This document shows positions 1 to 40,461 of a stretch of 40,461 nucleotides of DNA, in pieces; position 1 is the stretch's first letter; every line of letters begins with the position of its first letter. Position numbers and translations under genes: made by a program. Source of the DNA: Oscillospiraceae bacterium (GTDB lineage: Bacteria > Bacillota > Clostridia > Oscillospirales > Oscillospiraceae); assembly GCA_022800525.1 (NCBI GenBank), contig JAAWQM010000025.1, positions 1 through 40,461 of the forward strand, written 5' to 3'. A model generated the notes under the pieces. It was not told the origin of the DNA and ran no database searches. It saw only the letters and a list, made by a program, of their open reading frames with translations.

Positions 1-48
1 TTTCTGGATGTTCGATTTTGTCACAAAGGATTAGTTTTTTGGTGACTG

Positions 49-87
49 CTCGTAAATATTGTCGTTTTATAAATGGTTCTTTACGAG
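49..87. promoter_or_regulatory. Inverted repeat upstream of glpK
   Basis: Arms CTCGTAAA (49-56) and TTTACGAG (80-87) are exact reverse complements separated by 23 bases, about 110 bases upstream of the glycerol kinase start. The AT-rich stretch around them differs from the GC-rich genes. It could be a regulator site or the end of an upstream element; no clear -35/-10 pair was found, only a weak TATGGT at 141-146. Confidence 0.25.
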
Positions 88-184
88 TGTAAATCCAATG
101 GATTGCGCCATCCGCACTTTTCTTTTTCCGGAAAATGTGGTATGGTAGAAGCAGAAAGCCGTACCCGACCCGGATCAATTTTAA

Positions 185-1690
<1,506 letters not shown>

Positions 1691-1724
1691 GCCTCCGCCC
1701 AAGCCTGTGCGGACACGGGATGGA

Positions 1725-1762
1725 AAACGCGCTGCGGCAGTTTCCGTGCCGCAGCGCGTTTG
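1725..1762. terminator. Bidirectional terminator between glpK and the tig-lon operon
   Basis: A perfect 15-bp stem (AAACGCGCTGCGGCA at 1725-1739 with its reverse complement at 1747-1761) encloses a 7-base loop. It lies between the convergent ends of glpK and the GNAT gene, so it probably ends transcription from both sides. Confidence 0.85.
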
Positions 1763-1765
1763 TTA

Positions 1766-2281
1766 TCATCTCAGTGTCTTCTGATAAATCATGCTGTCAA
1801 ACCGCACATTCATGCGGTACTTATTGAAGCTGCTCTCCCGGACTGCCGTAAAGCCGCACTTTTCCAGCAGAGCGCAGGACGCCCGGTTCTCCTTGGCGGC
1901 CTCGCCGGTAACGGCGGTTCCGCCCTGCCGCCGGACCCAATCCGTCAGCAGCTCCACCAGCTCTGTGCCATAGCCCCGCTTCCAGTATTCCCGGCGGATG
2001 CAGTACCCAATGTCGTACGCCCCGTCTTGCGGAAAGGCGCAGCAGGTCCCGACCCGTTCCCCGGACTCTCGCAGCTCCACAATGAAATAATATCCGTCCG
2101 GGCTGTCCGGCATACCCTCCAGTGCTCTTTGGTACCGTTCGTCCACATGCTCCCGGTCTGGGTCGCTGAGATACCGCCCATTCTCCGGGTCGAACCACAT
2201 ACCCGTGCAGAAGTCCAGGTCCTCCGGCGCATAATTCCGAATGGCAATCCGCTTCCCCTGGAGAGGCTCTTCGATTTTCAT
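1766..2281 (-). CDS. GNAT-family N-acetyltransferase
   Basis: A 171-residue protein of the Gcn5-related acetyltransferase fold, closest in style to the RimJ/RimL-like group that acetylates amines such as protein N-termini or small molecules from acetyl-CoA. The segment IGYCIRREYWKRGYGTELVELLTDWV (about residues 91-116) matches the acetyl-CoA binding motif with its R/Q-x-x-G-x-G/A pattern. The following NRASCALLEKCGFTAV is the usual ALLEKxGF strand-helix. Its ATG overlaps the engB stop by four bases, so it is translationally coupled as the last gene of the tig-to-engB operon. The substrate cannot be told from sequence; a housekeeping protein-modification role is only suggested by context. Confidence 0.85.
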   Translation of the reverse strand: MKIEEPLQGKRIAIRNYAPEDLDFCTGMWFDPENGRYLSDPDREHVDERYQRALEGMPDSPDGYYFIVELRESGERVGTCCAFPQDGAYDIGYCIRREYWKRGYGTELVELLTDWVRRQGGTAVTGEAAKENRASCALLEKCGFTAVRESSFNKYRMNVRFDSMIYQKTLR

Positions 2282-2877
2282 GTCCTATGTTCCTCCAAAG
2301 AATACCGCAGCAGCCCCATCAGCTCCTCACTGCCGTCCCCGCGCTCCGCGGAGAATGGGACAAGGCGGTCCTCCTCCCGCAGCGCCAGGGTGTCGCGGAT
2401 GGCCTGCATGTTCGGCCCGATCTCCGATTTTTTCAGCTTGTCCAGCTTATTTGCAGCTACGACCACCGGACAGCCGGTGTCAAAGAACCAGTTCGCCATC
2501 GTCACATCGTCGGCAGTGGGCTTGTGCCGCGCATCCACAATCATGATGCCCAGGGTAATGAGTCCGGAGGCGAAGTAGCTCTCCATCAGCCGCCCCCACC
2601 GGTCCCGCTCGGCCTTGGACACCTTGGCGTAGCCGTACCCCGGCAGGTCCACCAGATAGGCCCTGCCGTCCAGTCGGAAGTAGTTGATCTGGCTGGTCTT
2701 CCCCGGCGACGCGCCCACACGGGCGAAATTTTTCCGGTTCACCAGACGGTTGATGACCGAGCTCTTCCCCACGTTGGACCGTCCCGCGAAGGCCATCTGG
2801 GGCAGACCGTCCCAGAGAAAATCCTCCCGCCTGACGGCGGAGCGGATGAACTCAACCTTGTTGAAATTCAGCGGCAT
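2278..2877 (-). CDS. engB: Ribosome biogenesis GTP-binding protein EngB (YsxC/YihA)
   Basis: Essential small GTPase (199 residues, typical length) needed for late assembly of the 50S ribosomal subunit. The G motifs are in order: G1 GRSNVGKSSVINRL (residues 32-45), G3 DLPGYGYAK, G4 NKLDK and a G5-like FSAERG near the C-terminus. A Shine-Dalgarno AAGGAGA precedes the ATG, and only 11 bases separate it from lon, as in Bacillus where ysxC follows lonA. It is the penultimate gene of the minus-strand chaperone/protease operon and overlaps the acetyltransferase start by four bases. Confidence 0.96.
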   Translation of the reverse strand: MPLNFNKVEFIRSAVRREDFLWDGLPQMAFAGRSNVGKSSVINRLVNRKNFARVGASPGKTSQINYFRLDGRAYLVDLPGYGYAKVSKAERDRWGRLMESYFASGLITLGIMIVDARHKPTADDVTMANWFFDTGCPVVVAANKLDKLKKSEIGPNMQAIRDTLALREEDRLVPFSAERGDGSEELMGLLRYSLEEHRT

Positions 2878-2888
2878 AGTCTGTCTCC

Positions 2889-5297
2889 TTACTGTCTCAG
2901 CGGCGCTTCCTGCTTTTCCACGGGGACGAACGCAGTGATAATCGGCTCCTGGGGCGCTGCGGCGGGCAACTCCGCGATTGCCTCAGCGGGGCACAGCGCC
3001 TCGCCCAGCACCGTATCCACAGTCTCCGCCGCTACAAACCGCAGGCTCTCCCGCACCACTGGGTCGATCTCCGCCAGATCACGCAGGTTATCCTGGGGAA
3101 TCAGCACGGTCCTGATGCCGTTGCGTTTGGCGGCCATGGTCTTCTCCTTCAGGCCCCCGATGGCCAGCACCCGGCCCCGCAGCGTCACCTCGCCAGTCAT
3201 GGCCACGTCGGAGCGGACCCGCCGCCCCGTCAGGGCCGACGTCACGGCGGTGGTGATGGCGACCCCGGCGGAGGGTCCGTCCTTGGGCACGGCCCCTTCG
3301 GGGAAATGGATGTGGATGTCCTTGTTTTTGTAGAACTCCGGATCAATGCCCAGCTGCCCCGCCCGGCTGCGGATGCAGCTGACGGCGGCGTGTGCGGACT
3401 CCTTCATCACGTCCCCCAGGTTGCCGGTCAGCTCCAGCTTTCCAGCGCCATCCATCACGTTGACCTCCACCTCCAGCAGCTCTCCGCCCGCCTCCGTCCA
3501 GGCCAGACCGTTGACCACGCCCACCGGGTCCCGGTCCACCACCGGCGGCGTATAGCGGCGCACGCCCAGGAAGTCCTCCAGGTCCTCCGGCGTGACAGTC
3601 ACCCGCCTGGCCTCCTTGGACACCAGGCGCATGGCGGTCTTCCGGCACAGCTTGCCCATCAGCCGCTCTAGGGATCGGACGCCGGACTCCCTCGTATACC
3701 CGGTGATGACCGCCCGGATGGCCTCGTCGCTGACCCGCAGGGCAGGCTTTGCCAGCCCATGCTCCTTCATCTGCTTGGGCAGCAGGTACCGCCGGGCAAT
3801 CTGGAGCTTCTCCTCGTCGGTGTAGCTGGTCAGCTCAATGACCTCCATCCGGTCCAGCAGAGGCCGGGGGATGGTGGAGGTGGTATTGGCGGTGGTGATG
3901 AACAGCACCCTGCTCAGATCCAGGGGGATCTCCAGGAAATGGTCCCGGAAGGCGTAATTCTGCTCGCTGTCCAGCACCTCCAGCAGGGCGGCGGAGGGGT
4001 CGCCCCGGTAGTCGCTGCCCATCTTATCAATCTCATCCAGCAGCAGCAGCGGATTCATGCTGCCGCTCTGGGAGATGGCGTTGACGATCCGCCCCGGCAT
4101 GGCCCCTATGTAGGTCTTCCGGTGGCCACGGATGTCCGCCTCGTCCCGGACGCCGCCCAGACTCAGCCGCGCCAGCTTCCGGTTCAGCGCCTTCGCTACG
4201 GAGATGGCGATGGACGTCTTGCCCACGCCCGGAGGTCCCACCAGACAGATGATCTGTCCCTTGGCGTCCGGGTTGATCTGCCGCACGGCGATGAACTCCA
4301 GGATGCGCTCCTTCACCTTCTCCAGGCCGAAATGGTCCTTGTCCAGCAGCTTCCTGGCGGCAGACACGCTGGCCCGCTCCTTTGTCTCCTCGCCCCAGGG
4401 CATCTCCAGGCACACGTCCAGGTAGTTCCGGATCACCGACGCCTCCGCGCTGGAGTAGGGCTGCTTCGCCAGCCGGTCCACCTCCTTCAGCAGCTTTTCC
4501 CGGACCTCGTCCGTCAGCGTCTGCTCCTCAATTCTGATCCGGTATTCCGTCAGCTCGTTGTCCTCGCTCTCGCCCAGCTCCTGCTGCAAAAGGCGGATCT
4601 GCTCCCGGATGATGTGCTCCCGCTGGACCTCCCCCATTTCCCTGCGGATCTGGCCCTCCAGCTCGTGCTCGCACAGCAGCACCTCCGCTTCATGGGCCAG
4701 CAGCTCGTTGACCTTCCGCAGGCGGGGAACGGGCCGGGCCTCCTCAAGAATCATCTGTTTGTCCTGGTGCCGCAGCATGATGTTCTGGGCGATGAAATCC
4801 GCCAGATGGCCCGGGTCCCGGTCGTCCAGGACGGCGGCGGCGATCTCCTCCCCCAGCCGGGGAGCAAGGGCTGCGTACTGGGAGAAGTAGCTGTAGGTCT
4901 GCCGCAGCAGGGCCTCCAATTGAAGCTCGGAGACGCGGGGCCTGGGTTCCCGCATAGGCTCCACGTTGCCCTGGAGGTAAGGCTCGGTCTGCCACAGCCG
5001 GCGCAGCCGCGCCCGGTTCTTGCCCTCCATGATGACCCGCACAGAGCTGTCTCCGATGCGGAGAATCTGTCGGATCAGGGACATGGTGCCCACCTCGTAG
5101 AGGTCCTCCGCACCGGGCTGAGCCGTGCCGGTCTCCCGCTGGGCCACCAGAAAGACGTACTGGTCCCGCTCCATGGCCCGCTCCAGTGCGCGGATGGAGA
5201 TGTCCCGCTCCACGTCAAAGCTGAGGACGCAGCCCGGGAAGATGGTCAGTCCCCGCAGGGCCAGCACCGGCATATTCAGGTTTTCCATAATATCCAT
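2889..5297 (-). CDS. lon: ATP-dependent protease La (Lon)
   Basis: Cytoplasmic AAA+ serine protease that degrades misfolded and regulatory proteins. At 802 residues it is a full LonA: an N-terminal substrate-binding domain starting LNMPVLALRGLTIFPGC, a coiled-coil middle region, the AAA+ module with Walker A GPPGVGKTS and Walker B LLLLDEIDK, then the protease domain with catalytic Ser in PKDGPSAGVAI (about residue 676) and Lys in GGLKEKTMAA (about residue 717). GGAG lies nine bases before the ATG. It follows clpX after a 187-base gap that holds a terminator-like hairpin and a short palindromic repeat, so lon may be partly uncoupled from the upstream genes. The last 40 residues (AELPAAAPQEPIITAF...) are a divergent tail. 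Confidence 0.97.
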   Translation of the reverse strand: MDIMENLNMPVLALRGLTIFPGCVLSFDVERDISIRALERAMERDQYVFLVAQRETGTAQPGAEDLYEVGTMSLIRQILRIGDSSVRVIMEGKNRARLRRLWQTEPYLQGNVEPMREPRPRVSELQLEALLRQTYSYFSQYAALAPRLGEEIAAAVLDDRDPGHLADFIAQNIMLRHQDKQMILEEARPVPRLRKVNELLAHEAEVLLCEHELEGQIRREMGEVQREHIIREQIRLLQQELGESEDNELTEYRIRIEEQTLTDEVREKLLKEVDRLAKQPYSSAEASVIRNYLDVCLEMPWGEETKERASVSAARKLLDKDHFGLEKVKERILEFIAVRQINPDAKGQIICLVGPPGVGKTSIAISVAKALNRKLARLSLGGVRDEADIRGHRKTYIGAMPGRIVNAISQSGSMNPLLLLDEIDKMGSDYRGDPSAALLEVLDSEQNYAFRDHFLEIPLDLSRVLFITTANTTSTIPRPLLDRMEVIELTSYTDEEKLQIARRYLLPKQMKEHGLAKPALRVSDEAIRAVITGYTRESGVRSLERLMGKLCRKTAMRLVSKEARRVTVTPEDLEDFLGVRRYTPPVVDRDPVGVVNGLAWTEAGGELLEVEVNVMDGAGKLELTGNLGDVMKESAHAAVSCIRSRAGQLGIDPEFYKNKDIHIHFPEGAVPKDGPSAGVAITTAVTSALTGRRVRSDVAMTGEVTLRGRVLAIGGLKEKTMAAKRNGIRTVLIPQDNLRDLAEIDPVVRESLRFVAAETVDTVLGEALCPAEAIAELPAAAPQEPIITAFVPVEKQEAPLRQ

Positions 5298-5332
5298 CGT
5301 TCAGGTCTCCTTTCCCCGGCAGGCCGGCCGGG

Positions 5333-5364
5333 AAGAGAAAAGGGGGGCAGTGACCCGCCCCCCT
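5333..5364 (-). terminator. Terminator/attenuator-like hairpin between clpX and lon
   Basis: On the minus strand an 8-bp stem (AGGGGGGC at 5341-5348 with GCCCCCCT at 5357-5364) is followed by TTTTCTCTT. It lies after the clpX stop and inside the lon leader. It could reduce read-through into lon or act as an attenuator; its function is inferred from shape only. Confidence 0.5.
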
Positions 5365-5420
5365 GTTGTTATTTTGATACGGTAACGCCAACTCCCTGCA
5401 GCGCCCAGCATATGCCCCCT

Positions 5421-5446
5421 GTAAGGGCGGATAATGCCCGCCCCTG
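5421..5446. repeat. Short palindromic repeat, copy A (GGGGCGG family)
   Basis: The sequence GTAAGGGCGG...CCGCCCCTGC folds into a GC-rich hairpin with an AT-rich loop. Near-identical units occur at 22233-22255 and 24810-24836, and a longer relative at 14742-14824, always between genes. Confidence 0.6.
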
Positions 5447-5484
5447 CATATCGGTCATAATGGACCCCTTGCAGGACAGATGAA

Positions 5485-6747
5485 TCAGGATGCCGGGTTC
5501 GTCACGGCTGCGCCGCCCTCATGGACCAGCGTCGGCCCGCACTCGCCCTGCACACACCCAGAGGTGATGACCACCTTTCGCACAGTGGGGTCGGAAGGGA
5601 TGTCGTACATAATCTCCGTCAGGATGTTCTCCATAACGGCCCGCAGGCCCCTCGCGCCGATGTTCCGCTCAATGGCCTTGTCAGCTACCGCCTCCAGGGC
5701 GCCGTCCTCGAAGCACAGTTCCACCTTGTCGTACTCAAACAGCTTGGTGTACTGCTTGAGCAGGGCGTTCTTCGGCTCGGTCAAAATACGCACCAGATCC
5801 TCCCGTTTCAAGGAATCCAGCGGCGCAATGATCGGCAGACGGCCCACCAGCTCCGGAATGATGCCGAATTTCAGCAGGTCGTGGGGCTGGACCTCCTTCA
5901 GAATCAGGCCCACGTCCCGGTCCTTCTTGCTCTGGATGGGAGCGTCGAAGCCCAATCCCCGCTTATCCGTGCGCCGCTCAATGATCTTCTCCAGACCGTC
6001 GAATGCGCCGCCGCAGATAAAGAGGATGTTTTTGGTATCGATCTGAATGAACTCCTGGTGGGGATGCTTGCGGCCGCCCTGGGGCGGGACGTTGGCCACA
6101 GTGCCCTCCAGAATCTTCAGCAACGCCTGCTGCACGCCCTCGCCGGACACGTCCCGGGTGATGGAGACGTTCTCGCTCTTGCGGGCAATCTTGTCGATCT
6201 CGTCCACATAGACGATCCCGTGCTCCGCCAGATCCACGTCATAATCCGCCGCCTGCAAAAGGCGCAGCAGGATGTTCTCCACGTCGTCGCCCACATAGCC
6301 GGCCTCCGTGAGGGTGGTCGCGTCGGCGATGGCGAAGGGCACCTGCAAAATGCGGGCCAGGGTCTGGGCAAAGTGGGTCTTGCCGCTGCCGGTGGGGCCG
6401 ATCATAAGGATATTGCTCTTTTGCAGCTCCACATCCCCGCCGTCGCCGAACTGAATGCGCTTGTAGTGGTTGTATACCGCCACGGACAGGGCAACCTTGG
6501 CGCTCTCCTGGCCGATGACATACTGGTCCAGGATCTGGCGGATCTCTCTGGGGATGGGCAGCCGCTCCGGAAGGTTCTCCGGCACATAGCCGTTCTTTCC
6601 CCCCAGCTCATCCTCCAGCACGCTCATGCACAGCTGGACGCACTGGTCGCAGATGCGGGCCCCGGGGCCCTGGATCATCCGCCGCACTTCCTCCTCACGC
6701 TTGCCGCAAAAGGAGCAGCGCAGAGACTTCTTTGTCTCGTCACTCAT
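5485..6747 (-). CDS. clpX: ATP-dependent Clp protease ATP-binding subunit ClpX
   Basis: AAA+ unfoldase that feeds tagged proteins into ClpP. The N-terminal zinc-binding domain is intact (CSFCGK ... CDQC, four Cys). The Walker [16 protein letters not shown], Walker [12 protein letters not shown] and sensor/arginine region [14 protein letters not shown] follow in order, and the ClpP-docking IGF-type loop sits where [11 protein letters not shown] ends. About 420 residues, the family norm. The ATG at 6747 is chosen; an in-frame GTG two codons upstream (6753) is a possible alternative with closer spacing to AAGGGA. It lies 38 bases downstream of clpP in the same operon. Confidence 0.96.
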
Positions 6748-6785
6748 GGACACAAAATCCCTTCTTACGATTTACTGCCCGGTGT

Positions 6786-7367
6786 TTACCGGTTATAGAT
6801 GACCTTGTCAATGAGGCCGTACTCCTTGGCCTCCTCGGCGGTCATGAAGTTGTCCCGCTCGCAGTCGGCGGTGACGGTCTCCACGTCCTTGCCGGTGTTC
6901 TCCGCCATGATGTGGTTCAGCCGCTTCTTGATGATCTCCAGCCGCCGCAGGTGGATGGCCATGTCAGTGACCTGCCCCTTGGTCCCGGCGCTGGGCTGGT
7001 GGATCATGATTTCCGCATTGGGCAGAGCCAGACGCCTGCCCTTGGTCCCGGCGGAGAGCAGGAACGCGCCCATACTGGCGGCCATGCCCACGCAGATGGT
7101 GGACACATCGCACTTGACATACTGCATGGTGTCATAGATCGCCATGCCGTCGGTGACGGAGCCGCCGGGGCTGTTGATATACAGCTGGATCTCCTTATCG
7201 GGGTCCTGGGCCTCCAGATACAGCAGCTGGGCTACCACCAGACTGGCGGTAGTGGCGTTGACCTCTTCGCCCAGGAAGATGATGCGGTCGTTGAGCAAAC
7301 GGGAGAAAATGTCATAGGAGCGCTCCCCCCGGTTGGTCTGCTCTACTACATAAGGGACTAAACTCAT
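6786..7367 (-). CDS. clpP: ATP-dependent Clp protease proteolytic subunit ClpP
   Basis: Serine peptidase forming the tetradecameric barrel that works with ClpX. The protein is 193 residues, full length. The catalytic triad is visible: Ser98 in GMAASMG, His123 in MIHQPSAG and Asp172 in ERDNFM. The N-terminal [24 protein letters not shown] is the usual processing and axial-loop region. A perfect AGGAGG ribosome-binding site precedes the ATG. It lies between tig and clpX, so all three are probably co-transcribed from the tig promoter. Confidence 0.98.
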
Positions 7368-7448
7368 TGGATGATACCTCCTGAAAGGATGTGTGCCCTC
7401 CCACAGACACGCACTAGCATACCCGGAAACGGGAAATTTTAGTACAGC

Positions 7449-8768
7449 TTACGCCTCGCCGCCCTCAGCGGGGGTCTCCTCAACAGGCGCGGGCTTGACG
7501 GCCACGGCGCTGGACACCACCAGATCGACGGCCTTGCCCCGGACCACCTGCTCCTTGACCGCCTCGACGTCCATGTACTGCTTCAGGTTCTCCAGAGGCA
7601 TCCCGTACTGCTCGGCCAGCTTGGCGAACTCGGCCTCGGTCTCCTCCTCGGTAGCCTCCAGGTTCTCCGCCTTCACGATGGCGGTCACAGCCAGATCCAT
7701 GCGCACCTGATTGAGGGCGGGACCTCTGGCGTCCTCCAGCAGCTTCTCGCCGTCCATACCGGTCATCTTCATGTACTGGTCCACGGGTATGCCCTGGGCC
7801 TGGATCTGACGGCGGAAGTTCTCCACCATCTGACGGGCCTGCTCCTCGACCATGCTGTCAGGAATGTCGGCCTGGATGCCCTCGGCCACCTTGCCGATCA
7901 CGATATCCTCAAAGGCCCGCTTGGCGGCCTCCTCGCGCTCAGCCGTCAGCTTGGACTTCACGTCCTCCTTCAGCTCGGCCAGGGTGTCGAACTCGGACAC
8001 GTCCTTGGCGAACTCGTCGTCCAGCTCGGGGGTCTCCTTGACCTTAATGGAGTTGACCTTCACATGGAACACAACGGCCTTTCCGGCCAGATCGGCGTGA
8101 TAATTCTCCGGGAAGGTGATGTCGATGTCCTTCTCCTCGCCGATGGCCATACCGGCCACCTGATCCTCAAAGCCGGGGACGAACTGGCCGGAGCCGATCT
8201 GCAGATCAAAATTGTCGCTCTTGCCGCCGTCGAAGGGCACCCCCTCCAGGAAACCCTCGAAGTCGATGTTGGCCACGTCGCCCTGGGCTACGGCCCGGTC
8301 TTCCACGGACACCATGCGGCTGTTGCGGTCGGCCATCTCCTTGATGCGGGCCTCCACATCCTCCTCCGTCACGTTCACCTCGGCCCTGGGGGCCTCAATG
8401 CCCTTGTACTGGCCCAGCGTGACCTCGGGGTACACAGCAACGGTGGCCTTGAAGGAGAAGCCCTCCTTGCTGACCTCCAGCAGCTCCACCTCGGGGTAGC
8501 CCACCACCTTCAGATCCTGCTCCTTGACAGCGGCGGAATAGGCGTCGGGCAGGGCGACGTTGACAGCCTCCTCATAGAAGACGGCGGCGCCGTATATATT
8601 TTCAATCATCCTGCGGGGAGCCTTGCCAGGCCGGAAGCCGGGCACACGGATGCTTCCCCGCTGCTTCCTGTAGGCCTTCTCAACAGCAGCCTCGAAATCG
8701 TCCGTGCCCACTTCCACGGTCAGCGCGACCATGCTTTTTTCCAATTTTTCACAGCTTTTGACACTCAT
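7449..8768 (-). CDS. tig: Trigger factor (ribosome-associated chaperone, prolyl isomerase)
   Basis: Binds the ribosome exit tunnel and protects nascent chains. The 439-residue protein carries the ribosome-binding signature in VPGFRPGKAPRRMIE (about residues 43-57), a central FKBP-type isomerase domain (GDVANIDFEGFLEGVPFDGG through HVKVNSIK) and a C-terminal helical chaperone domain. The last 15 residues are Pro/Glu/Ala rich. ACGGAGGAAATG provides a good ribosome-binding site. It is the first gene of the tig-clpP-clpX-lon-engB-GNAT operon, with a promoter about 50 bases upstream. Confidence 0.97.
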   Translation of the reverse strand: MSVKSCEKLEKSMVALTVEVGTDDFEAAVEKAYRKQRGSIRVPGFRPGKAPRRMIENIYGAAVFYEEAVNVALPDAYSAAVKEQDLKVVGYPEVELLEVSKEGFSFKATVAVYPEVTLGQYKGIEAPRAEVNVTEEDVEARIKEMADRNSRMVSVEDRAVAQGDVANIDFEGFLEGVPFDGGKSDNFDLQIGSGQFVPGFEDQVAGMAIGEEKDIDITFPENYHADLAGKAVVFHVKVNSIKVKETPELDDEFAKDVSEFDTLAELKEDVKSKLTAEREEAAKRAFEDIVIGKVAEGIQADIPDSMVEEQARQMVENFRRQIQAQGIPVDQYMKMTGMDGEKLLEDARGPALNQVRMDLAVTAIVKAENLEATEEETEAEFAKLAEQYGMPLENLKQYMDVEAVKEQVVRGKAVDLVVSSAVAVKPAPVEETPAEGGEA

Positions 8769-8818
8769 TTTACATTTCCTCCGTTTACTGTTGGCCTTTC
8801 ACAGTCAGCCAGTATTTT

Positions 8819-8847
8819 ATTGTAGCACATATAGTTTTAAATTTCCA
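8819..8847 (-). promoter_or_regulatory. Probable sigma-A promoter of the tig operon
   Basis: Read on the minus strand: TGGAAA, 17 bases, TACAAT (-10 at 8819-8824, -35 at 8842-8847). It lies about 50 bases before the tig ATG in an AT-rich gap. No CIRCE or other heat-shock operator was seen. Confidence 0.55.
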
Positions 8848-8859
8848 GTGTTTTTTTGC

Positions 8860-9546
8860 CTAATCTAAGATTTTTTTCGGAACAAATCCTAAATAGTCTG
8901 CCGAAACCAGGCTGTAGGCCACCGTTCCCACCGTCCCCTCGAGGGCTCTTTTGTGGGTGGGACCGTGGAGATGTCCGTAGAAGCAGCGCTCCACCCGGTA
9001 CTCCTCCAGCTTCCTGATGATCTCCGGGCACCGGTAGCCGGCGTAAAGTGGAGGATAGTGGAGAAACGCCAGGATAGGGCGGTCTTCCGCCGCCTTGAGG
9101 GACGCCTCCAGCCGTCCCACCTCCCGGTTGAGGACTTTCTCGTTGTGACCGGACTGCTCCTCCTCGTAGAACCACCCTCTGGTCCCGCAGAGGGCGTAAG
9201 CTTTATAAGTATAGCAGTTATTGTGGAGAATGTCGATAGTGGTAAGCCCATTTTCCGCAAAAAACTTTTTCATTTTCGCGGCGGTGTTCCACCAGTAGTC
9301 GTGATTGCCCTTCAGGAGCAGCTTCCTGCCCGGCAGCCGGTCGATGAACCGGAAGTCCTCCAGGCTCTCCTGGAAATCAATGCCCCAGGAAATGTCCCCG
9401 CAGAGGACGGTCAGGTCCTCCTCTCCCAGCTGGGAGAAGGCGGCCTCCAGCCGCGCAGCGTGGTTCGCCCACCCAGGGCCGAAGATGTCCATCGGCTTGT
9501 TTACTTTTAACGACAGGTGGAGATCACCGATGGCGTAGAGGCTCAT
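8860..9546 (-). CDS. Calcineurin-like metallophosphoesterase
   Basis: A 228-residue phosphoesterase with the full set of metal-ligand motifs in order: YAIGDLHLS (residues 4-12), GDISW, GNHDYWW, HYPP and GHLHG. These hold two divalent metals in the active site and define the superfamily. The start at 9546 (MSLYAIGD) is chosen because the first strand of the fold begins there; an in-frame start 36 codons upstream adds only a low-complexity Arg/Glu-rich stretch and is unlikely. The gene precedes tig on the same strand with 91 bases between, containing the tig promoter. The substrate is unknown; family members cleave phosphomonoesters or diesters. Confidence 0.9.
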   Translation of the reverse strand: MSLYAIGDLHLSLKVNKPMDIFGPGWANHAARLEAAFSQLGEEDLTVLCGDISWGIDFQESLEDFRFIDRLPGRKLLLKGNHDYWWNTAAKMKKFFAENGLTTIDILHNNCYTYKAYALCGTRGWFYEEEQSGHNEKVLNREVGRLEASLKAAEDRPILAFLHYPPLYAGYRCPEIIRKLEEYRVERCFYGHLHGPTHKRALEGTVGTVAYSLVSADYLGFVPKKILD

Positions 9547-9632
9547 GGATTTTTCCCTTTCTTTGCGCCGTTCCGGCGCAGGGGTGATTGTTTCTGTTCG
9601 ATGGCCCGGGCGCTCCCCGCCCCGGACCCCGG

Positions 9633-9690
9633 GGTTACTTTTGTCTTGTGACAAAAGTAACCAAAAACACCCTTAAACCTACGGTTTAAG
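9633..9690. repeat. Double-hairpin intergenic element
   Basis: Two consecutive perfect palindromes: GGTTACTTTTGT (9633-9644) pairs with 9651-9662 around a 6-base loop, and CTTAAACC (9672-9679) pairs with 9683-9690 around a 3-base loop. The surrounding 9547-10065 has no supported gene; its only long reading frame (minus, 9686-10132) has no recognisable domain and runs through this element. The arrangement suggests an interspersed repeat or transcript end. Confidence 0.5.
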
Positions 9691-10065
9691 AATCCCTTCT
9701 CGGTGTTGCCTGCGGCATCACCTCGGCGAGGGGATTATCGAACACGCCTGCAAATGAAGAGTTACGGTGCCCCGTGAACCAGAAAATCCTACGGGCATCT
9801 GATCTAGGGGTCTGGCGATCAACCAACTCCGGCTGACGCCCTGTTAAAGGGGTAGAGTCTGCTATGAGGGCCTTCGATTGCCAGATTTTTCTGACTGGTT
9901 GCATTCTGCGTGACAACTTCCCCCATTTTCCCAAACTCAATCGAGGGAAGACAAACCTCCAAGTTAGCCAGGCACTAAAGCAAGTCGAACCCCGGCTAGG
10001 TACCAGCCAGCACACTGGGCTGAACAAAAAGCGTGCAAAACGCACCTTGACAACAAAAAATTTCT

Positions 10066-10284
10066 TCAATCCAAGGATTCCGCCGGATACCACTCCAGCA
10101 AATCCCCCGGCTGACAATGGAGCAAGTCGCAAATTGTATTTACCATCTCAATTGAAAGAGATGTATCACCATCACGAATCTTTTGTACTGTTCCCGCAGA
10201 AATCAATTTCTCTTTTTGTAACCGATATGTTGTATAGCCTTCTTCTTTCAAGGCTTGCAAAATATTTATTTTATACCGAATCAT
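10066..10284 (-). CDS. Small XRE (Cro/CI)-type DNA-binding protein
   Basis: A 72-residue protein made almost only of a helix-turn-helix: ILQALKEEGYTTYRLQKEKLISAGTVQKIRDGDTSLSIEMVNTICDLLHCQPGDLLEW. The pattern (recognition helix ISAGTVQKIRDGD, then a helix ending CDLLHCQPGDLLE) is that of single-domain XRE regulators from mobile elements and small regulatory switches. It is divergent from an 87-residue protein gene; 71 bases separate the two starts and contain an AT-rich inverted repeat that is a natural operator candidate. The AT-rich codon use contrasts with the flanking housekeeping genes, consistent with acquisition. Confidence 0.85.
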   Translation of the reverse strand: MIRYKINILQALKEEGYTTYRLQKEKLISAGTVQKIRDGDTSLSIEMVNTICDLLHCQPGDLLEWYPAESLD

Positions 10285-10301
10285 TGGATTTCCCTCTTGG
10301 C

Positions 10302-10327
10302 ATAATTATAAAAATGATTATAATTAT
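10302..10327. promoter_or_regulatory. AT-rich inverted repeat, candidate operator
   Basis: ATAATTATA (10302-10310) and TATAATTAT (10319-10327) are exact reverse complements with an 8-base spacer, in the 71-base gap between the divergent XRE gene and the 87-residue gene. The arms also resemble -10 boxes, so repressor binding would occlude both promoters. Autoregulation is inferred. Confidence 0.5.
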
Positions 10328-10355
10328 TATATCGACTAGAAGGGAGTATACCACA

Positions 10356-10619
10356 ATGGACAAACTAATGGAAGCATTATTCGATTACATCACAGACGAG
10401 TTGCTGGAAAAATACTGTACCCAGACCGCCTATGCGGAGCGCGCCGAAGCGCGGGACGCAGTTGGCCGGAGGCTCTGGGAGCAGCTGGAGAGGGAACAGC
10501 GCAAATTATTGGAGCAGCTCCAGCGGGCCTACGATTACGCGCAGGCAGCGGAACTGGAGGCGATGTTCCTGGCATCATTTGATGTACTCAACTCCATGTC
10601 CCGCCGCCATATCGCGTAA
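10356..10619 (+). CDS. Small helical protein of unknown function (DUF6809-like?)
   Basis: An 87-residue, charged, mostly helical protein (MDKLMEALFDYITDELLEKY ... FLASFDVLNSMSRRHIA). The middle (RRLWEQLEREQRKLLEQLQRAYDYAQAAELEAMF) has the heptad-like Leu/Glu pattern of a coiled coil. The ATG at 10356 is preceded by AGAAGGGAG, a strong ribosome-binding site, which supports translation. The layout resembles the small DUF6809 proteins of Clostridia, but that call is from memory and weak. It is divergent from the XRE regulator gene and convergent with thrC: the two stop codons are separated by one base, with no terminator between. Confidence 0.7.
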   Translation: MDKLMEALFDYITDELLEKYCTQTAYAERAEARDAVGRRLWEQLEREQRKLLEQLQRAYDYAQAAELEAMFLASFDVLNSMSRRHIA

Positions 10620-10620
10620 G

Positions 10621-12105
10621 TTACTTCAAAAACTCCAGCACCACGTCTTCCATCTTCTCCCGCTCCGTGACCTGACTGAACCGGGGCGTTTTGCTCTTCA
10701 GCGCGGCCAGCCGCTCCGGCGCGGTCACGCCGGTAATCTCCGCCATCTGGCCAATCCGGTCCACGCTGTTCTCCGCCGGCGTCTCTCCAATCGCGCTCAG
10801 TACGCTGTCGCAGAACTTGTATGGGCTGGCGGTGGAGACGAACACGGACACGGTCCGGTCGCCGGTCTCCCGGCGGTAGTCCTCCAGGACCTTCGCCGCC
10901 ACGGCGGTATGGGGGTCGATCAGATATCCGTTCTGATACATCCTGGCAACGGCGGCGGCGGTATCCTCCTCATTGCAGAAGCCGCCCCAGAATACCTCCT
11001 GCATCCGCTGCTTCATGCCCGCCGTGACCTCATACCGTCCGGTCCGGGCCAGCTGGTCCATGTACTCCCGGACCAGCTCGTCCTTCCCGCCGCTCATGTC
11101 GAACAGCAGCCGCTCCAGGTTGCTGCTGACCAGGATGTCCATGGATGGACTCATGGTGGTGTGGAAGGGGCGGTTGCGGTCGTAAACGCCTGTGCGGATA
11201 AAGTCCGTCAGCACGTCGTTGCAGTTGGAGGCGCAGATGAGCCTGTTGATTGGAAGGCCCATCCGTTTGGCGTAGTAAGCGGCGAGAATATTCCCAAAAT
11301 TGCCTGTTGGGACGCAGAAATTCACGGCCTCACCCAATTTGATGGCTTTCGCGTTCAGCAGGTCGCAGTAAGCGGAGATATAGTATACAATCTGCGGCAG
11401 GATACGCCCCCAATTGATGGAGTTGGCGGAGGACAGGAAGTATCCCCGTTCCGCCAGCTCCTCCCGGATATCCGGGTCAGAGAAAATGCGCTTCACGCCG
11501 TTCTGCGCGTCGTCAAAATTGCCCTTCACAGCGCATACGCCCACGTTCCGCCCCTCCTGAGTGACCATTTGGAGCTTCTGAATCTCGCTGACGCCGTTTT
11601 CTGGATAAAAGGTAAGGATTTTCACCTGCTCCACATCGGCGAAGCCCTCCATGGCGGCCTTGCCCGTGTCGCCGGAGGTCGCCACCAGGATGCAGGCGGT
11701 CTTTTTCTCGCCGGTCTTTTTCAGGCTGGCGGTCAGCAGCCGCGGCAGCATTTGCAGGGCCATATCCTTGAACGCGCTGGTTGGCCCATGCCACAGCTCC
11801 AGGCACCACGTCTTCCCGTCCACCTTCCGCATGGGGGCGACGGCGGGCGTGTCGAACCTGCCGCCGCCGTAGGCTTCCTCCGAGAACCACTCCAGCTCCT
11901 CGGGCCGGAAGTCATCCAGGAACTTCCCCATGATGTACGCCGCTCCCCGGAAGTAGGGCATTCCGCACAGGGCCTCCGCCTCCAGGACGCCGAACTTGGG
12001 GAAGGACGCAGGCGTAAACAGCCCGCCGTCCCGGCTCAGGCCCATGGCGATGGCTTCCGCGGCGCTCCTGCGCAGGGTCCTGTCTCTTGTGCTCAGATAT
12101 TCCAT
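10621..12105 (-). CDS. thrC: Threonine synthase
   Basis: PLP-dependent enzyme converting O-phospho-L-homoserine to L-threonine. The protein has 494 residues, the length of the longer (non-plant) threonine synthase class. The PLP lysine is Lys113 in GPTSAFKDMALQ, and the phosphate-binding loop is seen in VATSGDTGKAAMEGF. N-terminal EYLSTRDRTLRRSAAEAIAMGLSRDGGLFTP is the usual start (YxSTRG-like). The AAGGAG site lies ten bases before the ATG. It is the last gene after lepB-rbgA-rnhB-yraN, 30 bases beyond yraN, and probably co-transcribed, although it is metabolically unrelated. No threonine-responsive leader was seen. Confidence 0.96.
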   Translation of the reverse strand: MEYLSTRDRTLRRSAAEAIAMGLSRDGGLFTPASFPKFGVLEAEALCGMPYFRGAAYIMGKFLDDFRPEELEWFSEEAYGGGRFDTPAVAPMRKVDGKTWCLELWHGPTSAFKDMALQMLPRLLTASLKKTGEKKTACILVATSGDTGKAAMEGFADVEQVKILTFYPENGVSEIQKLQMVTQEGRNVGVCAVKGNFDDAQNGVKRIFSDPDIREELAERGYFLSSANSINWGRILPQIVYYISAYCDLLNAKAIKLGEAVNFCVPTGNFGNILAAYYAKRMGLPINRLICASNCNDVLTDFIRTGVYDRNRPFHTTMSPSMDILVSSNLERLLFDMSGGKDELVREYMDQLARTGRYEVTAGMKQRMQEVFWGGFCNEEDTAAAVARMYQNGYLIDPHTAVAAKVLEDYRRETGDRTVSVFVSTASPYKFCDSVLSAIGETPAENSVDRIGQMAEITGVTAPERLAALKSKTPRFSQVTEREKMEDVVLEFLK

Positions 12106-12135
12106 AGTAAAAATGCTCCTTAGAATATGGCCTTG

Positions 12136-12504
12136 TCAAAAGGCGCTGATAATATAATTCAGATTGGGCTTGTCCCACCCATTGCGGGTACTGGGCCAGA
12201 CCTCCGCCACATCGAACCGGCAGGGGCAGTCGTCCAGCCCCCTCTGCGCCAGATACCAGGATGCGGCGTTCCGCAGTCTGCGCCGCTTGGCGGCAGTAAC
12301 CGCCTCCCTGGGGGCCGAAAACCGGGTCCCGGTCCGGGACTTGACCTCCACGAAGCACAGTACGCCCTCCGGCGCCCAGGCAATCAGGTCGATTTCACCC
12401 CACCGGCATCCGTACTGCCGCTCCAGGATGCGGTAGCCCCTTCTCACCAAGGCCGCCGCCACGGCGTCCTCGCCCCGGTCGCCACGGCGCCTTCGCTCAT
12501 CCAT
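12136..12504 (-). CDS. yraN: YraN family protein (UPF0102, predicted nuclease fold)
   Basis: A 122-residue member of the YraN/UPF0102 family, which has a PD-(D/E)XK nuclease-like fold related to Holliday junction resolvases. Visible core: GEDAVAAALVRRGYRILERQYGCRWGEIDLIAWAPEGVLCFVEVKSRTGTRFS, with Asp in EIDLIA and the E-x-K in VEVKSR; the usual AVTAAKRRRLRNAASWYL helix follows. It overlaps the end of rnhB by eight bases; rnhB-yraN adjacency is common in Firmicutes. The cellular role is not established. Confidence 0.93.
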   Translation of the reverse strand: MDERRRRGDRGEDAVAAALVRRGYRILERQYGCRWGEIDLIAWAPEGVLCFVEVKSRTGTRFSAPREAVTAAKRRRLRNAASWYLAQRGLDDCPCRFDVAEVWPSTRNGWDKPNLNYIISAF

Positions 12505-13135
12505 CCCGTCCGGCCTCCCACTTTTTCAGGAAGCTCCTGCGGTGGATGGGGCTGGGACCGTAGTGGTCCAGCATCTGATAGTGCAGCCTGGTGCCGTACC
12601 CCTTGTGCCGTTCGAAGCAGTACTGGGGGTATTTCCCCGCCATTTCCTCCATGTACCGGTCCCGGCTGACCTTTGCCAGGATGGAGGCGGCTGCGATGGA
12701 CGCGCTGCGCCCGTCGCCCTTGATGACAGTCTCGTGGGGCGTAACGATGGCAAACTGCTTCCCCCTGTCCCGGTTGCCGTCGATGAGGGCGTAGTCCGGG
12801 GCGGGAGAGAGCCGGTTGATCGCCAGCTGCATGGCCCGCATCCGTGCGCTTAAAATGTCGGTACGGTCGATTTCCTCCGGGGAGACGGACGCCACCGCCC
12901 AGGCAGCAGCCTGGGCCTTGATCTGGTCGAAGAGCAGGTCCCGCCGTTTGGGCGTCACCTGCTTGGAGTCGTTCAGGTAGGGCAGCTCCAGCCCGTCGGG
13001 CAGGATTACCGCCCCGGCGTACACCGGTCCGGCCAGAGGCCCGGCCCCTGCCTCGTCGCAGCCGCAGATCAAAGCGAAGCCCCGTTCCCTCGCGGCCCGT
13101 TCCAGCTCCCACAGGTCAACAGGGTTCTTACTCAT
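12497..13135 (-). CDS. rnhB: Ribonuclease HII
   Basis: Cleaves the RNA strand of RNA-DNA hybrids and starts removal of single ribonucleotides misincorporated in DNA. The protein has 212 residues, typical length. The signature CGCDEAGAGPLAGPVYAGAVIL supplies catalytic Asp27 and Glu28; DSK, ALIDGN and SIAAASILAKVSRDRYM follow, completing the RNase HII pattern. The start overlaps the rbgA stop by eight bases and the end overlaps yraN, so the three genes are translationally coupled. Confidence 0.97.
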   Translation of the reverse strand: MSKNPVDLWELERAARERGFALICGCDEAGAGPLAGPVYAGAVILPDGLELPYLNDSKQVTPKRRDLLFDQIKAQAAAWAVASVSPEEIDRTDILSARMRAMQLAINRLSPAPDYALIDGNRDRGKQFAIVTPHETVIKGDGRSASIAAASILAKVSRDRYMEEMAGKYPQYCFERHKGYGTRLHYQMLDHYGPSPIHRRSFLKKWEAGRDG

Positions 13136-14009
13136 TTTCAGCGTCCTCCGGTTCTTCCAGAGTAAACCGGCCCAGCTTCCCGCCCCGGAACTCGTCCAGA
13201 AGGATACGGGCCATGCGTTCGGTGTCCACCTCGCCGCCCCGCAGCAGGAAGCCCCGCTTCCGTCCCGCCTTCACCAGCAGGTCATACCCGGAGTCTCCCG
13301 CTTCCGCTTCTATTTTATACCGCTCCAGCAGGGACTGGGGGTACCGCTTCCCCAGCAGCGCCATCAAACGGCAGGCCAGCTCCTCCAGATCCATGATCTC
13401 GTCCCGTACCGCGCCGGTGCAGGCCAGCCGGACGCCCACCTCCGGGTCCTCGAACTTGGGCCACAGCATCCCCGGCGTGTCCAGCAGCTCCAGGCTGGGA
13501 TCCACTGGGACCCACTGCTCCCCCCGGGTGACGCCTGGACGGTCCTCCGCCTTGGCGGTTTTCCGTCCGGCAACCTGATTGATGAAGGTGGATTTACCCA
13601 CGTTGGGGATGCCCAGAATCATCACCCGAAGCATCCGCCCGGCCTGACCTTTTTCGGCGTAAGCGGCCAGCTTGTCCGCCAGCAGCTCCCGGACGGCCCC
13701 GGCAAATTTCGCGGTGCCCTGGCCCTGCCTGGCGTTGCACTCCAGCACAGCGAAGCCCCTGGCGCGGAACCATGCCGCCCACCGCCGCACAGCCGCCGGG
13801 TCCGCCAGGTCCACCCGGTTGAGGACAATCAGCCTGGGCTTTCCCGCCGTCAGCTTCTCCACGTCCGGGTTCCGGCTGGAGAGGGGGACCCGGGCGTCCA
13901 GGATCTCGCACACGGCGTCCATATGCTTCATCTTGTCCTGGATCATCCGCCGGGTCCTGGTCATGTGGCCGGGGTACCACTGGATGTTCATTGCGCTCTG
14001 TTCACTCAT
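13128..14009 (-). CDS. rbgA: Ribosome biogenesis GTPase A (RbgA/YlqF)
   Basis: Circularly permuted GTPase needed for a late step of 50S assembly. The 293-residue protein begins with the family hallmark NIQWYPGHMTRTRRMI, then G4 (LNRVD), G5-like (ECNARQGQG), G1 GIPNVGKSTFINQ and G3 DTPGMLWP, confirming the permuted order G4-G5-G1-G3. The C-terminal half (SLLERYKIEAEAGDSGYDLLVKAGRKRGFLLRGGEVD) is the RNA-binding domain. It lies 11 bases after lepB, a conserved Firmicutes order. The ATG at 14009 is used; an in-frame ATG six codons later (MNIQWYPGHM) fits the family start equally well. Confidence 0.96.
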   Translation of the reverse strand: MSEQSAMNIQWYPGHMTRTRRMIQDKMKHMDAVCEILDARVPLSSRNPDVEKLTAGKPRLIVLNRVDLADPAAVRRWAAWFRARGFAVLECNARQGQGTAKFAGAVRELLADKLAAYAEKGQAGRMLRVMILGIPNVGKSTFINQVAGRKTAKAEDRPGVTRGEQWVPVDPSLELLDTPGMLWPKFEDPEVGVRLACTGAVRDEIMDLEELACRLMALLGKRYPQSLLERYKIEAEAGDSGYDLLVKAGRKRGFLLRGGEVDTERMARILLDEFRGGKLGRFTLEEPEDAENE

Positions 14010-14019
14010 ACGTCCCGCC

Positions 14020-14652
14020 TCACCCCTTGAGGAGCCCCAGGCGGCTCCAGTCCGTCTGATTGGTGTCCGGCGTCTTCCCGGGCATCACCAGCAGCAGGGC
14101 CTTGCCTTGAAGATAGCCCACCTTCACCGGCCCCAGCCGGGTGTCCCGGCTGTCGGTGCTGTGATTGCGGTTGTCGCCCATGACGAACACCTCGTCCTCC
14201 GCCAAGGTGATGGGGAGCTCCAGCCCTTCATTGGTATAGGTGAGCTCCTTGATATACGGTTCATCCAGAACCGCGCCGTCCACATAGACGACGCCCCTGC
14301 TGAAATCAATATCCACCGTCTGGCCGCCTACGGCGATGATACGCTTGACCAGCGTATCATCCAGCTGGGCGTTGTAGTCGTTGATGACCACCACGTCTCC
14401 TGGCTTGAAATCGCAGAACATGGCGTTGAGGATCAACAGTTGGTCCCCGGTATAGAGGGTGTCCTGCATAGACGGCCCGCTGACGCCGATCATCCGCACC
14501 CCGAAGGTGAACAGCAGTACCACCGTCGCCACGGCGGCAATCAGTGCCTGCGCCCAGCAGCAGAGGAAGCCCTCCAGAGGGGACTCCTCCTTATTGTTTT
14601 CAGGAGCAGGCGCCTGCCCCTCCAGCTCCAATTTATTTTGTTCTTCTGACAT
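14020..14652 (-). CDS. lepB: Signal peptidase I
   Basis: Membrane-anchored serine/lysine endopeptidase that removes signal peptides from secreted proteins. The protein has 210 residues. An N-terminal cytoplasmic tail rich in Glu/Pro/Asn (about 28 residues) precedes one membrane span (residues 31-55). Catalytic Ser61 lies in SGPSMQDTL and Lys103 in TLVKRIIAVGG; the box-E motif MGDNRNHSTDSRD follows. TAAGGAGTGATCC gives a good ribosome-binding site. It is the first gene of the lepB-rbgA-rnhB-yraN-thrC run; rplS, often upstream in Firmicutes, is absent here. Confidence 0.97.
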   Translation of the reverse strand: MSEEQNKLELEGQAPAPENNKEESPLEGFLCCWAQALIAAVATVVLLFTFGVRMIGVSGPSMQDTLYTGDQLLILNAMFCDFKPGDVVVINDYNAQLDDTLVKRIIAVGGQTVDIDFSRGVVYVDGAVLDEPYIKELTYTNEGLELPITLAEDEVFVMGDNRNHSTDSRDTRLGPVKVGYLQGKALLLVMPGKTPDTNQTDWSRLGLLKG

Positions 14653-14691
14653 AATGGATCACTCCTTAGTCTATAACATTTCTGTTTTTCT

Positions 14692-14720
14692 AGCATAGCA
14701 CAAATTTTTCAGAATTACAA
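14692..14720 (-). promoter_or_regulatory. Probable promoter of the lepB operon
   Basis: Minus strand: TTGTAA (14715-14720), 17-base spacer, TATGCT (14692-14697), about 40 bases before the lepB ATG in an AT-rich gap. Four of six consensus bases match in each box. Confidence 0.45.
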
Positions 14721-14741
14721 TAAAGAAGTTTTTCAGTTCAG

Positions 14742-14824
14742 GGAAATCAATTTTCTGAAACGGGCCCCAAATTTGTAGGGCGCGACGACCCCGGCGCGCC
14801 CTACGAACCACAAAATTGATTTCC
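14742..14824. repeat. MITE-like palindromic element
   Basis: An 83-base unit with perfect 13-bp terminal inverted repeats (GGAAATCAATTTT at 14742-14754; AAAATTGATTTCC at 14812-14824) and an inner 10-bp inverted repeat (GTAGGGCGCG at 14775-14784; CGCGCCCTAC at 14795-14804). It encodes nothing. A partial relative starting with the same GGAAATCAATTTT lies at 22218-22255. This looks like a non-autonomous miniature element. Confidence 0.7.
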
Positions 14825-14927
14825 GTGTTTTCGGTTTCAGGACCAGCCTTCACAGAACCGCGGCCGGAACCCCTTTGCAGGAGAAGGCTTTGAAATTGCT
14901 TGTTTTCAACACGTCAAACACGAAAAG

Positions 14928-14959
14928 ACCGCTCCGATTTTTACCGGAGGCGGTTTTTG
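14928..14959. terminator. Orphan bidirectional terminator-like hairpin
   Basis: ACCGCTCCG and CGGAGGCGGT form an imperfect GC-rich stem around an AT-rich loop, followed by TTTTT on the plus strand and TTTT on the minus strand. No gene ends here, so it probably belonged to a gene now lost from this degraded gap. Confidence 0.5.
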
Positions 14960-15075
14960 CGTAAAAGTACCAGGTGATCCGCAGTGCGATTTTCGGCCAT
15001 GTCATCGGGATGCGCTGGGCGTGCCTGTTGAATTTGTACCAAGGCAAAAGGTGCGAAACCATCCTATAAAAACAA

Positions 15076-15098
15076 AACCACCCGTTGAACGGGTGGTT
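15076..15098. repeat. Palindrome next to a pseudogene junction
   Basis: AACCACCCGTT (15076-15086) and AACGGGTGGTT (15088-15098) form an 11-bp perfect inverted repeat around one base. The ADP-ribosylglycohydrolase fragment begins about 22 bases downstream. Subterminal hairpins of this kind mark IS200/IS605-type ends, but no transposase gene is present, so it is only a possible element scar. Confidence 0.4.
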
Positions 15099-15120
15099 TG
15101 CACCGGCACTGGAAGGGCCT

Positions 15121-15312
15121 AATACTAGCTGCGTCTTGAAAGCAGTTAACCTGGGTGGCGGCACCGATACGATTGCCGCAATTGCCGGCGGTCTGGCCGG
15201 GATTTTATATGGCGAAACGGCCCTGCCGGAGGCGTGGGGCACTCAGCTGGCAGCCAGCGGAATGATAGACGATCTGTGCAAAAAGGCCGCAGAAGCGTGG
15301 GGACAGGAGGGA
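15121..15312 (+). pseudogene. 3' fragment of an ADP-ribosylglycohydrolase-family gene
   Basis: The frame starting at 15121 reads TSCVLKAVNLGGGTDTIAAI then AGGLAGILYGETALPEAW, followed by IDDLCKKAAEAWG. This is the C-terminal end of ADP-ribosylglycohydrolases (DraG/ARH-type, normally about 250-350 residues), where the Asp-rich metal motif NLGxDTDT sits in this context. Only about 60 codons survive: the N-terminal two thirds, with the other metal ligands, is missing. The Asp normally before TDT is replaced by Gly, so even this part looks decayed. There is no ribosome-binding site, and the coding match stops sharply at a palindrome upstream. The frame runs on for about 70 codons into the opposite-strand regulator gene without similarity. 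Confidence 0.75.
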
Positions 15313-15353
15313 TCAATCCTGCAATACTTTTCCCCAAAGGAGCGTTCCTTTCC

Positions 15354-16517
15354 TCATCCTTCCTGTGTCCTCCGGACCCAGGCCGCCCAGCGCGGGTCGG
15401 CTTTGATCTCCCGCTCCGCCTGCGAGCAGTCGGGGCTGCTCCAGAACGGCCAGTCCTCCGGCAGCTGCGCTGCGATGGAGGCAGGAGCTCCAGCAGGGTA
15501 CTTCACCAGCGACACCAGAGGTGCGGTATAGGCGTGCTCCCTGCCGTCCAGCAGGGCCTCCAGCGCCCTTGCGTGCTCCAGCGCCTTGTCCAGCGATTCA
15601 AACGCGCCGTCATGATATCCCCTCTCCCACTGCACTCTCGACAGGTACAGATACAGGCTGATTACCTGGCCGTGATACACTCCGAGGTTTCCGTCGTCGC
15701 ACAGGAGGCCGAATAAATCAATCGCGCCCTTGATCTTCTCAATCGGCATGTCGGTTTCGTAATGCCGGCGGTCGGCGAACAGTCCGTATACCAGATGCTT
15801 TGAAAAGAGGTCCGCCAGCGCAAGCAGCGCCTCGCCGGTATATTTTGCCTGGGCCCTTCCGTCCGACGCCGAGGCAAGCAGGATCTCCCTGGAATTCTCC
15901 AGCCCGGGCATCCGGTTCGCATAGGATGCCGCTTTTTCATATTCGCCGAAGTTACGGTAAAGCAGGACCAGTATGCGGACCGCCCGCGTGAAGATCCCAC
16001 TGTCGCGGGCCGTCCCGACCAGCTCCTCGCACAGCCTGACCGCTTCAAGCCAGAACTCATTTTTTACATGCTTATCGCGCCTGTGATAGATATACCCCTC
16101 GCTGTCATAGTCCAGCCATTCCTGGTATCTTCTCCATCCCGCCTCGCACAGCGTGTCCGCAAGGGCCATCATCAGCTTCTCGTTCTTTGGGAATTCCGCC
16201 AGCCCCTCCCGCAGTATCGCGGCGCACTCCTCCACCCACGCGCTGTCGCTCCGCGCTCTGATGCGGAAGGCATCCACCCGGGCAATGATCTCGTCCACCT
16301 TCTTCTCTCGGTCTCGGTCATAGCCGAACAGCTCATCAATGGTGACGCCAAAATAATTGGCGATGGCGGGGATCAGCTCCATGTCCGGATACGCGGCGTT
16401 CTGTTCCCAGCGGGAGACCGCCTGGGAGGTGATGCCCAGCACATCCGCCAGCATCTCCTGGGTCTCTCCTCCGCGCTTGCGGAGGGCTTTGATCGTTTCT
16501 CCAAGCTGTAGGTTCAT
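15354..16517 (-). CDS. XRE-family regulator with helical-repeat C-terminal domain
   Basis: A transcription regulator of 387 residues. The N-terminal helix-turn-helix (LGETIKALRKRGGETQEMLADVLGITSQAVSRWEQNAAYPDMELIPAIANYFGVTIDELFGYD, residues 4-66) is a clear XRE domain. The rest is helical, with TPR-like pairs (LREGLAEFPKNEKLMMALADTLCEAGW, ILVLLYRNFGEYEKAASYANRM), a layout typical of regulators that sense a peptide or partner protein. The ATG at 16517 has AAAGGAG eight bases upstream; an in-frame start 17 codons earlier is less likely. It lies 53 bases after the ABC transporter gene on the same strand and probably controls it; an inverted repeat between the divergent promoters upstream is a candidate target. 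Confidence 0.85.
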   Translation of the reverse strand: MNLQLGETIKALRKRGGETQEMLADVLGITSQAVSRWEQNAAYPDMELIPAIANYFGVTIDELFGYDRDREKKVDEIIARVDAFRIRARSDSAWVEECAAILREGLAEFPKNEKLMMALADTLCEAGWRRYQEWLDYDSEGYIYHRRDKHVKNEFWLEAVRLCEELVGTARDSGIFTRAVRILVLLYRNFGEYEKAASYANRMPGLENSREILLASASDGRAQAKYTGEALLALADLFSKHLVYGLFADRRHYETDMPIEKIKGAIDLFGLLCDDGNLGVYHGQVISLYLYLSRVQWERGYHDGAFESLDKALEHARALEALLDGREHAYTAPLVSLVKYPAGAPASIAAQLPEDWPFWSSPDCSQAEREIKADPRWAAWVRRTQEG

Positions 16518-16570
16518 CGCTTGCTCCTTTCCTCCGTCATGCATATTCGCTCCATACGCAGGGGGCAACC

Positions 16571-18355
16571 TCAGCCTTTTACATAGTTCTCCGCCTGCTT
16601 TGTAAACATTTCGTAATACTTTCCATGCAGAGCCATCAGCTCGTCATGATTCCCGCACTCCCGGATCTTTCCCTGATCAAGCACAACGATCCTGTCCGCA
16701 TCCCGGACCGCAGACAGCCGGTGCGCAACGATAATGGTAGTCGCCTTGTTGGCCGTACTCAGAATCGCCTGCGTCATCCTGTATTCCGCGATCGGGTCAA
16801 GGGCGGAAGACGGCTCGTCAAGCAAAAGCAGTCCGAAATCTCCGGCCATGACCCGGGCAAGCGCCACTTTCTGCGCCTCGCCTCCCGAGAGAATGATCCC
16901 GTCCTCATGAAACTCCCGTGTCAGCTCCGCATGGTAACCGGTATGGTTCTTTTCAAGAACCGCGTCCAGTCCAATCGCTTCTGCCGCCCTACGCAAAACC
17001 GCCTCCGGCACTTCCCCGTACAAGGAAATATTTTTTTCAAGGCTCATGGCGTATATGTTGGTATCCTGAAAAGCCACGCCGATTCTCTGCCGCAGAGCGT
17101 GAATGTCATATTCACGGATCGGCGTTCCGTTGATCCGGATCTCGCCCTCCTCCACGTCGTACAGCCGCAGCAGAAGCTTTACAAATGTGGATTTTCCCGC
17201 GCCGTTTTCACCGACAATCGCAACCTTCTCTCCTGGATGAATGAAAAGATTCAATCCAGACAGGAAAAATGCAGAGTTCTCATAAGAAAAACCGGCGTTT
17301 CTGAGCCCCACAGAAAAATTGCCGCCGGATGGAGCCGCCCCAACATGCGTCCGCTCCGTTTCAATTTCCGACTGGAGCTCAAAAAACGCCCGGATCTTTT
17401 CAGCGTTCATGGAGAGGCTGCCGGCCTCCTTCATCAGGCCGGACAGTGTATATATTTTGCAATCCAGACGGTAATAGGCAAGGAGCAGCGTCATATACAT
17501 TCCAACCTCCGGAATCCTTCCGGAAACAATGCTTTGGACCAGATACAGAATGATGATGAGTTCCGTCAGGCTGCCAATCAGCTCCTGGACGGAGTACAGC
17601 AGCTCCGTTTTTTTCGCGAAGAAACCGACTACGCTGACTTTGCGTTTCCCGATTTTGGAATATTCCTGAAAAACAGATCTGCTGAGCGGTGTGGACTTCA
17701 TATCCGCGGCATAATCCTTCATGTAGAACAGGCGGTGGAAATAATCAAGCCTGCGGTTGAGGGACACCACCGCGTCCTTTTCTTTTATGCCGTTCTCATT
17801 TACCCGCCTGTTAATCATGGCGCACAGCGCCGTCTGAACCGCTTCCAGCAGCAGAATCCACGGTCCCAGCGGCGCTACTATCGCGCTGAGCGCTGCAAGA
17901 CTCAGGACGCACTGGGAAAAGCTGACGATCACCTCCCGCCCCTGCTTTACCTGCTCCGCGTACTCTCTCATCGCCCAGGCGTAGTTGTCATAATATCTGG
18001 GGCTGTCGATATATTTGTAGTCGAGCCCCATGGCCTTCTGATAGATATCCCGGTTGACTCTCAGGCCGATTTCAACCTGCTTTCTGGTAAAATACGCCCG
18101 AGAAATATGATGGACGATCCGATTCAGCAGGAAAATTCCGCAAATGACCGCAGCGGCTGCTCCAATACTGGAAAACGATTCGCCGGCCGACAGCAAATCA
18201 ATCATGATCTCGGGAAAACGCACATAAATAGCGTCGTCCACAGCGGAATACAGCCCCAAAACCCCCACAGATAAAAGGATATATATTTTTCCATATTGCC
18301 AGAACGGACGGCAAAGCCACGCAATATTTTTGACATATCTGAGAAACATTTTCAT
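16571..18355 (-). CDS. ABC transporter, fused permease and ATP-binding protein
   Basis: A 594-residue half-transporter: an N-terminal six-helix membrane domain (about residues 1-300, with spans such as IYILLSVGVLGLYSAV and AAVICGIFLLNRIV) followed by a nucleotide-binding domain with Walker A VGENGAGKST (about residue 383), signature LSGGEAQK (about residue 490) and Walker B LLLLDEPSSALDP. Type-I exporters of this form export peptides, lipids or drugs as dimers; a single gene suggests a homodimer. No C39 peptidase domain is seen, so it is not a bacteriocin-processing exporter. The ATG at 18355 is chosen because GGGAGGG lies eight bases upstream; longer versions begin inside the promoter. The substrate is unknown. 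Confidence 0.9.
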   Translation of the reverse strand: MKMFLRYVKNIAWLCRPFWQYGKIYILLSVGVLGLYSAVDDAIYVRFPEIMIDLLSAGESFSSIGAAAAVICGIFLLNRIVHHISRAYFTRKQVEIGLRVNRDIYQKAMGLDYKYIDSPRYYDNYAWAMREYAEQVKQGREVIVSFSQCVLSLAALSAIVAPLGPWILLLEAVQTALCAMINRRVNENGIKEKDAVVSLNRRLDYFHRLFYMKDYAADMKSTPLSRSVFQEYSKIGKRKVSVVGFFAKKTELLYSVQELIGSLTELIIILYLVQSIVSGRIPEVGMYMTLLLAYYRLDCKIYTLSGLMKEAGSLSMNAEKIRAFFELQSEIETERTHVGAAPSGGNFSVGLRNAGFSYENSAFFLSGLNLFIHPGEKVAIVGENGAGKSTFVKLLLRLYDVEEGEIRINGTPIREYDIHALRQRIGVAFQDTNIYAMSLEKNISLYGEVPEAVLRRAAEAIGLDAVLEKNHTGYHAELTREFHEDGIILSGGEAQKVALARVMAGDFGLLLLDEPSSALDPIAEYRMTQAILSTANKATTIIVAHRLSAVRDADRIVVLDQGKIRECGNHDELMALHGKYYEMFTKQAENYVKG

Positions 18356-18396
18356 CCATATGTCCCTCCCTTCCCGCAGTTCGCTGGTACAGTTCA

Positions 18397-18425
18397 AGTA
18401 TAGCAGGACGGCTGCGGCATGTGAA
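18397..18425 (-). promoter_or_regulatory. Promoter of the ABC transporter operon
   Basis: Minus strand: TTCACA (18420-18425), 17-base spacer, TATACT (18397-18402), each box five of six to consensus. It lies about 42 bases before the chosen ATG, and it overlaps the coding sequence of any longer start, which supports the start at 18355. Confidence 0.7.
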
Positions 18426-18431
18426 GCGCAG

Positions 18432-18456
18432 GCTGGTTGAGCCCGTTCCAACCAGC
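18432..18456. promoter_or_regulatory. Inverted repeat between divergent promoters
   Basis: GCTGGTT (18432-18438) and AACCAGC (18450-18456) are exact reverse complements with an 11-base spacer. The site lies exactly between the -35 boxes of two divergent promoters (18425 and 18459). A dimeric regulator, plausibly the XRE protein encoded at 15354-16517, could control both transcripts here. Confidence 0.5.
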
Positions 18457-18458
18457 GG

Positions 18459-18487
18459 TTGATTGACCGGCAAAAAGCTGCTATACT
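18459..18487 (+). promoter_or_regulatory. Promoter of the PD-(D/E)XK-like gene
   Basis: TTGATT (18459-18464), a 17-base spacer, and TATACT (18482-18487), 37 bases before the ATG at 18525. It is divergent from the ABC transporter promoter. Confidence 0.65.
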
Positions 18488-18524
18488 TCAGGTATCACAG
18501 TACACTCTGGAAAGGCGGGAAATC

Positions 18525-19124
18525 ATGATTACAGCAAAGGCGCGGCGGTCCATCGACCAAGCAATCAAACAGGTCTGGCTCAAAGACATCCGCGAGGACT
18601 ACGGGCGGGGAAGGCTTCTGCGGGAGGCCAGCCTGCAATCCAGTCTGTATCATCATCTCCGCTCTTGTTTGGAGGATGTTCTGAATGATAACAGCCTTTT
18701 TATTTATCCCGAGTTCTATGTGCCGGATCTGAGATACAGAGCGGATCTGGCAATTGTGAAAGCGGACCTCTCCGCAGGCGGGGAGCTGTCCGGACGGGTG
18801 TCTGATATTGCCGCTATCATTGAGTTGAAATTTGAGGGCGGGACGGCGCGGTGCACGGAGAATATCATAAAAGCCGACTTACGGAAGCTCAAACGGTATG
18901 CCAGACAACTGGGCCGCAGCTGCCAGTTTTATTTCGGCGTCATCTATGAAACGGAATGCGTGTGGCTGAACTGGCTCGACCGCAGGAGCACAGAACATTG
19001 GGCGGATGGCTGCGTAACGGAGCTGAACGCGGGATACATAGGCGGCGTGATGACCTTTGAGGTCAATTCCTATAATCATATGGGCATCCGGAACCAGAGC
19101 GCAGCCTGCCGGATGCTGTGGTGA
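18525..19124 (+). CDS. Orphan PD-(D/E)XK nuclease-fold-like protein
   Basis: A 199-residue protein with the spacing of a PD-(D/E)XK nuclease active site: Glu63 in FIYPEFYVPDLRYRAD, Asp74 in RADLAIVKAD, and Glu100-Leu-Lys102 in AAIIELKFEGG, followed by the helix KADLRKLKRYARQLG typical after the ExK strand. No helicase, methyltransferase or specificity gene is adjacent, so it is not part of an evident restriction system. The ATG at 18525 is preceded by AAAGGCGGG. It is divergent from an ABC exporter and upstream of lactate dehydrogenase. It could be a nuclease in defence or repair, or a non-catalytic member. Specific family unrecognised. Confidence 0.75.
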   Translation: MITAKARRSIDQAIKQVWLKDIREDYGRGRLLREASLQSSLYHHLRSCLEDVLNDNSLFIYPEFYVPDLRYRADLAIVKADLSAGGELSGRVSDIAAIIELKFEGGTARCTENIIKADLRKLKRYARQLGRSCQFYFGVIYETECVWLNWLDRRSTEHWADGCVTELNAGYIGGVMTFEVNSYNHMGIRNQSAACRMLW

Positions 19125-19171
19125 AGCGCCCGCATAATCCGCCCGGAACGCGGCAAAGCTAATCCCAAATC

Positions 19172-19192
19172 AGTCCGGCAAAAAGCCGGGCT
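19172..19192. other. Hairpin upstream of the ldh ribosome-binding site
   Basis: AGTCCGGC (19172-19179) pairs with GCCGGGCT (19185-19192) with one G-T pair, around an A-rich loop. On the plus strand no T-run follows, so it is more likely a leader structure of ldh than a terminator. The GAAGGAG site comes four bases after it. Confidence 0.4.
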
Positions 19193-19212
19193 GTGAAGGA
19201 GTAGAATGCAAT

Positions 19213-20184
19213 ATGGCAACTAATCCCAGAAAAGCGGCCATCATCGGCTGCGGGCTGGTGGGGTCCTCCATCGCCTTCCGGTTTTTGCAGCAGGGGCTGT
19301 TCTCCCAGCTGGTCCTCCTGGACGTGGACCAGGACAGAGCGGAGGGCGAGGCCATGGATCTCAGCGACGGCCTTCCCTACGGCGCGACCATGGAAATCAC
19401 CGCCGGGAGCTATGACGACATCACCGACTGCGCCCTGGTGGTCATCACCGCCGGCGTGAACCAGAAGCCCGGCGAGACCCGTCTGGACCTCATCGGCAAG
19501 AATACCGCAATTCTTCGCAGCATCCTCAGCGAGATCACCGCCCGGGACTTCGACGGTATCCTGTTGATTGTCTCCAACCCGGTGGACGTGCTGACCTACG
19601 CGGCGTGGCAGATGTCCGGCTACCCCAAGGAGCGGGTCATCGGGTCCGGCACTGTGCTGGATACCGCCCGGCTCAAGCAGCTGCTGGGCGAGGAGCTGGG
19701 GGTGGACAGCCGGAATATCCACGCCTTCATTGTCGGTGAGCACGGTGACAGCGAGCTGGCGGTGTGGAGCGAGGCCAACGTCTCCGGACTGGACCTGGAG
19801 GACTTCTGCCGCATCCGGGGCATGGCAATGAACCCCGCCGAGATGGAGCGCATGTACCGGGAAGTCCGGGACAGCGCCTATGAGATCATCCGCCGGAAGG
19901 GCGCAACCTATTACGGCATCGCTATGGCGGTGGGGCGCATCGCAGAGTGCATCGTGAAGGACGAGCAGTCCGTGCTGCCCATTTCCGTGGTGCTGGAGGG
20001 TCAGTACGGCCTGGGCGGGCTGGCCCTGAGCATCCCGTCCATCGTAGGACGCAACGGGCTGAAGGAGATCCTGGAGATCCCCCTCAGCGGCGCGGAGAAC
20101 GGCGCCCTGCGCAAGTCGGCCCAGCAGATGCAGGAGGCCATCGCCGCGCTGGATCTGGGCAGGGTTCCGGCGGCTGTGCGCTGA
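19213..20184 (+). CDS. ldh: L-lactate dehydrogenase
   Basis: Reduces pyruvate to L-lactate with NADH, a fermentation step. The protein has 323 residues, normal length. The N-terminal Rossmann motif is AAIIGCGLVGSSIAF and the NAD-specific acidic residue is in LLDVDQDRAEGEAMDL. The active-site signature is VGEHGDSELAVW, with catalytic His in GEHGDS, and the substrate Arg lies in the loop region NQKPGETRLDLIGKN. Malate dehydrogenases of this superfamily differ in that loop, where the Gln before KPGxTR favours lactate. GAAGGAG lies 11 bases before the ATG. It is monocistronic, ended by a strong terminator. Confidence 0.95.
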   Translation: MATNPRKAAIIGCGLVGSSIAFRFLQQGLFSQLVLLDVDQDRAEGEAMDLSDGLPYGATMEITAGSYDDITDCALVVITAGVNQKPGETRLDLIGKNTAILRSILSEITARDFDGILLIVSNPVDVLTYAAWQMSGYPKERVIGSGTVLDTARLKQLLGEELGVDSRNIHAFIVGEHGDSELAVWSEANVSGLDLEDFCRIRGMAMNPAEMERMYREVRDSAYEIIRRKGATYYGIAMAVGRIAECIVKDEQSVLPISVVLEGQYGLGGLALSIPSIVGRNGLKEILEIPLSGAENGALRKSAQQMQEAIAALDLGRVPAAVR

Positions 20185-20209
20185 GAACCTGCAATCATCG
20201 GTAAAGCTT

Positions 20210-20249
20210 GGTAGTATTCCTGTGCTAAAACGCAGGAATACTACCATTT
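20210..20249 (+). terminator. ldh terminator
   Basis: GGTAGTATTCCTG (20210-20222) pairs perfectly with 20233-20245 around a 10-base loop, followed by ATTTGTT, 25 bases after the ldh stop. Confidence 0.8.
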
Positions 20250-20280
20250 GTTCAAGCCTCAATACAGCTTCTTAAATCAA

Positions 20281-20322
20281 AAGGCAGCCGCATGACGCTT
20301 TCGCATCATGCGGCTGCCTTTC
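20281..20322 (-). terminator. Terminator of the GGGtGRT operon
   Basis: AAGGCAGCCGCATGA (20281-20295) pairs perfectly with 20306-20320 around a 10-base loop. It lies 54 bases beyond the stop of the minus-strand GGGtGRT gene; read on that strand a T-rich stretch (TTTGATTTAAG) follows. Confidence 0.75.
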
Positions 20323-20375
20323 CCAGTAAAGAGCCTTTTTATCAGGCAGGCCCTGACAGCTCCGGGGACCTTATC

Positions 20376-21374
20376 TTACTTCAGGCTCTCCGCAACAGCC
20401 ACGGCCACAGCGACAGTCGCGCCCACCATGGGGTTGTTGCCCATGCCCAAGAAGCCCATCATCTCCACATGGGCGGGGACGGAGGAGCTGCCCGCAAACT
20501 GGGCGTCGCTGTGCATCCGGCCCATGGTATCGGTCATGCCGTAAGAAGCGGGGCCGGCGGCCATGTTGTCGGGGTGCAGGGTGCGGCCCGTACCGCCGCC
20601 GGAAGCCACGGAGAAGTACTTCTTGCCCTGCTCATAGCACTCCTTCTTGTAGGTGCCCGCCACGGGATGCTGAAAGCGGGTGGGGTTGGTGGAGTTGCCG
20701 GTGATGGACACATCCACGCCCTCCAGGTGCATGATGGCCACGCCCTCCCGGACGTCGTCCGCGCCGTAGCAGCGCACATTGGCCCGCTCGCTCTCGCTGT
20801 AGCGGATCTCCTTGACCACGTTCACCTTGCCGGTGGCGTAGTCAAACTGGGTCTGGACATAGGTGAAGCCGTTGATGCGGCTGATGATCTGGGCAGCGTC
20901 CTTGCCCAGGCCGTTCAGGATGACGCGCAGAGGCTCCTTGCGGGCCTTGTTTGCGTTGCGGACAATGCCGATGGCGCCTTCGGCGGCGGCGAAGGACTCG
21001 TGGCCGGCCAGGAAGGCGAAGCACTTGGACTCGTCACTGAGCAGCATGGCGCCCAGGTTGCCGTGGCCCAGACCCACCTTGCGGTCGTCGGCCACGCTGC
21101 CGTCAATGCAGAAGGCCTGGAGGCCCTCGCCGATGGCCTTGGCGGCATCGGCGGCGCTGGCGGTGTTCTTCTTGATGGCGATAGCCGCGCCTACGCAGTA
21201 GGCCCAGCAGGCGTTTTCAAAGCAGATGGGCTGGATGCCCTTGACGATCTCATAGGGATCGAAGCCCTTCTCCTGGCAGATGGCGCGGCACTCCTCGACA
21301 TCCTTGATGCCGTACTGAGCGAGGACGCCGTTGATCTTGTCGATTCTTCTCTCGTAGCTTTCAAACAGAGCCAT
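20376..21374 (-). CDS. GGGtGRT protein
   Basis: A 332-residue protein carrying the motif that names its family, SGGGTGRTLHPDNMAAGPASYGMTDTMGRMHSDAQFAGSSSVPAHVEMMGFLGMGNNPMVG, in the C-terminal third. The N-terminus (MALFESYERRIDKINGVLAQYGI) and the middle block CYGADDVREGVAIMHLEGVDVSITGNSTNPTRFQHPVAGTYK are also highly ordered, with many Gly, His and Asp residues. The family is widespread in anaerobes and nearly always follows a NifU-like scaffold gene, as here (18 bases apart). No biochemical function is established. It is soluble, with no signal peptide. An Fe-S or selenium/sulfur-related role is guessed from context only. Confidence 0.9.
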   Translation of the reverse strand: MALFESYERRIDKINGVLAQYGIKDVEECRAICQEKGFDPYEIVKGIQPICFENACWAYCVGAAIAIKKNTASAADAAKAIGEGLQAFCIDGSVADDRKVGLGHGNLGAMLLSDESKCFAFLAGHESFAAAEGAIGIVRNANKARKEPLRVILNGLGKDAAQIISRINGFTYVQTQFDYATGKVNVVKEIRYSESERANVRCYGADDVREGVAIMHLEGVDVSITGNSTNPTRFQHPVAGTYKKECYEQGKKYFSVASGGGTGRTLHPDNMAAGPASYGMTDTMGRMHSDAQFAGSSSVPAHVEMMGFLGMGNNPMVGATVAVAVAVAESLK

Positions 21375-21392
21375 AATTTTTGTCCTCCTCTC

Positions 21393-22085
21393 TTATTCGT
21401 GCCGGGGGTCGATATACTTGGCGGCCGCGTCGAACTGTCCATAGTGGCCCTTGGCCTTTTCCAGGGCGGTGTTTGCGTCGTCGCCCTTCTTGATGAAGTC
21501 CATCATCTTGCCAAGGTTCACGAACTCATAACCAATGACCTCGTCATCCTTGTTCAGCGCCATGCGGGTGCAGTAGCCTTCCGCCATCTCCAGATAGCGG
21601 GGACCCTTGGACTGGGTGGCGAACATGGTGCCCACCTGACTGCGCAGCCCCTTGCCCAGGTCCTCCAGGGATGCGCCCACGGCCAGACCGTCCTCAGAGA
21701 AGGCGGACTGGGTGCGGCCATAGACGATCTGCAGGAACAGCTCGCGCATAGCGGTATTGATGGCGTCGCAAACCAGGTCGGTGTTCAGCGCCTCCAGAAT
21801 GGTCTTGCCGATGAGGATCTCGCTGGCCATAGCGGCGGAGTGGGTCATGCCGGAGCAGCCCAGGGTCTCCACCAGAGCCTCCTCAATGACGCCCTCCTTC
21901 ACATTGAGGGTCAGCTTGCACGCGCCCTGTTGGGGAGCGCACCAGCCCACGCCGTGGGTAAAGCCGCTGATATCCTTGATCTCCTTGGCCTGGACCCATT
22001 TGCCCTCCTCGGGAATGGGAGCGGGACCATGGTACGCGCCCTTGGCAACGGGGCACATGTGCTGGACTTCGGTAGAATAGATCAT
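21393..22085 (-). CDS. Iron-sulfur cluster assembly scaffold protein (NifU/IscU-like, GGGtGRT partner)
   Basis: A 230-residue protein with an IscU/NifU-N-like domain: Cys pairs in GWCAPQQGACKLTL and LGCSGMTHSAAM and a later Cys in EGYCTRMA, positions comparable to the three cluster-ligand cysteines of IscU. It is longer than classical IscU (about 130 residues) because of extra N- and C-terminal segments found in the GGGtGRT-associated subfamily. The ATG at 22085 has AAGGAAAGGAAG upstream; the longer frame would start inside the promoter, which excludes it. First gene of a two-gene operon with a consensus promoter, so the proteins are probably abundant and act together. Confidence 0.88.
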   Translation of the reverse strand: MIYSTEVQHMCPVAKGAYHGPAPIPEEGKWVQAKEIKDISGFTHGVGWCAPQQGACKLTLNVKEGVIEEALVETLGCSGMTHSAAMASEILIGKTILEALNTDLVCDAINTAMRELFLQIVYGRTQSAFSEDGLAVGASLEDLGKGLRSQVGTMFATQSKGPRYLEMAEGYCTRMALNKDDEVIGYEFVNLGKMMDFIKKGDDANTALEKAKGHYGQFDAAAKYIDPRHE

Positions 22086-22167
22086 GGCAAATCTTCCTTT
22101 CCTTGTGATAAAACAGCCTTTGTAAATTCCGTCCCGCAGGGCGGAAGTTCCTGATGCTACCGCACTA

Positions 22168-22196
22168 ATTATAGGAAAAAAGCGCTTGGTTGTCAA
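22168..22196 (-). promoter_or_regulatory. Consensus sigma-A promoter of the GGGtGRT operon
   Basis: Minus strand: TTGACA (22191-22196), exactly 17 bases, TATAAT (22168-22173), matching the consensus in all twelve positions. The start codon lies about 80 bases downstream. A leader hairpin (CCGCCCTGCGGGACGG region, 22128-22143) follows. Confidence 0.9.
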
Positions 22197-22217
22197 GGGG
22201 TTCTTGGCCGTCTCCAC

Positions 22218-22255
22218 GGAAATCAATTTTCCAGGGGCGAATATCATCCGCCCCT
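22218..22255. repeat. Palindromic repeat, copy C (half MITE)
   Basis: GGAAATCAATTTTCC is followed directly by GGGGCG (22234-22239), a 9-base loop and CGCCCC (22249-22254). The first part equals the terminal repeat of the element at 14742-14824; the second equals the hairpin units at 5421 and 24810, linking the two repeat types. Confidence 0.65.
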
Positions 22256-22432
22256 ACAGGGGATATCCTTTCAGCTTAAAATCTGCATAACACAAAATAA
22301 TTTCCGCAGCCCTCCCAAATTGCCTCTTTTCGGGCGGCTTCTTTTGTGATATACTTGCTGGTAATGGAAACAGGCCGGGCTTTGCCCAACCCCGGCAATA
22401 CGCCCGGCAATCCCGGGCCAAAGGAGCATGTC

Positions 22433-22966
22433 ATGAACCAGGAAGCCTTTGAGCGGCAGTTAAGCGAGCTGCCCATTGTACAATATGAATTTTTCGAAAC
22501 GGCGGAGCTGACGTTTTCGCCCCGCGTCCGGATGGTGTGCGAGACGGACTGCGCCTGCTACGGCACCAGCTGGGCCTGCCCGCCCGCCGTAGGTACAGTG
22601 GAGGAATGCCGGGACAGGTGCCTCAGCTATCCCCACGCTCTGCTTCTCATAACAATGAGCGAGGTGGATGACATTGAGGACCTGGAGGGGACGCTGGAGA
22701 CCCGCTCCGGCCACGAGGAGATCACACGGCAGGCCGCCGCGCTCCTGCAGGCCCAGGGTGTGGAGACCTATCCTCTGTCCACGGAGTCCTGCGCTATCTG
22801 CAAGCGGTGCGCCTATCCGGACGGACCGTGCCGCCATCCGGATAGAATGTACCCCTGCGTGGAGAGCCACGGCATCCTGGTGATCGATGTTGCCGAGCGG
22901 TTCGGGATCGAATTTCAGGCCGGAGGCAATATCGTTACCTGGTTCAGTCTGATTTTGTACCGGTAA
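22433..22966 (+). CDS. DUF2284 cysteine-rich predicted metal-binding protein
   Basis: A 177-residue cytoplasmic protein with a dense cysteine pattern: CETDCACYGTSWACPP (about residues 31-46), ECRDRC, then CAICKRCAYPDGPCRHPDRMYPCVESHGI. This matches the DUF2284 family, common in anaerobes and thought to bind metal or Fe-S clusters. The last part, ESHGILVIDVAERFGIEFQAGGNIVTWFSLILYR, is the usual end. The ATG at 22433 has AAAGGAG seven bases upstream. No function is established. It is followed by a cupin gene 93 bases away on the same strand. Confidence 0.85.
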   Translation: MNQEAFERQLSELPIVQYEFFETAELTFSPRVRMVCETDCACYGTSWACPPAVGTVEECRDRCLSYPHALLLITMSEVDDIEDLEGTLETRSGHEEITRQAAALLQAQGVETYPLSTESCAICKRCAYPDGPCRHPDRMYPCVESHGILVIDVAERFGIEFQAGGNIVTWFSLILYR

Positions 22967-23059
22967 AAAGAGATGATTGACCGCCCAGCTTCTTGCGCGT
23001 CTATGATGATTATAATGATCGCATGAGCCCCCGAAATCAATCACAAAGGAGTAATCCAA

Positions 23060-23467
23060 ATGGAAAAGGAACTGAGCGTATTCCCGTCCGGAAGCAAAAA
23101 TGATGCTTTCGCCCAATATTTCACCGGGCAGAGCTATCTGAACATGCTGTCCACCACTCAGGTTGGCATCGGCAATGTGACCTTTGAACCCGGCTGCCGC
23201 AACAACTGGCACATTCACCACGCCCAGCAGGGCGGCGGACAGATCCTGCTCTGCACCGCAGGCCGGGGCTACTACCAGGAGTGGGGCAAGCCGCCCCGCC
23301 GGCTCCATCCTGGCGATGTGGTGAACATCCCCGCCGGAGTGAAGCACTGGCACGGCGCGGCTCCTGGCGAGTGGTTTCAGCATCTGGCGGTGGAGGTCCC
23401 CGGCGAGGGCTGCCGCACAGAGTGGTGCGAGCCGGTGGATGCCGCAGAATACGATGCGCTGGAATAA
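23060..23467 (+). CDS. Cupin-domain protein
   Basis: A 135-residue single cupin. Motif 1 is NNWHIHHAQQGGGQILLCTAGRGYYQEWG, with His residues that usually bind a metal, and motif 2 is LHPGDVVNIPAGVKHWHGAAPGEWFQHLAVEV. The Trp-His-x-His start and KHWHGA resemble the cupins found with or fused to carboxymuconolactone decarboxylase-like proteins. AAAGGAG lies before the ATG, and a TATAAT (23011-23016) upstream lacks a clear -35. The substrate is unknown; such proteins often act in oxidative or quinone metabolism. Confidence 0.9.
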   Translation: MEKELSVFPSGSKNDAFAQYFTGQSYLNMLSTTQVGIGNVTFEPGCRNNWHIHHAQQGGGQILLCTAGRGYYQEWGKPPRRLHPGDVVNIPAGVKHWHGAAPGEWFQHLAVEVPGEGCRTEWCEPVDAAEYDALE

Positions 23468-23546
23468 GCGGACACCGGCCAGTTACACAAACTCCTTGAT
23501 TCTGAAAAAATTTTAACAAAAGTACTTCCCTTTCCTGGAAGGATGT

Positions 23547-23554
23547 GCTATACT
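23547..23554 (+). promoter_or_regulatory. Possible extended -10 promoter
   Basis: An extended -10 (TGCTATACT region, TATACT at 23549-23554) lies about 75 bases before the transglutaminase-lipoprotein ATG. The expected -35 position (TTCCCT) is poor, and the neighbouring TTCCTGGAA is palindromic, so an activator might be needed. Confidence 0.35.
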
Positions 23555-23630
23555 ACGACTGCGGCAGGAAAGACTCCCGCTTTGCGTATTGCTTTTCACC
23601 ACATGTAAACACATTAAGGAGGCGCTTTTG

Positions 23631-24662
23631 ATGCGTGATAAGAAACATATCGCCCTGGCTGCGGCGGCGCTGGCGCTGCTGCTGGCCGTACCGGCGGGCT
23701 GCGGACAGGAGGAGCCCGCCGCTGAACCCGAACCGGCCTTTGAGGACATCTATACCGGCTCCGTATCCCTGGTGGAGGAGGAAATCGACATTGCCGACGA
23801 GGCCGTGGCCCTCAGCGGCCTGCCCGCTCTGGACGTGGCCCTGACCCCCACTCCCTCCGGCGTCCTCGCCAAGGCCAACCAGAAGGCTACCATTGACTAC
23901 TCCAACACCACCGACGGCTATGTGATGGTGAACTTCACCGCCACCACCGCCACCCGCGTCAAGGTTCTGGTCATGGGTCCCAACACCAACACCGCCGAGA
24001 CCCGTTACACCTACGACCTGCCCGTGCAGCAGTGGGTCACCTTCCCCCTGTCCGACGGAAACGGCAGCTACACCGTGAAGGTCATGGAGCAGAATGCCTC
24101 CACTGGCAAGTACGCCGCTGTGGTGGACGCCACCTTCAACGTTTCCCTCTCCAACGAGTTCGCCCCCTTCATCCGCCCCAACCAGTACGTCAACTACTCC
24201 GACTCCGTCTCCCCCAACACCATCGCCAAGGCCAAGGAACTGGCGGGCGGCGAATCTGACCCCCTGAAGAAGGTGGAGAACATTTACAACTTCGTGGTCA
24301 GCAACCTGACCTATGACGACAACAAGGCTGCCACAGTCCAGTCAGGCTACCTGCCGGTGCTGGATACCGTGTTGTCCACCAAGAAGGGCATCTGCTTCGA
24401 CTACGCCGCTCTCATGGCCGGGATGCTACGCAGCCAGGGCGTGCCCTGCAAACTGATTACCGGCTATGTGGACAACGGCGGCTATCACGCCTGGATCAGC
24501 GTCTGGACGGAGGAGAACGGCTGGGTGGACAACGCCATCTACTTTGACGGCACCACCTGGCACCGCATGGACCCCACCTTCGCCTCCAACGGCAACAGCA
24601 GCGAGAAAATCATGCAGTATATCGGCAACGGGAGTAACTACACCGCCAAGAATTCCTATTGA
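23631..24662 (+). CDS. Transglutaminase-like lipoprotein
   Basis: An exported 343-residue protein. The signal peptide (KKHIALAAAALALLLAVPAGC) ends in Cys24, a probable lipid-attachment site, though Pro at -3 is unusual. An acidic linker follows, then an all-beta region (about residues 70-185) that may be Ig-like, then a transglutaminase-core domain with a complete triad: Cys255 in KKGICFDYA, His286 in GYHAWISV and Asp314 in HRMDPTF. Such bacterial proteins are thought to be peptidases or cross-linkers of the cell surface. AAGGAGG lies seven bases before the ATG at 23631. A terminator follows, so it is probably its own transcript, beside the pilus-like operon. Confidence 0.88.
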   Translation: MRDKKHIALAAAALALLLAVPAGCGQEEPAAEPEPAFEDIYTGSVSLVEEEIDIADEAVALSGLPALDVALTPTPSGVLAKANQKATIDYSNTTDGYVMVNFTATTATRVKVLVMGPNTNTAETRYTYDLPVQQWVTFPLSDGNGSYTVKVMEQNASTGKYAAVVDATFNVSLSNEFAPFIRPNQYVNYSDSVSPNTIAKAKELAGGESDPLKKVENIYNFVVSNLTYDDNKAATVQSGYLPVLDTVLSTKKGICFDYAALMAGMLRSQGVPCKLITGYVDNGGYHAWISVWTEENGWVDNAIYFDGTTWHRMDPTFASNGNSSEKIMQYIGNGSNYTAKNSY

Positions 24663-24745
24663 GCGGCGGCGGTCCCCGGCACGGTAAAAATTTTCCGGCC
24701 AGTTCAGTTTTCCCTCTTTACGAAAATCTGGAATTGCGTTACAAT

Positions 24746-24782
24746 GGGCTTGCGGCTCTCCCGCGGGCCCTTTGTATTTTTT
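24746..24782 (+). terminator. Terminator after the transglutaminase-like gene
   Basis: GGGCTTGCGG (24746-24755) pairs with CCGCGGGCCC (24761-24770), with two G-T pairs, around a 5-base loop, followed by TTTGTATTTTTT. It separates this gene from the pilus-like operon. Confidence 0.7.
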
Positions 24783-24809
24783 CCGTGCCTCTATGGGGCC
24801 GCCGGATCC

Positions 24810-24836
24810 GTAGGGGCGGATGATATCCGCCCCTGC
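24810..24836. repeat. Short palindromic repeat, copy D
   Basis: GTAGGGGCGG at 24810-24819 with CCGCCCCTGC at 24827-24836 around a short AT-rich loop. Same family as 5421-5446 and 22233-22255. Confidence 0.7.
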
Positions 24837-24892
24837 AAAACGCGTCTATTCGTACATCTCAGGAAACCCCAAAACCATTTATGGAGGATCAC

Positions 24893-25933
24893 ATGAAAAC
24901 CAACCTATCACACGAGGAGCTTTCCGCCCTGTGTCTGGAGCTGTCGCTGCTGCTCCACGCGGGCGTGGGGCTGGGCGACGCCCTGGCCCTGCTGGGCGAG
25001 GAGTCCGGCAGGGAAAACCGCGAACTGCTGGAGGCTATGTCCAGGCAAGTGGACGACGGCGCTTCTCTCTCCGCCGCCATGAAGGACTCCAGACGCTTCC
25101 CAGCCTACGTCTGCGGCCTCATCGAGGTAGGCGAGACCGCCGGACGGACCGAGGAAGCCCTCTCTGCCCTCTCCCGGTACTACGAGGACCGGGTGCGCAT
25201 GGACCGGCGGGTCAAGAGCGCGCTGCTGTACCCGGCGGTGATGCTGGCGGTGATGCTCATTGTCATCGCTGTGCTGCTGGTGCGGGTGCTGCCCATCTTT
25301 GACGACGTGTACGCCTCCCTGGGCGGACGGCTCACCGGCGTGGCCGGGGGACTGCTGGCCTTGGGACAGTGGCTGGACAAGGCTATGCCGGCGCTGTGGG
25401 TACTGATGGCGCTGCTGGTCGTATTCCTTGGGAGCTTCGCGGCGCTGCCGGGGTTCCGGGCCAAGCTGACCGGCGCGTGGCGGGCCCGTCACGGAGACAA
25501 GGGCGTCTCCAGGAAGCTCAACACCGCCCAGCTTGCCCAGGCCATGGCCATGGGCATGGCCAGCGGCCTGCCCACCGAGGAGGCCATCGAGCTGGCGGCG
25601 GGCCTGATGGAGGACGTCCCTCCCGCCAGGGCCCGGTGTCTTGAGTGCCATAAAAAGCTGGAGAACGGCGAGGCCCTGGGCAGGGCCATGAAGGACAGCG
25701 GCCTTCTGCCCGCCGGACAGTCCAGGCTCCTGGAGCTGGGCCAGCGCAGCGGCGCAGGCGACGCCGCCATGGAGAAAATCGCCCGGGACCTCAGCGAGGA
25801 GAGCGAGGCCGCTCTGGAAAACGCGGTCAGCCGGGTGGAACCCGCTTTGGTGCTGATCTGCTCGCTGCTGGTGGGGTTGATCCTGCTGTCAGTGATGCTG
25901 CCTCTCATGCACATCATGTCCGCTATCGGGTGA
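24893..25933 (+). CDS. Type II secretion/type IV pilus platform protein (GspF/PilC family)
   Basis: A 346-residue inner-membrane platform protein, first gene of a six-gene operon. Two copies of the T2SSF domain are visible: the first starts LSHEELSALCLELSLLLHAGVGLGDALALL and ends with a membrane segment (SALLYPAVMLAVMLIVIAVLLVRVLPIF), and the second (KLNTAQLAQAMAMGMASGLPTEEAIELAAGLM) ends VLICSLLVGLILLSVMLPLMHIMSAIG. The ATG at 24893 is chosen because GGAGG lies five bases upstream; a frame start four codons earlier overlaps that site. Such proteins couple the assembly ATPase to the pilus base. At about 346 residues it is a little shorter than PilC (about 400). Confidence 0.92.
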   Translation: MKTNLSHEELSALCLELSLLLHAGVGLGDALALLGEESGRENRELLEAMSRQVDDGASLSAAMKDSRRFPAYVCGLIEVGETAGRTEEALSALSRYYEDRVRMDRRVKSALLYPAVMLAVMLIVIAVLLVRVLPIFDDVYASLGGRLTGVAGGLLALGQWLDKAMPALWVLMALLVVFLGSFAALPGFRAKLTGAWRARHGDKGVSRKLNTAQLAQAMAMGMASGLPTEEAIELAAGLMEDVPPARARCLECHKKLENGEALGRAMKDSGLLPAGQSRLLELGQRSGAGDAAMEKIARDLSEESEAALENAVSRVEPALVLICSLLVGLILLSVMLPLMHIMSAIG

Positions 25934-25937
25934 CGGA

Positions 25938-26261
25938 ATGGGACGAAAAAAACATATGTTGGGCAGCCTGCTGAAGGGGCTGCTGGCGCCGCTGGCGGTT
26001 GTGCTGGCGCTAGTGGTGTTCGCTGCGGCGGTGAACAGCCTGGACAGCGGCCGCGATGAAGAGAGCCTGCGCCAGCTGGAGGAGGCTCTGCACCGGGGCT
26101 GCGCGGCCTGCTACGCCACAGAGGGCGTCTACCCGCCGGACCTGGAGTACCTGAAGGAACGCTACGGCGTTCAGGTGGACGAGGAGAAATACATGGTGGA
26201 CTATCAGGTCTTCGCCAGGAACCTGATGCCCAGCATCACAGTATTGGAGCGGAAGCGATGA
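25938..26261 (+). CDS. Small membrane protein of a pilus-like operon
   Basis: A 107-residue protein with one membrane span (LLKGLLAPLAVVLALVVFAAAVNSL, about residues 10-34) and a short extracellular domain with two cysteines (RGCAACYATEGVYPPDLEYLKERYGV). The segment CAACYATEGVYPPDLEYLKERYGV resembles the start of pseudopilin-like globular domains, but the N-terminus lacks a Gly-cleavage motif and Glu at +5. It begins four bases after the GspF-like gene and overlaps the next gene by four bases, so coupled translation is likely. Family not recognised. Confidence 0.75.
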   Translation: MGRKKHMLGSLLKGLLAPLAVVLALVVFAAAVNSLDSGRDEESLRQLEEALHRGCAACYATEGVYPPDLEYLKERYGVQVDEEKYMVDYQVFARNLMPSITVLERKR

Positions 26262-26725
26262 AGAAACGGCCTATCAGACATCAGATTGACGGATTGATCG
26301 CCCTGCTGCTGTTCGGGGTGTTCTCCGTGTGTATCCTGGCGGTGCTGCTGACGGGGGCGGACGCCTACCGGAGGCTGACGGACCGGGACCAGGCGGCGTT
26401 TGACCGCCGCACCACCCTCCAGTACATCGCTACCCGGGTCCGGCAGGCGGACCGCGCGGACGGCGTGCGGGTGGACGATTTCAACGGCGTGAGCGCCCTG
26501 GTTTTTGACGACAGGGACGGGTACGTCACCCGGGTCTACTGCTGGAACGGGAGCATCATGGAGCTATACGCCGAGGAAGCTCTGGACCTGACCCTGGAGG
26601 CTGGGGAGCCGGTTATGGAGGCGGAGGCGGTGGAGTTCTCCATGGAGGACGGACGGCTGCGGATATCCAGCGGGGAGGATTCGCTGATTCTCTCCCTGCG
26701 CAGCGGAAAGGGGGCGGTGGGATGA
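26258..26725 (+). CDS. Single-span pilus-operon protein, DUF4860-like
   Basis: A 155-residue protein with an N-terminal membrane span (GLIALLLFGVFSVCILAVLLTGADAY, residues 12-37) and an extracellular part with regular beta pattern (TLQYIATRVRQADRAD, LVFDDRDGYVTRVYCWNGSIMELYAE, VEFSMEDGRLRISS). This pattern fits the DUF4860 proteins found near type IV filament genes in Clostridia; identification is tentative. No prepilin cleavage site is seen. Translation overlaps both neighbours by four bases. Confidence 0.75.
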   Translation: MKKRPIRHQIDGLIALLLFGVFSVCILAVLLTGADAYRRLTDRDQAAFDRRTTLQYIATRVRQADRADGVRVDDFNGVSALVFDDRDGYVTRVYCWNGSIMELYAEEALDLTLEAGEPVMEAEAVEFSMEDGRLRISSGEDSLILSLRSGKGAVG

Positions 26726-27168
26726 ATGAGAGAAGCAAGGCCCCTCTGGTCATGCTGGAGCAGATGGTGATGCTGCTGGTCTTCGCGCTGGCGGCGGCGC
26801 TGTGCTTGCAGGCGTTCGTGAAGAGCGACGCGGCTTCCCGGACCAGCGAGGCAAGGGACCGGGCCGCCCTGCTATGCCAGTCCATGGCGGAGGAGCTACG
26901 CAGCGGCGCAAACCCGTCCCGCGCCGCTGATGCTGTGTTGGGCGAGGTACAATGCAGCGGCAGCGCGTTCCTGGTCCCGCTGAACGAGGATATGACCCCC
27001 TATCTGGACAGCGGCTTCCCCTACGACGGCGCGGCCTACCAGCTGGAGATTTATCCCGCCAATTACCGCGCCCCCGGCTTGAACGGGGCGAAGATTATTG
27101 TTTCGGCACTTAACGGAGACGAGCTGTTCTCCCTGGAAGTTCTGTGGCAGGTGGAGGTGACGGAATGA
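26722..27168 (+). CDS. Pseudopilin-like protein with degenerate cleavage site
   Basis: A 148-residue protein whose N-terminus reads KAPLVMLEQMVMLLVFALAAALCLQAFV. The hydrophobic segment with Glu five residues after Pro9 copies the type IV prepilin pattern, where cleavage falls between -1 and +1 and Glu is at +5. The usual Gly at -1 is replaced by Pro, which would be expected to block a standard prepilin peptidase. The rest (DAASRTSEARDRAALLCQSMAEELRSGA) is the amphipathic helix extension, followed by a beta-rich head. Coupled by four-base overlaps to both neighbours. Confidence 0.75.
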   Translation: MNERSKAPLVMLEQMVMLLVFALAAALCLQAFVKSDAASRTSEARDRAALLCQSMAEELRSGANPSRAADAVLGEVQCSGSAFLVPLNEDMTPYLDSGFPYDGAAYQLEIYPANYRAPGLNGAKIIVSALNGDELFSLEVLWQVEVTE

Positions 27169-27617
27169 AAGAACAGAAAAGATCCAGCTTCTCCCCTCCC
27201 GCCTTGGGCGGGGCGTCGCTGCTGGTGATTTTCGCGGTGCTGGCGCTGACCATCTTTGCGCTGCTGAGCCTGTCCACTGTGCGGGCGGACGGGCGGCTGT
27301 CCGACGCGGCCAATCAGGCCATACAGGACTACTACGAGGCCGACTGCAAGGCACAGCAGTACCTGGCGCTGCTGCGCCTTGGCGAGGACGCGGCGAACCT
27401 GGAGGGCCTGGACGATGTGGACACGGTTGTCATCGACTACGGCGGCTACACCGAGCGGAGAGAATATTTTACCTTTCCCATCTCCGACACCCAGGAATTA
27501 CAGGTGGAGGTCCGGGTGGACGGCGTGAATGACTACGAAATACTGCGCTGGCAGGCCGTGCCTGTGGGCGAATGGGAGGCCGACGAGGGAATCGACCTCT
27601 GGGATATGATGTTTTAA
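27165..27617 (+). CDS. Small single-span pilus-operon protein
   Basis: A 150-residue protein. After a basic N-terminus (KEQKRSSFSPPALGGA) comes one membrane helix (SLLVIFAVLALTIFALLSLSTV), then a long polar helix (DGRLSDAANQAIQDYYEADCKAQQYLALL) and a beta-rich C-terminus ending GIDLWDMMF. The general form is pilin-like; a Gly-Gly pair precedes the helix but there is no Glu at +5. The ATG at 27165 overlaps the preceding stop in ATGA. No named family recognised. Confidence 0.75.
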   Translation: MKEQKRSSFSPPALGGASLLVIFAVLALTIFALLSLSTVRADGRLSDAANQAIQDYYEADCKAQQYLALLRLGEDAANLEGLDDVDTVVIDYGGYTERREYFTFPISDTQELQVEVRVDGVNDYEILRWQAVPVGEWEADEGIDLWDMMF

Positions 27618-27629
27618 AGGAGACAGAAA

Positions 27630-28688
27630 ATGGCGGATTTATTGTACTATCTGAAGCGGGCGGTAAACGATCAGGCGTCCGACCTGTTCATCATCGCCGG
27701 CGGACCAGTCAGCGAGAAGCTGGAGAAGCGTCTGAGCTTCATCAGCGAGGGCCGCGTCCTGCCCGACGAGACCGAGGAGCTGATCCGCGGGCTGTATGAA
27801 ATGGCCCACCGGCCCATGGACCACTATCAGGAGATGGGCGACGACGACTTCTCCTTCTCCGTACCGGGGCTGGCCCGGTTCCGGGTGAACGCCTACCGCC
27901 AGCGCGGGTCCCTGGCGGCAGTGGTGCGGATCGTGTCCTTCGACATCCCGGACTGGGAGAAGCTGCACATCCCCAAGGCCATCATGGATCTGGCGGACAT
28001 GACCCACGGCATGGTGCTGGTCACCGGCACGGCGGGCAGCGGCAAGTCCACCACCCAGGCCTGCGTCATTGACCGGATCAACCGGACCCGGGAGGCCCAC
28101 ATCATCACCCTGGAGGACCCCATTGAGTACCTGCACCGCAACCAGCGGAGCATCGTCAGCCAGCGCGAGATCTCCATTGACACGGAGGACTACCTGTCGG
28201 CCCTGCGGGCGTGCCTGCGGCAGGCGCCGGACGTGATTCTGCTGGGCGAGATGCGGGACCATGAGACTATCCACACCGCCATGACGGCGGCGGAGACAGG
28301 GCACCTGCTCATCGCCACCCTGCACACCAAGGGCGCGGTGAACACCATCGACCGTATTGTGGACGCGTTCCCCAGCACGCAGCAGGGACAGATCAGGGCG
28401 CAGCTGTCCATGGTGCTGCGCACGGTGGTCTCCCAGCAGCTTCTGCCGGGGGCCAACGGGGATGTGGTGCCCGCCTACGAGATCATGCACATGAACAGCG
28501 CCATCCGCAATCTGGTCCGGGACTGCAAGACGGAGCAGATTGGCAACGCCATCACCGCCGGAAGCGCGGAGGGCATGATCTCCATGGATCAGTCGATCCT
28601 GAATCTCTACAAGAACAGGCAGATATCCAAAGAGGTCGCGCTGGAGTACGCGGACAACCCGGACCAGCTGAAGAGAAGGCTGGTGTGA
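27630..28688 (+). CDS. pilT: PilT-type pilus ATPase
   Basis: A 352-residue hexameric ATPase of the type II secretion/type IV pilus family. Walker A is GTAGSGKST (residues 133-141), the Asp box ITLEDPIEY, and Walker B VILLGEMRDHETIHTAMTAAETGHL with the His box LIATLHTKGA. The C-terminal AIRNLVRDCKTEQIGNAITAG resembles the AIRNLIRE motif that marks PilT retraction ATPases rather than PilB assembly ATPases, and the single N-terminal domain also fits PilT length. AAAGGAGACAG precedes the ATG. It closes the operon; no PilB-like ATPase is in the window, so it either powers retraction of pili built from another locus or has another role. Confidence 0.92.
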   Translation: MADLLYYLKRAVNDQASDLFIIAGGPVSEKLEKRLSFISEGRVLPDETEELIRGLYEMAHRPMDHYQEMGDDDFSFSVPGLARFRVNAYRQRGSLAAVVRIVSFDIPDWEKLHIPKAIMDLADMTHGMVLVTGTAGSGKSTTQACVIDRINRTREAHIITLEDPIEYLHRNQRSIVSQREISIDTEDYLSALRACLRQAPDVILLGEMRDHETIHTAMTAAETGHLLIATLHTKGAVNTIDRIVDAFPSTQQGQIRAQLSMVLRTVVSQQLLPGANGDVVPAYEIMHMNSAIRNLVRDCKTEQIGNAITAGSAEGMISMDQSILNLYKNRQISKEVALEYADNPDQLKRRLV

Positions 28689-28719
28689 TGTTTCCCGGCG
28701 CGGCGGCTGAAAAACATGA

Positions 28720-28747
28720 TTGACAAATCCTCCGAAATGTGTATAAT
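28720..28747 (+). promoter_or_regulatory. Strong sigma-A promoter
   Basis: TTGACA (28720-28725), 16 bases, TATAAT (28742-28747): both boxes are consensus, the spacer one base short. It lies about 140 bases before the secreted-protein ATG and just after pilT. Confidence 0.85.
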
Positions 28748-28771
28748 AGAAGCATGTTGAGCAGTACAGCC

Positions 28772-28832
28772 GCAGGCAGTACGTAAGACCGGACATGTGT
28801 CGGGGACTTACGTACTGCCTGCTTTGTGTTGT
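28772..28832 (+). terminator. Long leader hairpin with U-rich tail (attenuator-like)
   Basis: GCAGGCAGTACGTAAG (28772-28787) pairs perfectly with 28807-28822, a 16-bp stem whose apical part (CCGGACA/TGTCGGG) extends the pairing. It is followed by TTTGTGTTGTTCATCTTTTCTTTT. Starting about 25 bases after the -10 box, it would form near the 5' end of the transcript made from the consensus promoter. It may terminate most transcripts early, giving a short RNA, or end pilT read-through. Confidence 0.65.
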
Positions 28833-28886
28833 TCATCTTTTCTTTTGCAAGCTCTGAAAAAGCAACATAACAAGGAGGAATTTATC

Positions 28887-29393
28887 ATGAAGAAGCTGTT
28901 ATCCCTCGTACTGGCCCTGTCCCTGGCGTTTTCCCTGAGCGCTGCTGCGCTGGCCTCGGACAAATCCGGCAAAGCCAATAAGTCCGACAAGGACAACAAA
29001 ACAGAAGAAGTCTCCAAACCCGAAAAGCCCGAAAAACCCCAAAAACCCGAAAAGCCCGAAAAACAGAAGCCCAACAACAAGAACGAATGCTCCGATTCCG
29101 AGCCCGGCAGCGCCCCCGACTCCAAACCAGACAGCAAACCAAATCCTGAACCGGGCAGCGCCGCCGTCATCACTGCCGGCGCGGCTGAGGAAACCGCTCT
29201 GACCGACGCCGGTTTTGCCCGCACCGCTGTCAAGGGCCTCCACGCCTACAAGCTGTATGCCAGCGGTCAGGCCTATGCCTATCGCGTGGAGTTCGGCGTG
29301 TATGACCGCTCGGCCCGCCAGACCACCGTCTTTACCTACGAGATCAGCCTTGAGGACGGCGCAATCGTCAGCGCCAGCAGTATCGCCCATTGA
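28887..29393 (+). CDS. Secreted Lys/Pro/Glu-rich protein with PepSY-like C-terminus
   Basis: A 168-residue exported protein. The signal peptide is KKLLSLVLALSLAFSLSAAALA, cleaved after ALA. Then comes a charged, unstructured linker (residues 24-95) built of Lys-Pro-Glu-Lys repeats and Ser/Asp/Pro segments, the kind of spacer that crosses a thick cell wall. The C-terminal 65 residues (ALTDAGFARTAVKGLHAYK ... YRVEFGVYDRSARQTTVFTYEISLEDGAIVSASS) resemble a PepSY-like domain, which in other proteins inhibits peptidases. CAAGGAGG lies before the ATG. It is a separate transcript with a strong promoter and a terminator. A link to the upstream pilus operon is only positional. Confidence 0.8.
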   Translation: MKKLLSLVLALSLAFSLSAAALASDKSGKANKSDKDNKTEEVSKPEKPEKPQKPEKPEKQKPNNKNECSDSEPGSAPDSKPDSKPNPEPGSAAVITAGAAEETALTDAGFARTAVKGLHAYKLYASGQAYAYRVEFGVYDRSARQTTVFTYEISLEDGAIVSASSIAH

Positions 29394-29407
29394 CAGCCAC
29401 ACCAAAA

Positions 29408-29441
29408 GGCGCCGGGGATTTTTCCCCGGCGCTTTCCTTTA
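29408..29441 (+). terminator. Terminator of the secreted protein gene
   Basis: GCGCCGGGG (29409-29417) pairs perfectly with CCCCGGCGC (29424-29432) around six bases and is followed by TTTCCTTT. Confidence 0.85.
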
Positions 29442-29518
29442 CTCTATCAGATTCCTTCCCTGCCGCAACCGGCAGAAGGGCGCCCGCCGGGCGGATGACG
29501 CCCTCCCAGCAGAAGAGA

Positions 29519-30610
29519 TTACGCGTCGATCCCCCGGCTGGTGAGATACTTCTTGACCATCAGCGCAACCTTGAAGGTGATGGCGTCGTCGAATTCCCGC
29601 AAATCCAGCCCTGTCAGCTTCTTGATCTTCTCCAGGCGGTACACCAGCGTATTCCGGTGGACGAACAGCTTCCGGGCCGTCTCCGACACATTCAGGTTGT
29701 TCTCAAAGAACTTGTGGATGGTAAACAGCGTCTCCTGGTCCAGGGAATCAATCGGATTCTTCTTGAACACCTCAATCAGGAACATCTCGCACAGCGTGGT
29801 CGGCAGCTGGTAAATCAGCCGCCCGATGCCCAGATTCTCATAGTTGATGACGTACTTTTCCGTGTCGAAGACCTTACCCACTTCGATGGCGATTTGGGCC
29901 TCCTTGTAGCTCCGGGCCAGATCCCGCAGATGCTGCGCCACCGTACCGATACCGATGACCACATGGCCCTCGCTTCCAGCCCGCAGCGCCTCCTCCAGCA
30001 CCCCGGCCACACGCTGGACCTCCTTTTCACTGCTGGACTCCGGCAGCTGGTGAATCAGTACCACGTCGCTGTCCCCTACACTGAGGACAAAATCATTCTG
30101 CCGGTCCGGGAACAAGCCCTGCACCACATCCATCAGGGCCGCGTCGCTCTCCTCCGTCTTCCGTACCAGGAACACTCCCCGGGGTACCTCCGGCGTCACG
30201 TGCAGCTCCTTGGCCCGCATGTAGATATCGCTGGGCAGGATGTTGTCGGAAATAATGCTCTTGATAAAGGAGCCGCGGTCGTGCTTCTCCTCATAGTAGC
30301 TCTTTGCGCTGTTGAGCGCTACGCCGGCCATGGCGCAGACCGTACGGCTGACGTCGTCCTCGCCTACGGTGAACACAGCGTAATCAAAACGGGACGACCA
30401 GCCTCCCAGAGCCCGGAACGTCCGTCCATCCACCATGGTCATGGTTCCGTCCGCCTGGTTGATCGGCTCCACATACTCCGGCCACTTCCGGCCAATCAGG
30501 CCCAGATCGCTGCAGGAGATCACCGTCCCCTCTCCGTCGATCACACCTACGACCCGGTCCGTGGCGTCCTTGATCTGCAGAACTGCGTTTTGAAAAATTC
30601 TCCCTGACAT
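29519..30610 (-). CDS. CdaR/PucR-family transcriptional regulator
   Basis: A 363-residue regulator. The N-terminus (MSGRIFQNAVLQIKDATDRVVGVIDGEGTVISCSDLGLIGR) resembles the sugar-diacid recognition domain of CdaR. The middle domain (about 140-290) matches the GGDEF-like region of the family, and the C-terminus carries the PucR-type HTH: ETLFTIHKFFENNLNVSETARKLFVHRNTLVYRLEKIKKLTGLDLREFDDAITFKVAL. Such regulators respond to sugar acids, purine breakdown products or glycerate. The gene stands alone with its own promoter; neighbours do not reveal the regulon. Confidence 0.88.
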   Translation of the reverse strand: MSGRIFQNAVLQIKDATDRVVGVIDGEGTVISCSDLGLIGRKWPEYVEPINQADGTMTMVDGRTFRALGGWSSRFDYAVFTVGEDDVSRTVCAMAGVALNSAKSYYEEKHDRGSFIKSIISDNILPSDIYMRAKELHVTPEVPRGVFLVRKTEESDAALMDVVQGLFPDRQNDFVLSVGDSDVVLIHQLPESSSEKEVQRVAGVLEEALRAGSEGHVVIGIGTVAQHLRDLARSYKEAQIAIEVGKVFDTEKYVINYENLGIGRLIYQLPTTLCEMFLIEVFKKNPIDSLDQETLFTIHKFFENNLNVSETARKLFVHRNTLVYRLEKIKKLTGLDLREFDDAITFKVALMVKKYLTSRGIDA

Positions 30611-30693
30611 AGCGGTTCTCCTCCATCGACCTATTTCTAGGGCGCGCGGGGCGCACCCAGCCTTTTTTGTGCAACCTGTCGGATTCCGTTTCT

Positions 30694-30722
30694 ATTATAC
30701 TTGGTCTTTCGACACTTTGCAA
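30694..30722 (-). promoter_or_regulatory. Promoter of the CdaR-like regulator
   Basis: Minus strand: TTGCAA (30717-30722), 17 bases, TATAAT (30694-30699). It lies about 85 bases before the regulator ATG. Confidence 0.65.
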
Positions 30723-30788
30723 GAGATTTTTCTTTTTTTCACAAAAAATATTGTTCCTTTTTGTCTGATATGTTAATTTCCGGAAATT

Positions 30789-31514
30789 TCATATTTTTTC
30801 GCCGATTTTTGCAACTTCTTCACCTGTCAGGAGCCGGTACGCCCCCGGCTCCAGCGTCTCGTCCAGCGTCAGGGCGCCCATGGAAATCCGCTTGAGACGG
30901 CAGACTGCCGAACCCCGGCTTGCGCACATCCGTTTGATTTGGTGAAATTTACCCTCGTGCAAAGTGACCAATGCCTCCCTGCCGTCCCCCAGCGGCTTCA
31001 GTCCCGCCGGACGGCATCGCGTGCCATCCGCCAGAACAATCCCCGCAGCGAAGGCCGCCTGGTCCGCCCCGCCCAAAGGCCGGTCCAGCCAGACCCGGTA
31101 TACCTTGCTCACATGCCGCTTTGGACTCAGCAGCCGGTGGGCCAGGTCTCCGTCATCCGTCAGCAACAACAGGCCCTCGCTGTCCTTATCCAGCCGCCCT
31201 ACGGGAAACAGCCCCTTCCGTTTCAGATCCGGGCTCAGAAGGTCCAGCACCGTCTGCTGCCTGTAGTCCTCTGTGGCGGAGAGCACCCCCCGGGGCTTGT
31301 GGAGCATCACATAGGTAAAGCCCCCCACCGCCAGCGCCTCCCGGTCCACCTGGACGCGCGAGGCGGCAGGGTCCACCTTCTGCTCCACGCCGGCGGCGGG
31401 CAGCCCGTCCACAAGGACCCTGCCCTCTTTTACCAGCGTCCTGACCTCCCGGCGGGACCAGCGCCCCGTCCCGGCCAGCAATTTATCCAACCGCTCCATT
31501 GCCTCCACCGCCAT
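30789..31514 (-). CDS. rsuA: RsuA-family 16S rRNA pseudouridine synthase
   Basis: Isomerises uridine to pseudouridine in rRNA. The 241-residue protein has an N-terminal S4 RNA-binding domain (ERLDKLLAGTGRWSRREVRTLVKEGRVLVDG) and the RsuA/RluB/E/F catalytic motif VGRLDKDSEGLLLLTDDGDLAHRLL, with the catalytic Asp in GRLDKD. KPRGVLSAT and SKVYRVWLDRPL complete the fold. The start at 31514 is uncertain: it lacks a clear ribosome-binding site, and the in-frame ATG five codons later (31499) begins exactly at the S4 domain. It could modify the small-subunit rRNA or, less likely, act on 23S rRNA like RluB. Confidence 0.92.
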   Translation of the reverse strand: MAVEAMERLDKLLAGTGRWSRREVRTLVKEGRVLVDGLPAAGVEQKVDPAASRVQVDREALAVGGFTYVMLHKPRGVLSATEDYRQQTVLDLLSPDLKRKGLFPVGRLDKDSEGLLLLTDDGDLAHRLLSPKRHVSKVYRVWLDRPLGGADQAAFAAGIVLADGTRCRPAGLKPLGDGREALVTLHEGKFHQIKRMCASRGSAVCRLKRISMGALTLDETLEPGAYRLLTGEEVAKIGEKI

Positions 31515-31708
31515 TTCAAAAAATATTTTGTCTTTAGTTTAAACGATTTTATGCAAAAGCGCAACAGAAAAAGGACAGCTGGCACAGAAATCAATGTACG
31601 TTTTGTAGATTTCAGGCGGAAAGAATATCTCTCCTGTAAGAGCGCGCAGTGTACGTCCCTGCAAAGGCTTGTATCATGATGCCCTTACTTTCTTAAACAA
31701 AAATAGAA

Positions 31709-31744
31709 GCAGGTTCAAGTGAGAAAAGCTTCACTTAAACCTGC
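31709..31744. other. Hairpin in the gene-free gap 31515-31991
   Basis: GCAGGTTCAAGTGA (31709-31722) pairs with TCACTTAAACCTGC (31731-31744) with one mismatch around eight bases. The 477-base gap holds no gene; an eroded relative of the GGAAATC repeat family may lie near 31589-31665. The function of the hairpin is unknown. Confidence 0.4.
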
Positions 31745-31991
31745 CTATAACTTCTTTATGCATGTGATTATAAACAATTTATATAGCGACTTTACATCAG
31801 AACTGCCCAATATCGGTTAAACCTGCGTATAAGCGGCATCACAACCAGACTTTGCCTGCTATTCCTTCTGAAGAAAAAATGCAGCCACGTAACCCTTGCG
31901 GCGCAATGGTTTTCGATGTATTCCGCTGCGGCGGAAAAGTGTCCGGCAAGGAGGGAACCTATTGTGTCAGTTCCCGCCCTGCCGGTCCCGC

Positions 31992-32588
31992 TTATTCCAC
32001 CAAGTGCATCACGCTAACCTCGAAGGCGGTGCGCTCCTCGGCGCAGCCCTCCACAACTTTGGTATACACCCTGCTCTGGACCCGGCCCTCCAGGGCCAGG
32101 GGGTCTCCGACCTGCATGTGTCCGGTAATCATCGCCACCTGTCCCCAGGCAATGCAGGGCAGGTAATCCGCCCGCCCATACCGCCGGTTTACCGCCAGCA
32201 TCATGTCTGAAATGCACCGCCCCAGCGGCGTGCGCCGCAGCACCGGAGGCTTGCAGATCACGCCCCGCAGCTGGATGGTGTTCAGGTCGTCGCCCTCCGT
32301 GGAAGTAAGCATCTGAGCAAAGACGGAGATCACCAGGCGGCTGCCGGAGCCGGTCTTGTTGTTGAAGGAGCGCAGTTGGCCGTCCACCGCCAGCCGCTGG
32401 CCGGTAAGGGGCGTCAGGCGGCGCAGCTGCTCGCCGGTGGCGATGACCCACAGGGTGTCCGTCTGCCCGGACAGTCGCTTGACGGCGAAGGGAAAGCGGT
32501 AGAACCGCTGGCCATGGTTTTCATGGGAAGGGGTGGGCTCGCCTGCCGCCGTGCCCCGGAGCTGGACGAAATTTTGTGTTGTTTCCAT
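31992..32588 (-). CDS. Single-stranded DNA-binding-like protein with two OB-fold halves
   Basis: A 198-residue protein built of two similar halves. The first begins QNFVQLRGTAAGEP and reads FYRFPFAVKRLSGQTDTLWVIATG; the second begins NTIQLRGVICKPPVLRRTPLGRCISDMMLAVNR and ends ALEGRVQSRVYTK...RTAFEVSVMHL. Both show the SSB/OB-fold strand order (a first strand with V/I-Q-L-R-G, a mid-domain FxxxVxR strand, a late LxGRxxS strand). The second half is the closer match to SSB. The ATG at 32588 has GAGGAG ten bases upstream. It is not the usual replication SSB (no rpsF/rpsR neighbours, no acidic DDIPF-type tail), so it may act in transfer or recombination. Confidence 0.75.
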   Translation of the reverse strand: METTQNFVQLRGTAAGEPTPSHENHGQRFYRFPFAVKRLSGQTDTLWVIATGEQLRRLTPLTGQRLAVDGQLRSFNNKTGSGSRLVISVFAQMLTSTEGDDLNTIQLRGVICKPPVLRRTPLGRCISDMMLAVNRRYGRADYLPCIAWGQVAMITGHMQVGDPLALEGRVQSRVYTKVVEGCAEERTAFEVSVMHLVE

Positions 32589-32806
32589 ATGTATGCTTCT
32601 CCTCATTGGTTGTTTGGCGTTGGTTGTCTGTATAACCTATGAGAGGAGCTTTGATTTTATGCGAGGGCAGGGCCGGAATTCCGCTTATTGGCGTTGTCAG
32701 AAGTGACTCAGTGATGGAACCACTGTAAAAGTTCCCCTGCATAGAGAGATTGCTCCAAAGCAATCGGGCAGGTGAAAAATATCCGTCCGATTGATATGAC
32801 TCATTC

Positions 32807-32835
32807 TTGATTATTCGCATCGGATATCGTATAAT
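32807..32835 (+). promoter_or_regulatory. Promoter of the redox operon
   Basis: TTGATT (32807-32812), 17 bases, TATAAT (32830-32835), about 70 bases before the ATG at 32905. A small hairpin (GATTGC at 32748-32753 with GCAATC at 32760-32765) lies just upstream in the otherwise gene-free 316-base gap. Confidence 0.75.
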
Positions 32836-32904
32836 AAGATTGAAACAAATACATGAAACGACGTATGGAAAAGGTTACTATCGGTTTGATTGGAGGAACT
32901 GTAT

Positions 32905-33507
32905 ATGCGTAAACTGTATAAGGTATTAGGGGGAATATTGGTTCTGTTGGCGCTTCTTTTAAGCAGCTGCGCTGGAGATACCGCCGGGAGGACAGCGGAT
33001 CATGACTCCGGCGCGGAAGAAGCAGCCAGTAAGACACCTGCCGAAGCAGAGCCCCCCTCTGAAGCGGAACCGTCTGTTGAACCAATCACATTTGAGGGAA
33101 CGGATCTGGAGGGGAATACCGTTTCGTCCGAGATTTTCTCCCAGTCAAAGCTCACGATGGTGAATGTATGGGCCACATACTGCGGTCCTTGTTTAAGGGA
33201 GATGCCGTCGCTCGGTGAGCTGTCGGCGGAATATGACGCAGAAGAATTTCAAATTATGGGCATTATCAGCGACGTGCAGGAGGGGGAGGACCAGTCCTAT
33301 GCGGAAAGCCTGATCCAACAGACGGGAGCCAATTACATCCACCTGCTCTTGAATGAGTCCATCTATTATGCGCTCCTGACGGATGTAACCGCCGTACCGA
33401 CTACATTCTTCCTTGACACAGATGGAATCGTTCTGGACGTGGTCGTCGGAGCTGGAGATAAAACTACATGGGAGGAGATCATCAATGAGCTTTTGGAAGG
33501 ACTGTAA
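32905..33507 (+). CDS. Thioredoxin-like (TlpA/ResA type) lipoprotein
   Basis: Membrane-anchored extracytoplasmic thiol-disulfide protein, 200 residues. The signal peptide RKLYKVLGGILVLLALLLSSC ends in a lipobox (LLSSC). A Ser/Glu/Pro-rich linker leads to a thioredoxin fold with the active site NVWATYCGPCLREMPSL and the cis-Pro loop TAVPTTFFLDTDG. Glycine-Pro between the cysteines is typical of redoxins that reduce or oxidise exported proteins. GGAGG lies eight bases before the ATG. First gene of a three-gene operon in which the electron donor is probably the membrane Fe-S protein. Confidence 0.92.
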   Translation: MRKLYKVLGGILVLLALLLSSCAGDTAGRTADHDSGAEEAASKTPAEAEPPSEAEPSVEPITFEGTDLEGNTVSSEIFSQSKLTMVNVWATYCGPCLREMPSLGELSAEYDAEEFQIMGIISDVQEGEDQSYAESLIQQTGANYIHLLLNESIYYALLTDVTAVPTTFFLDTDGIVLDVVVGAGDKTTWEEIINELLEGL

Positions 33508-33637
33508 ACGGCACTTCTGGGGATTAGGATTACTTGTGGGCATCCTCTTCCTCGGAGCCGGAGCCCTGCAGGGGCAGCTTGCTGTGATATGGAAAAAGGC
33601 AGTGATGGTCTGCCTGGAGTGCATCGGGATTGGGTGA
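33485..33637 (+). CDS. CD1871A-type CXXC microprotein
   Basis: A 50-residue membrane microprotein: one span (FWGLGLLVGILFLGAGALQG) and a C-terminal tail ending AVMVCLECIGIG with a CXXC pair. This matches the small family named after Clostridioides difficile CD1871A, found between a redoxin and a polyferredoxin gene, exactly its position here. It overlaps the redoxin gene by 23 bases and ends three bases before the next start, so translation is coupled. It is easily missed by gene finders. A redox-relay role is inferred from the operon. Confidence 0.85.
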   Translation: MSFWKDCKRHFWGLGLLVGILFLGAGALQGQLAVIWKKAVMVCLECIGIG

Positions 33638-33640
33638 CGC

Positions 33641-34489
33641 ATGAAAAGACTTCGGCTGGCAGTACAGCTGCTGTTCACCATTGTTACAAATGGATATATG
33701 TACGGTTTTCTGACCGGGAAAATCTACCGCGGCGGCTTGAAATACGTCTGTGTTCCAGGATTGAACTGCTACTCCTGTCCAGGCGCCGTCGCCGCGTGCC
33801 CCATCGGCGCCTTGCAGTCGCTGCTCAACCAGAGAGGCTTTCAAATTCCCTTTGCCGCACTGGGCTTTTTCTTTCTGTTCGGCAGCCTTTTGGGGCGCTT
33901 TGTCTGCGGCTGGCTGTGCCCGTTTGGATTGGTGCAGGATCTTTTGCACAAAATCCCCATCTTCAAAAAGAAGAAGAATCTGCCCTGTCACCATATCCTG
34001 AAGTATGGAAAATATGCAGTACTGATTCTTTTGGTGTGCGTTGGTTCCATGTTTTTGTTTGGAGGATTTGCAAAAGTCCCTGCGTTTTGCAAATATCTGT
34101 GCCCCTCCGGCACCTTGTTCGGCGCGATTCCTCTGCTTAGTACAAACGAGGCTCTTCGTGGCCAAGCTGGCGGTCTGTTCCTTTGGAAGCTGGGAATTCT
34201 GATTGGCGTTGCGCTGCTCTCCGTGAAGGTTTACCGGCCCTTCTGCCAATATCTGTGTCCACTTGGGGCTATTTATGGCTGGTTCAACCGGTTCAGCCTT
34301 GTGCAAATCCAATGGGAAAAGGACCTGTGTGTCTCTTGTATGGCCTGCGAAAAAGCCTGTCCAGTGGACCTCTCTCTGCAAGAAATTTCCCAGTCCCCAG
34401 AGTGCATACGGTGCGGAAAATGCGTGGATGCCTGCCCGCAGAAGTGCCTGCATTTTTGTGTCACAAGGACGAACGCAACTAAGAGTTGA
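33641..34489 (+). CDS. Membrane 4Fe-4S protein (NapH-like polyferredoxin)
   Basis: A 282-residue integral membrane protein. Cytoplasmic or loop cysteines come early (GLNCYSCPGAVAACPIG); hydrophobic spans follow (IPFAALGFFFLFGSLLGRFVCGWLCPFG, YAVLILLVCVGSMFLFGG). A second Cys-Pro motif (QYLCPLGAIYG) and two C-terminal ferredoxin motifs (CVSCMACEKACPVDL, CIRCGKCVDACPQKC) carry two 4Fe-4S clusters. The form is that of NapH/YccM-like proteins that pass electrons across the membrane. Last gene of the redox operon: it probably reduces the thioredoxin-like lipoprotein through the CXXC microprotein. Confidence 0.9.
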   Translation: MKRLRLAVQLLFTIVTNGYMYGFLTGKIYRGGLKYVCVPGLNCYSCPGAVAACPIGALQSLLNQRGFQIPFAALGFFFLFGSLLGRFVCGWLCPFGLVQDLLHKIPIFKKKKNLPCHHILKYGKYAVLILLVCVGSMFLFGGFAKVPAFCKYLCPSGTLFGAIPLLSTNEALRGQAGGLFLWKLGILIGVALLSVKVYRPFCQYLCPLGAIYGWFNRFSLVQIQWEKDLCVSCMACEKACPVDLSLQEISQSPECIRCGKCVDACPQKCLHFCVTRTNATKS

Positions 34490-34714
34490 TCAGAGAGTTT
34501 TTTTCATGGGTAAATATAAGCAAGGTTGCCGCTTTCGCTCCAGGGAAGTCTCGTCCTCTTGTTGATCCGCTGTCCATATTTCGCTTGCTTGATTCTGGCA
34601 TACGCCGGTTAATTCCTCTATTCTTTTCCCGTTTTCCCCTGTCCCTTGAGCCGCAGCCTGCGTATCTCCTTGAGTAATGTCATTCAGCTAGAGCTCCAGC
34701 AAAAATAAATGTAG

Positions 34715-34891
34715 GAAAAGATAAAGAGGGTTGACAAACAAGAAAATCGGAACGATCTCCAGTTCATCATCCAGAAAATCAAGGTCTACAAGGATTATAT
34801 CGAAATCCTGCTGAAAAGCGACAACGACACCCTGCTTCGCTCCGATGGATGGAGGACGGTCCGGCCATGGCCCCCGCCAATATTTCCTTAA
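34715..34891 (+). pseudogene. 3' remnant of a large serine recombinase
   Basis: A 58-codon frame reads RVDKQENRNDLQFIIQKIKVYKDYIEI and continues LLKSDNDTLLRS. This is the pattern of the C-terminal end of large serine recombinases, where IEVYxDxIEIxLKxD precedes the end. A stop codon lies directly before it (34712), there is no start or ribosome-binding site, and the last 16 residues do not fit the family. The surrounding 34490-35426 gap holds no intact gene, so this is a dead relic. Confidence 0.6.
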
Positions 34892-34941
34892 AAGTACCCA
34901 AAAAGCACTAACGACAAAATTTTTGCTGTCATAAGTTATCA

Positions 34942-34959
34942 GTAACGGTGAACCGTTAC
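34942..34959. promoter_or_regulatory. Palindrome GTAACGGTGAACCGTTAC
   Basis: An 18-base palindrome with 8-bp exact arms around GA, in the gap between the redox operon and rodA. The form is that of a dimeric repressor operator or a mobile-element end; no regulator gene is adjacent. Confidence 0.4.
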
Positions 34960-35285
34960 AAATAATGTTCGAACGGCGGGAGCAGTTTTGCTTCGGGATG
35001 GTGGGACCGGATAAACGGATGAGATGCACAGAAGAGATGTTCCTCTTTCTGTCCCTTATCCTGACCCTTTAGCCGATGCACAACGCCGCATACCTTTACA
35101 CGCAGAAACCAGGAAAATCCTGCGGTGCAAGGCCCACCTGCACAGTCTCACATACCCCAGAAGCCCTCCGCGGGGCTGTTTTCAATACAATGCGCCAGCG
35201 GGATGATTGGCCTTAACAGCTCTGTCTACCAGGACATTTCTCCCGCAAATGCAACCACAGGGTATTGTAAAGGGTAAAATTATTG

Positions 35286-35335
35286 GCTGTCCATAACAGC
35301 TTTTCGGCCTTTTGCAGGCCTTATATATGGACAGC
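35286..35335. repeat. Nested inverted repeat before rodA
   Basis: Outer arms GCTGTCCATA (35286-35295) and TATGGACAGC (35326-35335) are exact reverse complements; inside, GGCCT and AGGCC form a second stem. It lies about 90 bases upstream of the rodA GTG and may be a miniature repeat or a terminator of the lost region. Confidence 0.55.
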
Positions 35336-35426
35336 GCTGAAACTTGATGATTTTGCCGCAGAAACAGTTTACAGAATTCCTTTGGTGTGGTAAACTACAA
35401 GCGATACTTACTTTGGAGGCAAAACC

Positions 35427-36593
35427 GTGACCTTTTTCAAACGGATCTTTCAGTCCGTTCAGGATATGCTCCGCAGAGCGGATATGAAGCTGCTGGGACT
35501 GTGCCTCATCAGCACGGCCTTCGGGCTGGTGCTTATCGCCAGCGCCACCGGCTACCGGGGGCAGGCATACCAGATGCGCCGGGTGATTATTCAGGCTGTC
35601 GGGGCCTTGCTGGGAGTCGGAGCCTATTTTATAGTGTCCAACGTGGACCTGGAGCGGCTCTTCGAGCGGTGGTGGTGGCTGTTCTTCCTGTTTGGGCTGG
35701 GATTCATCGCCCTGCTGCGCTGGTTCGGTGTAGACGACAATACGGGCAACCTCTCCTGGCTGAAAATCCCCCATGTCCCCGTCAGTATCCAGCCTGCGGA
35801 GGTGGTGAAGCTGATCTATACGGTCCTGCTGGCAAAGCAGATCGCATGGTTCCGGGAGAACAAGCGGATGCGCGGCCTGGGGTCCCTGTTCTTCCCGGCG
35901 GCCCACGCGGGGCTGATGTTTGTATGGATCTACTTCTTCTCCAGGGACGCGGGCAGCGGGCTGGTATATCTGGTGATCTACGCCGGGATGGCCCTGGCGG
36001 CCGGGCTGGCGTGGTACTGGTTCGCCATCGGGATTACCGGCCTTGGGGTAGGCATCGGGCTGCTGGCGCTGTTTGAAAAGCTGCCGGTCTACTGGGTCCG
36101 GCGCTTCCAGGTGCTCTTTGACCACAGCCTGGACCCCTCTGGGGTCGGCTACCAGCAGACCCACGGGATGCTGGCCCTGGGCAGCGGCGGTCTGTTCGGA
36201 CAGGGACTGTTCAAGGGCATCCAGAGCCAGAGCGCGAACGGCCTGCCCGCCCGGCAGACGGATTTCATTTTCTGCGTCTGCGGCGAGGAACTGGGAATGG
36301 TTGGTTGTCTGGCAATCATTGCGTTGGAGTTCCTGCTGGTATACCGGTGCGTCCAGTCGGCGCGGCTGGCGAAAAGCAGCATGGACGCGCTGATCTGCAT
36401 AGGATTCGCGTCCATGATTATCTTCCAGACATTGGAAAATATCGGAATGTGCCTGTTTGTGATGCCGGTTATCGGACTGACCCTGCCGTTTTTCAGCTAC
36501 GGGGGGAGCTCCATCGTGACCCTATATATAGCGATGGGAATGGTGTCCGGCGTACGGAGCAGAACGCTGCCGGACTGGCTGAGAAAAACATAA
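35427..36593 (+). CDS. RodA/FtsW/SpoVE-family peptidoglycan polymerase
   Basis: A 388-residue polytopic membrane protein (about ten spans) of the SEDS family, glycosyltransferases that polymerise lipid II. Family blocks are clear: DAGSGLVYLVIY, the motif GYQQTHGMLALGSGGLFGQGL...ARQTDFIFCVCGEELGMVG, and the end QTLENIGMCLFVMPVIGLTLPFFSYGGSSIVTLYIAMGMVSGVRSR. FSYGGSS is the SEDS hallmark. It starts at GTG (35427) with GGAGG before it. No penicillin-binding protein is adjacent; the partner is unknown, so elongation, division or sporulation cannot be separated. Confidence 0.92.
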   Translation: MTFFKRIFQSVQDMLRRADMKLLGLCLISTAFGLVLIASATGYRGQAYQMRRVIIQAVGALLGVGAYFIVSNVDLERLFERWWWLFFLFGLGFIALLRWFGVDDNTGNLSWLKIPHVPVSIQPAEVVKLIYTVLLAKQIAWFRENKRMRGLGSLFFPAAHAGLMFVWIYFFSRDAGSGLVYLVIYAGMALAAGLAWYWFAIGITGLGVGIGLLALFEKLPVYWVRRFQVLFDHSLDPSGVGYQQTHGMLALGSGGLFGQGLFKGIQSQSANGLPARQTDFIFCVCGEELGMVGCLAIIALEFLLVYRCVQSARLAKSSMDALICIGFASMIIFQTLENIGMCLFVMPVIGLTLPFFSYGGSSIVTLYIAMGMVSGVRSRTLPDWLRKT

Positions 36594-36596
36594 CAG

Positions 36597-36634
36597 CAGG
36601 AGAGCCGCCCACGGACCAGCAGGCGGCTCTCCTG
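36597..36634 (+). terminator. rodA/ftsW terminator
   Basis: CAGGAGAGCCGCC (36597-36609) pairs perfectly with GGCGGCTCTCCTG (36622-36634), beginning directly after the stop codon. The run following is only weakly T-rich (CCGTCATTATTT). Confidence 0.7.
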
Positions 36635-36682
36635 CCGTCATTATTTCCTCCCCTATCGGTTCGGACGCAATAAAATTTGGGT

Positions 36683-36747
36683 CCACCCTTTTTAAAGGGT
36701 GGTGGGGTGCAGGGGCAAAGCCCCTGCTGGGTTTGGGCAAAGCCCAA
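36683..36747. repeat. Triple-hairpin repeat overlapping the DUF1667 gene end
   Basis: Three adjacent perfect hairpins: CCACCCTTT/AAAGGGTGG (36683-36702), GCAGGGGC/GCCCCTGC (36709-36727) and TTGGGC/GCCCAA (36733-36747). The last two share the CAAAG loop pattern, suggesting a common origin. The element lies inside the 3' end of the minus-strand DUF1667 reading frame. Confidence 0.65.
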
Positions 36748-37087
36748 CATCCCGCGAAGCGACTACGTCCACCCCGGTTCCGCAGATGTCAGCCAATACC
36801 ACATCCCCCCGCCGGACAGGCGCGTCAACGTCCACCATGCAAAGAGCCCGGGCAGCCTCCAGCAATTTCTCTTTCGGGATCGTTCCCCTGGTCTTTACCG
36901 GGCAGCGGGGCAATGTCCCGCCGTGGAGCCGGACAGTCCCCGTGAGCACCCGGACGGGGTGCAGCAGCTCATTCCGCCCATACTCCTCCCCTCTGGGACA
37001 GGCGTTGCCCGTGACCCGGAGGCCGTTCTCCTCATCCACCTGGAGGCGGCACCCGTTGGGACAGACAATACAGATCAATTCTTTCAT
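36692..37087 (-). CDS. DUF1667 protein of a glycerol-3-phosphate dehydrogenase operon
   Basis: A 131-residue cytoplasmic protein. The N-terminal Cys motif CIVCPNGCRLQVDEENGLRVTGNACPRGEEYG and the rest (HPVRVLTGTVRLHGG...CPVKTRGTIPKEKL...VRRGDVVLADICGTGVDVVASRDV) match DUF1667, found as the third subunit with GlpA-like and GlpB-like oxidoreductases. The reading frame then continues for 17 further residues (GLCPNPAGALPLHPTTL) encoded by the triple-hairpin repeat; family members are expected to end near SRDV. So the C-terminal tail appears to have been added by a repeat insertion that removed the old stop. The ATG overlaps the preceding gene by four bases. Confidence 0.9.
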   Translation of the reverse strand: MKELICIVCPNGCRLQVDEENGLRVTGNACPRGEEYGRNELLHPVRVLTGTVRLHGGTLPRCPVKTRGTIPKEKLLEAARALCMVDVDAPVRRGDVVLADICGTGVDVVASRDVGLCPNPAGALPLHPTTL

Positions 37088-38346
37088 TGCGCCTCCTCCT
37101 CCGCGCTGACCGTGAGACTGCCCTCCGCCTGGGACAGCAGCTTCTCCGGCAGAAAAATATGTTCCATCTCGCCAGGGGCCATGCGCTCCCGCCGGAAGCG
37201 GGCAATCTGCCGCTCTCCGGACCGGACACGGATCACCGCATCCTTCATGACCCGGCTGACCCTGAAAAAGACCGTAACGCCCTTCCCCACCGCCTCCGGA
37301 CGAATACGCTGGGGGACCGTGTAGGTGACGGCGCCGCTGTTCCGCACGTCCAGGACGCGGGGGGAGGCCGCTTCGCCGCAGAGAACGTACTCCGCCGCCG
37401 CCGCGCCTGCGCGGCCGCTCTCATCGCTGACGAAATCCACCAGGTCGTGAACCTGGAGAACGTTTCCGCAGGCAAACACGCCAGGAACGGATGTCTCCAT
37501 GTTCTCATAGACCACCGCACCGTTGGTCCTGGGGTCCAGCTCCGCGCCCAGGGCGCGGGTCAGCTCGTTCTCCGGCAGGAGCCCTACGCTCAGCAGCAGC
37601 GTGTCGCAGTCAAAGATTTTTTCCGTCCCAGGAACAGGCCGCCGGTTTTCATCCACGGCAGAGACGACTACCCGCTCCAGACGGTCCCTGCCAACGATAT
37701 CCGTAACGGTGTGGGACAGATACAGCGGGATGTCAAAATCATGCAAACACTGCACAATATTCCGGTTCAGGCCACTGGAGCAGGGCATCAGCTCCACGCA
37801 GGCCAGCACCCTTGCGCCCTCCAGCGTTATGCGGCGGGCCATGATGAGCCCGATGTCGCCGCTGCCCAGGATAACCACCCGGCGGCCCACCATCTGGCCC
37901 TCAATGTTAACAAACCGCTGGGCCGCCCCGGCGGTGAGAATGCCGGAGCACCGCGCGCCGGGAATGGAGACCGCCCCTCTCGCGCGCTCCCGGCAGCCCA
38001 TGGCCAGCACGATTGCCTTTGCCCGGACGCTCCGGCATCCATCGGCCGGGCAGACATAGCGGACCACTTTATCCTTCGTGACCTCCAGGGCCATGGCGTC
38101 GGTCTTGGCCTGGACGCCGGTGCCCTGGAGCAGATCAACGTACCGCCCGGCGTACTCCGGGCCGGTCAGCTCCTCCTTGAAGCGGTGGAGGCCGAAGCCG
38201 TTGTGGACGCACTGGTTGAGGATCCCCCCCAAGGCTGTGTCCCGCTCCAGAATCAGGATGCTCTTCAGCCCCTTCTCCCAGGCGGCCAGCGCGGCGGCAA
38301 GTCCCGCAGGGCCTCCGCCAATGACAATCAGCTCGTATTCTCTCAT
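37084..38346 (-). CDS. FAD/NAD(P)-binding oxidoreductase, GlpB-position subunit
   Basis: A 420-residue pyridine-nucleotide-disulfide-type flavoprotein without the redox-active disulfide. FAD motif: ELIVIGGGPAGLAAALAAWEKG at the N-terminus; the second dinucleotide motif VVILGSGDIGLIMARRITLEGA follows near residue 150-170; GVFACGNVLQVHDLVDFVSDE is the FAD-binding Asp region. It overlaps the upstream GlpA-like stop by four bases (ATGA) and the DUF1667 start by four. In this type of operon it passes electrons from glycerol 3-phosphate. The frame extends 79 codons upstream over glpA-like sequence; that part is not credible. Confidence 0.92.
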   Translation of the reverse strand: MREYELIVIGGGPAGLAAALAAWEKGLKSILILERDTALGGILNQCVHNGFGLHRFKEELTGPEYAGRYVDLLQGTGVQAKTDAMALEVTKDKVVRYVCPADGCRSVRAKAIVLAMGCRERARGAVSIPGARCSGILTAGAAQRFVNIEGQMVGRRVVILGSGDIGLIMARRITLEGARVLACVELMPCSSGLNRNIVQCLHDFDIPLYLSHTVTDIVGRDRLERVVVSAVDENRRPVPGTEKIFDCDTLLLSVGLLPENELTRALGAELDPRTNGAVVYENMETSVPGVFACGNVLQVHDLVDFVSDESGRAGAAAAEYVLCGEAASPRVLDVRNSGAVTYTVPQRIRPEAVGKGVTVFFRVSRVMKDAVIRVRSGERQIARFRRERMAPGEMEHIFLPEKLLSQAEGSLTVSAEEEAQ

Positions 38347-39776
38347 GTCCACGCCTCCTTGGTCTCTCCAGTAAGGATATAGGACTCCGGCCCCTCCAGC
38401 GGAATCTGCGCGGGCGCCAGACCCAGCGCGCGGGCCATGATTTCCTGGACTCTCGGGCCGCAGAAGCCGCCCTGACAGCGGCCCATGCCCGCACCCACCC
38501 GGCGCTTCACACCGTTGACGCTCAGCGGAGGGATGGGAGCTTGCAGGCTGGCAATGATCTCGCCCTCCGTCACAGTCTCGCACCGGCAGACCACCCGGCC
38601 ATAGCGGGGGTCCCGGGCAATGAGGGCGTTTCGCGCCCCGTCGTCCAGCTCGTGGAAGCGGACACGCCTCTGGCTGCCGTCATAGTCCGGCTTCTCCTCC
38701 AATGCAAGGCCCCGCTCCGCCATCAGGCCGGTCAGATACCGGGCGATGGCCGGGGCGGCGCTGAGGCCGGGGGAGCAGATGCCCGCAACGTCAAAGAAGC
38801 CGGGGACAGCGCTCTCCCCGATAATAAAATCGCCTTGGTCCGAGTTGGCCCGGACGCCGGCAAAGCTGCGGATATTCTCCCGGAACCGGACGCCGGGAAC
38901 GCTGCGGGCGGCCAGCCGCCGTACAGTCTCCAGCCCTTTGGCGGTGACGGACACATCCTCCATGCCGGAGGGCTCCGAGGTCGGGCCAACAATCAGATTG
39001 CCGTGGACGGTGGGGGAAACCAGTACGCCCTTGCCCAAATGGCTGGGGCACTGGAAGATTACCCGTCCCACACGCCTGCCCTCGCTTTTGTCCAGCAGGT
39101 AGTACTCACCCTTGACGGGGCGGATGGCGAAGGCCGGGGGCGCAATCAGCTCATGGATTTCTCCGGCATGGACCCCGGCGGCGTTGATGACGAACCGGCT
39201 GCGGAACACGCCGGCGGCGGTGGTGACGGTAAACCCGTCCTTCTCCCTGGAAATGGCGGTGACGCGGCACAGGCGGCGGAGCTCCACGCCGTTTTTCACA
39301 GCCGTCTCCGCCATCGCCAAGGCATACTCCCAGGGGTTGACGATGGCGGCGGTGGGCGCAAGCAAAGCGGCGGAGACCTCCGCTGACAGCTCAGGCTCCA
39401 GCGCCCGGGCCTCGTCCCCAACGAGCAGACGCAGGCCGGGCACGCCGTTGGCCCTGCCGCGCTCCAGAAGCTCGTCCAGGACCGTGCGGTCCGGCCCGTC
39501 AAAGGCCAGGACCATGCTGCCAATCTTGTGATAGGGTACGTCCAGCCTGGCGCAGATATCCTCCGCCAGCCGGACGCCCTCCACGTTGAGCCGCGCCATC
39601 AGGGTCCCCGGCCTGGGGTCGTATCCAGCGTGAAGGATGGCGCTGTTGGCTTTCGTTGTTGCGGCGGCAACGTCGTTATTGGCCTCCAAAACCGTGACGC
39701 GCAGCCGGTAACGGGACAGCTCGTAGGCACAGGCCGCGCCGGTGACGCCGCAGCCGATGATAATAATGTCCTGCAT
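38343..39776 (-). CDS. glpA: Glycerol-3-phosphate dehydrogenase-like FAD oxidoreductase (GlpA type)
   Basis: A 477-residue flavoprotein. The FAD motif IIIIGCGVTGAACAYELSRYRLRVTVLE opens the protein, followed by the DAO-type substrate domain (AILHAGYDPRPGTLMARLNVEGVRL, INAAGVHAGEIHELI) and a C-terminal BFD-like [2Fe-2S] domain with CRCE, then CQGGFCGPRV (four Cys). Oxidises sn-glycerol 3-phosphate to dihydroxyacetone phosphate; family members without the proven substrate are L-2-hydroxyglutarate oxidase-like, so the substrate is inferred from the operon and from glpK in the window. GGGAGG lies seven to eight bases before the ATG. First gene of the three-gene operon. Confidence 0.9.
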   Translation of the reverse strand: MQDIIIIGCGVTGAACAYELSRYRLRVTVLEANNDVAAATTKANSAILHAGYDPRPGTLMARLNVEGVRLAEDICARLDVPYHKIGSMVLAFDGPDRTVLDELLERGRANGVPGLRLLVGDEARALEPELSAEVSAALLAPTAAIVNPWEYALAMAETAVKNGVELRRLCRVTAISREKDGFTVTTAAGVFRSRFVINAAGVHAGEIHELIAPPAFAIRPVKGEYYLLDKSEGRRVGRVIFQCPSHLGKGVLVSPTVHGNLIVGPTSEPSGMEDVSVTAKGLETVRRLAARSVPGVRFRENIRSFAGVRANSDQGDFIIGESAVPGFFDVAGICSPGLSAAPAIARYLTGLMAERGLALEEKPDYDGSQRRVRFHELDDGARNALIARDPRYGRVVCRCETVTEGEIIASLQAPIPPLSVNGVKRRVGAGMGRCQGGFCGPRVQEIMARALGLAPAQIPLEGPESYILTGETKEAWT

Positions 39777-39827
39777 GTGTTTTCCTCCCTCTCCTGAAGC
39801 GGCCCTGCCGGGCCGGACGTATTTCCT

Positions 39828-39856
39828 ATTTTATAGCAGATCATGCATTTCGTCAA
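39828..39856 (-). promoter_or_regulatory. Promoter of the glycerol-3-phosphate dehydrogenase operon
   Basis: Minus strand: TTGACG (39851-39856), 17 bases, TAAAAT (39828-39833), about 50 bases before the ATG. Both boxes match consensus in five of six positions. Confidence 0.75.
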
Positions 39857-39936
39857 TGCGTCGGTTTGTTGATTTTGTCCGCAGCTTGGAACCAAAAGTT
39901 GGCTATGCTATCATCAAAGCAACAAATAACTTTATC

Positions 39937-40038
39937 ATGAACGAATTTTTCGCCCACGATTTCAGGCGGAAGACACTAGCTATCATCAAAGTCCGTGCGC
40001 AGGACGGCAAGCGCGTGTCCCACAGCGTTCCCCATGGC
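39937..40038 (+). pseudogene. Internal fragment of a large serine recombinase
   Basis: The frame reads MNEFFAHDFRRKTLAIIKV then RAQDGKRVSHSVPHG. This matches the linker between catalytic and recombinase domains of large serine recombinases (usual form NEWYARDxSRKIKAVxKAKGxxGKxxxxxxPYGY). Only about 34 codons are recognisable and the sequence degrades on both sides. It has no start context. It may belong to the same ancient element as the 3' remnant at 34715-34891; that is conjecture. Confidence 0.6.
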
Positions 40039-40239
40039 TGCCGCCGCGGCCCTCCACCTGTGCCAAGCTACACAACCCGGAGAACGACCGACCACAGCAA
40101 GGGCTTTCACGCCCCCTGCCTTAAGCATATAATGGTTACAAAGATGTATGTTGTAAAGGGTGAATGTGAGATTTCGCCTAATACAACATAGCGGCTTGCT
40201 CGTTTGTGGTGAATGAGAGTGCTATGGGAGGGGTGATAC

Positions 40240-40370
40240 CAGCAACACACAGCTTCGAGCGTCAGCTTGACGCTCGAACTCGCATGACGTGGGGTGCATT
40301 TTGCACTCCACGTTGCTGTGACGGTTCAAAGGCGCAAAATACGCCTTTGAAAATCAAAAGTGCATTTTGA
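40240..40370. other. Cluster of four hairpins, possible structured RNA
   Basis: TTCGAGCGTCA/TGACGCTCGAA (40254-40278), ACGTGGGGTGCA/TGCACTCCACGT (40287-40313), TTCAAAGGCG/CGCCTTTGAA (40325-40351) and TCAAAA/TTTTGA (40354-40370) follow each other. An outer pair CAGCAAC (40240-40246) with GTTGCTG (40312-40318) could enclose the first two, giving a three-way junction. It borders the end of the transposase gene, so it may be IS-flanking structure. Confidence 0.5.
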
Positions 40371-40415
40371 ACTGCTCCCCGTCAAGTAGACAGTGAAATA
40401 AAATGTGAAATTTTG

Positions 40416-40461
40416 TCAGGCTGCACGGTATTGGGTGTAGACCTCCATAGGCGTATGGACG
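40416..40461 (-). mobile_element. 3' end of an IS transposase, cut by the window edge
   Basis: On the minus strand the last codons read VHTPMEVYTQYRAA and stop at 40416-40418. The ending xTPMEVYxxY is the usual end of integrase-core (DDE, IS3-like) transposases, where (R)PHxxLxxxTPMEVY precedes the stop. Only 14 codons are inside the window, so the family is not certain. Confidence 0.55.

Follow-up and report, generated by a model that had tools for sequence, protein, structure and literature searches.

The operon described here lies between positions 24893 and 28688 of the window, the whole 40,461-nucleotide stretch of Oscillospiraceae DNA that was analysed. Inspection of the open reading frames reveals six genes on the forward strand, encoding a GspF platform protein, a PilT ATPase and, between them, four small bitopic proteins (Table 1). 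The genes are tightly coupled, with 4 nucleotides between gspF and orf2, three ATGA four-base overlaps from orf2 to orf5, and 12 nucleotides between orf5 and the PilT gene. This architecture had been recognized in a preliminary description of the locus, and both the positions of the frames and the families were confirmed. The ATG of gspF is directly preceded by GGAGG, and an alternative ATG is found at 24881. Upstream, a gene for a transglutaminase-like protein starts behind an AAGGAGG, as read from the sequence; the unit extends beyond the six genes to include it. A weak promoter-like match, from a consensus scan whose counts barely exceeded those of shuffled sequences, is located at 24717-24745, right before a terminator-like hairpin. 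The Rfam scan of the window gave no match.

Table 1. Features of the locus, with positions in the window.
Feature	Position	Strand	Remarks
Transglutaminase-like secreted protein	23631..24662	+	Partner gene; outside the coordinates of the preliminary description
Terminator-like hairpin, between the transglutaminase gene and gspF	24746..24770	+	Consensus scan only
GspF/PilC platform protein, 346 aa	24893..25933	+	T2SSF E 8.5e-42
orf2, 107 aa, major-pilin-like	25938..26261	+	Predicted helices and strands; without Gly-1/Glu+5 site
orf3, DUF4860, 155 aa, GspJ/PilW-like	26258..26725	+	PF16152; predicted fold
orf4, 148 aa, GspI/PilV-like	26722..27168	+	Glu+5, Pro-1
orf5, 150 aa, GspK/PilX-like	27165..27617	+	Invariant Gly, conserved YY.AD
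PilT-family ATPase, 352 aa, sole motor of the operon	27630..28688	+	TIGR01420 over cut-off

The platform gene is identified by its Pfam match, which places it among the platform proteins of the type IV filament superfamily. The ATPase belongs to the PilT/PilU family, scoring 404 bits against the NCBIfam model TIGR01420 (cut-off 319) versus 119 bits against the ComGA model, below its cut-off of 300. The operon PilTs form a single clade (support 100/98) that groups next to canonical PilT, away from PilB, and the Walker A Lys, the Walker B Glu and the His-box His are kept in all 47 operon PilT relatives. A PHROGs search of the window gave only distant ATPase-type matches for PilT. The PilT gene is absent from genome G012.

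The six genes form a conserved system that is related to the type IV pilus and carried by many gut Clostridia. Related loci are present, for example, in the cultured Flintibacter muris DSM 110149 and Oscillibacter sp. 1-3. DUF4860, the family of orf3, is found in 52 of the 245 genomes of the order, and all six genes keep the same order at 47 of the 52 loci, four of the other five being interrupted by contig ends. When loci were selected by GspF instead, the six-gene order was present in 74 of the best 80, and the other six end at contig edges. Purifying selection acts on each of the six genes (median dN/dS values of 0.12 to 0.31).

Among the small proteins, orf3 is assigned to DUF4860 with a Pfam E of 6e-20, while orf2, orf4 and orf5 fall below every Pfam and NCBIfam cut-off. 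Pfam revealed no pilin family among the relatives of orf2, and the profiles of DUF4860 and orf5 found nothing relevant among PDB sequences. The predicted folds do point to pilins, in line with the filament idea of the preliminary description. The orf2 model consists of a long N-terminal helix (residues 5-62), a second helix (69-76) and two strands, and that of DUF4860 of a helix (6-63) and eight strands, showing the long N-terminal helix and beta head of the pilin fold. In structure comparison the DUF4860 model was closest to GspJ/XcpW. These pilin matches for orf2 and DUF4860 came from VIA-align; with Foldseek alone, no pilin was among the matches listed for DUF4860, and pilins reached E 0.83 or worse for orf2. 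The four proteins are relatives of pilins, orf2 being similar to major pilins, DUF4860 to GspJ, orf4 to GspI, and orf5 to GspK/PilX.

None of orf2 to orf5 in the window carries a class III signal (Gly-1 and Glu+5), and orf2 shows neither residue. The closest case is orf4, with Glu at +5 and Pro instead of Gly at -1, as had been noticed before; Glu+5 is present in 51 of the 52 loci of the order and Gly-1 in 16, and Pfam detects N_methyl in 7 of 40 orf4 relatives. In orf3 of the window, an Asp occupies the +5 register. The invariant Gly of orf5 has a GspK/PilX-like context without Glu+5; an orf5 homolog is found at 50 of the 52 order loci (both misses fall at contig ends), and a weak PilX_N match was obtained for 2 of 37 relatives (E 0.0044 at best). 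A proposed dependence, in which the orf4 Gly-1 would be retained only alongside an A24 peptidase, was rejected: the raw association (p 0.015) left no signal in tree-independent pairs, with about 2.3 pairs in the same direction and 1.6 in the opposite one.

The orf4 of outgroup Clostridia, overlooked in the preliminary description, has a canonical G|FTLIE-type site, which indicates that an ordinary type IV pilus was the ancestor of the machine. In three outgroup loci, pilB-pilT-pilC is accompanied by proteins whose N-termini read GFTLIE and GFSVVE/GFTLVE and which are matched by the orf2 and DUF4860 profiles. The eroded prepilin sites and the missing PilT of G012 could also be taken for signs of a decaying, functionless pilus remnant. 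This is highly implausible, since the gene order is conserved in more than 100 loci, the catalytic residues of the ATPase are invariant, and the dN/dS values contradict it.

The host genome assembly comprises 112 contigs and reaches 96.2% completeness. Its T2SSE matches over the cut-off correspond to the operon PilT and one PilT paralog, with none of the PilB/GspE type, and T2SSF finds the operon GspF and no second platform. No match was found in it for an N_methyl pilin or for Peptidase_A24 (PF01478), the prepilin peptidase type covered by the search; in a control, PF01478 was recovered in 12 of 14 known genomes. The whole-genome search for pilB, pilD, a major pilin and gspF copies, set as a test in the preliminary description, therefore returned nothing beyond the operon GspF. 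Across the 52 DUF4860 genomes, 29 have neither A24 nor PilB, 15 have both, 7 only A24 and one only PilB; A24 is hence present in 22 of the 52 order carriers, as it is in 27 of 37 further carriers of the class, and PilB somewhere in the genome of 16 of the 52. Among those at least 95% complete, 13 of 28 lack both, and N_methyl was found in none of these 13 (host included), whereas three PilB-positive control genomes gave 4 to 5 matches each. One of these 13 genomes, G168, is a single contig.

These absences bear on the two alternatives of the preliminary description. According to one, the operon supplies the minor components of an ordinary pilus, and the genes for PilB, the peptidase and the major pilin are located elsewhere. 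Such genes could also fall in gaps of the fragmented host assembly, and 15 of the genomes have both PilB and A24. This alternative is quite improbable: PilB, A24 and N_methyl are jointly absent from the host and from 12 further DUF4860 genomes at least 95% complete, it is already contradicted for the single-contig G168, and in the PilB-positive genomes examined PilB is located at a separate locus, mostly with its own PilT or GspF. Of the two, the best fit is the other alternative, a reduced machine in which pilin-like proteins would stay uncleaved and a single PilT-like ATPase would drive them. The co-presence of PilB and A24 in 15 of the 52 genomes is a counterpoint to it. Compared with the type IVa pilus (PilA/V/W/X, PilB, PilC, PilT, PilD), the operon shares the platform, the PilT ATPase placed beside canonical PilT and four pilin-like subunits, and its outgroup loci are canonical pilB-pilT-pilC-pilin operons. 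It differs in the absence of PilB and A24 from the host and 28 more of the 52 genomes, in the absence of N_methyl from the 13 tested, in an orf2 and a DUF4860 without class III signal, and in the presence of a transglutaminase-like partner.

This partner, also overlooked in the preliminary description, has a hydrophobic signal ending in a lipobox-like AVPAGC, an Ig-like stretch and a Transglut_core domain (Pfam E 6.9e-25) with Cys, His and Asp. Cys192, His223 and Asp251 are invariant in 11 aligned relatives, placing the protein in the transglutaminase-like superfamily, and it matches PDB 3isr with an E of 9.2e-12; PHROGs gave a single weak match to it. The gene is found upstream on the same strand at 34 of the 52 order loci and at 78 of 132 loci overall. 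While it shares its catalytic residues with other bacterial Transglut_core proteins such as 3isr, it belongs to a distinct subfamily confined, among the 245 genomes searched, to DUF4860-positive ones (47 of 52, versus 0 of 193 negative genomes). The surface transglutaminase-like protein belongs to the pilus-like system.

With subunits corresponding to GspG/I/J/K and a strict partner that is secreted, the operon might encode a type II-like pseudopilus working as a secretion piston, which would export the transglutaminase-like protein across the cell wall. The closeness of the DUF4860 model to GspJ/XcpW, and of orf4 and orf5 to GspI and GspK, recalls the type II secretion pseudopilus (GspG/H/I/J/K). 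However, the host is monoderm, a PilT-type ATPase stands in place of GspE, and the defining GspE and GspO peptidase were not found. Moreover, the partner is equipped with a signal peptide of its own, being lipoprotein-like by its predicted lipobox or, in one relative, provided with SLH domains, and its export and anchoring are thereby already explained. Secretion is on balance a rather doubtful role.

Another reading, which we consider unlikely, is a competence pseudopilus, in which a ComG-like DNA-uptake machine with a single PilT-type ATPase would feed ComEA/ComEC. The monoderm competence pilus (ComGA-GG, ComC) follows the same minimal plan, in which a single platform and a single ATPase are combined with one major and several minor subunits, and a ComEA-like gene (here, an open frame of fewer than 350 aa that matches TIGR01259) is present in the host genome (C112). 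Among the matches listed, ComEA-like genes occur in 30 of 52 DUF4860-positive versus 70 of 193 negative genomes (p 0.007), and within PilB-negative genomes in 22 of 36 versus 52 of 153 (p 0.004). Nevertheless, in the PilB-negative genomes of the window's own family they are, again among the matches listed, equally common in DUF4860-positive genomes (4 of 4) and in negative ones that have no type IV system at all (9 of 9), so the association is confounded by kinship. DNA uptake as deduced from ComEA co-occurrence was rejected as the main reading on these grounds and kept as a rival. In addition, the strict partner is the transglutaminase and not a Com gene, the operon ATPase is of the PilT and not the ComGA type, no ComC-type A24 peptidase was found, and the operon does not classify as a Com system.

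A precedent for a single ATPase with a dual role is the Tad (type IVc) pilus, in which CpaF is reported to drive both extension and retraction (PMC11300603). The operon differs from Tad in that its motor falls in the PilT clade and its GspF is the only platform gene found in the host genome.

The best reading, which we hold to be probably correct, is a pseudopilus held in the membrane and built of pilin-like subunits that are not cleaved, which a single PilT moves and which serves the transglutaminase. Its parts would be the GspF platform, orf2 as the major-pilin-like subunit, DUF4860, orf4 and orf5 as a tip-like trio, and one PilT-family motor. In the host and many relatives, this machine would work without PilB and without a prepilin peptidase; in the absence of both, the subunits most likely retain their N-termini, which are short and positively charged, and remain membrane-anchored. 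A short pseudopilus, rather than a long filament, would form on GspF and be moved by a PilT hexamer through ATP hydrolysis, in a direction that we infer along with the cleavage state and function of the machine. Such movement may position, expose or regulate the co-encoded transglutaminase-like protein at the cell wall. For the broader proposal we regard the case as evenly balanced: a type IV filament machine would have shed its prepilin peptidase and extension ATPase, keeping a single PilT and permanently membrane-anchored pilins. It would act not as a pilus but as a membrane piston, powered by ATP, for a surface transglutaminase, and would be widespread in gut Clostridia.

A 2023 review names only pilin(s), prepilin peptidase, extension ATPase and platform as present in every type IV filament system (PMC10191384); if the proposal is true, this machine runs without two of these four. 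A 2019 survey selected PilB to represent the assembly ATPase as an essential component, and for several system types its detection models require pilD, comC, comGA or pilB (PMC6668835), so that a machine of this kind may be filtered out. In a literature search covering open-licence PMC papers, no paper on DUF4860 and no description of such a system were found. DUF4860 now gains an identity as a GspJ/PilW-like protein. The frequent absence of the trimming peptidase and the assembly motor suggests that the building rules for such machines may be looser than thought, and two questions become testable: whether PilT alone can produce useful movement, and whether pilin cleavage is needed in every such machine. 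Finally, surface transglutaminases are predicted to be linked to pilin machines in gut bacteria that are abundant but have received little study, and some of which have been cultured.

The six open reading frames of the operon were recovered at the coordinates of the preliminary description, and its three ATGA overlaps were confirmed. GspF and PilT are clear members of their families and the third gene encodes a DUF4860 protein; orf2, orf4 and orf5 reached no family cut-off. The host assembly has 112 contigs and is 96.2% complete; in it, the only T2SSE matches over the cut-off are the operon PilT and one PilT paralog, and the operon GspF is the only T2SSF match. Searches of the same genome for Peptidase_A24, the prepilin peptidase (A24), and for N_methyl returned nothing, the control search for the peptidase being positive in 12 of 14 known genomes. 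The proposal that this locus is a reduced machine, as opposed to part of a split pilus, thus survives, since no PilB, A24, N_methyl or second GspF was found in the host.

Features of the window, the host genome and the comparison loci
Feature	Location	Remarks
Transglutaminase gene	window 23631-24662 (+)	upstream of gspF
Six-gene operon	window 24893-28688 (+)	gspF, orf2, orf3 (DUF4860), orf4, orf5, pilT
Promoter-like match	window 28720-28747	perfect TTGACA-16-TATAAT, just 3' of the operon
Open reading frame	window 28797-29393	Lys/Pro-rich, secreted-looking protein, after the promoter-like match
Second PilT-family gene of the host	L002:1255-2322 (G000 contig C10)	adjoins a capsule chain-length gene (Wzz-like, by eye)
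pilB-pilT-pilC-pilin operons	L257, L258, L259 (G327, G267, G399)	

Within the order, 245 genomes yielded 52 with a DUF4860 gene, 51 of which pass the cut-off; within the class, 391 genomes yielded 42, and five carriers are common to both sets. The system also occurs in named, cultured bacteria, among them Flintibacter muris, Oscillibacter sp. 1-3, Colidextribacter sp. OB.20 and Pseudoflavonifractor sp. 60. Conservation of the six-gene order, which the preliminary description had asked about, is borne out in the loci fetched for all 52 order carriers, the window included: 47 are complete, four are cut by contig ends (L044, L052, L059, L060), and one (L087, from G012) holds every gene except PilT. 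A separate GspF-profile scan found at least 526 relatives, and among the best 80 the order is complete in 74, the other six stopping at a contig end.

Tallies read by hand from the search results for the 52 order carriers gave A24 and PilB both absent in 29, both present in 15, A24 only in seven and PilB only in one. With completeness of at least 95% (28 carriers), the corresponding numbers are 13, 11, four and zero; one of these 13, G168, is a single contig. None of the 13 has an N_methyl match, against 4 to 5 in each of three PilB-positive controls. DUF4860 is associated neither with PilB (p 0.14) nor with A24 (p 0.10), and the system is therefore independent of both. Among further class carriers, A24 is present in 27/37 and absent in 10/37. 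A 2023 review (PMC10191384) states that every type IV filament system has a pilin, a peptidase, an extension ATPase and a platform, and a 2019 survey (PMC6668835) reports MSHA loci without a peptidase, yet in genomes that always have one. Ordinary PilB, PilC, PilT and PilD are described in a report on the gut relative Pseudoruminococcus massiliensis (PMC8726730). No description of the present six-gene system was found in the open-licence literature.

A tree of GspF from 88 carriers, with the three canonical operons as its root, requires 19 changes of A24 presence, 13 of them forced by well-supported branches, a count that assembly gaps may inflate. Gly-1 of the orf4 prepilin site requires 11, and canonical orf4 is kept in the most basal lineages. 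This residue and A24 show no association when the tree is taken into account. In the three pilB-pilT-pilC-pilin operons, the DUF4860 profile matches a canonical GF.(L/V)VEL prepilin.

The ATPase tree comprised 47 operon PilTs, 16 canonical PilTs, 19 PilBs and the second PilT of the host. The operon PilTs form one clade (100/98), with the second host PilT inside, beside two canonical PilTs (96/96), and PilB stands apart. All 47 operon PilTs keep the Walker A Lys and Thr, the Glu in Walker B and the His in the His box; the second host copy is altered at Walker B, where Gly has become Glu, and at the His box, where His has become Tyr, and has no platform or pilin gene beside it. Across 21 or 22 close pairs, the median dN/dS of each of the six genes falls within 0.12 to 0.31. 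Against PilT being strictly required stand two exceptions: G012, rated 100% complete, has no T2SSE match anywhere in its genome, its operon being either motorless or decaying, and five genomes of one outgroup genus (L223, L224, L225, L227, L229), which carry transglutaminase-gspF-orf2-DUF4860-orf4-orf5, have no PilT within 5.5 kb.

Clustering of the flanking reading frames from 132 loci revealed a secreted transglutaminase-like protein as one recurrent neighbor, encoded upstream on the same strand in 34/52 order loci and 44/80 others, the median gap being about 40 bases; in the window the gap is 222. Its catalytic Cys, His and Asp do not vary among the 11 relatives that were aligned, 46 of 78 such proteins have a lipobox pattern within the first 60 residues, and that of G099 carries an SLH domain. 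A profile built on these 11 operon-linked copies, an origin which favors hits of that kind, exceeded 130 bits in 47 of 245 genomes, all DUF4860-positive (47/52), and in 0/193 DUF4860-negative ones (Fisher p 4e-45, without correction for kinship), none of which scored above 74.5 bits. This co-occurrence is independent of linkage, since the gene lies on a different contig from the operon in nine genomes and is missing from flanks of at least 5 kb on both sides of the operon in G029, G048 and G200. In class loci it lies within 5.5 kb in 19/37, upstream or downstream.

Other neighbors include a sortase gene, directly adjoining gspF upstream in G038 (L079) and separating the transglutaminase gene from the operon in G173 (L041). 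A BTAD/winged-helix regulator recurs in the flanks of 31/132 loci (e.g., L046 and L111), frequently in divergent orientation some 1.3 kb upstream, and its C-terminal stretch looks by eye like a degenerate GGDEF domain.

The transglutaminase is the missing part of the system. Ancestry, folds, the absences of PilB and peptidase, and the transglutaminase co-occurrence are computed results; for the cleavage state, the motor role of PilT and the function of the machine, it is proposed that the pilin-like subunits would remain uncleaved and form a membrane-held pseudopilus on GspF, that PilT would act as its mover, and that the pseudopilus may serve the surface transglutaminase.
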